Below are positions 1-48,026 of a stretch of DNA of 48,026 bases, piece by piece. A program made the position numbers and the translations under genes. The stretch is from IMG/VR virus record IMGVR_UViG_3300030329_003604, positions 1 through 48,026 of that record. The stretch is one strand, 5' to 3'. Source of the stretch: a virus. Below the pieces are notes generated by a model, which made no database searches, was not told the origin of the DNA, and saw only the letters and a program-made list of their open reading frames with translations. The stretch's first letter is position 1; each line of letters starts with the position of its first letter.

Positions 1-1629
1 CGGTTGTTCTGGAGTTGGGCCTGGACGTTCATTGCCTGGCTGATCGAACTTCACAATCGATTTCAGTCGTGGCATGTCCATGAGGTCTGCATAGACTTCA
101 GTCAGCTCCTGCATGTCTACTGCTCCACCAGCCTGAGCAAGCACTTGCTCCATCGGCATAGCGATCTGAGTCACAAAGTTTGTCAGTCCCTGAACTCGTT
201 CGCTCGGAGACTTGTACATCATGCTGAATGGCTCGACTTCAAAGTTGTAATCCCAGAAGTTTCCCTCTCGCACTTCAGGGTCCCAATCTGCACGAATGGT
301 TTGGCCAGCAGCTTCAAACTCGTTCGGTATCTCAAGCATCTCGTCCTGCCAAAGCAGTTGGCCGAGGTCCTTGCAGATACGTGCGGTAAAGTCGACGACA
401 CGGTACTGCATGTTCGCTTCTCGCTTAGACACAGCACCATGGATGAGCTTGTCTTGGCCTAGCGTATCCGCTTGTGGACCAAGACCTGCCATCATCTGCA
501 AGTTCCCAGCCATCCGATCGAATGTGTCTCTCATGCTGTGGGAGAACGCCTGATTTTGGGAGTCAACACCGCCCATCTTCATCACGTTCACGCTGTCAGG
601 GTTGTCTACTCTTGTCCATTCACCGTCACTGGCACGTTCAATTCGGCGAGCATCGTCCTGATGTCCAGCCTGATAGAACGGAATGTCTTTCTGTCTTTGA
701 GCCTGTCGTTTCTGTTTTCTCAGCAGTCCGTTAACCAGATCACTCAGCGGCTTGAGGTTCATCGCTGGTGAAACCGGCATGATGTTGTCGGGCACTTCAC
801 ACGTTAGGCTCAGCGTGTGAAACGGTCCGTTTTCAGGTCCTTCCCATTCAACGATGCGTACTGGCTTTGTGTCTTTCCCAACCGGCATCGTTACGATCAG
901 GTTGTCCTTCGGAAGCCAGATGTCCATCAGGTCAAGCATTGGATCAATGCCTGGTTCTGTGGTTTCAGCCGTTAGCATTTCACGTACTGGAACTTCGCCA
1001 TCGTGGTTGCTGTAGTTCGGATACTGTGTTGCTGGCTTTAACTGCTCAATGACTTTGCGGTCGTAAGCCGAGTCGTTCATGACCTTCTCGCGACTAATGC
1101 GAAACTTGTTTAGGCAGAACGAACTCTTTCGCCACTCACTCGCTGTTGTGTCATACACAAAGTCATCAAGGCTGATGTTCTCAGCAAATGGTTTGCCTGG
1201 ATCAACCCATTCATCTTCGCCCTCAAGTTGCACGAGTCCTGCGTCAGCGGTGTAGACCTTCACAATGCCAATGGCAAAGAAAGAGTCCATCACCGCCTTC
1301 CGCAAGATGTCTTCAAGGCGTATCTCTTTAATGAGATTGTTTAGGCTCAGTTGGAATGTGTGTGCAAACCATTCGATGTCTGGATGACGAGCAGTGACTA
1401 AAACCCTTGGACGATTCGCTGCCAAGCTCATGGTGTATGTTTCAGCCGTTTGGTACATCAGGTTCATGATGACTTCACGGCGATTCAGCTCATCCGTCAT
1501 TCCGTAGTACGAACCAACGAAGTCTCGCACCATTGCCTTACGCACTTCACGAAAAGGCTTTAGTGCTTTGGTCGAATGCTGAATTGCTTTCAGCAGGCGG
1601 GTGCGGTCTAATTCTTTATTGGGATTCAT
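1..1629 (-). CDS. Portal (head-tail connector) protein, N-terminal 543 residues, cut by window edge
   Basis: Portal proteins form the dodecameric ring at the packaging vertex through which DNA enters and leaves the head. I read the frame directly from ATG 1629; it stays open to base 1. It has the look of a podovirus connector: long mixed alpha/beta body, a MAGLGPQADTLGQDKL segment near residues 380-395, then an acidic helical stem region. It follows TerL in the late operon, the expected place. The product is incomplete here; a Gln/Met-rich C-terminus at 47896-48026 probably belongs to the same gene across a circular join. Family assignment rests on pattern recognition and position, not on an alignment. 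Confidence 0.8.
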   Translation of the reverse strand, partial: MNPNKELDRTRLLKAIQHSTKALKPFREVRKAMVRDFVGSYYGMTDELNRREVIMNLMYQTAETYTMSLAANRPRVLVTARHPDIEWFAHTFQLSLNNLIKEIRLEDILRKAVMDSFFAIGIVKVYTADAGLVQLEGEDEWVDPGKPFAENISLDDFVYDTTASEWRKSSFCLNKFRISREKVMNDSAYDRKVIEQLKPATQYPNYSNHDGEVPVREMLTAETTEPGIDPMLDLMDIWLPKDNLIVTMPVGKDTKPVRIVEWEGPENGPFHTLSLTCEVPDNIMPVSPAMNLKPLSDLVNGLLRKQKRQAQRQKDIPFYQAGHQDDARRIERASDGEWTRVDNPDSVNVMKMGGVDSQNQAFSHSMRDTFDRMAGNLQMMAGLGPQADTLGQDKLIHGAVSKREANMQYRVVDFTARICKDLGQLLWQDEMLEIPNEFEAAGQTIRADWDPEVREGNFWDYNFEVEPFSMMYKSPSERVQGLTNFVTQIAMPMEQVLAQAGGAVDMQELTEVYADLMDMPRLKSIVKFDQPGNERPGPTPEQP

Positions 1630-1657
1630 GTGTTTTTAAGTGCTGTTGGATAGGGAA

Positions 1658-2068
1658 ATGACCGAGACAGAGTTGAGCATTGGTTGTTGTTGTTTGTTGC
1701 TTGGAGTTTACATGCTGTGGTATTTCTTGGTGACGCGTCCCCGAGAGAAAGCTGCCAAGATGGAACGTGTTATGAAGGTTGTTGCAGAACAAAAAAGGGA
1801 AAGAAAGCGGGAGCGAGAGGTTCACGAATATTTTCAAAACGAGTTCGAAAAGCGAAAGCAAGCCATAGGCCAGATTGTTTGCCCTCAGTGTCAGTGGACT
1901 GGGACTTGGGGTGAAGGAATGTCATATCAGGAGTTCTTTGCTTACGACTTGCATAAAAAATACGAAGTTAAAATCGATGAATTGCTCGTTCGCGAGGCCG
2001 ACAACTTGAATCTTGAATCCCAGTTCAAATGCCCCATGTGCAAATCCACCAACTGGCAAAAGGCTTAG
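1658..2068 (+). CDS. Small membrane-anchored zinc-ribbon protein (moron)
   Basis: Isolated plus-strand gene squeezed between the start of the portal gene and the stop of TerL, both on the minus strand. I chose ATG 1658 (136 residues) because a GGATAGGGA Shine-Dalgarno stretch sits just upstream; a GTG at 1640 would add six residues. Seen: one N-terminal transmembrane segment (residues 8-26), a very basic coiled stretch (29-70), and two Cys pairs, CPQC at 75-78 and CPMC at 125-128, which suit a zinc ribbon. The stop abuts the TerL stop. Orientation and isolation suggest expression independent of the late operon, perhaps during lysogeny. Function unknown. Confidence 0.75.
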   Translation: MTETELSIGCCCLLLGVYMLWYFLVTRPREKAAKMERVMKVVAEQKRERKREREVHEYFQNEFEKRKQAIGQIVCPQCQWTGTWGEGMSYQEFFAYDLHKKYEVKIDELLVREADNLNLESQFKCPMCKSTNWQKA

Positions 2069-3904
2069 TCACCAGCCATCGTTGTTCTGTAACGCTAAAC
2101 GGTCTTCGTGCTCTTTAAGTCGCCATGCCATGCAGCCGTATGGCAAGTCTTCTTCAAACGCATCTCGTTCAACTGGTTTGCGTGCTGGTCTGTCCTTCGT
2201 CGCATGCCATGCAATCGCTGCTGCAATTACTCGGTCACCATGTGCCTGACCTTTGGCTGAGTCGTCCTGTGTTTTTACAGAGCGACTGTGTACGACTTTC
2301 CCCTGCTTGTAGACGTACTGCCGACATTCATTTAGTAGCTTCTCACTGCGGATGCAGTATTCACCGTTCTGAATAGCGGCTGACATCTGGCTAAGTACAG
2401 CAAGTTTGTTTTTGTCCGTACTGAACCAACCTGGATTGCGTGTCTTCTTGCGATAGCTTTTGTTCTCGATCTCACGGTAGTAAATGTTGCCGTAGTTACG
2501 TTCGAGAACTTGCTTTGTGTATGCTCCACCAGGAGGACCATTCATTTCCCAGATCAGGTAAGCGTTGTTAAACCACTTTGCTGTTGCAATCGTGAGGTCA
2601 GCAAACGCTTCAGGTCTGAGCGTGTTAGTTGCAAACTCGGCAACCTGTTGTCCAGTTACCGTGTCTACAGCAACTAATACAGAGTTACTTGTGTAGTCTC
2701 CACCTAGTCCGGCAGAGATGTCACAGCCGATCACGTACTGTCCACTCTTTACAGGTACACCGCTACTATCACGGTGACACCAAACTTTAAACGGACCGTC
2801 CGAAGTCTCATTAAACTCGGGAGTAAGGTCTTCTTCGTCATAGAACAGGATTCCTTGCTCGTAAGGGCGAAGCAGTCCTGACTTACCTTGTTCGTACAAG
2901 TCTTTGCCGAAGATTTGATACTCAGAACCGCCGTAGTCACGGTCTAGTTCCTGTGCGATCGACTGTGGTGTCGCTCCTGGACGCTGGCATTCTTGGTCGT
3001 AATACGGTGCTCGAACCTTGCCATCAAGCACAAACTTGTAGCCTTCAGGGAACTTATATTCCTTGTCGAGGATTTCAAGCACACCGTCCTTGCTTGTGTA
3101 TAAGCCAACGCCACGATCAGGATGTTCAGTCCAGTTAAGGATGATCTTCTTGATGTTCGATGGCGTGTGCATCACATCGTAGTAAGCACCGCTTGCTCCT
3201 TTCGGAGTAGACACAAACACACGACAGTCAGTCGCATGCTGTGTCGCTGCCAACGCTTTGTAGTCGTCACCAGTTGGGAACGCTGCATATTCGTCGATAG
3301 CAATGGCTTTCTTACGTCCACCACGGAAAGCGTCTTCCGTTGTTGATGCTCCTTCAAACGTCGAACCGTTGTCTCGGTTTTCCATCAGCATCATTGAGCG
3401 GTATGTCTTGGACGGTTTCATCCAGGCAGGTAATCCACCACGACCACCATCTCCATTGAGCAGGAAGTCTAGCTTCCACATCAATGTGTCTTTCTTTCCT
3501 GGCTTGTCTACCAGATCAGCAGTACGAGACATAATCCCGAAGCTACTGAAGTCGTGAAACATCCAGTGATGAAAGAAGAGAGTTAGGAACATCCATGTCG
3601 CTCCCAAGTCTCTCGACTTTTCAACACCAATGTCGTGCTGACCTAACACTTCATCCATTTCGAGGAATGCTCTGTCTTGGAACTTGTAGGTTCTAAACGG
3701 AATCACATTACTCGTTGTTCCCACCAACCGACTTCCACGTGGCTCGTAAAGCCAGCAGAATGTATTGATGAAAAACAGGACATCGTGCTTACAAGCAGTC
3801 CAGAGAGTTCGCTGTCGTTCGATTGTGTCTGCCCATTGAAGCAGGTCACGTCTGAACTCCAGATTCTCTTTCAGTCCTTTGGGGACTAACTCGTATAAAC
3901 TCAA
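2069..3904 (-). CDS. terL: Terminase large subunit (packaging ATPase-nuclease)
   Basis: 611 residues. TerL drives ATP-dependent DNA packaging into the prohead through the portal and cuts the concatemer. Seen: an N-terminal ATPase with a variant Walker A KSRDLGATW (96-104), Walker B AIAIDEY (200-206) and an STPKG coupling motif (232-236). A C-terminal RNase H-like nuclease has D395 in GCDISAGLGGDYTS, E453 in IWEMNG and D557 in HGDRVIAA. Start: TTG 3904, which overlaps the TGA stop of the upstream 52-residue gene (TTGA), so translation is probably coupled. It sits directly upstream of the portal gene. Domain order and length are normal for podoviral and myoviral TerL. Confidence 0.93.
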   Translation of the reverse strand: MSLYELVPKGLKENLEFRRDLLQWADTIERQRTLWTACKHDVLFFINTFCWLYEPRGSRLVGTTSNVIPFRTYKFQDRAFLEMDEVLGQHDIGVEKSRDLGATWMFLTLFFHHWMFHDFSSFGIMSRTADLVDKPGKKDTLMWKLDFLLNGDGGRGGLPAWMKPSKTYRSMMLMENRDNGSTFEGASTTEDAFRGGRKKAIAIDEYAAFPTGDDYKALAATQHATDCRVFVSTPKGASGAYYDVMHTPSNIKKIILNWTEHPDRGVGLYTSKDGVLEILDKEYKFPEGYKFVLDGKVRAPYYDQECQRPGATPQSIAQELDRDYGGSEYQIFGKDLYEQGKSGLLRPYEQGILFYDEEDLTPEFNETSDGPFKVWCHRDSSGVPVKSGQYVIGCDISAGLGGDYTSNSVLVAVDTVTGQQVAEFATNTLRPEAFADLTIATAKWFNNAYLIWEMNGPPGGAYTKQVLERNYGNIYYREIENKSYRKKTRNPGWFSTDKNKLAVLSQMSAAIQNGEYCIRSEKLLNECRQYVYKQGKVVHSRSVKTQDDSAKGQAHGDRVIAAAIAWHATKDRPARKPVERDAFEEDLPYGCMAWRLKEHEDRLALQNNDGW

Positions 3905-4059
3905 ATGAACAATCCGTTTGGTTGAGCTTCAAGCGTGTCCTGAAGCCGGTGTAACCACTGCCACCACACATACGATTTCCAAATTAGCACCAGGAAGTAT
4001 AAAGTTGCGGCTATGTGGAAAAGCGTTCCTGTGATGTAGAACAGTCGGTTACGTTTCAT
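3901..4059 (-). CDS. 52-residue single-pass membrane protein, coupled to TerL
   Basis: Short frame from ATG 4059, preceded by AAGGGTG at good spacing, ending in TGA at 3903-3901 that overlaps the TTG start of terL. Seen: a basic N-terminus (MKRNR) followed by one hydrophobic helix (residues 8-27) and an amphipathic tail rich in Trp and Gln. It lies between the putative small terminase and TerL, where some podoviruses keep a small membrane lysis gene, but no motif proves such a role here. It could act only as a translational coupler. Confidence 0.65.
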   Translation of the reverse strand: MKRNRLFYITGTLFHIAATLYFLVLIWKSYVWWQWLHRLQDTLEAQPNGLFI

Positions 4060-4070
4060 GTGAGACACCC

Positions 4071-4634
4071 TTATAAAAGTTCGGAAAGCATTGCTTCGAT
4101 TTGCTCAACGCTCTCCTGTGTGTCTCTCATTCCTTGATCTTCTGTTGTGCGTCCAGATTTCAGTTGTTCACCCAATACCTTGTCGAAGAACTTAGTCTGA
4201 TTGGCACTGGCCCATATCAGCATGTTCCACGCTCCTGGTGTTGGAGCATCATCCGGCTTCGTCTTCCAGTTCGTCATCTCGCCAACTGCCTTGTGCAAGT
4301 TATGAAACACAAAGGCGATGTCAGGAGGCAACTCGCTGTCGTTGATGTCGTACTCGCCGAGTATTTCGATCAACTCTTCCTGTGACTTCTCTTGTTGAAC
4401 GGCCTCAAGCTGTTCAGGTATTCCAGCCATCCCAAACTTGAGAAACCGCTCGTGTATTTCCCGCTCAACGGCAGCAGACACAAAGCCCATTTCTGCCATC
4501 ACTTTGTCGGACGCTTCCTTCCAGCCATCACACTCTTTCTTGGCTTCCTTGTAGCGTCTACGCCATTCAGCTCCACGGCCTTCTCGTTTGAGCCGGTTGA
4601 TGAAGAGCGTTCGTGTTGTTGTGCCTTTAGCCAC
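4071..4634 (-). CDS. Putative terminase small subunit
   Basis: 187 residues, GTG start at 4634. No motif is diagnostic. The call rests on position (directly upstream of the small membrane gene and TerL), length and layout: a basic N-terminal region with KRE/RRR stretches that could bind DNA, a charged helical middle, and an acidic C-terminus, as in TerS proteins that recognise the packaging site and bind TerL. Start alternatives were not convincing. It could be an unrelated late protein. Confidence 0.5.
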   Translation of the reverse strand: MAKGTTTRTLFINRLKREGRGAEWRRRYKEAKKECDGWKEASDKVMAEMGFVSAAVEREIHERFLKFGMAGIPEQLEAVQQEKSQEELIEILGEYDINDSELPPDIAFVFHNLHKAVGEMTNWKTKPDDAPTPGAWNMLIWASANQTKFFDKVLGEQLKSGRTTEDQGMRDTQESVEQIEAMLSELL

Positions 4635-4666
4635 GATTTATATTGTTTAGTTGAGGGAGTTAGGGT

Positions 4667-5014
4667 TTGAGATTACTAGCTAAAATTTTCTGGCCATCGG
4701 TGTTTGTGGGACTATTTGGATGGCTCTTTTTGCTTGTTGGGCTAGGGTTTGTATTGGGGGGATTGATCCTTCTATCCGGCCTTGGAGCAGCTATCGCAGT
4801 TTTGGTTTGGATCTACCTAGCTTGCAGGTACATGGAGGTTATCCACGACCGGTTATGTTGGCTCTATCATAAATATCCAGTCATACCGAGAACCCTGATT
4901 TTCTCGATTTTGGTAGTCGCATTAGCCACTCTTAATTTGTTGTTGCAGGGTTGGTTGTTTTCGGAGGAGGTTTGGGCATTCTTTAGAGAGCGACGATTTG
5001 GCCCACCGAAGTAA
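4667..5014 (+). CDS. Three-pass small membrane protein (moron)
   Basis: 115 residues on the plus strand, inserted between minus-strand late genes that start at 4634 and stop at 5022. TTG start at 4667 with GAGGGAG about eight bases upstream. Three hydrophobic segments (about 10-34, 36-54, 76-95) and a basic C-terminal tail. Unlike its plus-strand siblings it has no Cys pairs. Its placement matches the other isolated plus-strand genes. Superinfection exclusion or another change to the host envelope is possible but not shown. Confidence 0.7.
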   Translation: MRLLAKIFWPSVFVGLFGWLFLLVGLGFVLGGLILLSGLGAAIAVLVWIYLACRYMEVIHDRLCWLYHKYPVIPRTLIFSILVVALATLNLLLQGWLFSEEVWAFFRERRFGPPK

Positions 5015-5021
5015 AGCACCT

Positions 5022-5153
5022 TTATTCTGTCAGTTCGTTATTTAGGTATTTGTCAAAACAACCTTCGCAAAGCCAGCCCTGCCAACACGGTTCCGACACA
5101 CCAACAAGGTCTTCTTCAACCTTGCGATTACACTCTGTGCAGACATTCTTCAC
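5022..5153 (-). CDS. 43-residue zinc-finger protein
   Basis: I start it at GTG 5153, which overlaps the TGA stop of the preceding gene (GTGA), giving 43 residues. A longer frame from ATG 5258 would overlap that gene by more than 100 bases and adds a low-complexity stretch. Seen: CTEC at 5-8, a lone Cys at 23 and CEGC at 29-32, the pattern of a small zinc-binding knuckle. Last gene of this stretch of the late operon before the plus-strand membrane gene. Function unknown. Confidence 0.55.
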   Translation of the reverse strand: MKNVCTECNRKVEEDLVGVSEPCWQGWLCEGCFDKYLNNELTE

Positions 5154-5560
5154 CTGCTTGTCTTGAGTGTCTTGTACAGTGTCAGTGCGTTGGTGTGCGT
5201 TATCGCGAGACCGACAATGTCTGCATCCATTTCCGTCGCTGTCAGATTGATTGACCATTGGCCATTGCCTTCGTGTGCTGCACTGTTGGAGGTTGTTCCT
5301 TGAGTGCCACCGTCTTTAGTTATCTTGGTTGTCACTGAGCCGCTCGTGATTGCAGCTCCTGTCGTCTTGTTCACCAACACAAAGGTCAGTCCTGTCAGGG
5401 CTAAGCCTTTGCGGTATGTGTCTTCTGTTGCTACGTCGCCGATCAATATGTTTGACTGAGCGATGATTGGTGTGACGTTTTGGGTTACGGCTAACCCTCT
5501 TGTCACTGCGTATTTGATTCCTCCTGTGAATCCAGGAGCGACTAAATGCTTTACTGCCAT
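5150..5560 (-). CDS. Beta-rich virion protein related to the tail-adaptor N-terminal domain
   Basis: 136 residues, start ATG 5560 overlapping the TAA of the gene before it (TAATG). Residues about 48-135 resemble the N-terminal domain of the 367-residue tail adaptor at 42318-43421. Shared pattern: FxLVNKxTGAA, TKDGGTQ, an xEGNGQ(W/Y)S(I/V)NLTAxEM block and a V(G)LxxTHxxA strand. This looks like an immunoglobulin-like or decoration fold used twice in the virion. Structural role inferred from its place in the late operon. Confidence 0.7.
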   Translation of the reverse strand: MAVKHLVAPGFTGGIKYAVTRGLAVTQNVTPIIAQSNILIGDVATEDTYRKGLALTGLTFVLVNKTTGAAITSGSVTTKITKDGGTQGTTSNSAAHEGNGQWSINLTATEMDADIVGLAITHTNALTLYKTLKTSR

Positions 5561-6618
5561 TAGCTCGCACGAGTTCTGCTAGTTGGATTACTTGCGTCGT
5601 TAATAGTCCATGTCATGGCCGTTGTACTGCCATCCAGCTTCTTGCCTGTGATCGTGGTGCTACTGATGGCGAACTCACCAACCGCACAGTAAATCATGTA
5701 CAGCAGTTGTGCTGGCGTAGCAGCTGCTCCGTCAGAGGCGTAGCTCTCTGTCTGAGCCGTTGTCCACATTGCGTCCATTTCCGCCTTGGTCGGTGGATCG
5801 TAGGCATTCAATGCGTCTGTGCATTCGCTCTGCACTTCAGCATCCCACGAACTGTTCCATGGAACTGCTGTCAGTCCTGCACCCGCTGAACCGATTTCGG
5901 CAGTGTCAGTTAGGATGTCAGCCACGTATTTGCCGAATGTACCTGAGCTAGCATGACCACTAGCAGCTTCATCCCAGACGGCATCAGCGATGTCGGCAGC
6001 ACTAGCACCGCCTCCACCACCAGTTGTCCAAGCGGAATCACCTCTATCTCTGAGAGCCTGCAAGCTGTCAGTCGTGTTCACGTAGTCATCCCAGTCGGCT
6101 GTTGATTCTTTACTGACAAGCCGTGCGATGATTGAGTTGTCGGTCACATCTGATCCAGCTACCGAAGCAGACACAAGGTGATCGAGTCCGTAGGTTTCAA
6201 TTGCTGCATCACACGCTGCGTTTATTTGATCGGTTGCGTCGCTACCTTCGATGCTAGCCACATCGACCCTAGCATTGCTGTCGAAAGCACTAGCACTGGC
6301 AGCAAACAGGGCATCATATATCGCTTCCTCCAACACGTAGAAGGTTTTGAATACGGGTAATGCTCCTGACTCATGGCAGGCTACTAGCAGCTCGCCACAT
6401 GTGTTTGTGTCTGTGGTATCAAGCACAACGATGTAGTAGCCGATTTCATCGTGCGATGAGCTTGAGCTTTCGTTCTTCTGAGCGAAGTTTCCACCTGCTT
6501 TGGATAAGCGAATATCCGCCTGGCTAATCGTTAAACCAGTTTCGGCAGTCTTGCCGTCAGTCTCGTCAAGAAACGGACCAAAGCGAAATGTGTAGGCTGT
6601 TGATTGCTTTAGGAACAT
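5560..6618 (-). CDS. Virion/tail protein with N-terminal beta domain
   Basis: 352 residues, ATG at 6618 overlapping the upstream stop (TAATG). The N-terminal ~115 residues form a beta domain (RFGPFLDETDG, SKAGG, DEIGYYIVVLDTTDT, GALPVFKTFYVL) of the kind that recurs in phage tail and head-fibre proteins. The middle has the motif ADIADAVWDEAASGH with a Gly-rich stretch, then a short helical C-terminal region. One-base overlaps on both sides indicate a tightly coupled virion gene set. Exact place in the particle unknown. Confidence 0.7.
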   Translation of the reverse strand: MFLKQSTAYTFRFGPFLDETDGKTAETGLTISQADIRLSKAGGNFAQKNESSSSSHDEIGYYIVVLDTTDTNTCGELLVACHESGALPVFKTFYVLEEAIYDALFAASASAFDSNARVDVASIEGSDATDQINAACDAAIETYGLDHLVSASVAGSDVTDNSIIARLVSKESTADWDDYVNTTDSLQALRDRGDSAWTTGGGGGASAADIADAVWDEAASGHASSGTFGKYVADILTDTAEIGSAGAGLTAVPWNSSWDAEVQSECTDALNAYDPPTKAEMDAMWTTAQTESYASDGAAATPAQLLYMIYCAVGEFAISSTTITGKKLDGSTTAMTWTINDASNPTSRTRAS

Positions 6619-7166
6619 TAGGCTCGCATCTGTCTGTAAGTGTTAAGTGCTACTGGCACAGCGTCTGAGCTACCGCTGGAAGCGTCAGGTGTTTCTAAGT
6701 ACACCTGTGTGACTTTCATCTCATCTCCTGCTCCCATGCCACCACCTGAGCCAGCGAGCATGGTGATTCGCATCTTCAAGTCAGTCCAATCACTAATACC
6801 GCTGGTATCGCTGATTGTGTATGAGTAAGCAGTCCAACTACTGGTGTTTACACTTGAATTCGTTGTTGTTGCCTTTACTGAGCTTCCCTGAAGCAGTTCA
6901 AGCTTCAGATCAGGTGGATCGCCAGTAAATGCGTTGTCTGAGGTTAATGCCTTGTATTTGATGTATGAGTTCCCAGAATCAGGAGCAGACACATCACTCA
7001 GTCGCACAATACAGGCTTCACTGCTGCCGTTGTCACTGACCCTGATGTACGTTGTGTCATCATCAGCACTGGACTCGTCAATGCTTGTGTACAGCGTCGA
7101 ACCACCAGACTTGTCCGTCCAGTTGCCGTCTGTATCATCTGCATCAGGGCGTGCAAACTGAGCCAC
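6618..7166 (-). CDS. Beta-sandwich virion protein, possible carbohydrate-binding
   Basis: 182 residues starting at GTG 7166, which overlaps the stop of the small basic gene. Alternating Ser/Thr/Asp-rich strands (TTYIRVSDNGSSEACIVRL, SYIKYKALTSD, SSWTAYSYTISD, DWTDLKMRITML) are typical of jelly-roll or carbohydrate-binding modules found in short phage virion proteins. No catalytic motif. Likely a capsid or tail surface protein; inferred only from fold-like pattern and neighbours. Confidence 0.65.
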   Translation of the reverse strand: MAQFARPDADDTDGNWTDKSGGSTLYTSIDESSADDDTTYIRVSDNGSSEACIVRLSDVSAPDSGNSYIKYKALTSDNAFTGDPPDLKLELLQGSSVKATTTNSSVNTSSWTAYSYTISDTSGISDWTDLKMRITMLAGSGGGMGAGDEMKVTQVYLETPDASSGSSDAVPVALNTYRQMRA

Positions 7167-7270
7167 TAGTAGCCTCGCTTCATCTTTCTGCCAGACTTCT
7201 TAGCAGCACGCTTCGCAGCGGCCTTGCCCTTCTTGGTGTATGGATACTTCTTCTTTCCAACTTTAGGCAT
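7166..7270 (-). CDS. 34-residue Lys-rich basic protein
   Basis: Starts MPKVGKKKYPYTKKGKAAAK and continues Lys/Arg-rich to the end; ATG 7270, stop TAG 7168-7166 overlapping the next GTG. I recognise this as a very short basic protein commonly carried next to structural genes in marine phages (MPKVGKKKFPYT-type start). It could bind packaged DNA or RNA. It overlaps the end of the preceding zinc-ribbon gene by eight bases. The short length makes it easy to miss. Confidence 0.7.
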   Translation of the reverse strand: MPKVGKKKYPYTKKGKAAAKRAAKKSGRKMKRGY

Positions 7271-7487
7271 CGTCGTTTATTCCTTGCTTCACGTAATAGG
7301 AGCTCTTGCACTCACTGCACTCAACCCTTTCGGGGTACAGTACCCACCATTCGGCTTCGTCCAGTATTTCCCGCTGGCTTTGTGACAGGTGTTCGTCTTC
7401 TAGGTGTATTCCTCGAATCCAGTTTTCCCGCCCACATTCATCACAGTCCCATCGCCAAGCGGCGTGTAGTTCCACTGTTTCAGCCAT
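7263..7487 (-). CDS. Small zinc-ribbon protein
   Basis: 74 residues, ATG 7487. CDEC at residues 15-18 and CSEC at 57-60 make a four-Cys zinc ribbon around an acidic helix. It overlaps the end of the upstream gene by 88 bases in a different frame, which is unusual, and overlaps the small basic gene by eight bases. The first Cys pair lies inside the overlap, so a shorter start would destroy the ribbon. Function unknown. Confidence 0.55.
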   Translation of the reverse strand: MAETVELHAAWRWDCDECGRENWIRGIHLEDEHLSQSQREILDEAEWWVLYPERVECSECKSSYYVKQGINDDA

Positions 7488-7687
7488 TTTGAGTCTTGCT
7501 CCTGTATGAGTAAATCCGCGTCGGCTCGCTCAATCCAGCCGTTTTCGGCTAGAGGTTTCACAACGTTCTTAAACGCCATTTGTGCGGCCTGGTGCGCCCC
7601 TAGGTAGTGTTCTGTGCGGAAGCCAACAAGGTTATTCTCAACGATGTTGACAGCGTCCTGTACGGCTTTGAGGTTTTGGGTTTTCAT
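7400..7687 (-). CDS. Unknown 95-residue protein, first gene of the late operon
   Basis: ATG 7687 follows a run of seven A on the coding strand and has no strong Shine-Dalgarno site. The protein is mixed alpha-helical (VQDAVNIVENNLVGFRTEHYLGAH..., KPLAENGWIERADADLLIQEQ) with a Gly-rich end. I recognise no family. It opens the late minus-strand gene set, downstream of a 480-base non-coding regulatory stretch. Confidence 0.5.
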   Translation of the reverse strand: MKTQNLKAVQDAVNIVENNLVGFRTEHYLGAHQAAQMAFKNVVKPLAENGWIERADADLLIQEQDSKWLKQWNYTPLGDGTVMNVGGKTGFEEYT

Positions 7688-8014
7688 TTTTTTGTGCGCG
7701 GGCCTTAGGGGCTAATTAACGGGACTCCGCTGGGTGGGGTGGGGGATTTGGTTCGGATTTAGCGGCCTACTATATGTAACACCGGCAAACGTTTTACACT
7801 GCTATACAAGTAGATGAGGCCGTTCCCATGCCACCGGTTGGCAACCGTGGCACATATGGCCGGCAATGGTCACCGTCTCAATTGGTGGCCACGGCCCACG
7901 GCCATCAACGTCTAACGGTGGCCGTCGATGCGTCTTACTATTGTACGCATCAACACAATGAACCAACGGCACGTATTGGCCCGTAGGAAATAGTTGGGAA
8001 TATTTTGCAAATAA

Positions 8015-8028
8015 TTGCCAAATGGCAA
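8015..8028. promoter_or_regulatory. Operator-like palindrome, left copy
   Basis: TTGCCAAATGGCAA is a perfect palindrome except at its centre. It lies just upstream of the -35 box of the ardA promoter and matches the copy at 8070-8083. Likely binding site of a dimeric regulator; the regulator is not identified. Confidence 0.55.
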
Positions 8029-8038
8029 CAAATAGTAT

Positions 8039-8066
8039 TTGACAGCATGCCGATAAGCTTTATGAT
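8039..8066 (+). promoter_or_regulatory. Sigma70-type promoter of the ardA operon
   Basis: TTGACA (8039-8044), a 16-base spacer, then TATGAT (8061-8066). This is close to consensus and about 100 bases upstream of the ardA start. It is bracketed by two palindromes (8015-8028 and 8070-8083), so it is probably repressible. Confidence 0.7.
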
Positions 8067-8069
8067 ATG

Positions 8070-8083
8070 TTGCCAAGTGACAA
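8070..8083. promoter_or_regulatory. Operator-like palindrome, right copy
   Basis: TTGCCAAGTGACAA matches the left copy at 12 of 14 positions and extends to GTTG...CAAC (8069-8084). It lies just after the -10 box, at about the transcription start, a usual repressor position. Confidence 0.5.
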
Positions 8084-8103
8084 CACCTGCAACAAATAAA
8101 AAC

Positions 8104-8161
8104 GGCCCGCAGTGCTGCAACACAAACGGGCCTGCTAACCACCCACTAATCAAATGAAAGG
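8104..8161 (+). ncRNA. Structured 5' leader of ardA
   Basis: Outer stem GGCCCG (8104-8109) with CGGGCC (8127-8132) encloses a GCAG-TG-CTGC hairpin. It is followed by the shared ribosome-binding leader CCCACTAATCA...GAAAGG (8142-8161), eight bases before the ardA ATG. Two other genes of this operon (8826, 9825) have the same order of fold then leader. Confidence 0.5.
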
Positions 8162-8169
8162 TTAACACA

Positions 8170-8730
8170 ATGAGTTTACCAACTGTAACAGCACGAATCT
8201 ACGTTGCCTGCCTTGCCGCCTACAACAACGGTATTCTTCACGGCAAATGGATAGACGCATCTAGCGACGAATCCGAGATGCAAGAGGCCGTTAACGCCAT
8301 GCTTGCCGAGTCACCAATCGAGGACGCAGAAGAGTGGGCAATCCACGACTGCGAAGGCTTCGCACACTTGGACGAGTACGAGGACTTCGACGTGATAGCC
8401 GAAAGAGTCGGACACTGGGAAACCTACGGACAGGACGAGGTCGAAGCATACGAAGGCTACTTCGGCGAATTCGACGCCGAGGACTTCCAAGACCGCTACG
8501 CCGGAGGTTGCCGAGATTACCACGGAGACCGCCGCCGTTTCGCCTGCGAACAGTTCGAAGAACTGATGTTATGCGATTACACGGAAGAGCAACGAGACAC
8601 GTTCTGGAGTCACGCAGATGAAGACTCAATTCTTCGGTGGTTCGAAGACTGGAACGTCTTCGTTGAAGACAAGACGCCAACGCCTAGCAATCAGGCTTCA
8701 TGGTGCTACGTCTTCCGAATTGACCTCTAA
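8170..8730 (+). CDS. ardA: ArdA-like anti-restriction DNA-mimic protein
   Basis: 186 residues. The start, after MSLPTVT, has the ArdA signature ARIYVACLAAYNNGILHGKW (8-27). The rest is extremely acidic (many Asp/Glu in residues 35-120), as expected of a protein that mimics bent B-DNA and blocks type I restriction-modification enzymes. Length is typical for the family. First gene of the early plus-strand operon, directly under the strong promoter, so it would be made soon after DNA entry, when protection is needed. ATG 8170 has GAAAGG eight bases upstream. Confidence 0.93.
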   Translation: MSLPTVTARIYVACLAAYNNGILHGKWIDASSDESEMQEAVNAMLAESPIEDAEEWAIHDCEGFAHLDEYEDFDVIAERVGHWETYGQDEVEAYEGYFGEFDAEDFQDRYAGGCRDYHGDRRRFACEQFEELMLCDYTEEQRDTFWSHADEDSILRWFEDWNVFVEDKTPTPSNQASWCYVFRIDL

Positions 8731-8817
8731 GCCGCAAGGCTTCTCCACCGTTTGGAATTAATGCCGGTTCGGTTCCGGCACGGTGGCCTCTTTACTCACT
8801 AATCACATTTTGAAAGG
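8729..8817 (+). ncRNA. Intercistronic folded RNA element plus conserved leader, copy 1
   Basis: Right at the ardA stop codon: AAGCC-GCAA-GGCTT (8729-8742, GNRA-type tetraloop). Then an outer stem CCACCGT (8745-8751) with ACGGTGG (8780-8786) around a hairpin TGCCGG-TTCGGTT-CCGGCA (8762-8780), which competes for its last base. Then TTTACTCACTAATCAC and TTTTGAAAGG (8791-8817). There is no U-tract, so it is not a simple terminator. The same architecture with different stem sequences occurs at 9713-9817. Confidence 0.55.
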
Positions 8818-8825
8818 TAGAAACG

Positions 8826-9161
8826 ATGATTAAAGAATTTGAACCATTCAAGCGCAAGGTAGCCCACAACCGTGGTAACTGTCGCATTTGGATTGAAGGT
8901 AAGAAACTAATTGAGGCCAACATTAACAACGGTGACCGGTTTGACTGCAGGATATTCCCGACACATGTTTTGTTGGATTTTCATCCCAATGGTGAACGGA
9001 AGGTATCCGGCAAACCGGAACGGCCCATTATCGACATCAATACGGCCCGTCTCAATCCGCTATTTGATTCGGTATCTCATTACATGGTTAGCCATGCCGG
9101 TTATGTCGATTCGCTTAACCTCCCTCACGTTGTAATCAAACCACACGATGAAGGGAGCTAA
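8826..9161 (+). CDS. Small unknown, weakly AbrB/SymE-like
   Basis: 111 residues; ATG 8826 eight bases after GAAAGG. The stretch NCRIWIEGKKLIEANINNGDRF (18-39) followed by short strands and KVSGKPERPIIDI recalls SymE/AbrB-type swapped-hairpin proteins that sit beside cytosine methyltransferases on mobile elements. The resemblance is weak and from memory. Neighbours are anti-restriction and small accessory genes. Confidence 0.55.
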   Translation: MIKEFEPFKRKVAHNRGNCRIWIEGKKLIEANINNGDRFDCRIFPTHVLLDFHPNGERKVSGKPERPIIDINTARLNPLFDSVSHYMVSHAGYVDSLNLPHVVIKPHDEGS

Positions 9162-9163
9162 AC

Positions 9164-9328
9164 ATGTCTGAATTGAACCGACAAATCAAATTCTACGAGA
9201 CACACGACGAGGTTCTATGGCGGTTACACGAACGGTCACGAACAACGTTGACGTATGAGACTTGGTGGCAATGGCGTAACCGTCTTTGCGAGTTACGACA
9301 GGAATTGAGGGAGGTGTCTGATGATTGA
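9164..9328 (+). CDS. 54-residue helical protein, unknown
   Basis: ATG 9164 preceded by AAGGGAG; stop TGA 9326-9328 overlaps the next gene by eight bases. All-helical, Trp/Arg/Glu-rich (YETWWQWRNRLCELRQELRE). No family recognised. Strong Shine-Dalgarno and the overlap support it as a real gene. Confidence 0.6.
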   Translation: MSELNRQIKFYETHDEVLWRLHERSRTTLTYETWWQWRNRLCELRQELREVSDD

Positions 9329-9710
9329 CACACAAACGAGATGCGACGAGTTTGGCCTCACTATGCCGGAAGATTGTGACTATCTAGCGGATGCACTGCT
9401 GGCCCTAGGCTTCACTGATTGGACGTATCCCAACGATGAACAACCGTCTATGGGAATTCAGCTAGTGCCGTCGACAAGTACTCAAGATTGGTACGCGCAA
9501 GTGTTCTACGGCACTAGCAAGCCGGATGGATTCGCAAGTTACACCGTGCTAGTCAGTGCCGGTGGCATTTGGGGAATCGATGACTATTGCGAGTCGGAAG
9601 ACTGCGAGCATTGGACTGAGGCCCTTCGAATGTTAGTCGAGGCCCTGAAACTGTCGAGCGATATTCTGGCCCGCATTGACTACCTAAACGAGATCCGGAG
9701 GCGGATTTGA
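9321..9710 (+). CDS. Unknown 129-residue accessory protein
   Basis: ATG 9321, GAGGGAGG upstream inside the preceding gene. Acidic alpha/beta protein (WYAQVFYGTSKPDGFASYTV, then an acidic Cys-containing loop and a C-terminal helix). Not recognised. Part of the ardA operon of small early genes. Confidence 0.65.
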   Translation: MIDTQTRCDEFGLTMPEDCDYLADALLALGFTDWTYPNDEQPSMGIQLVPSTSTQDWYAQVFYGTSKPDGFASYTVLVSAGGIWGIDDYCESEDCEHWTEALRMLVEALKLSSDILARIDYLNEIRRRI

Positions 9711-9712
9711 TT

Positions 9713-9817
9713 TCCAGGCAGCCTGGATTTAACACCAGAGGGTTTCTGCGGCACTAGCCGTGGGGCGGTTCGACTCTGCTCCGGTGTTCTGTTTACTCAC
9801 TAATCACTTTTGAAAGG
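9713..9817 (+). ncRNA. Intercistronic folded RNA element plus conserved leader, copy 2
   Basis: CCAGG-CAG-CCTGG hairpin (9714-9726). Then outer stem AACACC (9731-9736) with GGTGTT (9783-9788) enclosing CGGC-ACTA-GCCG (9749-9760) and GGGGCGG-TTCGACT-CTGCTCC (9762-9782). Then TTTACTCACTAATCAC and TTTTGAAAGG (9792-9817). The last hairpin has the loop of a tRNA T-arm, next to an acceptor-like closing stem, but there is no room for D and anticodon arms. Matches copy 1 in architecture rather than in sequence. Confidence 0.5.
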
Positions 9818-9824
9818 CAATGAC

Positions 9825-10049
9825 ATGAAACCGGTAATAGAAACTCAGTCACTGGCTGAACTGTTTTGCGCAGTCGAGGACGTGACCAACCAGCTAGACG
9901 CTGACCAACTTTACGAGGTGTTAGTCGCTGCGAATTCGTTTGATCAAATGAAGGAAATCTGCGACATGCCAGAGGCGAAACCAGAACACATGTATGCAAT
10001 CAACCAGATGCTATGGTCAGCATACGAGCTTAAGATAGGGAGGGTGTAA
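9825..10049 (+). CDS. Unknown 74-residue acidic helical protein
   Basis: I start at ATG 9825 because the GAAAGG ribosome site ends eight bases upstream; an in-frame TTG at 9810 lies inside that site. Helical and acidic throughout (SLAELFCAVEDVTNQLDADQ, EHMYAINQMLWSAYELK). Stop TAA overlaps the start of the recombinase (TAATG), so the two are coupled. No family recognised. Confidence 0.6.
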   Translation: MKPVIETQSLAELFCAVEDVTNQLDADQLYEVLVAANSFDQMKEICDMPEAKPEHMYAINQMLWSAYELKIGRV

Positions 10050-10723
10050 TGAAACTAATCGCCTATGCACGTGTTAGCACTGGTGATCAGCAGACAATCG
10101 AGGCTCAGGGCGATAAAGCCCGAGCCTTTTGTCAGTTGCATGACCACGAACTAACACACATCTACACTGATGAGGGCGTGTCCGGTCAAACCATCGACAG
10201 GGACGGCCTGAGAGATTGCCTAAACGCTTTGAAGAAGGCCGATGGGATAGTCATCACAAAACTCGATAGGCTCTCTCGTAGTCTCAGGGATTGGTGCTGG
10301 TTGATGGATTACATTCACGGCCAGAAGAAGGTGTTGGTCAGTGTCACCGATGGCATCGACACATCAACTGCGGCAGGTGAGATGATGGCCAATATGCTGG
10401 CTACGTTTGCCCAGTTCGAATTGCGGTCAATCAAAGAACGAACGCTAACTAGTATGAACTACCTACGCAAACAGAATCGTAGGATCAGCAGACACGCTCC
10501 CTACGGCTATGAATTCGATCCAAATGACTCACAACACCTCATTCCCCATAGCCAGGAAGCCTGGATATTGGGTAAAATCCGTGGATTACACAGTCAAGGC
10601 TGTGGTTTTGCGGAGATTGCCAACCGACTGAATTCGGAAGGCCGTTTGAATCGTTCGGGGAAACCTTGGAACCGATCAGCAATCTATAAAATCGTGAAAC
10701 GACAGGAGAAGATTCGTGGATAA
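10049..10723 (+). CDS. Small serine recombinase (resolvase/invertase type)
   Basis: 224 residues. N-terminal catalytic domain with YARVSTGDQ (nucleophile Ser10), YTDEGVSG (40-46) and the ITKLDRLSRS block (69-78: K71, D73, R75, R77). Then a long E-helix (AAGEMMANMLATFAQFELR, 108-126) and a short C-terminal helix-turn-helix (AEIANRLNSEG...WNRSAIYKIVKRQ). Length fits DNA invertases and resolvases, not large serine integrases. A separate tyrosine integrase is present at 21664, so this enzyme may resolve multimers, invert a segment, or be a passenger. I saw no obvious crossover repeats nearby. Confidence 0.9.
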   Translation: MKLIAYARVSTGDQQTIEAQGDKARAFCQLHDHELTHIYTDEGVSGQTIDRDGLRDCLNALKKADGIVITKLDRLSRSLRDWCWLMDYIHGQKKVLVSVTDGIDTSTAAGEMMANMLATFAQFELRSIKERTLTSMNYLRKQNRRISRHAPYGYEFDPNDSQHLIPHSQEAWILGKIRGLHSQGCGFAEIANRLNSEGRLNRSGKPWNRSAIYKIVKRQEKIRG

Positions 10724-10976
10724 CAGACTAAAAGATGTTGGGTTGGGAGTCCAGCGACTGATGAAGATAGTGAGTAAAAGAGAGCTACTCGACTACATCG
10801 AGTCGCATCGTAAGGTGCGTGGTCTGAGTCTCAATCAGGTCACGCAAGGGGCTGACATTGATAAGTCCCAGTGGTCACGATTCCTCAGCGGTAAACGTGA
10901 GCCAACATATGACCACCTGTTCGCTATGGCCAAGGCCGTTGGATTACGCATCAACCTTTCGGCCAGACCTAACTGA
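10716..10976 (+). CDS. XRE-family helix-turn-helix regulator
   Basis: 86 residues from GTG 10716, overlapping the recombinase stop by eight bases; ATG 10761 is an alternative. HTH_3-type domain: SLNQVTQGADIDKSQWSRFL (39-58) then SGKREPTYDHLFAMAKAVGL. Its 3' end overlaps the 3' end of the convergent methyltransferase-like gene by 33 bases. As the last gene of the early operon it could repress the ardA promoter or the divergent operons; the target is not shown. Confidence 0.75.
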   Translation: MDNRLKDVGLGVQRLMKIVSKRELLDYIESHRKVRGLSLNQVTQGADIDKSQWSRFLSGKREPTYDHLFAMAKAVGLRINLSARPN

Positions 10977-11573
10977 ATCGACGTTAGCCTCGAACACAGC
11001 ACGGGCAAAACCCATTGGGGTTTCGGCCCTTTTATTTGCACGTTCAGGCCCAGGCGATAGCTTCCAAGTCTTTTCCTCGACCCCATCTGGCTTCTCGGTG
11101 AACTCGAACTCAGGCATGATGAATCCGTTGCCAGACCATATCCATGTCTGCTTTTGATTCAGGTCACCGTAGTTCCAGTGAGTGAACTTATGGTCAGGCT
11201 TACGCCAACACGTACTCAGCCGGCTCATGGGGTTCTCTAGCATCCACGGCACGCCATACCATTCGCAGATACGGCGACAACCTTCCACTACCTGCAACGC
11301 ATCAACCAGTGCGGTGATGCCTTTCTTGCCCCAGTCCTGAGCCCCTGATAGCGACAGGTGAGTGCAGGGTGGGAAGGCAAAGATGATAGCGGGTTCGGGT
11401 AAGTGATCAGGTGTGATGGCTCGGACATCTGCCCATTGGTATGTGATACCGTTTTTGGTTTCATCCCGTCTGATCTTGTGCTGCGTGTCGATACACAGAC
11501 AATCAAACCCTGCTTCAGCCCATGGCTTGACCATGTTGCCCGTTTTGTCGCACAGGCTTATGACCGTTGGCAT
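10944..11573 (-). CDS. C5 cytosine DNA methyltransferase-like protein
   Basis: 209 residues from ATG 11573, which has AAGGAG seven bases upstream; an upstream ATG at 11591 lacks a site. Seen: SAM-binding start (VISLCDKTGNMVKPWAEAGF), FPPCTHLSLSG (67-77, Pro-Pro-Cys as in the catalytic loop) and an ENP motif (113-115). This compact form, common in phages, lacks the full target-recognition half of classic enzymes, so activity and target are uncertain. It may modify phage DNA against restriction, complementing ArdA. Last gene of the replication operon. Confidence 0.75.
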   Translation of the reverse strand: MPTVISLCDKTGNMVKPWAEAGFDCLCIDTQHKIRRDETKNGITYQWADVRAITPDHLPEPAIIFAFPPCTHLSLSGAQDWGKKGITALVDALQVVEGCRRICEWYGVPWMLENPMSRLSTCWRKPDHKFTHWNYGDLNQKQTWIWSGNGFIMPEFEFTEKPDGVEEKTWKLSPGPERANKRAETPMGFARAVFEANVDSVRSGRKVDA

Positions 11574-11793
11574 AGATTCGCTCCTTCGCAAAATGAATCA
11601 ATCGTTTCAGATAGAACTCTGCCTTTTCGAGGTCCTCTAGTTGCCGCGCGAGGTCAACGTGTTTGTGCCGATGGCGATAGACATACTTCAACACTTGGCC
11701 CTGATGGAAATCAAGGTTCAGCCCTTCGATGGCTTCAATGCATTCCATCGATGACTTGAGGTAGTGCTGAGGTTTGTTTACGTTATCGGACAT
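11515..11793 (-). CDS. DUF3310 phage protein
   Basis: 92 residues from ATG 11793 (MSDNVNKPQHY). The pattern NKPQHYLKSSMECIEAIEGL, then LKYVYRHRHKHVDLARQLEDL and KAEFYLKRLI is the DUF3310 (SaV-like) family, a short phage protein of nucleotide or replication modules with unknown biochemical role. Overlaps the upstream gene by 11 bases and the methyltransferase-like gene by 59. I trimmed a longer 137-residue frame because its first 45 residues are Ser/Thr-rich shadow coding of the neighbour. Confidence 0.8.
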   Translation of the reverse strand: MSDNVNKPQHYLKSSMECIEAIEGLNLDFHQGQVLKYVYRHRHKHVDLARQLEDLEKAEFYLKRLIHFAKERIYANGHKPVRQNGQHGQAMG

Positions 11794-11980
11794 TCTGGTA
11801 TTCCAGGTATTTGCTGAAGTGGTGGTGAATGCGTTTCGCCTGTTCGAGGTTGATGTGCAATACAACACTCGGGCCATCTTCGGCACGTCCAAAGATTGCG
11901 AATCGTTCATTGTCTGGGGCGTAAGCACACGTTAGTTCATCGCCTGCGAGGCTTACGACAGTGGGGCCGTCAGTTATCAT
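11783..11980 (-). CDS. Unknown 65-residue protein
   Basis: ATG 11980 with GGAGGGAC upstream; its ATGA start overlaps the stop of the nuclease gene. Short beta strands followed by a helix (NLEQAKRIHHHFSKYLEYQ). No family recognised. Coupling to both neighbours supports it as real. Confidence 0.6.
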   Translation of the reverse strand: MITDGPTVVSLAGDELTCAYAPDNERFAIFGRAEDGPSVVLHINLEQAKRIHHHFSKYLEYQNVR

Positions 11981-12318
11981 AGTGTCCCTCCATAAGAGTT
12001 AAATGCTTCGATCATGGCTGGTAGGTCGTCGAGTTTGACGGCCAGCAACCACGGTTTATTGTTCTGTCTGGTGAGTACCACGGGGATTTCGGTGTAGCGT
12101 TTGTCGCTCTCAGCCTGATCCATCCACTTGTACATCTGCATGCGTTCCTGTCGCTTGACTTCGAAGTGCAGGCCATCGATATCACACTTGATATCAGCGT
12201 CTCCATCAGCACCGCAGTACTGCTGAGCTCGTCTGGCCTCACAGTCAAACAGGCGATTCAGTTCAGCCGCAGCTTCACGCTCACCACGCTTTCCTTTGTC
12301 TCTTGATGCCTTACCCAT
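11977..12318 (-). CDS. PD-(D/E)XK nuclease, Holliday-junction-resolvase-like
   Basis: 113 residues, ATG 12318. Basic start with KRGEREAAAELNRLF (10-24), then DADIKCDIDGLHFEVKRQER (40-59), giving the Asp42 ... E53-x-K55 catalytic core of small resolvase or VRR-type endonucleases. It would cut branched DNA made by the phage recombination and replication set encoded upstream. Start overlaps the end of the frameshifted form of the upstream gene. Confidence 0.75.
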   Translation of the reverse strand: MGKASRDKGKRGEREAAAELNRLFDCEARRAQQYCGADGDADIKCDIDGLHFEVKRQERMQMYKWMDQAESDKRYTEIPVVLTRQNNKPWLLAVKLDDLPAMIEAFNSYGGTL

Positions 12319-12321
12319 TCT

Positions 12322-12708
12322 TTACTCCAAAATTCCAGATATTAGTGATGAGCTGGACGAAGGTATCGAGGTGACTCTCGCTTTTGCCCAACGGACTGAC
12401 TCGCTTGATACAGTCGGAGTCGTTTTTTTTTGGACGGCACGACTTAGCCGTTGTTCTTCCGTCCAGTTGTCCTGAATCTGTTGGGTTACACGCTTGATAC
12501 GGGCATCCATAACTTCCTGGGCACGAGGATCATTGGGAAAACACATTGCCCAGATTTCTTCCTCAGTCGTGTCATCTGGCGGTAGCTCTTTTTGCTGCCC
12601 AATGAACTCACGCTTTTCGACATACTTGGCAAAACACTGATTGCACAACTTGTCATGCTTGGAAACGTAGTGGTATGCACGATTGCACCAGGTACATTTA
12701 GTTGACAT
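12322..12708 (-). CDS. Small zinc-finger protein with probable frameshift at an A9 run
   Basis: Zero-frame product of 128 residues. Zinc knuckle CTWC (5-8) and CNQC (22-25), then an acidic helical region (TTEEEIWAMCFPNDPRAQEV) to RAVQKK at 95. Beyond it the zero frame turns into a Ser/Thr run ending SSSSSLISGILE, which looks like out-of-frame reading. On the coding strand an A9 tract (12423-12431) precedes it. A -1 shift gives NDSDCIKRVSPLGKSESHLD... through an amphipathic helix and ends at 12311, for 132 residues. Programmed slippage, or a homopolymer length error, are both possible. Role unknown. Confidence 0.65.
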   Translation of the reverse strand: MSTKCTWCNRAYHYVSKHDKLCNQCFAKYVEKREFIGQQKELPPDDTTEEEIWAMCFPNDPRAQEVMDARIKRVTQQIQDNWTEEQRLSRAVQKKTTPTVSSESVRWAKARVTSIPSSSSSLISGILE

Positions 12709-12710
12709 TT

Positions 12711-14453
12711 CTACTCCTTTGAACTGAATAACTGCCGTGCGCCATCGAACTCGATTCGCACCTTGGTTTGATTGACTGGCCCGTTTCTGCGTTTCAGCAG
12801 GAACACGTCATAAGCTGAACGGTCTGCATCTGGGTCACTGGATTTCGCCCACCAGTAACCTGTGGCCACACCACATGCATCACGTTCGATGCCACCGGAG
12901 TTAGCCAGATCGCTCATGCTCATCTCCAGCTTTTCCCGTTTGTCTACGTCACGAACTAACTGGCTGAGGGCCAGCATCGCTACGCCATAGTCACGACATA
13001 ATGCCTTGAGACGTTTGGATGTGTTGGTTGTCTGCTCATACAGGTTGCCGCCAGAGCCGGTGAGCAGTTGGATGTAATCAACACATACCAACTTGATTCC
13101 ATGTCTTTTAATGGCCGAGATAGTTGCTTCTTCGCATTCTTCAATCGAGCCGACGATGCGGAACTGTGTTGGTATCACATTCTCTGCGTTGTAGTACGCC
13201 TCCAGTTTGCGACGAACCGCATCTTTATCCTCGATCCACTCGGACTCAGAACCACCGGCAATGGTTTGCACATTGCGGCGACCAATCTCGTACTCGCCCA
13301 TCTCTGCGGATAAGAAGAGCGTGGGAATTCCTTGCTTCGAATTGTGGTACAGTAGCTGCAAACCGAGGGCTGTCTTTCCCATTCCAGGCCTCGCTCCATA
13401 TACCCACATTTCGCCGCCAGCAATCCGCATTCCAGCTAAGTCGAGACTGGCTACGCCTGTTGAGAAGTAGCTTTGAGTGCCGAGCTTATCGAGGTAAAAG
13501 TTTGAACAGTCGTGGATTGTTGAGGTCGCATGGTGAGAAACAGGTTTCTCCTGAGCAAACTCATATGCCTTTCGGACGGTTGCTAAAACCCAATCGTCAC
13601 GACTGCCCTTTTCGTAGTTGTTTTCGTAGCACCACACACGGATCATTTGCTCAATGTCGAATGTGGTGAAGTGTCGTTTGACTGCCAGCACTGCCATGGA
13701 CTGGACCAATGAGGACATACTGCGGTCCTCAAGTCCTTCCTTTGATCCATGCCATCGTTGAGCTAATCGGTCATGAGGGTTGAGCCGGACAAACGTTGCA
13801 ATGGCTGAAGGTAAGTCACCGTCAACCTGAACCGGTGTTGCTGGCTCAAGTCGAGTGTGCAGCCTCGATGCGTAATCCTGCATTTCGTCAGGGTCAATGG
13901 TTTGGATTGACTCCACATCCATCTCAAGCCAGTTTGATTCCACGTCAACGAAATGGCTTTTGTTCCAGAACGGATAGCGGATTAAGTTTCCGTAGCCTTT
14001 ACCACGTAAGCGTTCCTGCTTTGGGAATATCTCGGTGAGTGACATATCGAGTTGGCTTGCGACCAATCGAAAGAATGCCCGTGGCTTGTATGCCTCAACC
14101 GGTTGGTTGAAGAATATCCAGATGTGAGCACCACTGTTTGCCGAGTGTTCGACGTAGACTGGAAAGTTCTGCTCGACCAAGTAGTAGTAAAGCTTCTCGA
14201 CTTCCTTACGCCATTCAGGGTTCGGATCGTTTTCGTGGTTGTCGATGTCAACACATGCCAACATCACAGTGTTGTCAGCCAGCATCGGGTAAAACCCGTA
14301 GCAAACCTTTCCACCACGATGGAGGTCGTCGAATATAAGTTCGGTAGGTGGCTTCTCAGTAAACGGCTTGAAGTTACTGCCTGGAAACTGTTTAGCTACC
14401 ACATCATCTCTGCCGACGAAGTGCTCTAAGATCAGTCCTGTGCTGGTTCCCAT
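12711..14453 (-). CDS. AEP-type primase fused to DnaB-like helicase
   Basis: 580 residues, ATG 14453. N-terminal part (about 30-190) looks like an archaeo-eukaryotic primase: MLACVDIDNH with D69/D71, NSGAHIWIFF with H110, and a basic block KQERLRGKGYGNLIRYP (145-161). A helical linker follows (215-325). The C-terminal part is a RecA-fold replicative helicase: Walker A GARPGMGKT (353-361), Walker B LVCVDY (455-460), a sensor-like ALSQLVRDVDKR and an arginine-rich FLLKRRNGPV. One protein would unwind and prime, replacing the TOPRIM primase-helicase of T7-like phages. It lies in the replication operon after a probable helicase loader. Confidence 0.85.
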   Translation of the reverse strand: MGTSTGLILEHFVGRDDVVAKQFPGSNFKPFTEKPPTELIFDDLHRGGKVCYGFYPMLADNTVMLACVDIDNHENDPNPEWRKEVEKLYYYLVEQNFPVYVEHSANSGAHIWIFFNQPVEAYKPRAFFRLVASQLDMSLTEIFPKQERLRGKGYGNLIRYPFWNKSHFVDVESNWLEMDVESIQTIDPDEMQDYASRLHTRLEPATPVQVDGDLPSAIATFVRLNPHDRLAQRWHGSKEGLEDRSMSSLVQSMAVLAVKRHFTTFDIEQMIRVWCYENNYEKGSRDDWVLATVRKAYEFAQEKPVSHHATSTIHDCSNFYLDKLGTQSYFSTGVASLDLAGMRIAGGEMWVYGARPGMGKTALGLQLLYHNSKQGIPTLFLSAEMGEYEIGRRNVQTIAGGSESEWIEDKDAVRRKLEAYYNAENVIPTQFRIVGSIEECEEATISAIKRHGIKLVCVDYIQLLTGSGGNLYEQTTNTSKRLKALCRDYGVAMLALSQLVRDVDKREKLEMSMSDLANSGGIERDACGVATGYWWAKSSDPDADRSAYDVFLLKRRNGPVNQTKVRIEFDGARQLFSSKE

Positions 14454-14884
14454 CTTGGCCCTCTCTGCTGCACGTTTTCATTGAATCCACCCCATGACTC
14501 TGGGTAGAGGTAGCTTTCCTGATTGAGCCACGTCGACGCATGCTGGCGGTAGTCGCCTTCAGATGACACACGGTTAGGTGACCATGCGGCGTTGTATTGT
14601 ATTGCCCTGCAAACCAAGTACTCATGCGGGTTGTCACTGCCGCCAATCAAATGCTCTTTGGTTTGTTCGAGTGCTTCGACTGCACGGTGATAGGCCTGAG
14701 CGGCACTGCGTTTGTTGTTCTTCTTTGGGTACACATCCCAGAAGTAGCCGAACTCTTCGGTGTACAACTCACGAGCCTGCTTGCGAGACTTCTGTTTGCG
14801 GGCATTCTTAGTTGCCTGCTGTTGTTCGAGGAGCAGGATGATTCGCTCCATCAACTCGATCATTCGATTAAGTTTTGATTCCAT
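14432..14884 (-). CDS. Replication initiation/helicase-loader-like protein
   Basis: 150 residues, ATG 14884 with GAAAGGAC upstream. N-terminal amphipathic helix, basic linker, then FGYFWDVYPKKNNKRSAAQA (46-65) and QHASTWLNQESYLYPESWGG. This F-x-x-FW-x-x-YP-K ... WLN pattern marks the C-terminal domain of many phage replication or helicase-loader proteins. It overlaps the primase-helicase start by 22 bases, which fits helicase loading. No ATPase motif, so any loader would be of the non-ATPase type. Confidence 0.65.
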   Translation of the reverse strand: MESKLNRMIELMERIILLLEQQQATKNARKQKSRKQARELYTEEFGYFWDVYPKKNNKRSAAQAYHRAVEALEQTKEHLIGGSDNPHEYLVCRAIQYNAAWSPNRVSSEGDYRQHASTWLNQESYLYPESWGGFNENVQQRGPRWEPAQD

Positions 14885-14897
14885 TCTTTTGTCCTTT

Positions 14898-14958
14898 CAA
14901 AAAAGAGTGACAGCAGCTCCTTCGGGAGAAAGGTAGAAAACCCTCCAGAGCTGCTGCC
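14898..14958 (-). terminator. Stem-loop with U-tract inside the replication operon (attenuator)
   Basis: In the minus-strand RNA GGCAGCAGCTC (14948-14958) pairs with GAGCTGCTGTC (14909-14919) over 11 positions with one G-U, followed by CTCTTTTTT (U-tract 14899-14904). A nested CTCC-CGAA-GGAG hairpin occupies the 3' side of the stem and loop and competes with it. The Shine-Dalgarno site of the next gene follows at once, so it may attenuate expression of the replication genes relative to the SSB-like gene. Confidence 0.6.
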
Positions 14959-14978
14959 ACGGCGCGGCAGGGATGCGG

Positions 14979-15488
14979 TTAACCGAGGTCAGGCCCGATG
15001 CGTGTTCCCGCTGTCGGTGCTGGGGCAGAGGAGGACCCCGCACTTCCAGCGTCAAAAGCATCTCCAAACATCGCATCGAGCTCTGCTGCTCGGGAGATAT
15101 CTAGAGGGGCAACAGCTTTACGTGGCCGAGAGATGGACCACCGCTCTCTCATCTGACCGTCAGTACCAGCCTCCTGCTTGCACCAAAGCCTTACTTCATT
15201 TCCCCGTAGGTCGATAAAGTTAGGGCTCTCAGGAGAAATCTGAGAGGGCTTTCCATGAAAACCAGCTGATGCCAAGTCTTCGGCAACCCAACCTTTGGTT
15301 TTCTCGGTGAGCGACATCCAAATCGTTCGCTCAACAGCATCTGGCACTTGGCTGATGCTGCCATCTTTCTCCTCTTTGGCGAGGATGCGGCACTTCAGAA
15401 CAATCTGTGGAGTGCCAGTTGATGCCGGTTGAAGGGCCTGCTCAAAAATCTGTCCGTGGTATAGACCACTAAAATTAAAATCGTTCAT
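14979..15488 (-). CDS. SSB-like/recombination accessory protein
   Basis: 169 residues, ATG 15488 after TAGGAG. Beta-rich N-terminal 120 residues (PQIVLKCRILAKEEKDG, RTIWMSLTEKTKGWVAEDL, NEVRLWCKQEA) like an OB fold or DUF669-type protein. The C-terminal tail is Ala/Ser/Pro-rich and disordered, ending TRIGPDLG rather than the acidic SSB tip. Its place next to a Sak4 ATPase and a RecB-like nuclease is the usual spot of the single-strand binding partner in such modules. Identity inferred mostly from context. Confidence 0.6.
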   Translation of the reverse strand: MNDFNFSGLYHGQIFEQALQPASTGTPQIVLKCRILAKEEKDGSISQVPDAVERTIWMSLTEKTKGWVAEDLASAGFHGKPSQISPESPNFIDLRGNEVRLWCKQEAGTDGQMRERWSISRPRKAVAPLDISRAAELDAMFGDAFDAGSAGSSSAPAPTAGTRIGPDLG

Positions 15489-15512
15489 TTGAAAAAACTC
15501 CTACCTGAACGC

Positions 15513-16289
15513 CTAAGAAGAACCCAGTGCGGTCTTAAAGTTAGACCACGCTTCCTGGGGTGTTTTGCCAGCCGAGATGAGACTCGGTAGCCCATATCTG
15601 TTTTTGGCAATAAAAGATGCCTGACCTTCGGTGTGGATGATACGCTCAGTACCACCACGGCCTTTGGATCGAAGCCCGTCTTTTGCCACAACGATTACGT
15701 TGTCGATGAAAAGGATCGCATCAGCCCAACGTTCAACACATGGCCATAAGGCTTTGTGCATGTCCGGTTGGTAGCGACTGAAGTCACCGCCACTCGGATT
15801 TGAAAAGTTGCCAATCTTCACATGACAAGGTGCGAAGATGTGCAGTCCCTTTTCAAGACGTAGCTGTTCGATGTCGTAGAATAGTTTTCGCCATCGTTCT
15901 GCTGCGACCTGATAGCCAGCCCCGTAAGCTTGGAACTTCTGCATGTCGCCGCCGTAATGCTGGTCACAAGTTTCCTTGATGCAGCCGACAGCCAAACCAT
16001 TGACGGTGTCGATAACAATCGACTTGTAAGGAACGTCGTCGGTTTCACGCAGCTCATTAATAAGCTTTTCAAAGCCACTGAAGCTGTTGATCTGATCGAT
16101 GTAATCGACCTTCTTGATGATTCCCGAGGTCATCAGGGTTACCACGCCATCTTCACCTTGAGTGGTGACAATTAACGGGTCGGGAGCTTGGGCAGCGAAC
16201 GATGTTTTGCCACTGCCTGGTGAGCCGAGGATGACGACACGCATTCCACGTGCGTCCGGCTCATTCTTGATAAGATCAAGAAATGACAT
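15513..16289 (-). CDS. Sak4-like RecA-fold ATPase (single-strand annealing/recombination)
   Basis: 258 residues, ATG 16289. P-loop GSPGSGKT (22-29), an ITTxG-like strand LIVTTQGEDG, Walker B SIVIDTVNGLAV (90-101) and a RecA-core layout without a filament N-domain: the Sak4/AAA_24 type found in phage recombination modules. It would promote annealing with the SSB-like protein encoded next. Its start overlaps the end of the nuclease gene by 14 bases. Length is normal for the family. Confidence 0.85.
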   Translation of the reverse strand: MSFLDLIKNEPDARGMRVVILGSPGSGKTSFAAQAPDPLIVTTQGEDGVVTLMTSGIIKKVDYIDQINSFSGFEKLINELRETDDVPYKSIVIDTVNGLAVGCIKETCDQHYGGDMQKFQAYGAGYQVAAERWRKLFYDIEQLRLEKGLHIFAPCHVKIGNFSNPSGGDFSRYQPDMHKALWPCVERWADAILFIDNVIVVAKDGLRSKGRGGTERIIHTEGQASFIAKNRYGLPSLISAGKTPQEAWSNFKTALGSS

Positions 16290-17322
16290 TTTGCGTCTCC
16301 TTCTTAGTTAGCCAATATTGCTCAAGTGCGTCATGAACCAGCGAACCGTATCGCAGTGCCGCACTATCCTCACGAGTTCGTTTTTCGATTCCCTGCACGT
16401 ACATGAAGTAGTACTTGGCTCGGCAGCTATTGAATGTGCCGATGCGGGAATGACTTAGATTGAAGCGTCCAGATGACGCAGCTCCCCTCCTTGGTTGCCA
16501 CGTATCGGAGTCGAGCGAATCCATGCCCGAGCAGAGCTGAAAGTACGGACATGGCGAGCCAAATGAATGGCAGGCTCCCGTGTTCTGGTAGAACAGCTTT
16601 TCATCTTCGGTACGCTCTATTTCCTTGGCGACCATGATGAGCTGGTTCAACGCAGCTTTCAGTTCCGATTCACTTCTTGTGATTCCAGTTTTCCGTTTGA
16701 AGTAGGTCTCAGCCTGTGTCCTGACCGTATGGGTGACTCTCGCTCCGTACATCTCAGGAGTTTCCTTCTTCAGGTCTCCCGATTGATATTGAGTCAGCGA
16801 ATCTTGCGAGAGCTTTTGCTTGAAGTACGAATCGTTTTCTTCGATTTCGATTCGAGAACCTAGCGGTTTGTCCTCAGTACCTTTAGGTATGGCTTTTGGC
16901 CGGAGAGCAACTTTACGAATTACATCGAGGTGGGTTTCTTCAATAGGCTGCTCATTTAGCCAACCCAGAATGTGGTAAAGGCTGATCTGCCGCTCAAAGC
17001 TGGTCTTGGTCAGCTGAGGGTGGAAAGGATTGTCCAGTGCCGATGATGTCGTTTTGTGCTCAAGGTTGATTAGTTGACCACGAGAGTTGCGAAGCATCGT
17101 GTCGAATCGACCGGTCAAAGTAAACCGAGTGCCTGGAATCGTTGCTGTCAGAGTCTGTTCGGCTGACACAACCTCATGTAGGTCATTGTCATGAACTTCG
17201 TCGTATACCTTTAATAAGGAAGCAGCGGACTGAACCTCATAGGCATCAGCACCCTGAATCTGCGCGGTGTGCAGATTATCAAGGGCAGCAAAGATCGGCG
17301 TTATCGGCTTATCAATCATCAT
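16276..17322 (-). CDS. RecB/Cas4-like PD-(D/E)XK nuclease with permuted domain order
   Basis: 348 residues. Catalytic motifs: GRFDTML (D74), LINLEHKTT (E88, K90) and the RQISLY helix (Q112, Y116). A C-x6-C-x5-C set (C251, C258, C264) follows. The usual N-terminal part of this family, SHSRIGTFNSCRAKYYFMYV with C300 and ALRYGSLVHDALEQYW with H330, comes after it, at the C-terminus. So the four Cys of a possible iron-sulphur cluster are brought together in permuted order. Likely the 5'-3' exonuclease that resects ends for Sak4. ATG 17322 or 17319 overlaps the stop of the HTH gene. Confidence 0.8.
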   Translation of the reverse strand: MMIDKPITPIFAALDNLHTAQIQGADAYEVQSAASLLKVYDEVHDNDLHEVVSAEQTLTATIPGTRFTLTGRFDTMLRNSRGQLINLEHKTTSSALDNPFHPQLTKTSFERQISLYHILGWLNEQPIEETHLDVIRKVALRPKAIPKGTEDKPLGSRIEIEENDSYFKQKLSQDSLTQYQSGDLKKETPEMYGARVTHTVRTQAETYFKRKTGITRSESELKAALNQLIMVAKEIERTEDEKLFYQNTGACHSFGSPCPYFQLCSGMDSLDSDTWQPRRGAASSGRFNLSHSRIGTFNSCRAKYYFMYVQGIEKRTREDSAALRYGSLVHDALEQYWLTKKETQNVIS

Positions 17323-17521
17323 TCGGTAACCTTCCGTTTCTTTCCGCTAGCCAAGTGTTTGCGGCTTCAAACGTCGTGAAACGCTGACTGCCTGGTTGGC
17401 AATGCGGAAAACCGTAGTTCTCGCACCAAAACCCAACGGTCTTGGTTGCAACTCCAAATCTCTTGGCGATCACGGATAAGGGTTGAAAACTGTCATGTTC
17501 AACGTCAAAATTCCATTTCAT
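17312..17521 (-). CDS. HTH_17/excisionase-like small DNA-binding protein
   Basis: 69 residues from ATG 17521, which has AAGGAG seven bases upstream; the longer frame is not supported. Winged-helix pattern LSVIAKRFGVATKTVGFWCE (17-36), then a basic turn and FTTFEAANTWLAER, as in MerR-like/excisionase proteins. First gene of the replication operon, so it may control it or assist origin recognition. Confidence 0.65.
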   Translation of the reverse strand: MKWNFDVEHDSFQPLSVIAKRFGVATKTVGFWCENYGFPHCQPGSQRFTTFEAANTWLAERNGRLPNDD

Positions 17522-17685
17522 GGGGCTTCTCCTTAACAGGTTGTTATTGGTGTCCCCGACCGCATGAGTGAATTTAGTATATAAATGCAACAAGATCACT
17601 TGACAATAATTTATTTTGCAGTCAAACTCACATGTAGCCGATAGGTGATAAGAGGACACAAACGTTAAAAAATAAGGGTTAGAGC
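17522..17685. promoter_or_regulatory. Divergent promoter region between replication operon and the 527-residue gene
   Basis: A 164-base AT-rich stretch without a gene. The minus-strand promoter is listed separately. On the plus strand TTGACA at 17600-17605 is a good -35 box but no good -10 follows at normal spacing. TTGAC at 17600-17604 and GTCAA near 17621-17625 form a 26-base interrupted palindrome that could be an operator controlling both directions. Confidence 0.45.
17578..17606 (-). promoter_or_regulatory. Promoter of the replication/recombination operon
   Basis: On the minus strand TTGTCA (17606-17601), 17-base spacer, TATATA (17583-17578), about 57 bases upstream of the first gene's ATG. 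Good match to a sigma70 promoter; its -35 box overlaps the opposite-strand TTGACA. Confidence 0.6.
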
Positions 17686-19269
17686 ATGAGTAGCTCAGAA
17701 AATCGCACTTGGGCAGATTTTGTGAAAACTTGGTTGGATGGTGGTGAGCTTGGTTCCGTAAAGGGGCTCGGATTGCGTAAAACCAAAAAAGCTATGTCGC
17801 ATAGCTTCACGCCTTATGACACATTGCAGTTGGGTCTAACTTTGCGTGAGCTCGGCGCGTCATTGGTTCAGGCTTCAAAACGTTTAGAGCTTGCTGAGGT
17901 TGAAGCAGCAAAAGTCCAGAAGCTGTATGTGCTTCACCAGGCGTTACACAATTTGTTCACTGGTGTTTGGGAAATCCGTGAATCAATTCAAACAGCGGTT
18001 GATGAGCGTGAAGGCATAGATGATGCCGATGTTGAGCAGGACAAAATTGTGCTCGAAGGCTATAAGCAAATGTTGAAAAGCCTCGACCCTAATACGGTGC
18101 AGTACGAAGAGATTCAGGGGATGGCAAACGCCATATTGGACAGGCTTCGTGTTGCAGAAGAGGATGGTATTCCTCACTGGAGCGATACATTAATACCTTC
18201 TGATTTCCAAAAGGTTACAAGCTTTGCTGCCGAGCATGAGCAGCTAAATATATTAGCCGCTATTTACGTGGACGAACTTCAGCACCATCAAAAAGAACGT
18301 GATGTCGCCTTGCAGCGTGTCTTGCGTAAACTCGACCAGCAAGGCATTGAATATCTTTGGCAGCTACTGGAGTTGGATCAGAGGCAAGCATATCAGGCTA
18401 TTGGTAATCCGAATGACGAGCCGCTATTCTACGCATTCTTAGATTCGTTCGGTTATAGCTGGAAATACAGGGGTAAATCACAAATGAAGTACCCGTCACA
18501 CCGATATGACTTTAGCGAGAAATGTCTTCGTAGGAAGTCGGGTAATGGTGTGATTGCAAAGGTTAAAAAACCCGACGAGGGTGAGATTAACGTTAAAGAT
18601 CAAGTTGCGTTTGTGATGAAGCACATGCGGAATGAGGTTAACGTCGCTACAGCAAAGGGCACTGTGGACGAAGCCTGGTTAAAAGCATTGTTCGGCATCT
18701 TGTGGAATCAGCGTGTTCTGCCTCAGCATATTGTTGTTGACGAAGAAATGCATGGGTCAGAGAAGTATTGCCGAAATGCGGCATTTGCTGTGTGGGAACT
18801 TGTTTATGGCGACCCAACGATTGTTTGGATGGAGGCTCCGTACACGTTGGACAGTATGGAGTATGGCGAGCATCGGCTTGAACTTCGAAAGGTGAGGTAT
18901 TGGACCGATGCCTTTATCGATAGCCACTACATTCAACACCTGATTAAACGGGGGGCAACAGCTCAGCCCTTTTTAGAAGAAGCAAATGCTGGCAGCTTTT
19001 TATTCAGTTGCTGCTTGGCCGTGTGGGAATGGTATGCCGACGTAGAGATCAGCTGTGGCTTTGAAACATATACGATTGAGGAGAAGCTGGACGGCGTGAA
19101 GCTGAAAAGCGGACCGTGGCACAAGTGGGACTTGGAGGGCCTTGGTAAGCCGTTGATGTGGACTGTCGATACAGAGGATTGGGGCAAGATAGCTCCAGCC
19201 CAGATCAGTCGAATCTCATTCAGGGACTTGTGTGAAAAAACACACACCCCCTCCGAGCAGTCGGATTAA
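17686..19269 (+). CDS. Unknown 527-residue protein, single-gene unit
   Basis: ATG 17686 with AAGGG upstream. I recognise no family. Seen: a helical N-terminal half with coiled stretches (LRELGASLVQASKRLELAEVEAAK, about 52-75) and an acidic middle (EREGIDDADVEQDKIV). The C-terminal half is Trp/Tyr-rich (WKYRG, WVELVYG-like WELVYGDPTIVWMEAPY, CCLAVWEWYADVEISCGFETY). No membrane segment, no nuclease or NTPase motif. It stands alone between two control regions, divergent from the replication operon, a usual place for a lysogenic accessory or defence gene. More A+T and different codon choice than the late genes by eye. Confidence 0.7.
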   Translation: MSSSENRTWADFVKTWLDGGELGSVKGLGLRKTKKAMSHSFTPYDTLQLGLTLRELGASLVQASKRLELAEVEAAKVQKLYVLHQALHNLFTGVWEIRESIQTAVDEREGIDDADVEQDKIVLEGYKQMLKSLDPNTVQYEEIQGMANAILDRLRVAEEDGIPHWSDTLIPSDFQKVTSFAAEHEQLNILAAIYVDELQHHQKERDVALQRVLRKLDQQGIEYLWQLLELDQRQAYQAIGNPNDEPLFYAFLDSFGYSWKYRGKSQMKYPSHRYDFSEKCLRRKSGNGVIAKVKKPDEGEINVKDQVAFVMKHMRNEVNVATAKGTVDEAWLKALFGILWNQRVLPQHIVVDEEMHGSEKYCRNAAFAVWELVYGDPTIVWMEAPYTLDSMEYGEHRLELRKVRYWTDAFIDSHYIQHLIKRGATAQPFLEEANAGSFLFSCCLAVWEWYADVEISCGFETYTIEEKLDGVKLKSGPWHKWDLEGLGKPLMWTVDTEDWGKIAPAQISRISFRDLCEKTHTPSEQSD

Positions 19270-19493
19270 ACAGACGTTTGAATGGTTAAACCATTGTACT
19301 GAGCAGTATATAGTCGGCACTCTGCCGCCTCTACTGAAAATAATTTATTGAGATATTGCCAAAAACCCCTTTATTTATAGATCAGAGTGGAGTTAGCACA
19401 AATAATCACAAAAAAAATCACTTTTTCGCGTATTGCCTGCTTCCCCTGGTAACCGAATTATGGTGTAATGGACTCAGTTGAGTGACATTTGAG

Positions 19494-19521
19494 CCGTTCG
19501 AGTGAAGAGCGGTCTTTTTTT
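19494..19521 (+). terminator. Rho-independent terminator
   Basis: CCGTTC (19494-19499) pairs with GAGCGG (19507-19512), seven-base loop, followed by TCTTTTTTT. It would end transcription arriving from the 527-residue gene and insulate the next promoter. Confidence 0.65.
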
Positions 19522-19526
19522 CGAAC

Positions 19527-19556
19527 TTGATACTCTGTGGAAAGAGGTGCTATATT
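19527..19556 (+). promoter_or_regulatory. Promoter of the HTH/toxin-like gene cluster
   Basis: TTGATA (19527-19532), 18-base spacer, TATATT (19551-19556), 41 bases before the ATG at 19598. The region up to the gene carries the Shine-Dalgarno AACAGGAG. Confidence 0.6.
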
Positions 19557-19597
19557 CACAACAAAGAAACGAAACGTGATAACAGGAGTAAAACAGG

Positions 19598-19882
19598 ATG
19601 AGGAAGGATTCGACGCATTACGCCAAACGAGTCGTCAGAGGGCTGTGTGAGTTAGTACGAGGTTTGCCGGAGTCATGCACCAAGTATGGCATCCAGCACA
19701 ACCAACTGGCCGGTTGGAGAGCAGGGATGAACATGCCAAGTTTCGCCCGAGTAATCGAACTGGCTGACATGACAGGTGTGTTAGAGGAACTGGTTGAAAT
19801 TGCTCAGGACATTGATGACCCACGTCTTAATAGAGTTCTGACGCAGCTGCAACTACCAGTAAACGAATCGGAGGCGAACTAA
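19598..19882 (+). CDS. Cro/CI-like HTH candidate
   Basis: 94 residues, ATG 19598. The stretch ESCTKYGIQHNQLAGWRAGMN (26-46) then MPSFARVIELADMTGVLEEL looks like a helix-turn-helix of the lambda-repressor type, followed by a helical tail. Stop TAA overlaps the next start (TAATG). It may repress its own promoter, and with its partner could be an antitoxin-like protein. Not a certain family match. Confidence 0.6.
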   Translation: MRKDSTHYAKRVVRGLCELVRGLPESCTKYGIQHNQLAGWRAGMNMPSFARVIELADMTGVLEELVEIAQDIDDPRLNRVLTQLQLPVNESEAN

Positions 19883-20205
19883 TGCAATTGAGTTGGACAA
19901 AGCACGCCGTTGTTCAGGGCTATAAACGCCTCGGTAGATACGGAATGGATGAAATCAATAGTCGAATTATCCAAAACGTTGATCGAGCTGAAATCACAAA
20001 CGGCGGTCGTGCCAAAATCCCATTCAAGATAGGACGGAAGAAATGTGTGGCGGTTTTGAAACCGCTGAATGACGACGGTCTAAAAGCTTTGGTAGTGACT
20101 GTTTGGGGAGATAGTCCTAGGTCTACCTACGACTTCGGTGACCCAAAGCGTCAAAAGAAACATGATTTGAAATTACGTCAGCCGCTGTGGCAGACAAGTT
20201 CTTAA
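19882..20205 (+). CDS. DUF4258/BrnT-like small basic protein
   Basis: 107 residues coupled to the HTH gene. Starts LSWTKHAVVQGYKRLGRYGM, then KIPFKIGRKKCVAVLKPLND and LKALVVTVWGD: the His-x-xx helix plus two strands of DUF4258/RelE-like RNase-fold proteins. Order is HTH then toxin-like, so a toxin-antitoxin pair or a simple regulator pair is possible. C-terminal tail is basic. Confidence 0.5.
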   Translation: MQLSWTKHAVVQGYKRLGRYGMDEINSRIIQNVDRAEITNGGRAKIPFKIGRKKCVAVLKPLNDDGLKALVVTVWGDSPRSTYDFGDPKRQKKHDLKLRQPLWQTSS

Positions 20206-20224
20206 CAAAGAAAGAGGTAATCAA

Positions 20225-20854
20225 ATGAGCAGTGTTACTGCAACGAATCGTGCCGGCAAGTCCGGCTTTACTAGAACTGGATTTAAAAAGAGAGGTGTAC
20301 TCGTGGGTTTTTTGAACCGCATAAATCCTTTTGCCAGAGAATCTGGCGGCAGCGTGGCTGAGCCTTACCAGCCTTCTAACCCTTATGAGATAAATCCCGT
20401 CGCACGTCAGCGTATGAAGGATGAAGACGTGCATAAGCTCGTCCGGCTACATGTTACCGGTTTGGCTTACAAAGCTTTTGGGGAGCAAGCATTCCAAAAA
20501 CTTATTGATAGGTATGGTTGGGATTTCAATGGGCCCAACACATCAAAGGTTTGGTGGGGAATTGTCGGTATAGAGTTTGAGGGCTCTAAGAAAGCGAATG
20601 CGTATATGCACAACCTTTTGAAGGATTCACCTGCTCATCGGGAGTATGTTAGGACGACTAAGAAGTCTCCTGGTAGTGGGACGAATTCTTTTGGTTACCT
20701 GACTCTTGTTGAGATAGCTGAGGAACTGGATCGCAGAATCCCAGATATCCATGTGACAGTTGAACTTTTGATTAACCCAAATAAATTCACTGTCGAATTC
20801 GGTAAACAATTTCAAATTCAAAATGGAGGTGCTGACAATGTTTTGGTTGCTTAA
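20225..20854 (+). CDS. Unknown 209-residue protein
   Basis: ATG 20225 after AAAGAGG. A basic, flexible N-terminus (about 1-50) precedes a mixed domain (HKLVRLHVTGLAYKAFGEQA, GWDFNGPNTSKVWWGIVGIE, TLVEIAEELDRRIPDIHVTV). No family recognised. Its 3' end overlaps the next gene by 17 bases. Confidence 0.6.
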   Translation: MSSVTATNRAGKSGFTRTGFKKRGVLVGFLNRINPFARESGGSVAEPYQPSNPYEINPVARQRMKDEDVHKLVRLHVTGLAYKAFGEQAFQKLIDRYGWDFNGPNTSKVWWGIVGIEFEGSKKANAYMHNLLKDSPAHREYVRTTKKSPGSGTNSFGYLTLVEIAEELDRRIPDIHVTVELLINPNKFTVEFGKQFQIQNGGADNVLVA

Positions 20855-21314
20855 GAAAAAGATAAACAAAGTGGTTGGTAAGAAGGCTAAATTACGTGCG
20901 GTTTCAGCCAAGGGTGATCCTAGTAATTTGCCGAAGGCAGATGTTACCTATTTCGTTAACACCAATCCGTTTGATAAGTCAGCGGATCGTATCAATCGGA
21001 TGAATCGTTGTCGTGAACATCTCATTGAGTTGATGAATGAAGTCCATTGGAAATGCTTTGAATATGAACGGTTCAATAAAGATGGAACTGAGCGTAAAGG
21101 CTACAACACTAAATGGAAAGCGTTTTGCGACCATGTGGATTACCGTCCGTATGAGATTCCTCGACACACTCAGTTTCGTCAGTTTATTCAGAGCGATAAA
21201 TCAAAACCACATGTGTTCGGATATGAGCTGAGTATCTGGTCTGAATGGTTTTCTGAGGAACTTGGTCGGCGTATCACGCCTAATGATTTGTTGTTTCCAA
21301 AGGAACAGAGCTAG
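20838..21314 (+). CDS. Unknown 158-residue basic protein
   Basis: I start at ATG 20838 because GGAGG ends eight bases upstream; the ATG at 20823 is itself next to that site. N-terminus MFWLLKKKINKVVGKKAKLR resembles a short hydrophobic/basic membrane-binding helix. The rest is helical with many Arg, Tyr and Trp (CREHLIELMNEVHWKCFEYE, YELSIWSEWFSEELGRRI). Not recognised; reads as a partner of the gene it overlaps. Confidence 0.6.
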   Translation: MFWLLKKKINKVVGKKAKLRAVSAKGDPSNLPKADVTYFVNTNPFDKSADRINRMNRCREHLIELMNEVHWKCFEYERFNKDGTERKGYNTKWKAFCDHVDYRPYEIPRHTQFRQFIQSDKSKPHVFGYELSIWSEWFSEELGRRITPNDLLFPKEQS

Positions 21315-21316
21315 CC

Positions 21317-21457
21317 ATGCTTGAGTACGACGACGAAGAATGGGATGTACTGGATTACATCATCATTACGGAGCTAGAGGACGGCTGTGATGACCACAGC
21401 GGTTGTGCTGCCAGCCTCTTGCTCCTGCTCGTCGGTACTTGGTTTTTAATTAACTAA
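21317..21457 (+). CDS. 46-residue tail-anchored membrane peptide
   Basis: ATG 21317, two bases after the preceding stop. Acidic first half (MLEYDDEEWD) and a C-terminal hydrophobic segment (residues 30-46, CAASLLLLLVGTWFLIN). No clear ribosome site beyond the overlap with the previous gene end, so translation would be coupled. Function unknown. Confidence 0.45.
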   Translation: MLEYDDEEWDVLDYIIITELEDGCDDHSGCAASLLLLLVGTWFLIN

Positions 21458-21488
21458 CGTTGATACCTGGGAAGTAAAGGAGTTACAA

Positions 21489-21662
21489 ATGCAAAAGCTT
21501 TTAACTGATAAGCAAGCTGCCGAATACCTCGGCATTGGAGTTAGTACGCTGTGGAAGTACGTACAGCGTAAGGAGATGCAGGTCGTTCGACTTGGGCGTG
21601 GTTCAACACGCTTCGATATCGATGACCTGAACAATTACATCGCAGAACGTAAGGGATCGTAG
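21489..21662 (+). CDS. xis: Excisionase-like HTH_17 protein
   Basis: 57 residues; ATG 21489 preceded by AAAGGAG. LTDKQAAEYLGIGVSTLWKY (5-24) followed by a basic wing (RKEMQVVRLGRGSTRFDIDD) is the MerR-like winged helix of phage excisionases and AlpA-type proteins. It ends one base before the integrase gene, the usual xis-int order. It would bend attachment-site DNA and favour excision. Family clear, excision role inferred from place. Confidence 0.75.
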   Translation: MQKLLTDKQAAEYLGIGVSTLWKYVQRKEMQVVRLGRGSTRFDIDDLNNYIAERKGS

Positions 21663-21663
21663 G

Positions 21664-23322
21664 ATGTCACTACACGTAAACCGAAATAATAAAACGAGTA
21701 AAAAAGGCTCGTGGGTGGTTAGATGGCGAGAGCACGTGAACGGCAAGCTGCTACCTCGGAATTTGTATTTAGGAAGCACTGCTGACTTGTCAGAATCGCA
21801 GGCTCAATCGCATCACGATATGATTTTATCAATCGTTGGTAATGTAGAGCAGGGCATGTCACTTGACCGTAACCAATCAGCTTGGTTGGCCAAAGCACCA
21901 GAGAAGGTGCATGCAAAGTGTGTTGAGTATGGGCTTTGTCGTCCACGGTCTATAAAGCGGCAGAAGTCCGAGTATTCGGTAGAGAGTTGTGTCGAAGTGT
22001 TTATGCAGCAGGCTGCGGTTTCTAAAGGCACGAAGAGCGTTCTGGAAAAGGCGTTTGGTAACCTGAAAAAATTCTTAGAAGGGAAGAAGGTTACGGACGT
22101 GCGGGATGTCACAAAAACGCATGGTAAGGATTTTCGTAAATGGCTGCTGACCAATGGGCGTGAGATTGGTTCTGGACTATTGGCTGAATCAACTGTCGGT
22201 AAGCGAGTAGAGAAGTGTTCTCAGCTCTGGAATTGGCTACTAGAAGAAGAATATGTAACCAGGAATGTGTTCGCCAAAGCCGTCGGCGACACAAAGCCTG
22301 ATAAGACACGTCAGACCTACGTTACGCTTGAACAAACTCAGGCGATGATAGATTGTCAGCCTACAGAGCAGGATAAGTGCATCGTCGTTCTCGCTCGCTA
22401 TATGGGAATGCGTGCCCCAAGTGACATGGTAATGCTTAAAAAATCTGATGTTCACTGGGGAAGTGACCCTAAGACCGACCCACCCACGGTCACAATTAAC
22501 TCGCTGAAGACAGGCAAGCGTGTGTGTCCATTGTTCCCAGAGGCTCGCTGGGCCTTCGAATACTTATGTGAGCGTCAGGAGGCCGCTGAGGGCTTCCTGA
22601 TACAGGGTGAGCGATGGGATGATGTTCGCCGTGGAACGCACGAGACGAAAGACCTGAGCCTCTCAACACGCTTTAAAAAACGGTATGAAAAGGCTATGGG
22701 CAAAGAATGTTGGCCAAAATTGTTCAACAACATGCGTGCCAGTCGCATCACCGAGCTCATAAAGATTCACGGAATTGACCAACATAGCGTTGGTGAATGG
22801 GTCGGAAACACACCTGCAATCCAGAATCAGCACTACTTACAGATCATGCAGGAAGACCACGCTAAAGCCGCTAGTGTTGGCTACGGTTTAAATACCGTCA
22901 CAAATACCGTCACAGAATTGGCCAATATCAGCGAATCTCAGGTCGTCTCTAACGACCTCTACAAGCGTGTTTTAGAGACCACGCCGGCTGATGAACTTGC
23001 CCGCAATACCCTTATTTTAGAGCACTTAAGTGCTCTCATGCGGTCCAATAAAAAAGCCTCCAGTCTCCTGAAGGCTCTGTTAGCAGAAAGTCTGCAAGTA
23101 GCGGGGGCCGGATTCGAGAAACCCGTTTCAAACATCGTGAAACATAGGGTCGGTAAGGTGAAAGCTGTAAATACCGTCACAGATACCGTCACACAGGTTA
23201 CCACTTCCTCTATATACACGGAAAGCAGCTCAGACTGGGAGAGTGTAACTGACATTACGGAAGATTGGATTTTGGAGTCTTTGGCAGAAGCAAAAAAGGC
23301 TGCTAGAAGCCAACCGGCATAA
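21664..23322 (+). CDS. int: Tyrosine integrase with long C-terminal extension carrying attP-like DNA
   Basis: 552 residues. Arm-binding/SAM-like N-terminal part (about 90-200), catalytic domain with Arg in YMGMRAPSD (near 249), NSLKTGK Lys, NNMRASRITEL (second Arg near 357, with Asn in place of the usual His two or three residues before it), GEWVGN and nucleophile Tyr in NQHYLQI (near 390). After the catalytic Tyr, 150 more residues follow, an unusual length. These include two copies of an NTVT-x-TVT repeat and the DNA that looks like attP. Integration there would change or truncate the C-terminus. It catalyses site-specific integration and excision. Confidence 0.9.
   Translation: MSLHVNRNNKTSKKGSWVVRWREHVNGKLLPRNLYLGSTADLSESQAQSHHDMILSIVGNVEQGMSLDRNQSAWLAKAPEKVHAKCVEYGLCRPRSIKRQKSEYSVESCVEVFMQQAAVSKGTKSVLEKAFGNLKKFLEGKKVTDVRDVTKTHGKDFRKWLLTNGREIGSGLLAESTVGKRVEKCSQLWNWLLEEEYVTRNVFAKAVGDTKPDKTRQTYVTLEQTQAMIDCQPTEQDKCIVVLARYMGMRAPSDMVMLKKSDVHWGSDPKTDPPTVTINSLKTGKRVCPLFPEARWAFEYLCERQEAAEGFLIQGERWDDVRRGTHETKDLSLSTRFKKRYEKAMGKECWPKLFNNMRASRITELIKIHGIDQHSVGEWVGNTPAIQNQHYLQIMQEDHAKAASVGYGLNTVTNTVTELANISESQVVSNDLYKRVLETTPADELARNTLILEHLSALMRSNKKASSLLKALLAESLQVAGAGFEKPVSNIVKHRVGKVKAVNTVTDTVTQVTTSSIYTESSSDWESVTDITEDWILESLAEAKKAARSQPA
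22890..22913 (+). repeat. Arm-type integrase-site repeat, left pair
   Basis: AAATACCGTCAC repeated twice head to tail without a gap (22890-22901, 22902-22913), inside the int coding sequence, encoding NTVTNTVT. The same 12-mer pair recurs at 23169-23192. Position, 185 bases left of the core, fits the P arm of a lambda-type attP. Confidence 0.6.
23050..23076 (-). terminator. Minus-strand terminator beside the att core
   Basis: In minus-strand RNA AGCCT...AGGCT (23076-23055) with inner CAG/CTG pairing is followed by TTTTTTATTG. It lies about 20 bases past the tRNA-3'-end-like core, oriented as a terminator for a tRNA gene that the phage would interrupt, although it sits within int. Confidence 0.5.
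23098..23118 (-). other. Probable attP core: tRNA 3'-end-like sequence
   Basis: On the minus strand this reads CTCGAATCCGGCCCCCGCTA then C: positions matching T-loop TCGAAT, T-stem CCGGC, acceptor CCCCGCT and discriminator A of a tRNA. It is flanked by paired arm-type repeats at 22890 and 23169. The intact phage genes on both sides show that this is an unintegrated attP, not an attL/attR. Which tRNA is targeted cannot be told; the acceptor pattern recalls initiator tRNAs. Confidence 0.55.
23169..23192 (+). repeat. Arm-type integrase-site repeat, right pair
   Basis: AAATACCGTCAC then AGATACCGTCAC (23169-23180, 23181-23192), one mismatch from the left pair. 51 bases right of the core, fitting a short P' arm. 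Encodes NTVTDTVT in the integrase tail. Confidence 0.6.
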
Positions 23323-23433
23323 ATGCCGTAGACCAATTGAGACTACACCAACCTCCGCAGGATCGCCCAACGTTTGATCTTACCCGTTACGGTTGCTAGA
23401 TTGAGGTAAACGAAAGAGAATTAGGAGTCAGCA

Positions 23434-23994
23434 ATGGACTTGAGAAACCTATTTGAGCTAACTGCATGGTTTAACCTCAACAAGGCTAGGGCTAATTCAG
23501 AAGAATTAGTCAAACAAGGCCGACACGCCGAAGCACTCCGGCGTGGTCTTAAAGATCGAAAAGACTGCCCCTATTGCGGAGCAAAGCTCCCTAAAATTGG
23601 CGTCGAAATCTGCATGCACTGTCGCAAAGAATTGGCTTGGGTTTATAGCACCCCGTGTAAGCCGGGAACTGAACCGCAGGTTAAGAAAAAACTAGATAAA
23701 GAGCGAAAAGCCCGACTGAGAAAACTTGAAGAAAGAGCAAATCAGGCAGAAGCAGAACGCCAACTCGCTGAGGAACAAGCGGCCAAGTTCAAAGAACGCG
23801 CGCCTGCTTGGATTACTGGAGGCACTTTGTTTTTTTTGGGAGCGGTTGTCGGGTTCTTACTGAAAGCAGCAGAGGGAGATGGTGATATCGGAGGTAAAGT
23901 GAGTTTTGGGGAGTGTGTCACTTCCGCACTTACCATTGCAACCGTTGTTACTTCTTTTTACGCATTCGTACTTTGGCTTTGGTCACGCCGATGA
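23434..23994 (+). CDS. Membrane-anchored zinc-ribbon/coiled-coil protein
   Basis: 186 residues, ATG 23434 after TTAGGAG. CPYC (45-48) and CMHC (60-63) make a zinc ribbon, followed by a charged coiled coil (85-122) and two membrane segments (127-145, 162-183). Same style as the plus-strand genes scattered in the late operon, but here it follows int and ends at a hairpin shared with the convergent lysis genes. Likely a lysogenic-conversion gene; function unknown. Confidence 0.7.
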   Translation: MDLRNLFELTAWFNLNKARANSEELVKQGRHAEALRRGLKDRKDCPYCGAKLPKIGVEICMHCRKELAWVYSTPCKPGTEPQVKKKLDKERKARLRKLEERANQAEAERQLAEEQAAKFKERAPAWITGGTLFFLGAVVGFLLKAAEGDGDIGGKVSFGECVTSALTIATVVTSFYAFVLWLWSRR

Positions 23995-24009
23995 TTCTAT
24001 TCATCGGCG
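23986..24009. terminator. Bidirectional hairpin between convergent operons
   Basis: CGCCGATGA (23986-23994) and TCATCGGCG (24001-24009) form a perfect nine-base stem with a six-base loop, exactly between the stop of the plus-strand gene and the stop of the last late gene. No strong U-tract on either side, so the strength as a terminator is uncertain. Confidence 0.55.
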
Positions 24010-24010
24010 C

Positions 24011-24247
24011 CTACTCCAGCTTCCGCAGTATCTCTTCCTGAATGCTCACCATCTTCCGCACGAGTTCACCTTGGAGCTCAAGCTGCTGCTCAAGCTTCAC
24101 GAGGAACTCTCGGTGCGAGGTGATGACTGGATCGACTACACGAGCCAGCAGCACCTCACCGACTTTCTTGAAACCGTATAAGAGAATCAGACACAAGCCG
24201 ATTGGGAAACCGACATCAGTCAGCATCTGAGGTAAGTTCGTTTCCAT
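24011..24247 (-). CDS. Small TM/coiled-coil protein, holin- or spanin-like
   Basis: 78 residues from ATG 24247 (METNLPQ), with GAGGACTGGT upstream. One hydrophobic segment (about 10-27, VGFPIGLCLILLYGF) then a long amphipathic coil (EFLVKLEQQLELQGELVRKM). This resembles BhlA-type holin-like proteins or inner-membrane spanins. Last gene of the late operon, next to another holin candidate, so a role in lysis is inferred. Confidence 0.55.
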   Translation of the reverse strand: METNLPQMLTDVGFPIGLCLILLYGFKKVGEVLLARVVDPVITSHREFLVKLEQQLELQGELVRKMVSIQEEILRKLE

Positions 24248-24425
24248 ACCAGTCCTCTCGTATCGTGTATTCAAAGTTGATGATGTGGGCGAGGAAGCTT
24301 AGGAACTTAACACGAATGTACCCCTCTGCCGCCATGAGGTTCTCCAGTCGGCTTAGCGTGTGGACGTTGCTAGAGCGAGCCATGAAGCGATAGCGTTCGC
24401 CTGGTTTAACCATTCTAATCTTCAT
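24216..24425 (-). CDS. Unknown 69-residue basic protein
   Basis: ATG 24425 overlaps the end of the holin-like gene by 11 bases. Basic alpha/beta protein (MVKPGERYRFMARSSNVHTL, AAEGYIRVKFLSFLAHIINF). No family recognised. Placed between two membrane proteins of the lysis-like set. Confidence 0.55.
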   Translation of the reverse strand: MKIRMVKPGERYRFMARSSNVHTLSRLENLMAAEGYIRVKFLSFLAHIINFEYTIREDWYGNELTSDAD

Positions 24426-24648
24426 CGCCAGCTCCCTTCTCAGGGTTCACAGGGCGAATGGTATCGCCAACAATCAGAGCTGCGACTGTGATGACGAGGT
24501 TGTTGACGGTGTCTTCTGACACACCAACCTCGGCCAGATTGAAGTAGTTGTAAGCAGCCATGAACACGATGGTCAAAATGCCGGTAATGACTCGTTTGGA
24601 TTTGAGACTCTTTAGGAAGTCCCCAATTACGCTTGTGATGTTATTCAT
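24415..24648 (-). CDS. Putative holin
   Basis: 77 residues, ATG 24648. Two hydrophobic segments (about 20-38, VITGILTIVFMAAYNYF; 49-64, NLVITVAALIVGD) joined by a short acidic loop, and a charged C-terminus (PEKGAGDED). Size and layout match two-pass phage holins that open the inner membrane at the end of infection. No endolysin is evident next to it. Confidence 0.6.
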   Translation of the reverse strand: MNNITSVIGDFLKSLKSKRVITGILTIVFMAAYNYFNLAEVGVSEDTVNNLVITVAALIVGDTIRPVNPEKGAGDED

Positions 24649-24650
24649 TG

Positions 24651-24875
24651 TCAGGGTCCTATTTTGAACTTAAAGAAAGCGGCAATGCCCATAATCATCC
24701 CGATGAGGATCACGAGCCACTTGCGTTTAGCAGCGACCTGCTTAGCCTTCTCAGCCTTGGCCAGTGTTAGGTTAGCCTTGGCTTCAGAGCGGCTGGTCTT
24801 AGCCCCTGTGCGTTGTTCTATGCGTGACGTGCCTTCGTACTGACCGTCTTCTCGATATCGTTTGCGTTTTCTCAT
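24651..24875 (-). CDS. Small basic single-pass membrane protein
   Basis: 74 residues from ATG 24875, whose ATGA overlaps the stop of the 2256-residue gene. Basic, Lys/Arg/Ala-rich first 52 residues (MRKRKRYREDGQYEGT...) then one membrane helix (about 53-69, KWLVILIGMIMGIAAFF). Could be a spanin-like or ejection accessory protein. Coupling to the giant virion gene supports it. Confidence 0.55.
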   Translation of the reverse strand: MRKRKRYREDGQYEGTSRIEQRTGAKTSRSEAKANLTLAKAEKAKQVAAKRKWLVILIGMIMGIAAFFKFKIGP

Positions 24876-27800
24876 CGTCGAATCTTGCTCCGGTTTTGCG
24901 AGTACCATTTGCGGTACTCAATTGCAGCGTCTTTGTAGGCCTCCCAGTGCTTTGTGTCTTTGAGTGCGTACTCATCTGTATCAGCGTTTGACCGTATTGG
25001 TCGCTTCGGTATCTTGGTCGCACTGCTCACAACCTTTGCGAGGACTATCCGTACCTGTCGATCCATGTCGATGTCGAAGTTCACGTTACGCTCGTAATGG
25101 GCTTTGACGTTATTGCGAGCTTCTTCAAGAGCGTTCTTTGTGATCTTGAGGACAACCGGCGAAGGCTCTCGCTGCATCTCTGGAGGTATGGCTTTCAGGA
25201 CGACCTCACGTGCTAATGTCCCAGACACTTTCCTAAACTCCTGATACTGGCCGTCACGATCCATCTTGCGTTCAGTCTTACCAGTTGGCGTGTACGTGTC
25301 TCTCGGTGGTGTCGTTAGGGTTTTGTCGTCAGGGTTGAGTCGATTCCAGTTATCTATCACACGATTACCTGCGAAGCGTTCAGCACTCTTGCTACGCATT
25401 CCAATAAGACTCTTGGCATCGTTAGAACGTTCAGCTGGAAAACCCCACTGGTCATAGATTACAGGAGCATCGAGCACGTTCTCACGCTGTAGAGCCTGCT
25501 TGCCAATCGTATCCACATCCTTATCACGCACATATGGATCGAACTTGCGTGTGGTCTGTCCCCACAGTTTCGGAATGAAGCTACCTATCATCGACGCAGC
25601 CCATCGCTTACCGCCTTTCTCTTCCGTTATTCCGGTATACAGGTCACTGATACCACGCAGGAATGTTTTCTCATGCAGCTGTCCCGCAAGGCTTCGCCCT
25701 AATATCGTTGGTTCACCTTTCTTAATTGCATCCACGCCGTCAATTGTGGTTGCACCAATAATGGCAAGAGGGTCTTGTCGGTCATAAGAAACCCACTCGT
25801 CTCCAAGCTTCATTGCCATAACAGGGTTCACGCCTTTGCCGTACCTATAGGTTCGTTCTCTACTGTCATGACCTTTAGCTGCTCCGGTTAGAACCTGTTC
25901 CTCTTCGTCTTCAGAGTTCCTGAGCCCCAGTAACAGAGCAAAGATGATTGTCGAGGCTACTTGGCTAACCGCTTCACTGCCGACTCCCTTAAGTGCTGGC
26001 TTGCCATCAAGTAGGTTGCGAACAATCTTGTACGGTAGCAACATGGGCATTCCAGGCAGCCGCACAAGAGCTTGTGATGTAATGCGTACTGGTGTTCTCA
26101 CAAACGGAGCAATTGTATGCCGTACTAGGAATCCTCCGGCTGTATCTGTGCGAAGTTTATCACCGGCTTCAATAAGCACCTTGGATGCACCCTTGCCGGT
26201 ATCTTGGAACATACGAAGCGAAGCCTCGTTCATTGCACGCTTCCAAGCAGGCGACTGCTTATTGGCAACTAAGTCTTCAATCAACTCGGCCTCTGATAAG
26301 CCACCACGGTCTTTCGTATTACGTGCAATCATCGCTGCCTGCACACCAACGTGCATGTGAGCATTGAGTGTTTTGAAGAACTGGTCAACCATGTGCATCG
26401 GGCCGAATCCAAGCACACTGCGAATCTTGCCTCGAACACGCCCAGGTAAAGAATGTTCCATCTCAATTTTGGATTTGAAATCAGTTCCAGTCTTGTCTTC
26501 AATGAGCTTGTTTTTATGCCACCCGTGCCACTCGTTTGCCCATGCACCGAATGCATGTTTGAACGCAGACCCTAATGCATTTGTAATGCCCGCTGCACCG
26601 TATTGCTTGTAGTCACGAAGCTGTAGTTGATGTGGATCAGCCTTGCCGAAGATGCCAGCGGTGGAGTTTGCAGCTGCCCACATGACTTGCTCTAGTTCGC
26701 GCCAAGTAGAGAATGTGGCGTTACTGAAGGCATTGACCATCTGAGTTTCTGGGCCACTGAGCATTGCGGCGTAACGGTACTCTGATATCACATCAGCGAG
26801 TTGTCGAACTTTGTGTCGCTTCGTTTTGTTAATAAAGTCAACGACTTTAACCGACGACTCAAGGTCACGAGCTAGTCGCTGTAACCCAGCAGTAGTCGTG
26901 TCATACCCAAGCTTCTCGATAAACTCCGTAATCTTTTGAAGTCTCTTACGTTCTTTCAGTAGAGCCTGATACGCCTCCCGTCCAATTAGCTTCTGGTCAG
27001 GCATCGGTGTGCTAGGGTCTAGCATATCCCCATCTGCGGATGTCTGCTGTTGTGTTTCAGTCTGAGGTGGCTGCTGAGCGTCGGGTTGTACTGGAGTCTC
27101 AGCATCTGGTTGGGGAGGTTGTTGGGCATCAGGCACAACAAAGTCTTCGCCTAGCTTCTCAGGAATTGAGGAAAGCAGCTCCTCGGTTTTCTCATCGACC
27201 GATAACATGCCTTCGGTAATGGCATCTAAGCGAACCTGCACATCGGTCTTGCGGTTGCGATTTACCTCCTTGAACATTGCCAGCGTTTGAGCGGTCTGCG
27301 TTCCGGCTTTACGCTGTAATAAATTGATTTTGTGAAACTCTGCCATCTGCTTAAGAGACACAGGGCCGCCGTTAAAGATTCCATCTTTCAGCTGATCCGC
27401 ATGTAACACATCACGAGGGTCTATTGAACCTTCCTCAAGACGCTGCATTAACTCGATGTCGGCGTTCGGATTTCTAGCCCTCTCCTTCTCGATCTTGTCG
27501 AGTTCGTTCTGGACTTTAATGCGTTGAGGGTCGTATTGCTCATTCAGGTCTTCGACAGCTTCACGTGCAGCTTCATTGCCCTGTCGGTTAGCGTAGCGGT
27601 AAGGACTGCCTTGAATGATCGGGTCAGTAGCACCCTCCTCATTGATCCACGCTGGCGGGATGTTAATTTTCTGGTCAGCGTAAACAGTGTCCTCGCCGCT
27701 AGCGGTCTTATTAAAATCTCCGTGCGGTCCATAATTCACCCATGAGTTCTGCCCACGAGTTTCCATCGTCATTGCTGGTCGAGCAAGCGGTGAGTACATG

Positions 27801-30800
27801 GCAACATGAGATCGCCAAGCATTCTCCTCACCGAATGCTCTAAATCCATTCCCCTCTTTTACATGGCCGAAGTAATCGTGAACGATTCGGAAGATGTCGT
27901 TATATCGTGCCTGTTTGCCTGCGATGATTTCATCAGTTAGCTCAAACAGCGGATTCTGTGCAGGATCAAAGTCAGCATCGGAACCAAAACCTAGGTCTGT
28001 TGGGAACACATAGAAGTGATTGTTTCTTCGGATATCCTCGGTAGCTAATCTAGGTGACTCACTATATGGGTCACCCGCCTTTTCGAGCATCTCTTCAGTG
28101 ATCCACTCTACCTGCAATCCTGTCTCTTTAATCACAAGCCACTGTGCGAGTGTCTCATCCATCATCGCACGATAAGACTTTGCTACGGCAGGATCATTGG
28201 GAATATGCTCTGCGGATTCATACCAATCGGCTATCCGAGCTGCACGTTGTTTATCCACCTTCTGGTAAGTGGATGGTGGGTTGTAATCAATTCCCGAACG
28301 CTCAGCGTAAACAGCAGCGGCTGTGCGAGCGATTTTAGAGGGGCCTATCTTCGCATCAGGATAGGCTTTTAACTTGATGTTTGTGGGGAGTCCTTCGAGG
28401 GCAGGTTTCTCAATAGTGGCCCTATTCTTTGACGAAAGCTGCTCAGAGCCTCTTGGTAGGCTTCCTCGCTCTCGTAATTCTCCCGCTTGGGTCCCTTGCT
28501 CTTGAGCCAGTTGTCCCGTTCTTGTTTGCTGTTGTGAGGCATAATTTTCTCCAGTCGGTCTAGTATAGTTTTTATCGGGCATTCCTTGAATAGGCGTTGA
28601 ACCAATTTCGGTTTTCCCTGGATGAACTAAATTCACTGAACTCATCTCTTTTAGTTCAGCTAAGGCATCCGCTTTAGTGCCTCCATCAGGCATTCGGAAG
28701 CCTTGTTTCCAAAACAGGTTTAGGCTGTTCTCGCTGCTTACTTGCGCTCCAATACTTCCCTTTAGTGTATCCCTCATCTCCTGTACTAAACGAGTTGCAA
28801 TCCCCTGCCGTCTTTTGTCTTCATCGACAAACGTACTCAGCACAGAATAATCGGTGTCAGCCCATTCGTTTGCTACGGCCTCCAGCTTTCCTCCTTCTAA
28901 TGTGAATTGGTGTGGGTCGGAGAAGTTGTCTATTCCCTCGAAAGTATTTATCCGACTTACCGGCATTCCTTGTGTGATGTTCTGCTGCTTACCCATAAAC
29001 ACATCCATCTGTTCGGCTGAACGTGCTTGCCAGAAGTCTTCGCTCTTAAACAGCTGCTCTGCGGCTTTGCTGCTTAGCTCTACCTTTCCACCGGTTAGTT
29101 TGCTTAGGATGCGGTTGATCCAGTTCTTGATACGTTGAACCATGCCTTGGTCTTCCCAGAGCTCAGCATACAAAGCGATGTCTTCTGACTGCTCACGGAA
29201 GGATTTATTTGGATCGCTATACTGCTTGATTAGTGCGTCACGCTCAGCCTTATTCCACATACCTGTGTTGAAAGCGAAATGCACCATTTCGTGTTTTAGG
29301 ACCTTAACCTGATTAGCATTTGCTTTAGCCCAGTCAGTATTGTTCAAGTCAACAACAGCGAGCAGATTGAGCTCTGCCGCCTGTTCTTTCGTTGGCGGTC
29401 GTATCAAACCTGCACTGAATTGACCTTGCGCTTCCTTCGCTCGGTAATCGGTAATGTACTGTTCTGCGGTAGGGAATTGTTGCGTGAATCCCTCTACGGT
29501 AGTTGAGTAATCCTTATACAGTTGCTGTAGCTGAGAGTCGGTAATGTCAGCCGTCTCACTAAGGCGTATTAACACACTGCCGGTAGAGAGGTCTAACTGG
29601 AAGCCCTCATCGACTTCCTTGACGTTGATGCCTGGAAACGCTCGACGAATATCACGAACTGCGATGTTTCCAACTGCTTTTTTTTGGAGTTTTGTTTCCT
29701 CCTGCTGTGCCTCGGTTTGCTCGACCTGTGGAAGGACATCCTGTTGCTGTTCTTCGACAGTGTCTTGTTTTACTGTTACAGGCTGTTGTTGCTCAGGCTG
29801 AATCGGTTGTTGAGCTTCAGGTGCAGGTTGCTCTGCTTCAGGCTGGACAGGTGCTGGTTGTGCAGGGGCAGGTTGTATTGGATCAGGCTGAATAGGTGGT
29901 TGCTGCTGAGCCGCACCTTGTTTCGCCTCCATCTTTGCGCTGGTGCTTAGATAGTCTTCAGCCAGTTTGAGGAACTGCTGACGTGCTTGCTTGTTAGGCA
30001 TCAACTCAAGCAGATTCTTGTCGCTATCGGGGACAGGTATTTGAGCAAACGATGAGCGAGAGTCTTTACCTTCCTTTACTAGAGAAGCCACATCGTTTCG
30101 AAAGCCTTCGTTATTTTCAATCTGTACTGTGAGAATTGCCCCTATTGGTGTTTTCTCGAAATCCTCGACCGCAGGTGTTGGCGTAGCACGACCACCAGCC
30201 ATACCCTTCATTGCACCAATGCCGACAGCCTCGGTAAGTCCTTGTGTCAGCATGTCATCACGGCGTTGAGAAGCTTGCTCTGGTGTTTCATCTGTCACGC
30301 CAAGCTGATAGCCAGCCTCTTGAGCGACATCACCTGTCAGGCCAAAGGATTGGTCGATTTGCGGAGCAGCATCACGGTTGTAACCAGGCATCTGGCTGAA
30401 GAAGACTTCATTCGCACCCTGAACGATTTCGGTAACACGCTCTTCACCCAACTCAGCAATCATTCCGTTGAAACCAATACGACTCGCTATCGGTCCAGCA
30501 TCAGGATTAGCACGTTGCCATGACTGACGAATGCGATTTAGGATGTACGTTTTCATGTTCTCAGGCACATCCGCTGACGTAGGCTTTGGTGTCATTGCCT
30601 TACGGATTGGTGATCCGATCTTACTTGCACCTTTAGCCAGTGCCTCACCACCAACTTTTTCAACAAGGTACTCGCTCATCTGGTTAACGACAGCCTTGGG
30701 TAAGCTGTTCATCCATGAGTCTTTCTCGGTTGCAGCGAATCCAGTCTCAGTGCTCTCGTCGTATTTGAGGTCACGCTGTGGTAGAGCTTGAGCTAGCGTC

Positions 30801-31642
30801 CCACCAACGTCTGTGACGCCTGCATAGATACCAGCTTCAGTTACTGCTGGTGCTGCCTTGACTGCACCTCTGACAACAGCTGAAGCCATGAATTTCTTGA
30901 ACTTCTCTTTGCCAAGCCGCTTCGCAAGGATGGCTAAGCCTTGGCGACCGATAGCTCTAGTTCCACCACCAATACCGCCAGTCAATGCAATGTCAGCGGC
31001 ATACGCTGGTAGTTCAGACACACCACGAAAAACCTTCATGGCTCTTGGATCATCTTCTTGCATCTCGGCGTAAACGATGTCTTTGGCGACGCCGTAGTAA
31101 TCAGCTGGTTCGGCATTACCCTCGTAAATGCGATCTATTGATTTACCCTTGATCACAGCATCGGTAATTTCACCCACACCGAAGGTAAATGGTAGGCGTT
31201 TGACTGTACCCATCATGATGTCCGTGAAATTCCCTTTACCGACTTTTTCAGGATTGTCACGAAACCACTGGATTGTGTTCATCAGCTTAGTGGCTGAGTT
31301 ATGGTCCTTTCTATGCCAGGGAAGTGGAGCCGCCTCCTTCCCGCCCTGAAACTGAAACTCTTTCGCCCGTCTTTCCTTTGCCCGATCCTCTTTCGTCCAC
31401 AAATCCTTTGGGGTTTTATTGCCGGAATAGCGTAGTTCAGACACACGACCTTTGTTGATGAACTCATAACGACGACGACGCTCGTCAGGGTAGACAATCT
31501 GCCACGCTTCGTTGACTGGGCGCAAGCCGCTTTCCCAAGCACGCTGCCGGTCTTCGACTGACATCTTTGCGTACATGTCGTCCTTGAGTGTGACAGGTTC
31601 TGTGTCTTTGAATTCGTAGAATAGTTCGTCTGGATCAGCCAT
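24872..31642 (-). CDS. Giant polyvalent ejection protein (2256 residues)
   Basis: Probably packed in the virion and ejected with the DNA. Visible parts: a helical N-terminus; a Pro/Gln-rich linker (about 580-650); a HEMVH zinc-protease-like motif (about 780-786); a GNAT acetyltransferase-like domain (about 905-990, with RRQGIATRLV near 940); a domain with IVHDYFGHVKEGNGFRA and RGQNSWVNYGPHGD (about 1250-1320); a second Pro/Gln linker (about 1504-1540); then a long helical C-terminal region with a hydrophobic segment (VASTIIFALLLGL). Domain mosaics of this kind are known as polyvalent proteins of phages and conjugative elements. No lysozyme motif recognised. Second-to-last size class after tail genes, as for T7 gp16. 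Confidence 0.75.
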   Translation of the reverse strand: MADPDELFYEFKDTEPVTLKDDMYAKMSVEDRQRAWESGLRPVNEAWQIVYPDERRRRYEFINKGRVSELRYSGNKTPKDLWTKEDRAKERRAKEFQFQGGKEAAPLPWHRKDHNSATKLMNTIQWFRDNPEKVGKGNFTDIMMGTVKRLPFTFGVGEITDAVIKGKSIDRIYEGNAEPADYYGVAKDIVYAEMQEDDPRAMKVFRGVSELPAYAADIALTGGIGGGTRAIGRQGLAILAKRLGKEKFKKFMASAVVRGAVKAAPAVTEAGIYAGVTDVGGTLAQALPQRDLKYDESTETGFAATEKDSWMNSLPKAVVNQMSEYLVEKVGGEALAKGASKIGSPIRKAMTPKPTSADVPENMKTYILNRIRQSWQRANPDAGPIASRIGFNGMIAELGEERVTEIVQGANEVFFSQMPGYNRDAAPQIDQSFGLTGDVAQEAGYQLGVTDETPEQASQRRDDMLTQGLTEAVGIGAMKGMAGGRATPTPAVEDFEKTPIGAILTVQIENNEGFRNDVASLVKEGKDSRSSFAQIPVPDSDKNLLELMPNKQARQQFLKLAEDYLSTSAKMEAKQGAAQQQPPIQPDPIQPAPAQPAPVQPEAEQPAPEAQQPIQPEQQQPVTVKQDTVEEQQQDVLPQVEQTEAQQEETKLQKKAVGNIAVRDIRRAFPGINVKEVDEGFQLDLSTGSVLIRLSETADITDSQLQQLYKDYSTTVEGFTQQFPTAEQYITDYRAKEAQGQFSAGLIRPPTKEQAAELNLLAVVDLNNTDWAKANANQVKVLKHEMVHFAFNTGMWNKAERDALIKQYSDPNKSFREQSEDIALYAELWEDQGMVQRIKNWINRILSKLTGGKVELSSKAAEQLFKSEDFWQARSAEQMDVFMGKQQNITQGMPVSRINTFEGIDNFSDPHQFTLEGGKLEAVANEWADTDYSVLSTFVDEDKRRQGIATRLVQEMRDTLKGSIGAQVSSENSLNLFWKQGFRMPDGGTKADALAELKEMSSVNLVHPGKTEIGSTPIQGMPDKNYTRPTGENYASQQQTRTGQLAQEQGTQAGELRERGSLPRGSEQLSSKNRATIEKPALEGLPTNIKLKAYPDAKIGPSKIARTAAAVYAERSGIDYNPPSTYQKVDKQRAARIADWYESAEHIPNDPAVAKSYRAMMDETLAQWLVIKETGLQVEWITEEMLEKAGDPYSESPRLATEDIRRNNHFYVFPTDLGFGSDADFDPAQNPLFELTDEIIAGKQARYNDIFRIVHDYFGHVKEGNGFRAFGEENAWRSHVAMYSPLARPAMTMETRGQNSWVNYGPHGDFNKTASGEDTVYADQKINIPPAWINEEGATDPIIQGSPYRYANRQGNEAAREAVEDLNEQYDPQRIKVQNELDKIEKERARNPNADIELMQRLEEGSIDPRDVLHADQLKDGIFNGGPVSLKQMAEFHKINLLQRKAGTQTAQTLAMFKEVNRNRKTDVQVRLDAITEGMLSVDEKTEELLSSIPEKLGEDFVVPDAQQPPQPDAETPVQPDAQQPPQTETQQQTSADGDMLDPSTPMPDQKLIGREAYQALLKERKRLQKITEFIEKLGYDTTTAGLQRLARDLESSVKVVDFINKTKRHKVRQLADVISEYRYAAMLSGPETQMVNAFSNATFSTWRELEQVMWAAANSTAGIFGKADPHQLQLRDYKQYGAAGITNALGSAFKHAFGAWANEWHGWHKNKLIEDKTGTDFKSKIEMEHSLPGRVRGKIRSVLGFGPMHMVDQFFKTLNAHMHVGVQAAMIARNTKDRGGLSEAELIEDLVANKQSPAWKRAMNEASLRMFQDTGKGASKVLIEAGDKLRTDTAGGFLVRHTIAPFVRTPVRITSQALVRLPGMPMLLPYKIVRNLLDGKPALKGVGSEAVSQVASTIIFALLLGLRNSEDEEEQVLTGAAKGHDSRERTYRYGKGVNPVMAMKLGDEWVSYDRQDPLAIIGATTIDGVDAIKKGEPTILGRSLAGQLHEKTFLRGISDLYTGITEEKGGKRWAASMIGSFIPKLWGQTTRKFDPYVRDKDVDTIGKQALQRENVLDAPVIYDQWGFPAERSNDAKSLIGMRSKSAERFAGNRVIDNWNRLNPDDKTLTTPPRDTYTPTGKTERKMDRDGQYQEFRKVSGTLAREVVLKAIPPEMQREPSPVVLKITKNALEEARNNVKAHYERNVNFDIDMDRQVRIVLAKVVSSATKIPKRPIRSNADTDEYALKDTKHWEAYKDAAIEYRKWYSQNRSKIRR
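28369..28542 (-). CDS. Possible nested gene in an alternative frame of the giant virion gene
   Basis: 57 residues from ATG 28542, preceded by CTGGAGAAAATT, a good ribosome site. Composition is protein-like: MPHNSKQERDNWLKSKGPKR then a charged helix ENYESEEAYQEALSSFRQRI. The main frame across the same DNA is a Gln/Thr/Gly-rich linker. It may be a real overlapping gene or chance. Confidence 0.35.
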   Translation of the reverse strand: MPHNSKQERDNWLKSKGPKRENYESEEAYQEALSSFRQRIGPLLRNLPSKDSPQTSS

Positions 31643-34387
31643 TTAGAATCCCTGAAGAGGTCCTTGCCATGATGGTTGCTGGTTGTATTTACGGCGTGTC
31701 TGTTCCATCAGTTGCTCAGAGCTAACACTTTCGACTCGGTGGTTTGGATCACGTCGCCAAGCGGAAGTGTTGTACTGCATTTGCAGAGAGATACCTTCCA
31801 TCGTGCTTTGATCTGCAATCTCCGCTCCTGGATAAACTGCAACCTTGTATTGATCGCTTGGGTGATGCTGGACTTCGCCTTGTCCTGTAGGGCTGCTAAT
31901 CCGATGAGCCTGTAGCGTTGGTGGACCTTGGCCGAACCGAGTTTCCCAAGTTTGGTTAATGCCGTATTTGGACACATCGTCTTGGACAGGTTGATAGTCG
32001 ATTCGTTCAGCTTCGTCACGCATTTGTGCATCACGCCGTTCAAGCTCAGCCATGTATTCGGCGTTGGGACTGGGGATAGGATGGAATTGACCGTCATCAC
32101 CCTTTTTGGCTCGTTCTACTATCGGTTCGTTCGAAGGTAGTTGCATTGGTGTTTTGTACCCGTCTCCCCCTGGGGATGCTGTTGCAATTTGTTCATCCGT
32201 ACGACGCTTCTGTTCGGTCAGCAATTGTGCCTCTTCTTTAGACATCCCGATGTCTTGCAGCAAGTGATCAGCTGCTTGTTGCTGATGCAATTGTTCGAGC
32301 GGAGTATAGATCGATGGTTCACGCTTAGCGGCCTCTATTGCATCAAGGCGTTGAGCTTCAGCCTGTTCAGCCATTGCCTCGTTTTCTTTTCGTGTAGGCT
32401 CATGGACAAAAGGCTTCGCTTCTGTTGGTATTTCGCCATATACTTCTGGCCAATACATCTCAGCTACTTTGATGACACGTTCAAACTCTTCACCATCAAG
32501 AACCGTAAGTTGCTGCACATTGTAGTCATCAATTACACCATGTGTTTGCAACTCTGGATGCCGCCGATTGATGTCACTAAACATTGCGTTAATCCTTGGC
32601 ACTAATGCTGCCATGTACTTTCGATCTCCACGCTGTATAGCAGCTCTCATACCGGCTAGAGTTTCACGATGGGTGGTGGCTTCCGCAGCCTCGCGCTCTT
32701 CACGTTCTCTTGTAATTCTTTCACGATGTTCACGACGAGCTTGCATCACATCAACTGGTTCTGGTGGTTCGCCTGCTGAGAACTGAATGCCATCAGCGGT
32801 GGTCACAATGTCGCCTGGCTGAATCTCGCCGTTCTGAACCATTTGTTCAGCTTCAGCTTGGTTGATAACTTGATGTGGGTTTTCCTGCGTACCGAGCGGT
32901 GCTGCTGGATTTTGCACGGGACCTGCTGGCTGGTCTGGCTGGACTGGTTGCTCTGGTGGAGTTTGTTCCACAGGTTGAGCGGCTCCAAACTCATCTAAAC
33001 CAAGTTCAAGCATATTGACGAAGCGATCAAATCCTTCGTGTGACATGCGTGCTATTGCCGCTTCATCGACTACGAAATCATCGCCCATAATGCTTTTTAC
33101 ATGAGCTACTGCCTCACTGAAAAATTCTGGTCCTAGTTCATTTCGAGTATTCTTGTCACGATATTCCTTGAACCTGTTCAACCACTCTCTGTGTGAATTA
33201 ACACTAAATTGATCGCCTGCTGGTTGCGGAGCAGGCTGTGCTTGTGGTGGAACTGCCGCTGCTGGAGCTGGTGCAGGTTGTGATGCTGGAGCTGGCTGTC
33301 CAGCCGGTGCTGGTTGTCCTCCACCGATGATTGTGTCGCCATAAGTGTCTTGTTGCCACGTTGCGAAGTCGTCTGCTTCTGCTGGGTCAACGAATCCAGA
33401 CACATACTTGTTGTACATCTCTAGTCGCTTGTTGATACGCTCTTCGTTTTCAGCTGCTTCAGCTTTAGTTGCGTTTGCTTCAGCGTTAGGGTCATACGTC
33501 TCATCGATGGCGTAATTCCACTGTCCTGTTTCCACGTTGAAATCAGTCGCTTTCCAACGCTGATCATCGTCGTCGATAAACGATTTCGGACGGTAGATGT
33601 TCGTCCATTCTTCAGGCGTTAATTGACGTTCCTGCCATTCGCCGTTTTGATCCTGCTCGTAGTAGCTGTAGTTTTGTCGGTATTCCCATTCACCGTTCTG
33701 CTTGCGGGTTCGTGTGTATGGTGTGTTTGATTCGTAACCGCCATCTTGTGCACCCCATCCTTCGGAGTAACCAGGCTGAAGTTCCGCATCGATTGTGTAT
33801 TGAGGGTCTTCTTCTAACGCATCGATCTGGCCGTAAATTTCATTTTCGCTACGTTTGCGTTCGTCAGGTGGAATACGTGTGTCTTGGTTCAGGTCTTCAA
33901 GGTTCTTGAAGTATTCCATCATCTTCATTTGGCCACTCTCGTTGAGCTTGCCTTTGTAGATGTCGGCGTAGGAATTTCGACGGAATGTGTTGTAGTCTCG
34001 TTGTGATGCAAGGCCGTGACGCATTCGGGCATCAGCTACTTGTCTATCACCGTAGACCTTTTGCAGATCAAGGTCGTGTTTCCTGCGGTCTTCAGCGAGC
34101 TTCAGGTCATGCTGCTGACCTTGCTCAAACTGCTGTCCCCGCTGCTGGAACTGCTGCTGCCTCAGCTGCAACTCCTGCATTGCACGTTGTTGCTGGCCGT
34201 GGAACTTAAACAGATCAGCTTGAAGATTCTGTTGCTGTATCTGGCCACGCTGACGCATCTCAGCCTGACGCTGAGCCAGCTCTTCCATCTCTTTACGGCG
34301 TTTGGCGATGTACTCGTTTTGACCTGTACGAAAAGCGAGTTCGCCAACCGCAACAGCGGATGGTCCGTATTCAACACGAATTGGCAT
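31643..34387 (-). CDS. Large coiled, Gln/Pro-rich virion (ejection) protein, 914 residues
   Basis: ATG 34387, three bases after the stop of the 1631-residue gene. N-terminal Gln/Arg-rich coiled coil (about 25-125), acidic middle with Tyr/Trp-rich strands (EWEYRQNYSYYEQDQNGEWQ), two Pro/Gln linkers (about 350-395 and 470-500), then alternating helices. No enzyme motif. Position between the tail nozzle and the giant protein matches the internal core/ejection proteins of podoviruses. Function inferred from place and composition only. Confidence 0.6.
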   Translation of the reverse strand: MPIRVEYGPSAVAVGELAFRTGQNEYIAKRRKEMEELAQRQAEMRQRGQIQQQNLQADLFKFHGQQQRAMQELQLRQQQFQQRGQQFEQGQQHDLKLAEDRRKHDLDLQKVYGDRQVADARMRHGLASQRDYNTFRRNSYADIYKGKLNESGQMKMMEYFKNLEDLNQDTRIPPDERKRSENEIYGQIDALEEDPQYTIDAELQPGYSEGWGAQDGGYESNTPYTRTRKQNGEWEYRQNYSYYEQDQNGEWQERQLTPEEWTNIYRPKSFIDDDDQRWKATDFNVETGQWNYAIDETYDPNAEANATKAEAAENEERINKRLEMYNKYVSGFVDPAEADDFATWQQDTYGDTIIGGGQPAPAGQPAPASQPAPAPAAAVPPQAQPAPQPAGDQFSVNSHREWLNRFKEYRDKNTRNELGPEFFSEAVAHVKSIMGDDFVVDEAAIARMSHEGFDRFVNMLELGLDEFGAAQPVEQTPPEQPVQPDQPAGPVQNPAAPLGTQENPHQVINQAEAEQMVQNGEIQPGDIVTTADGIQFSAGEPPEPVDVMQARREHRERITREREEREAAEATTHRETLAGMRAAIQRGDRKYMAALVPRINAMFSDINRRHPELQTHGVIDDYNVQQLTVLDGEEFERVIKVAEMYWPEVYGEIPTEAKPFVHEPTRKENEAMAEQAEAQRLDAIEAAKREPSIYTPLEQLHQQQAADHLLQDIGMSKEEAQLLTEQKRRTDEQIATASPGGDGYKTPMQLPSNEPIVERAKKGDDGQFHPIPSPNAEYMAELERRDAQMRDEAERIDYQPVQDDVSKYGINQTWETRFGQGPPTLQAHRISSPTGQGEVQHHPSDQYKVAVYPGAEIADQSTMEGISLQMQYNTSAWRRDPNHRVESVSSEQLMEQTRRKYNQQPSWQGPLQGF

Positions 34388-34390
34388 TTG

Positions 34391-37300
34391 TTAGTTTCCG
34401 TATAGCTGTGGAAGTGAAGTGCGTGGTTTCGCTCGGTTAGCGGTGGTACGCAAACCTGCTCGCCTGTAGCGTGAAGCAGCGTTTTGCATTGCTTTAGCGT
34501 TTGATGCTGAGGTTTGCATCGTGTTACCTAACGCTCTGTTTTGACGATCGGTGAATTGCTGTTTCACACCCTGATTAGGCGTTCGTAGGTTTACCGTTGT
34601 TTGTTCAGTCGGCTTACGAGTTACCTGCGGCTTCCGCAAAAGCGACATGTCCATACTGCCTGGGTTTCTGCGATTGCCCTGAGCCATCATGAATGTTTTT
34701 TCAGCTTCAGTCGGTTGCCTAGACTGGTTATAGCTGTTGATCTGCCGCTGACGAACTTCGGCGGGAGTCATCTGAGGTGCACCGCTCTTGCCGTACGCAA
34801 CTCCATCGACTACGCCACCGCCTTTAACTTGGTTAGGTAAACCACGCCTTCCTTGAGCTTGATTACGCAAATCTGCAAGTGTCTTAGGACCACCTTGCTC
34901 AGCACGTCGCTGGCGAATCATTTCGCCATAACCCTCTTGTCCTGCCATCGGTAGTTCAGCTTGCCTGTCAGGGCCTTGCTGCATACGTGACTGCTGTTCA
35001 GGTAATAGCCCTCGGCGTTCCGCATAATCAAAATTAGCGCTGACAGTTTTTCCTCTTCGCAACTCCTCATCGCTGTAATCCGGTTCCCGCAACTGCCGGT
35101 TTCGCTCCCGTAACATCTCATCTCTTGATTGCTGACCCTGATTATCCTGCCTTTGGAAGCCTCCACCGCCTTGCTGACCGCTACCTCCTTGTTGTTGGCC
35201 TCTATTCCAACCTCCGTCTATAACTTGCCCTTTACTTATTGGCATACGTCCGCCACCTGTTCTAGGACGATTGATTCCTTGTTCCATTTGTCCACCTGCA
35301 CCGGCTCTAACACCAGCCACGTTGCCACCTTGAGGTGCTGCTGAGCCAATATCAACAGGGAAGCCAGTCTTGCGGTCAACCCATTGACCCTTTGCGTTCT
35401 GCATGATTGCGGATTGACCGCCACCTTGACCTGGCTGTTGACTAAGTCCCATTGGCATCATGCCTTCCATGCTGTTATCAAGCCGTTGGTTTAGACCGAG
35501 TGGGAACTGACCATCCTGCCCTCTTGTGTCCTGATCGAACGGACTTCCTTGAGGACCACGCTGTCCAGGCAGTGGTATTTGAGTTGGACCTGGTGGCTCG
35601 TACTCAACATCCGTATCTAGAGGATTACGCTGTGGTGGGCGAGGCATTTGAGTAGGCGGTGTGTTCGGAGAATTAGGGTCGTATTGACCGAACGGGCCGC
35701 CCATTGGACCCATTGGCGGTTTAGGTATCTGCATTGGGCCAGTGTCAACCGGCGGTCGCTCCATCGGATTCGGTCGCTGCATCGGTGGCATGTCTGCCGT
35801 CAAATCACCTTGCGTCAGTCCACCTAGCAATTGGCTGGACATAAAGTCTTGGTAATTCTGAGTGTTGTTATCCACATCCTGAAAAGACACATTCGGAGCG
35901 AGCATGAGTTCCTGATCCATACTTGGGTCGCTAGGAAGGTTCGGTGGAACGGTTGGAATGTTTGGTGGTGGGATAGTTGGAGGTTGAGTTGGAGGTTGAG
36001 TTGGAGGTTGAGTTGGTTGTCCTCCTCCACCGGCTGGGCCAGCAGGTCCAGATGGTCCGGCAGGACCGGTTGGGCCACCTTGGTTACCGCCTTGTGTTGG
36101 ACTTGGAGGAAACTTGCGTATTGTCCCAGGCTCTACGTTTTGGTTACCCGTTACAGTCTCGTCACCACCACCCTGCGTGCTTGTATTTCCTGGTCCCTGA
36201 GTGTTTTGTCCACCGGTTGTGATAGGCTCGGTTCCTGTTTGTGCATCTACCAATTGACCGTTAACAGTGATGTCTAAATCAATAGGTTGACCAGGCGGTG
36301 TGTTCTGCTGTGCATCAACAAGTCCTTGCATTGCATTAGCAAACGCATTGTTAGTTTGATTCCAGTTGGCTTCGAGCTTGCTAATCGTCTTTTGGTGGTT
36401 CTCAGCATCCCGTTCACGCCCTTCAGCCATAGCCTGTTCGTACTTTTCGACCTGCTTGGCGTGTTTCTTGTCGAACTTTTCCTGTTGCTTTATGCGTTCC
36501 TCGTTCGCTTTATTCCATGTCTCTTCGAGCTTTGCGCGGTTCTCTTCAGCAACCTTACGTTCCTCTGCCAATCTTTCGTTTAGTTCCTTCTTGGCGGCAG
36601 TACGGTCGGCACGACGTTCTTCGTTAGCTTTGACTCGATCTGCTCGTTGCTGTTCACGCTGCTTAACCATCTGGTCCTGCATGAACTTTTGCTGTCCAGC
36701 GATCTGCTGCATTGCCCATGGATTAAAGCCTTGGTTCTGTTGCTGTTGCTGATCGCCTCCACCGCCAACAATACCTCCACCGCCGACTCCCATGCCGCTC
36801 TGTCCAGCGGCTAGGGCAAGACCAGCGTACTGATCCAGCGATGGAACGTCTTCAGTCTTTCGTTCCATGAAGTCGAGTGTGTTCTGCTTAGTCATATCAC
36901 CACGCTGTTGACCACGTTCAAGAGCAGACACAGCACCTTGTCCGAGCTGTGCTTGCGTACCGAAGCCTTGTGCTTGCTGACCGAACTGAGCAGCCATACC
37001 TTGTCCTGCAAGCTGACCTTCAAGGCCGGTAAGCTGTGATTGTCCTTGCTGGAATGCTCCTGCACCCTGACCGATCATGCCAGCCTGCTGACCAAAGCCT
37101 TGACCAACTAAACCAGCTCTAGCACCAAGTGCTTGTCCTTCTAAGCCTGCCTGTTGTTGCTGACCAGCGGCCAATGCACCAGCTTGTGCTCCGAACTGTT
37201 GCCCAGCCATCGAAGCATCAACACCTCGTTGTTGCTGTCCGGCAGCGAGTGCAGATAAACCTGCAAGTCGTGACTGTTGTGTCTGACCTTCAAGTGCTGT

Positions 37301-39286
37301 TTGACCACGTTCTTGAGCAGCGAGTCCTGCTTGTCCGAGTCCGGTTGCAGCACCAAGCTCCTGACCACGCATCTGTGTTGTTGCACCAACGCCTGCCATT
37401 CCAGCTTGCTGTTGAGCACCTGCTCTTGCTCCAGCCAGATTAGATTGTGCTCCTAATCCCTGAGCAGCCATTTGCTGTTGAGCTGCCAATCCTTGTCCAG
37501 TCATTCCAGCAGCTGCTCCAGCACCTTGGCCTAGAAGACCCATTTGTGCTTGAGTGCCTTGTTGAACTGCACCAAGTTGTCCAGCCAGTGCTTGTCGTCC
37601 GACAGCCTGTTCAGCTGCTGAGATTGCCTGTTGTCCTTGAGCTTGTTGTGCTAGACCAGCGAGTCCTGTTTGAAGTCCGGCCTGTTCGCCTCGACTAGCA
37701 GCTCGTTCTCTCGCTCCGATTCCAGCCTGACCTAATCCGATGTCAGACTGTACACCAGCTCCACGCAGTTGTTGCTGTGCAGCGAGTTGCTGGCCAGTCA
37801 TCTGAGCACCAGCTGATAATCCTGCTGCTTGCATTGCGTCTTGAGCTGACATGCCCTGAGAAGTGAACCGCTCAAATGCTCCAGCTTTCTGCTGACGTAC
37901 TTGAGACTCAACTTGGCTAATGGCTTCCTGGCGATTGCGTTCAATGTCTGATCTGGCTCTGTCTATTTGGCCACGAATCGTTGTGTTGTCTAAACCACGT
38001 GAAACAAGGTTTTGTTCCATTTGGCCAACGGTTCGCTCAATTTGTTCGTCGAACTGCCGGTTGATGCGATCCATGGATGCCTGACCCATCTGATCGTACA
38101 TATTCAGACCTTGCTGAGTTCTGGCATCGTAGCGTCCAGCACGTTCAGCCTGTGCTCCTTGGAAACCACCAGTTACATCATCACGTCCAGCACCAAAGGC
38201 TTGACCTGTTTCATCAATTGCTCCACGTATTCCCTGAGCTGTCTGACCACGAAGGGCATCAAAACGTCCACCAATGTCCTGACCTGTAGCAGCAGCTTGG
38301 CCTGTAGCTTGTTGTCCAAGTTCTGAATAACCCTGTCCGAGCTGACCTAAACGGCCTTCGGCTCTGGCTGACAAGTCTTGGAGAGTCTGTTGTCCGAGTT
38401 GACCAGCACGCTGTTCAGCACCAGCGGAGATGCCTTGTGCGGCTTGTCTGGCTCTTCCAAACTCTCCACGCACATCCTCGCGACCACCGGCGAATCGCTG
38501 TCCTGTTTCAGACACACCAGCAGCGGTGTCTTGACCGATGTCCTGACGAGCCTGATCGAAACGTCTGCCAGCAGCAGCCTCTTGACCAGCAAAGTCACCA
38601 CCAACTTCACCTCTAGCAGCAGCTCGCCTTTCAGCGTCTGCTTGTCCAAGCCCTTGATAGCCCTGTTGAATTTGAGCACGGCCTTCACGGTTTGTTTGTG
38701 CAGCCTGGTCAGTTGCCCCTTGGTACTTAGCCAGCAAGTCCTGAAGGCTTTGTTCACCTCGACCTGTTACACCCTCACGAGCAGCTTGGCCCATCTCACC
38801 AAGCTGACCAGCGACCTGTGCTCCACGTCCTTCAGCACGCCGTCTGGCAGCATCACCTAATTCGCCAACACGTCCTTCAGCCTGTTGAGCGAGTTGACCA
38901 AGGCGAGATTCGTCGGCTCTGTATCGATCAGACACATCACCAACTCTTTGCTCGCCGCCCGTAAGCACGTCTTTAATTGTGCCATCAGCAACGCCTTTCA
39001 TGTTGCTAACAACATCGCCGGACATGTCAGCCATGTTCTCAATTAGATCGCCGTGCTTAGTATTTAGCTGATCGAGATCGGCTTTCTGTTCGTTGGTCAG
39101 TTGGTCATAACCACGAAGTATCTTTTCGTAACGAGCCTGATTCGCAGCATTACCTGCCTGACGAGCCTCTTCAAATAGATTCATCACACGTTCAATCAAA
39201 GACTGAGCGTATGGTGTTTTCTGTTCTTCTGACTCTGGGTTGTTACCGCCTCGTGACGGATTCTTTTGATTCGGTCCGGTAGCCAT
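34391..39286 (-). CDS. 1631-residue low-complexity virion protein with Ala/Gly/Gln and collagen-like repeats
   Basis: ATG 39286 overlapping the upstream stop. Helical N-terminus (20-110), then about 700 residues of Ala/Gly/Gln/Arg-rich repeats (LGQQA, GAQ, AGQQQ types). Next come a Lys/Glu-rich coiled coil (about 850-990), a collagen-like GPTGPAGPSGPAGPAGG block (near 1075), TQPP repeats (near 1095) and a long disordered basic C-terminus. Length and place suggest an ejected or scaffold-like tail/internal protein. Repeats make it likely to vary in length between relatives. Confidence 0.6.
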   Translation of the reverse strand: MATGPNQKNPSRGGNNPESEEQKTPYAQSLIERVMNLFEEARQAGNAANQARYEKILRGYDQLTNEQKADLDQLNTKHGDLIENMADMSGDVVSNMKGVADGTIKDVLTGGEQRVGDVSDRYRADESRLGQLAQQAEGRVGELGDAARRRAEGRGAQVAGQLGEMGQAAREGVTGRGEQSLQDLLAKYQGATDQAAQTNREGRAQIQQGYQGLGQADAERRAAARGEVGGDFAGQEAAAGRRFDQARQDIGQDTAAGVSETGQRFAGGREDVRGEFGRARQAAQGISAGAEQRAGQLGQQTLQDLSARAEGRLGQLGQGYSELGQQATGQAAATGQDIGGRFDALRGQTAQGIRGAIDETGQAFGAGRDDVTGGFQGAQAERAGRYDARTQQGLNMYDQMGQASMDRINRQFDEQIERTVGQMEQNLVSRGLDNTTIRGQIDRARSDIERNRQEAISQVESQVRQQKAGAFERFTSQGMSAQDAMQAAGLSAGAQMTGQQLAAQQQLRGAGVQSDIGLGQAGIGARERAASRGEQAGLQTGLAGLAQQAQGQQAISAAEQAVGRQALAGQLGAVQQGTQAQMGLLGQGAGAAAGMTGQGLAAQQQMAAQGLGAQSNLAGARAGAQQQAGMAGVGATTQMRGQELGAATGLGQAGLAAQERGQTALEGQTQQSRLAGLSALAAGQQQRGVDASMAGQQFGAQAGALAAGQQQQAGLEGQALGARAGLVGQGFGQQAGMIGQGAGAFQQGQSQLTGLEGQLAGQGMAAQFGQQAQGFGTQAQLGQGAVSALERGQQRGDMTKQNTLDFMERKTEDVPSLDQYAGLALAAGQSGMGVGGGGIVGGGGDQQQQQNQGFNPWAMQQIAGQQKFMQDQMVKQREQQRADRVKANEERRADRTAAKKELNERLAEERKVAEENRAKLEETWNKANEERIKQQEKFDKKHAKQVEKYEQAMAEGRERDAENHQKTISKLEANWNQTNNAFANAMQGLVDAQQNTPPGQPIDLDITVNGQLVDAQTGTEPITTGGQNTQGPGNTSTQGGGDETVTGNQNVEPGTIRKFPPSPTQGGNQGGPTGPAGPSGPAGPAGGGGQPTQPPTQPPTQPPTIPPPNIPTVPPNLPSDPSMDQELMLAPNVSFQDVDNNTQNYQDFMSSQLLGGLTQGDLTADMPPMQRPNPMERPPVDTGPMQIPKPPMGPMGGPFGQYDPNSPNTPPTQMPRPPQRNPLDTDVEYEPPGPTQIPLPGQRGPQGSPFDQDTRGQDGQFPLGLNQRLDNSMEGMMPMGLSQQPGQGGGQSAIMQNAKGQWVDRKTGFPVDIGSAAPQGGNVAGVRAGAGGQMEQGINRPRTGGGRMPISKGQVIDGGWNRGQQQGGSGQQGGGGFQRQDNQGQQSRDEMLRERNRQLREPDYSDEELRRGKTVSANFDYAERRGLLPEQQSRMQQGPDRQAELPMAGQEGYGEMIRQRRAEQGGPKTLADLRNQAQGRRGLPNQVKGGGVVDGVAYGKSGAPQMTPAEVRQRQINSYNQSRQPTEAEKTFMMAQGNRRNPGSMDMSLLRKPQVTRKPTEQTTVNLRTPNQGVKQQFTDRQNRALGNTMQTSASNAKAMQNAASRYRRAGLRTTANRAKPRTSLPQLYGN
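35978..36018. repeat. 12-base tandem repeats coding for TQPP
   Basis: About three copies of GTTGGAGGTTGA (plus strand) in a row, coding TQPPTQPPTQPP on the minus strand, next to collagen-like Gly-Pro codons. A slippage-prone site. Confidence 0.6.
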
Positions 39287-39753
39287 TAGCGGCCTCGCAT
39301 AATTCGTAGTTGAGCCAAAGGATTAGAAGGATCGCCGATCATCTTCTGATCCATTTCTGGTGAGATGGTTTGGAAAGGATTCAACTGTGCTTTTGTTTTG
39401 CGTTGCATTCGCTGACCTTGTTGGGTCATCGAGTTGTCGATGTTCGTTGTGCTTTTACGCTGGTCAAACATCTGGTTCGTGCGATTGTTGAAGGTGCGTG
39501 ACGTGTTGTAGTTGTTAGTAACTGGTGGCATTGGAGAAGGCGAAGGCATTCCGAAGCCACCGCCTGGATTCGCATTTAGGCCACCTGTATCCATACTGCC
39601 ACTGCCTTGTGTGCCTGGCATTCCTGGCGAGACAGGGCTGATCATGCCTCCTGCCGGATTTAGCGGCATAGGCTGTTGAGGCATCCCGAAACCGCCTCCA
39701 GCTGAAGGTCTTTGATTGCTTCCGTTTGGACGGAGCATGATTACTCTGCTCAT
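39286..39753 (-). CDS. Pro/Gly/Met-rich virion protein
   Basis: 155 residues from ATG 39753 (MSRVIMLRPNGSN); a longer frame would read back into the preceding gene. First 85 residues are Gly/Pro/Met-rich and disordered, the second half has NNYNTSRTFNNRTNQMFDQ and a short helical end. Stop overlaps the next start (TAATG). Not recognised; a small tail or core protein by place. Confidence 0.55.
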   Translation of the reverse strand: MSRVIMLRPNGSNQRPSAGGGFGMPQQPMPLNPAGGMISPVSPGMPGTQGSGSMDTGGLNANPGGGFGMPSPSPMPPVTNNYNTSRTFNNRTNQMFDQRKSTTNIDNSMTQQGQRMQRKTKAQLNPFQTISPEMDQKMIGDPSNPLAQLRIMRGR

Positions 39754-39755
39754 AA

Positions 39756-40034
39756 CTAACTCATCTGTGTCAGGGTTTCTTCGTACCAGTTGCCGCCGTA
39801 GGCAACACATAACTTGATGGTCGAACCGCCACCGCCGATAAGCAGTACGATTTCACCTTCAGCAGGACTACTGTTTAGGTCTGTTGAATCCGTTTCATCA
39901 CTGGTTACAACGGGAATTGCAATCGCTCCGTTGACCGTGATTTGCTCAGCATCAGTTAGAGCCAGTCGAGCATTAGCTCTTCTAGCTCTGGGAGGAAACT
40001 TTGGTCCTCGATTCAGTCCACCAATTAACCCCAT
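39756..40034 (-). CDS. Small beta-rich virion protein
   Basis: 92 residues; I use ATG 40034, which overlaps the TAA of the nozzle gene (TAATG); ATG 40040 is an alternative. Basic N-terminus, then strands (EQITVNGAIAIPVVTSD, EGEIVLLIGGGGSTIKLCVA, YGGNWYEETLTQ) of a small beta barrel. Late, structural by place. Confidence 0.6.
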   Translation of the reverse strand: MGLIGGLNRGPKFPPRARRANARLALTDAEQITVNGAIAIPVVTSDETDSTDLNSSPAEGEIVLLIGGGGSTIKLCVAYGGNWYEETLTQMS

Positions 40035-41605
40035 TACCATTGCCTCGCTATTGGGCCGTCGAAGCTGTTAAGTTCCACACCGAGGAATTCATAACTCCAT
40101 GACTGGCTGTCTGTGTTGTTTTGAAGTTTGATAAACATGTCATGACCAGTCGCTCTTCGTCTTTCGCTTTTATTGCGACCAGCAGACACAGTAGCAGCCA
40201 GCTGAGAAGTGCTAGAAGCAGCAGCAGCTTCTGCTGTTTCTCCGGTGTAAACATTGAGGGAAACATCGTTCGATCCTGTACCTAGTGCAGCCTTAATCTC
40301 AGTGAGCATGAGCTTCGGGCGATTCTTCAAGTTGATTGGCCCAAGCTTGATGTATGAATCAATTGCTGTTGAATCATCCGTCTTGCTTGGTGTGTCATAG
40401 TCAAAGCGGCGAACGTAACCGTCCTGACCACCCATTAACACAGTTCTGTCGGCAGCAGCGTCACCATCGAAAGTGTGAACAGACACAGGATTGTGTGAGT
40501 TGTTACCGAACTTATCTGGCCACCAACTCTGATTACGAACGTCGTAGTAATAGTTGGTTGTTGCTCCACCACCGAGCGGTGTCAGAAACACGTAGAAACC
40601 ACGCTCACGGTCAGACCACACCATACGAACCAACGTGGTGTTGGCGTTGTAAGAGTTCATCCGTTCCTGAATAGCGTTCTCGGTGATATTCTGCGGAGGA
40701 GAACCAGGCTGCATCTGATAGACACCACCGGTTGAACCGAAGAAGTAAACAATCCCTTCAGGACTCTTGCAGTAAGGTCTGCCGAATGGAGCACCGATTG
40801 TGTCTGAAATAAGGTCGAGACGACCACCTTCAGCTGGATCACCAGTCATCTGATAGATGCTATGGTCACCGAAGAACAGCAGGATGTCGTCGTTATACGG
40901 ACACATTGCATTAACGATGTCTGGACTTTTGCCAGCATCAGCATTGTTTCCAGCGACAGCCATCGTAGCGGTTGGCGTAGAAGGACTGTAGTTCCAGTTG
41001 CGAGCATCACCAACAGCTGACATGTACCAGTTGTGTGGATCAGTGCTAACACCACTGCAAACAATACGACCACGCCACGTCTCAATCAGACGAGGTTCAT
41101 TACCGCTATCAACCGGCAGAGAGCCAGAGGAAGCTGTCCATGTGGCGACTGTGTTTGTTGAAGCTGTCCACTGTTTCGTAGAAGCTCCATCAGCAAAGTA
41201 AACCACACCGAACAGTTCAGCTGAATAGATGGCAGGCACACTCGAAGACAATGCACTACTGCCACCCGTAGCAGTCGTGAATGCCGAGCTGGTAACCTTC
41301 GCCACTGTCCCATTGGTCACGGCGTAGGTCGTAACAGTTCTAGCACCAACCTCTGATTGGTCGCTTGGTGTGTCACGAGCTACTACCTGACCAATGTCCT
41401 GAACCTTACCGTCAGCTGTTCGAGCGTTAACGTACTTTGTTAATCCAGCTCTTTGCCCACCACGAGAGCGGCCAGTGCCTGGATCATAAGCACGAACATT
41501 CTGGCAATCGACGGTCGTTCCTTTAGGCTGTGTTTCATAGCCGGTTGATTCGACGAGTCCTTTGACTGGCCACGGCAAATCAAACCGTGTCAGTAATCTC
41601 GCCAT
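40034..41605 (-). CDS. Tail nozzle/stabilisation protein (beta-propeller type)
   Basis: 523 residues, ATG 41605. Repeating four-strand blades: YSAELFGVVYFADG, LIETWRGRIVCSG, MCPYNDDILLFFGDHSIYQM, SPEGIVYFFGSTGGVYQM, RERGFYVFLTPLGGG, RTVLMGGQDGYVRRFDYD. This recalls the propeller tail proteins of podoviruses (T7 gp12, P22 gp10 class) that close the tail tube below the adaptor. Position after the adaptor and two small virion proteins agrees. Confidence 0.75.
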   Translation of the reverse strand: MARLLTRFDLPWPVKGLVESTGYETQPKGTTVDCQNVRAYDPGTGRSRGGQRAGLTKYVNARTADGKVQDIGQVVARDTPSDQSEVGARTVTTYAVTNGTVAKVTSSAFTTATGGSSALSSSVPAIYSAELFGVVYFADGASTKQWTASTNTVATWTASSGSLPVDSGNEPRLIETWRGRIVCSGVSTDPHNWYMSAVGDARNWNYSPSTPTATMAVAGNNADAGKSPDIVNAMCPYNDDILLFFGDHSIYQMTGDPAEGGRLDLISDTIGAPFGRPYCKSPEGIVYFFGSTGGVYQMQPGSPPQNITENAIQERMNSYNANTTLVRMVWSDRERGFYVFLTPLGGGATTNYYYDVRNQSWWPDKFGNNSHNPVSVHTFDGDAAADRTVLMGGQDGYVRRFDYDTPSKTDDSTAIDSYIKLGPINLKNRPKLMLTEIKAALGTGSNDVSLNVYTGETAEAAAASSTSQLAATVSAGRNKSERRRATGHDMFIKLQNNTDSQSWSYEFLGVELNSFDGPIARQW

Positions 41606-41973
41606 TAGCTCATCGCTGCTCCGTTATTAGCAACAGGCGACCAGATGTAATCTGAGCCTTTTTCAATCGACATAAGCACTAGCAAGTCGCCAGCGTCAGC
41701 CATTGTTGCTGTGGTTTCGGTTCCGTTACCACTGTTTAGGATTTCACTGTCTGCACCTGTGATAGCTACGTCACCACCATCGGTTTTCAGACACAAAGCC
41801 AGAATGATGCCAGCTCGCTCAGGAGATGCAATCTTTCGGGTTTCAGATGCAGCCGTCACGATAGACACAATGCCTAATGTGCGGTCTACGGGAATCGTTC
41901 CACCATTGCCTGGATCGACGATGTTCATTTCCGGCTCACGAGCCAGTTGTTGAAGAATGTTATGTCCACTCAT
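41605..41973 (-). CDS. Small virion protein, unknown
   Basis: 122 residues from ATG 41973 (MSGHNILQQL), with AGGAACCC upstream; a TTG three bases earlier is less likely. Beta-rich (RTLGIVSIVTAASE, ERAGIILALCLKTDGGDVAI, DAGDLLVLMSIEKGSDYIWSP). Overlaps the start of the nozzle gene. Likely head-tail or decoration component. Confidence 0.55.
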   Translation of the reverse strand: MSGHNILQQLAREPEMNIVDPGNGGTIPVDRTLGIVSIVTAASETRKIASPERAGIILALCLKTDGGDVAITGADSEILNSGNGTETTATMADAGDLLVLMSIEKGSDYIWSPVANNGAAMS

Positions 41974-41986
41974 CAAAGGGTTCCTT

Positions 41987-42310
41987 CTAGGAAGAGATTA
42001 AATGTAGGTCTACTGTTCCGGCGGCATCGCCTTGCAGCTTGAGGAAAGCTGCACCTTCGATTGCACTGTCCAGTGCGAATACTCGGTTTGCAGCGACGGT
42101 TGTTGAGATGGCACTACCAGCGTTGTAGAGCTGTGTGTATGTGCCGTCTTCTGTACTGGAAATCCAATACGTCAGCGATGTGATGGATGAACCGTTGGGA
42201 ACTAAGACGACTCCCTTCGTAAATCCAGAGAACACAATCGCATCTGAGTTGTCCTTGTCATCACTTACTGTGATGCTGGGCAACACATCGTTTTGTGGTG
42301 TGCAGTGCAT
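41987..42310 (-). CDS. Small virion protein, unknown
   Basis: 107 residues, ATG 42310. Beta-rich with SDAIVFSGFTKGVVLVPNGS, TYWISSTEDGTYTQLYNA and AAFLKLQGDAAGTVDLHLIS, an arrangement frequent in small phage capsid/tail proteins. No enzyme motif. Confidence 0.55.
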   Translation of the reverse strand: MHCTPQNDVLPSITVSDDKDNSDAIVFSGFTKGVVLVPNGSSITSLTYWISSTEDGTYTQLYNAGSAISTTVAANRVFALDSAIEGAAFLKLQGDAAGTVDLHLISS

Positions 42311-42317
42311 AGTTCAC

Positions 42318-43421
42318 CTATGGGTTCGTATCTGTAAAGAATGAGCCGTTGTACTTCACAACGTCTCCGTTCATGTATCTGTTTTGTTGTTCGTTCCATG
42401 CGTCCAGATCACTGCCATCGCCGTTGTATCCCATGCGTTCAGGTGTATGCATGAGCTTGTCGTAGGCTATTGAGGCATTGAGCCTGTTTTGGAATGCAGC
42501 TGCATGAATACCAGCGTTGTTGTCCATCCGTGCTTCAGCGATAGCCAGACACGACTCAAGGATTGTCTCAGCGTGAGCAGCACCACCTTTGGGATACGGA
42601 TAGCTTGCGTCAATCTTTCCAGGCAGTGCGTGGTAGCGATAACTAAGCGTGTATGCCTTATCCGGTTTGGGATAAAGCATCAGCTGAAATCGCTGTCCGT
42701 TTGATCCGTCAGAGCTGATCGGACGAATAGCGGCAAGCTTCGGGTCACTGGCAAGATCGCTATAATCTCGCTGTCGCAACACTCTTATCCGATGCTCACC
42801 AGTTATTTCGATTGGGAACCAGCGACTGTCATCGGAGGAGTAAGTCATCTGGCCTATCAAGCCGCCAAAGTCTGCACTGAGTGTGTAATCAGATGTGTTG
42901 GCGACGGTTGACAGTGTTGTTGTTGGTTCGAGGAAGCTCCACTTGTAACCTGTTGGTGCGTTCTGTGTCGGAGCAGGGTGGTAGAAGTTGCGAAGGCCTG
43001 ACTTCACGATGTCGTCGATCTGTGAGCCTTCGTCACTTGACCAGTTCGAGCTTGTGCGTTCACCAAACAGAAACCAGCCAATCTCCTTGCGAATGTCCGC
43101 ATACGTGAGACTGAGGCTTGATTCAGTTGATGTGTCTGCCGGACTTCCGAGCGTCTTGATAGTGAACTGAACAGGTATGGCATCACTGTGTGTAAACAGC
43201 AAACCAACTACCGATGCGTTCATTTCCGCAGCGGTTAGGTTAACGCTGTACTGGCCGTTGCCTTCTTCGGCGACAGAGCCTGAAATGCTGGCCTGCGTGC
43301 CACCGTCTTTGGTAACATATTTACCTATGGCACTGGCTACGCCTGTAAGGGCAGCACCAGTGGATTTATTGACTAGGCCGAAGGTAAATCCGGTGACGGC
43401 TTGGTTGCGTATGAAACTCAT
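42318..43421 (-). CDS. Tail adaptor (head-tail connector) protein with N-terminal beta domain
   Basis: 367 residues, ATG 43421. Residues 1-95 share the beta domain seen in the 5150-5560 gene (GFTFGLVNKSTGAALTG, VTKDGG, EEGNGQYSVNLTAAEM). From about 100 the protein looks like a podoviral gp6/gp11-type adaptor: TYADIRKEIGWFLFG, DDIVKSGLRNFYHP, YKWSFLEPTTTLST, RWFPIEITGEHRIRVLRQRD, TILESCLAIAEARMDNNAG. The adaptor ring docks under the portal. Its first 32 coding bases are repeated at 43892-43923. Confidence 0.75.
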   Translation of the reverse strand: MSFIRNQAVTGFTFGLVNKSTGAALTGVASAIGKYVTKDGGTQASISGSVAEEGNGQYSVNLTAAEMNASVVGLLFTHSDAIPVQFTIKTLGSPADTSTESSLSLTYADIRKEIGWFLFGERTSSNWSSDEGSQIDDIVKSGLRNFYHPAPTQNAPTGYKWSFLEPTTTLSTVANTSDYTLSADFGGLIGQMTYSSDDSRWFPIEITGEHRIRVLRQRDYSDLASDPKLAAIRPISSDGSNGQRFQLMLYPKPDKAYTLSYRYHALPGKIDASYPYPKGGAAHAETILESCLAIAEARMDNNAGIHAAAFQNRLNASIAYDKLMHTPERMGYNGDGSDLDAWNEQQNRYMNGDVVKYNGSFFTDTNP

Positions 43422-43435
43422 TTAGTTGTTGGGGG
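43390..43435 (+). repeat. 46-bp cassette flank, left, copy A
   Basis: Begins CCGGTGACGGCTTGGTTGCG and ends TTTAGTTGTTGGGGG; identical to 43892-43937. Spans the first codons of the adaptor gene and the leader of the zinc-ribbon gene at 43443. Confidence 0.9.
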
Positions 43436-43442
43436 GATAGGT

Positions 43443-43823
43443 ATGGCGTTAAAAAGGTGTATTGATAAGGAGTGCATCACAACGTGGGCTTCGGGAGACC
43501 ATTGTCCAAAATGTGGGCTAGCTGCCGACGTTTCTAAGATTGCACCGAAGCATGTTGCTTCCAAAACCGAATTGGCAGCAGAACTGTCCGACGACACAGA
43601 ATTCAAACCATCTAACCTGCGATGGTTGCCAATGGCTTTCTACATAATTGCTTGCCTTGGTTTCTCTGGCTGGATTCTCATTGCTATCAATCTGGAAAGC
43701 TGGGAGGCATTTGGCTACGGCATTGGCACAACGATTGCTTGCTTGGGCAGTGGCCGAGTCATTGAACTCTTGCAAAACATCGATGACAAACTAGAGCAAA
43801 AAAGCCTGAGCGAGTCGCCCTGA
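43443..43823 (+). CDS. Zinc-ribbon two-pass membrane protein, cassette A (moron)
   Basis: 126 residues from ATG 43443, with GGGGGGATAGG upstream; the longer frame lacks a ribosome site. C6, C11, C21 and C24 (CIDKEC, CPKC) form a zinc ribbon; then a linker and two membrane segments (62-83, 89-108) and an acidic tail. Plus strand, opposite to the late genes on both sides. Leader and tail are repeated around the next plus-strand gene. Function unknown; lysogenic conversion is the best guess. Confidence 0.75.
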   Translation: MALKRCIDKECITTWASGDHCPKCGLAADVSKIAPKHVASKTELAAELSDDTEFKPSNLRWLPMAFYIIACLGFSGWILIAINLESWEAFGYGIGTTIACLGSGRVIELLQNIDDKLEQKSLSESP

Positions 43824-43838
43824 CGCAGCAGCCGAAGC
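43803..43838 (+). repeat. 36-bp cassette flank, right, copy A
   Basis: Begins AGCCTGAGCGAGTCGCCCTG and ends CAGCAGCCGAAGC; identical to 44175-44210. It encodes the last residues and the stop of the cassette A gene. Confidence 0.9.
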
Positions 43839-43841
43839 TGC
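43826..43841. terminator. Hairpin after cassette A
   Basis: AGCAGC-CGAA-GCTGCT, a six-base stem with tetraloop (UUCG on the minus strand), followed on the plus strand by CCATCTTTTG. A second stem, CAGACACA with TGTGTCTG, lies at 43856-43886. Possible terminators of the moron transcript. Copy B of the flank diverges inside this hairpin. Confidence 0.5.
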
Positions 43842-43891
43842 TCCATCTTTTGCCCTCAGACACACGCATGCGTTAGGATGTGTCTGGTAAG

Positions 43892-43937
43892 CCGGTGACG
43901 GCTTGGTTGCGTATGAAACTCATTTAGTTGTTGGGGG
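43892..43937 (+). repeat. 46-bp cassette flank, left, copy B
   Basis: Second, identical copy of 43390-43435. Here the adaptor codons are not part of a gene, which shows that this is the duplicated copy. Confidence 0.9.
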
Positions 43938-43951
43938 AGTAAAAGAAAAAT

Positions 43952-44176
43952 ATGTATTCAAGTTTTGAGGCGGAAATCCTGGACCCAGCTAAAAGTCAGA
44001 CTACAGCTCAAACTCTAAGAAAAAAGTCTCCAGTGGATGAAATGTCTGATAGCGAGTTGCTTCGCAAAATCGCCAAGCACAGTGAAGAGTCTGCCCGCCA
44101 CCTTTTCTACATTCGGATTGGTATTGCGGTTATTGTCTTTGTCCTGCTCGGTGGTTTCACTATTACATTCAGGTAG
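43952..44176 (+). CDS. Tail-anchored small membrane protein, cassette B (moron)
   Basis: 74 residues, ATG 43952. Charged, helical first 50 residues (QTLRKKSPVDEMSDSELLRK) and one C-terminal membrane segment (about 52-72). Unrelated in sequence to the cassette A protein although both are framed by the same 46-bp and 36-bp flanks. Ends at the start of the right flank. Confidence 0.6.
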   Translation: MYSSFEAEILDPAKSQTTAQTLRKKSPVDEMSDSELLRKIAKHSEESARHLFYIRIGIAVIVFVLLGGFTITFR

Positions 44177-44210
44177 CCTGAGCGAGTCGCCCTGACGCAG
44201 CAGCCGAAGC
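44175..44210 (+). repeat. 36-bp cassette flank, right, copy B
   Basis: Second, identical copy of 43803-43838, here after the stop of the cassette B gene and therefore non-coding. Confidence 0.9.
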
Positions 44211-44239
44211 CACTACGCCAGAGCTGACGCACAGGAGAC

Positions 44240-44998
44240 TTAGTTAGCTACTTGCTCAGCCTGGAAACAAGCAACCCAATCAATGTGCATGATTGGATCA
44301 GTCGTTCCAGAACTGTGGCAAACAAAGCTAGGTGTCAGTTCCACGATTGGAATGTTCGTGGTGATGGTGTCCTTAGCCACACCGTTGACGTACGGTGTGA
44401 TCTTGGTCAGGCCATCAATGACAAACCCAACTTTCACGTAGGCATCATCAACGAGAGTGTGAACTCCGCTGGTAGAGCTACGGCTTCCAGCCTTCTCACT
44501 ATGGATTGCCAAAGCTGTCGTATTGATAGCTTCGTATCCAACGTGGTTGGCAGAAGAGTTTGCTGCTGAAGCAAACAGCGTTGAGTCAATCTCAGACAAA
44601 CCAGCAAAAGCCTGAACAGTCGTTGAGCCGATGTCGGCCAACTTAATGCGAGCTTCGTAATAGATTTTCGCATTAGCGTTCGGGATGAAGCTGGAAGCAG
44701 CAGCTGCACCACCCATTTGAAGTTGTGCACCTTGGTTGTTGGTTGAGCTGGCAGAATCCAGCAGCAACACACCACCCTTAGCAGCAACGTCACAAGCGGC
44801 AGTACCGGCTGTTGCCTGAGTTAAAAGCCAACGAGTCGAGGCATCGTCAAATGCCAAGAAGTCGTCGATAAATCCAAAGCCTTCGTCTAAACCACCAACG
44901 CTAAGTTGCGTAAGTGGAGACTGACTCCAGATGTTAGGGGACAGACCACGCAGAACGGCATCTGACCCTCGTTGCGGTTTGAGATAAAGGTCACCCAT
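44240..44998 (-). CDS. Capsid decoration-like beta-sandwich protein
   Basis: 252 residues, ATG 44998. LamG/jelly-roll-like strands (AKIYYEARIKLADIGSTTVQ, VGYEAINTTALAIHSEKAGS, YVKVGFVIDGLTKITPYVNG, PSFVCHSSGTTDPIMHIDWV). Located directly after the capsid gene in transcription order, as decoration or minor head proteins often are. No enzyme motif. Confidence 0.65.
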   Translation of the reverse strand: MGDLYLKPQRGSDAVLRGLSPNIWSQSPLTQLSVGGLDEGFGFIDDFLAFDDASTRWLLTQATAGTAACDVAAKGGVLLLDSASSTNNQGAQLQMGGAAAASSFIPNANAKIYYEARIKLADIGSTTVQAFAGLSEIDSTLFASAANSSANHVGYEAINTTALAIHSEKAGSRSSTSGVHTLVDDAYVKVGFVIDGLTKITPYVNGVAKDTITTNIPIVELTPSFVCHSSGTTDPIMHIDWVACFQAEQVAN

Positions 44999-45018
44999 TA
45001 TTCAAACTCCTTTCCTAA

Positions 45019-46077
45019 TTAGGCCACGTATCCGACGAAGTTTCTTCGACGATTCAGGCAGATGAAGTTACCCCAAGCATCCATGTGAACTTCACGCACA
45101 GTATGCTGACGTGCAGCTTTCTGTGGTGGATGCCACAACATGTCACGGCCCTTCTTGTAGTGCCATTGCAATGTCTTGTGGTTCACACCGTAGATGGGGT
45201 TTGAAGAATCGTTCGAGTCCAAATATGGAACCCAAACAACAGGGTTGCCCTTAATCACAACCGAGCCAGCGTACTTCATCAGGTCAGTCCCAAGGTTGTC
45301 ATTGCGACTTTCCATGAGCTTCTCTAAATCAGCAATCACGCTGTAAGTTGTGTAGAACATGTGGTCACTTTCAGCCTTGCCACCAGCTAGTTCAGAGAAC
45401 TGCTTAGGAGCTTGGAAGTAACAGTGAGAAATGGCCTTACGTATCTTGGATACGAGGTCATCCCGAGAACCAGCACTCTTATAGTTGAATGACCAGTTCT
45501 TCCAATTGCTTACATCAGACACCTTGATGCCTGCTGCACCGTTGGAGAATCCGCTAGGATCGCCACCAGTGAATCCACCACCAGGAGTCGTCGCTGACTT
45601 CTGAACCCAGAATGGGATGCCAGATGGACTTCGTGGGCTTTCTGTCGAGCTGCTAGGTGCAGTCCACAGAGCTTCTTCCATCAACTCAAAGTAGTCGTTG
45701 AAAGCTGAGTGGCGACGAATATCAATCTCACGAATGATAGTCTCACGGTCACTCTGGAAAGCATCTTCATCAACGTCATAGCTGAAGTTGACAGTTGCTT
45801 TAGTAAAAGGCTGCTTCGCTGTGGTCATCAAGTCTTTGACTGATGTAGCGTCAACACTGTACAGCTCAGAGAACTTTGCTGTTCCGGTGTTGGTTGTTTG
45901 AACCTTCCATTCAAGTTGTCCACCGCCAGAATACGGTGTACGTGTCTTGCCCTTCAGAAATTTCTGGGCGAAGACGTGGTGTTGTTTGTCGAGTGACAAG
46001 TCAACCCAACTCTTCTTTTTGAAGTTATTGAGAGTTAGAGTTACAAAGTCACCCAACTGGTCTGGGAGCAATGGCAT
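45019..46077 (-). CDS. Major capsid protein
   Basis: 352 residues, ATG 46077. Follows the scaffold gene. HK97-like features: basic N-terminal arm, VDEDAFQSDRETIIREIDIR spine-helix-like region, a Gly/Ser-rich loop (SGIPFWVQK...GGGFTGGDPSGF), a central domain with SDHMFYTTYSVIADLEKLME and a C-terminal strand set (KTLQWHYKKGRDMLWHPPQK). Size and the scaffold-capsid pair support the call. Confidence 0.8.
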   Translation of the reverse strand: MPLLPDQLGDFVTLTLNNFKKKSWVDLSLDKQHHVFAQKFLKGKTRTPYSGGGQLEWKVQTTNTGTAKFSELYSVDATSVKDLMTTAKQPFTKATVNFSYDVDEDAFQSDRETIIREIDIRRHSAFNDYFELMEEALWTAPSSSTESPRSPSGIPFWVQKSATTPGGGFTGGDPSGFSNGAAGIKVSDVSNWKNWSFNYKSAGSRDDLVSKIRKAISHCYFQAPKQFSELAGGKAESDHMFYTTYSVIADLEKLMESRNDNLGTDLMKYAGSVVIKGNPVVWVPYLDSNDSSNPIYGVNHKTLQWHYKKGRDMLWHPPQKAARQHTVREVHMDAWGNFICLNRRRNFVGYVA

Positions 46078-46104
46078 TTTTCAGCCCTCCTATATTCAGA
46101 CCGA

Positions 46105-47118
46105 CTACGATCCGTTGTCCGACATCGCAGAGTCGTAAAACTCTTTTAGCACTTCACTGTTGACCAGTTCATCTACATCATCTGCAAGCTCAGGTTGAGC
46201 CGCTGTCGTTGCACCTGAACCAAGTCTACGGCGAGAGTTGCGGCGTGCTCGGTCGTTAAATCGTTGCCGGTGTTGGTTACTAATTTGTTCACCAAACACA
46301 GTGTGATATGCCTGTTTCACAAGCTCGTCCTGTTGAGGAACGAGAAGTCCCTGAGCTTCATAACCGGCAGCTAACACGTTGACCTGATCGAACAGGCGTT
46401 CCATGTTTTGTGCTTGCTGGCTACCAGGCTCAAGTTCCTGATAAGACGAATCACCAAAGAGTGCTTGGTTATCTAAACGAGATACAGCATTGTTGAATTG
46501 GTCTAACTCGCTAGCTGCGTTCTGCTGGTGCTGATAAGCCTCAGCTTGAGACACATACTGTTGTTGATAGGCAATTCGATCCTGCTGATCGAGAATACTG
46601 CGAGCGATGACATCAAGCTGCTGATCGTAGTACGACTGCATTTGTGCAGCCATTTGATCTATCGCTGTTCGTAATCCCTCGTCGTAGTCTTCACTCAAGT
46701 CCACACGGAATTGAGGTTGCTGAGTTTTGTACTGCTCAGCCGTCTGAGGCTGTTGTGTCTGTAGTTGGTTTTGATACCAGTTCTGCCATTGGTAGAGTTG
46801 GTCATTACCTTGGTTGAATTGGTCAACTACATAGTTCAACTGCTCTTCGTTTGCAAAGCCGTTCGGATCGAGTCCGTACTGCTGTGCTCGTGCCACCAAG
46901 TCAGGATTAAACGTCTGACCAGACACATCGTCATCGATGGAAGGTTCATCATCGACAACTGGTTCAGGCTCTGATTCAACAGAGTCTGATTGTTCTATTT
47001 CCTGCGGTTCTTCGTCGGTTGCTTCAACCTCATCAATGACCGCTAAATCATCTTCAGTAAGAGTGATTTCTTCTTCCTGTACTTCTTCGTTTACTTCTTC
47101 TGGCATCTCAATCTCCAT
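46105..47118 (-). CDS. Scaffolding protein
   Basis: 337 residues; I start at ATG 47118, just inside the end of the previous gene; an upstream in-frame start adds only shadow residues. Very acidic N-terminus (MEIEMPEEVNEEVQEEEITL), Gln-rich helical middle, and a basic C-terminal stretch (NQHRQRFNDRARRNSRRRLG) followed by an acidic end. Long, helical, acidic proteins directly upstream of the capsid gene are podoviral scaffolds, which guide prohead assembly and leave. Confidence 0.8.
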   Translation of the reverse strand: MEIEMPEEVNEEVQEEEITLTEDDLAVIDEVEATDEEPQEIEQSDSVESEPEPVVDDEPSIDDDVSGQTFNPDLVARAQQYGLDPNGFANEEQLNYVVDQFNQGNDQLYQWQNWYQNQLQTQQPQTAEQYKTQQPQFRVDLSEDYDEGLRTAIDQMAAQMQSYYDQQLDVIARSILDQQDRIAYQQQYVSQAEAYQHQQNAASELDQFNNAVSRLDNQALFGDSSYQELEPGSQQAQNMERLFDQVNVLAAGYEAQGLLVPQQDELVKQAYHTVFGEQISNQHRQRFNDRARRNSRRRLGSGATTAAQPELADDVDELVNSEVLKEFYDSAMSDNGS

Positions 47119-47425
47119 AACCACCGTTGCGGTCAAACAGACCACGGTGCTTCAAATAGCGTGCGCGTTCACGGCGTGAGTGAAAAACACAATCACCGCT
47201 GTCCGTAAACGAAACTCCTGTAAATCCTTGTTTCTGTGCGTCTTCCCGAAACTCTTTGACTTGGTTCGGGTGTACTCCAGCTGCGTCGCTGACCAAGCCG
47301 GTTGACCAAGCGTTTGTGCCTAAACGTCTGTCAGCTTTTTTGACGTTCTCTTTGCCGAACTCAGGCAGCGGTTGATCGTGCCATGCGAGTTCGCCGTCTT
47401 TGTTGCGGTAGTAATATTTCTTCAT
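47108..47425 (-). CDS. Unknown 105-residue late protein
   Basis: ATG 47425. N-terminus MKKYYYRNKDGELAWHDQPL, then GKENVKKADRRLGTNAW and VSDAAGVHPNQVKEFREDAQ (a possible DNA-binding helix pair), ending in basic FHSRRERARYLKHRGLFDRN. No family recognised. Located between portal and scaffold, a place where small capsid accessory genes lie. Overlaps the scaffold start by 11 bases. Confidence 0.6.
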   Translation of the reverse strand: MKKYYYRNKDGELAWHDQPLPEFGKENVKKADRRLGTNAWSTGLVSDAAGVHPNQVKEFREDAQKQGFTGVSFTDSGDCVFHSRRERARYLKHRGLFDRNGGYGD

Positions 47426-47453
47426 TAGGATTGGTGTTTTAGAGGAGGATGTT

Positions 47454-47903
47454 ATGCCAACTGTTAAGTGCCGTAAGTGTTACGAGGTTTTTGAAGTTCG
47501 TGCCGATGCGGAATGGGTCACGTGCAAGTCGTGTGACTATCATTTTCACACTGACCTCAGAAAACAGCTTCGCCATTCAAAGAAAGAGAAAAAACGACGT
47601 GCTAGGAGTCGTGACACCGACATAGGTTTCTTAGGGCTATTCGTTTTCGTGGTTGTTTTCTTTCTGGCGGTCGCCGCTGACTTTGCTGCCGTTAGAGCAG
47701 TGCAATCTCCCAATTCCGACTTTGCAAAACCGTTTTTTGGATTATTGTTTTCAATCGTTGCTCTGCCTCATGCGACTGTTGGGGCCTACGCCGCTGCATG
47801 TTTTACACGGTTAAGGATCGTTGATGGAGGAGCAGCGTATGCAGGCATATATCTGATGGGCTGGGCGTTTATTGGACTTCTTTGTTTGGCTGCCGCTAAC
47901 TAG
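47454..47903 (+). CDS. Zinc-ribbon three-pass membrane protein (moron)
   Basis: 149 residues, ATG 47454 after GAGGAGGATG. Zinc ribbon C6, C9, C24, C27 (CRKC, CKSC), a very basic linker (38-53), then three membrane segments (about 57-79, 94-118, 126-147). Plus strand, between portal C-terminus and the 105-residue late gene, overlapping the portal-like stop by eight bases. Same style as the genes at 43443, 1658 and 23434. Confidence 0.75.
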   Translation: MPTVKCRKCYEVFEVRADAEWVTCKSCDYHFHTDLRKQLRHSKKEKKRRARSRDTDIGFLGLFVFVVVFFLAVAADFAAVRAVQSPNSDFAKPFFGLLFSIVALPHATVGAYAAACFTRLRIVDGGAAYAGIYLMGWAFIGLLCLAAAN

Positions 47904-48026
47904 CCTTCTCCCGTCCCATCATTCCCATCTGTTGTTCGTTAGGTTGACCGCCTTGCAGTAGCTGTTGCATCACGTTGCTTCTGGCTTTGTCTGTGCCGCC
48001 GGTTGAAACACTCTTGCGTACTGACT
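47896..48026 (-). CDS. C-terminal end of a late gene, probably the portal
   Basis: Frame open from the window edge, last residues VMQQLLQGGQPNEQQMGMMG then REKAS and TAG at 47898-47896. The Gln/Met-rich end preceded by SVSTGGTDKARSN resembles the C-terminus of podoviral portals. The portal begun at 1629 runs off the other edge in the same orientation. A direct join of base 1 to 48026 is out of frame, so one base (or 3n+1) would be missing between them. Confidence 0.55.
   Translation of the reverse strand, partial: SVRKSVSTGGTDKARSNVMQQLLQGGQPNEQQMGMMGREKAS

Follow-up and report, generated by a model that had tools for sequence, protein, structure and literature searches.

An integrase gene and its neighbours

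The stretch of DNA analysed here, referred to below as the window, is a virus record of 48,026 bases. Its integrase gene, int, is preceded by a small excisionase-like gene:

21489-21662, plus strand: gene for a 57-aa HTH_17 (excisionase-like) protein (Pfam HTH_17 9.9e-11), ending one base upstream of int
21664-23322, plus strand: int, encoding a 552-aa tyrosine integrase (Pfam SAM_5 8.8e-7; phrog_1 2.1e-22)
22834-22836, plus strand: codon of the catalytic tyrosine Y391, the column of which is invariant in alignments A2 and A3

The protein has the make-up of a lambda-type tyrosine integrase: an N-terminal arm-binding-like domain (three strands and a helix), a SAM-like core-binding domain, a catalytic domain and, last, a tail whose coding sequence carries attP. 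The family alignments show little or no variation at R250, K276, R358, W379 and Y391, and the HxxR box has N in place of H. The structure model resembles lambda Int and Tn1549 Int, and with the heterobivalent integrases of lambda and Tn916/Tn1549 the window integrase shares the fold, the arm sites flanking the core and the arm-binding-like N-terminal domain. Used as a single query it found no match in viral contigs, INPHARED phages or PLSDB plasmids, and phmmer found none among PDB sequences. A gene similar to that of the HTH_17 protein adjoins int in 27 of the 144 family loci, and we regard the 57-aa protein as a candidate directionality factor.

Several other genes of the window can be recognized. 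A serine resolvase-type recombinase (10049-10723; Pfam Resolvase 2.5e-38) is present alongside the tyrosine integrase in the one phage, as are an ArdA-like antirestriction protein (8170-8730; Pfam 2.3e-22) and an AEP-TOTE (archaeo-eukaryotic-type primase) domain fused to a DnaB-type helicase domain (12711-14453). Directly right of the attP region, on the minus strand, a 2256-aa protein is encoded (24872-31642), which is likely a large virion protein. Searching viral contigs with it returned solely the IMG/VR contig L242, which is the same phage with an identical protein and which ends at window position 24011, short of attP. Finally, at 43390-44210 two small ORFs (about 43444-43823, with a zinc-ribbon-like stretch, and 43953-44177) lie on the strand opposite to the flanking virion genes. 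Each has its own bracketing pair of near-identical sequences, around 43390-43434 and 43892-43936 for the first and around 43803-43837 and 44175-44209 for the second, and the two look like duplicated cassettes with common ends.

An attachment site in the reading frame of int

The first-pass annotation of this DNA had placed a tRNA 3'-end-like core on the minus strand, flanked it with paired direct repeats in the P and P' geometry of lambda, and put the whole attP within int, past the catalytic tyrosine. All three parts of that description hold, with the following features:

22889-22914, plus strand: left (P) arm, two tandem copies of the 12-bp repeat AAATACCGTCAC, encoding NTVTNTVT (from repeat search and codon shuffles)
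23043-23117, plus strand: 75-bp block common to host tRNA-fMet loci, comprising terminator, spacer and tRNA 3' end; its in-frame product is KKASSLLKALLAESLQVAGAGFE
23047-23077, minus strand: antisense intrinsic terminator, the hairpin AGCCTTCAGGAGACTGGAGGCT (-16.5 kcal/mol) followed by the T run TTTTTTATT
23099-23117, minus strand: attP core, the 3' end of tRNA-fMet from T loop to discriminator base; its plus-strand letters are TAGCGGGGGCCGGATTCGA (from tRNA matches and host loci)
23118-23322, plus strand: distal ~68 int codons of the free phage, past the crossover, open in the int frame only
23168-23193, plus strand: right (P') arm, the same tandem 12-bp repeat 50 bp past the core, encoding NTVTDTVT

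The two arms are 96% identical to each other. The 48,026 bp contain exactly four copies of the 11-mer ATACCGTCACA, at 22892, 22904, 23171 and 23183; all four are confined to the arms, and there are none on the opposite strand of the window. The best pair of 22-mers downstream of the tyrosine codon in the window agrees at 21 of 22 positions; the highest value that 200 codon shuffles reached was 17. The exact arm repeat of the window has no match in IMG/VR. Read on the minus strand, the exact 19-bp core is TCGAATCCGGCCCCCGCTA, and every one of its 35 exact matches in IMG/VR lies at a tRNA 3' end, 33 of them in genes called as tRNA-Met(CAT).

Arms, core and terminator are all in frame within int after Tyr391: the P arm lies 52 nt, the core 262 bp and the P' arm 331 nt past the tyrosine codon. 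The int frame is stop-free from that codon to its end at 23322, and the other two frames have seven and six stops between tyrosine and core and four each past the core. With arms on both sides of a core that it would have in common with attB, the site has the layout of a lambda-type attP. The attP of lambda lies outside the int coding sequence; that of the window, unlike it, lies inside. Phage DNA flanks attP to the left and to the right, so the window represents the free, non-integrated state.

Integrated relatives at the initiator tRNA gene

The target of the core is the gene for tRNA-fMet, the initiator tRNA-Met. A host tRNA with this 3' end, the absence of which would have spoken against the first-pass reading, is present in the metagenome-assembled genome that holds the remnant L039 and in three genomes of the same family. 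L039, found by a genome scan, is a broken int remnant at a contig end in 'Planctomycetaceae bacterium isolate SP4' (G001); the L039/L042 remnant is 54-62% identical to the window integrase at the amino acid level. It matches the window without a single difference across 23043-23117, after which its DNA enters antisense tRNA-fMet, and the remaining frame therefore ends in VAGAGFEPTTSRL and a stop. At the place of the left arm L039 has a different tandem 12-bp repeat, ATACTGGACCA (L039 10240-10290, encoding NTGPYTGP), so the arm sequence appears to diverge between close relatives.

A 90-base query from the junction region, run against 241 genomes of the same family, had further matches in G613, at two places in G615, and in G618. 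In all, four sites in three planctomycete genomes (L039 in G001, G613, and G615 twice) have the remnant of an int tail joined to tRNA-fMet at the core, and the tRNA-fMet is intact at the junctions in G613 and at both sites in G615. The 75-bp block is 100% identical in G001 and G613 and 93-99% identical in G615 and G618. G618 has tRNA-fMet and a closely similar terminator but nothing homologous to int, which fits either an empty site or an old scar. The antisense terminator of attP is homologous to the DNA downstream of tRNA-fMet in G618, and it would terminate the restored tRNA gene. The homology with the host is 75 bp long, beyond the 19-bp core, because the tRNA's own terminator has been captured too.

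Contig C12 of G615 carries a second, displaced core 5.0 kb away. The DNA past it aligns with two parts of the phage to the right of attP, window 23080-23147 (86%) and 23479-23552 (85%), and includes a decayed counterpart of the int tail. With both junctions of a decayed relative visible in G615, we conclude that integration replaces the ~68 last int codons with antisense tRNA, although separate events could in principle have produced the two G615 junctions. We found no intact integrated copy of exactly the window phage; the fMet junctions are decayed remnants of relatives. Comparison with these remnants bears out the earlier proposal that integration would exchange the 3' end of int, and the int-related junctions (L039, G613, G615) lie at the core, as it had predicted.

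A family of planctomycete integrases carrying their own attP

We searched 392 Planctomycetota genomes with the window integrase and found relatives in 48. The first search alignment, A1, included a planctomycete-like integrase that served as bait only and supports no conclusion. The family is defined by catalytic similarity, a tandem arm repeat 35-61 nt past the tyrosine codon, a tRNA 3' core and a downstream P' arm. The window integrase has all of these, and is 22-27% identical in amino acid sequence to members other than L039/L042.

An attP inside int raises the possibility of a suicidal integrase of the SSV type, whose gene is split and inactivated by integration. In archaeal SSV, pTN3 and pT26-2 the att site likewise lies in the integrase gene at a tRNA target, and both parts of the split gene are inactive (PMC8371274). 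The window differs in that the catalytic domain of its integrase stays whole: the split falls past the catalytic tyrosine, by 262 bp, so the catalytic residues stay in one frame, and of 69 relatives in host genomes 65 retain a full-length ORF with the tyrosine motif. We have rejected the suicidal reading on these grounds and consider it extremely improbable.

Most of these full-length planctomycete relatives (52 of 65) terminate within a tRNA gene read in antisense. Those tRNA genes represent 20 anticodon types, and several of the remaining 13 relatives have the same kind of ending with the tRNA not called. The stretch from tyrosine to tRNA is open in the int frame at 52 of 54 loci; the counts for the two alternative frames are 14 and 7. 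A terminator downstream of the tRNA is commoner across the family than in shuffles (22/52, compared with 43/260 shuffles), though not universal. For 10 elements we located, at 4-46 kb upstream of int, a displaced copy of the tRNA 3' end that is 14-23 bp long, and a script rejoined the two junction flanks of each to compute the excised site. In 8 of the 10 the rejoined int frame crosses the core and the right arm, which follows 40-60 nt later, and the rejoined frames end in a common motif (L..LI..W..L....R..I). On a FastTree tree the members that read through are scattered, and the window sits on a long, unplaced branch.

These comparisons also bear on whether the arms are sites in DNA at all. 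Being in frame and encoding a simple peptide repeat, they might be repeats of the protein (NTVTNTVT) or have arisen by chance, the tRNA-like core then being a relic with no role in integration. However, the repeat unit has identical DNA in the two arms and is found nowhere else in the 48 kb, L039 has its different tandem at the same place, other relatives use yet other tandem sequences with unchanged spacing to the left and right of the core, and host junctions fall at the core. Arm identity, differing repeats and junction position led us to reject the protein-repeat reading, to which we give hardly any credence, and the arms are treated below as parts of attP.

The tail of the free form

A tail HMM was built only from the computed, rejoined tails and searched against 10,198 ORFs from the window and its IMG/VR relatives. 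Integrases of natural, unintegrated elements give the best matches, at their C-termini: L113 (4.4e-9), L128/L129 and L140/L141, then L137 and L153. These seven natural free-form relatives have the arm-core-arm layout inside int, with direct repeats matching at 20-22 of 22 bp that lie 35-61 and 222-284 nt past the tyrosine codon, both within the gene. In about 13 other distinct viral relatives with an arm pair, int stops before the core or the right arm. With about half of the arm-pair viral contigs stopping early, the position of the site is constant and read-through is common but not obligatory.

In the structure model of L113 the att-encoded stretch (residues 377-458) is disordered, with a mean pLDDT of about 32, and the last 36 residues form a helical hairpin with pLDDT 77-92 for most of them. 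The conserved tail has no match among Pfam or NCBIfam families. Judged from sequence comparison, then, integration strips relatives of a conserved mini-domain that had not been named before. The tail of the window itself (23118-23322) does not match the family tail HMM, has no detectable homologue and gives a low-confidence structure model; the conserved W-L helical hairpin is not detected in it, being present in some members of the family and not obligatory. In L127 (848-1222) the tail-hairpin motif is found in another frame, just past an int reading GLEPPT, which suggests a frameshift or a separated tail ORF.

The position of attP could be a by-product of packing int and attP together: the read-through frame would then be without function in the free form, the tail inert and the swap of C-termini neutral. 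The early stops in roughly half of the arm-pair viral contigs, a window tail conserved with no sequence found and the predicted disorder of the att-encoded linker in L113 are all compatible with this. Against it stand the int frame kept open at 52 of 54 loci and the C-terminal motif past attP, conserved among relatives and modelled as a confident hairpin, which argues for selection on the tail. On balance we think the by-product reading doubtful.

Relation to known systems

The documented precedent is the Myxococcus phage Mx8 (Tojo 1996, Magrini 1999). As described in PMC6070905, PMC4701971 and the Islander paper PMC4383910, its attP lies within int, and integration is reported to yield a shortened Int that is less active or re-specified. 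The window resembles the Mx8 change from IntP to shortened Int: its attP lies in a tyrosine integrase gene past the catalytic tyrosine, and on integration a new short C-terminus would replace the long one. An HTH gene beside int is a further likeness, the excisionase gene of Mx8 being uoi. The family HMM has no match in Mx8 Int, and the tail HMM none in the Mx8 tail; the best pairwise BLAST hit is at E 0.004, to one family member, and the equivalent place in Mx8 has no tandem 22-bp arm pair above codon shuffles. As Mx8 Int matches neither HMM, the two have a working principle in common, with homology not found. Unlike that of Mx8, the planctomycete arrangement is family-wide, with a conserved hairpin that is discarded.

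Streptococcal ICEs that target rumA also carry att within the integrase gene and have C-termini that differ between the excised and integrated states (PMC4701971); their enzyme, however, is an unrelated serine recombinase, and their target is a protein gene. Integrases whose own genes contain attP have been described as very rare (PMC4701971). Our literature search, which covered few subscription journals, found no published account of a family-wide attP-in-int arrangement.

A model for integration and its consequences

Comparison of sequences has established the anatomy of attP, the target tRNA, the junctions in relatives, the C-terminal exchange, the recurrence of the arrangement throughout the family and, in relatives, a conserved hairpin that is discarded. 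We are confident that the window is a free temperate Planctomycetota phage with a complete attP in the 3' third of int, and that integration at tRNA-fMet swaps the C-terminus of the integrase. In the mechanism that we propose, the N-terminal domain of Int would bind the tandem 12-bp arm sites, the arms thus being presumptive Int-binding sites, and Int would then recombine the attP core and the 3' end of the initiator-tRNA gene in the host. Phage DNA that doubles as int coding sequence would supply the last ~19 bases and the terminator of the restored tRNA, and int would lose its distal ~68 codons, gain about six antisense-tRNA codons and end in VAGAGFEPTTSRL. As the catalytic domain is left intact, the lysogen would keep a shortened, presumably active Int.

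An effect of the exchange on the activity or stability of Int is plausible, given the conserved tail that relatives lose and the precedent of Mx8, the only one in the literature for an integrated-form integrase that is active but altered. By analogy with what is reported for Mx8, we infer that tail loss would shift the balance between integration and excision. More broadly, the family may work as a switch across the Planctomycetota: the hairpin would be present only in the circular state and be cut off by the enzyme's own integration, leaving an integrated enzyme with different activity, and the DNA between catalytic domain and hairpin would code at once for protein, arm sites, a tRNA 3' end and an antisense tRNA terminator. 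We judge the chances of this wider reading to be even.

An attP within int is normal for this phylum-wide family and offers a testable model in which temperate elements would set the direction of recombination by editing their own recombinase. The antisense-tRNA origin explains the GFEPxT endings on integrases of the family, and the arrangement gives an exact way to locate the element ends and the hosts of planctomycete phages.
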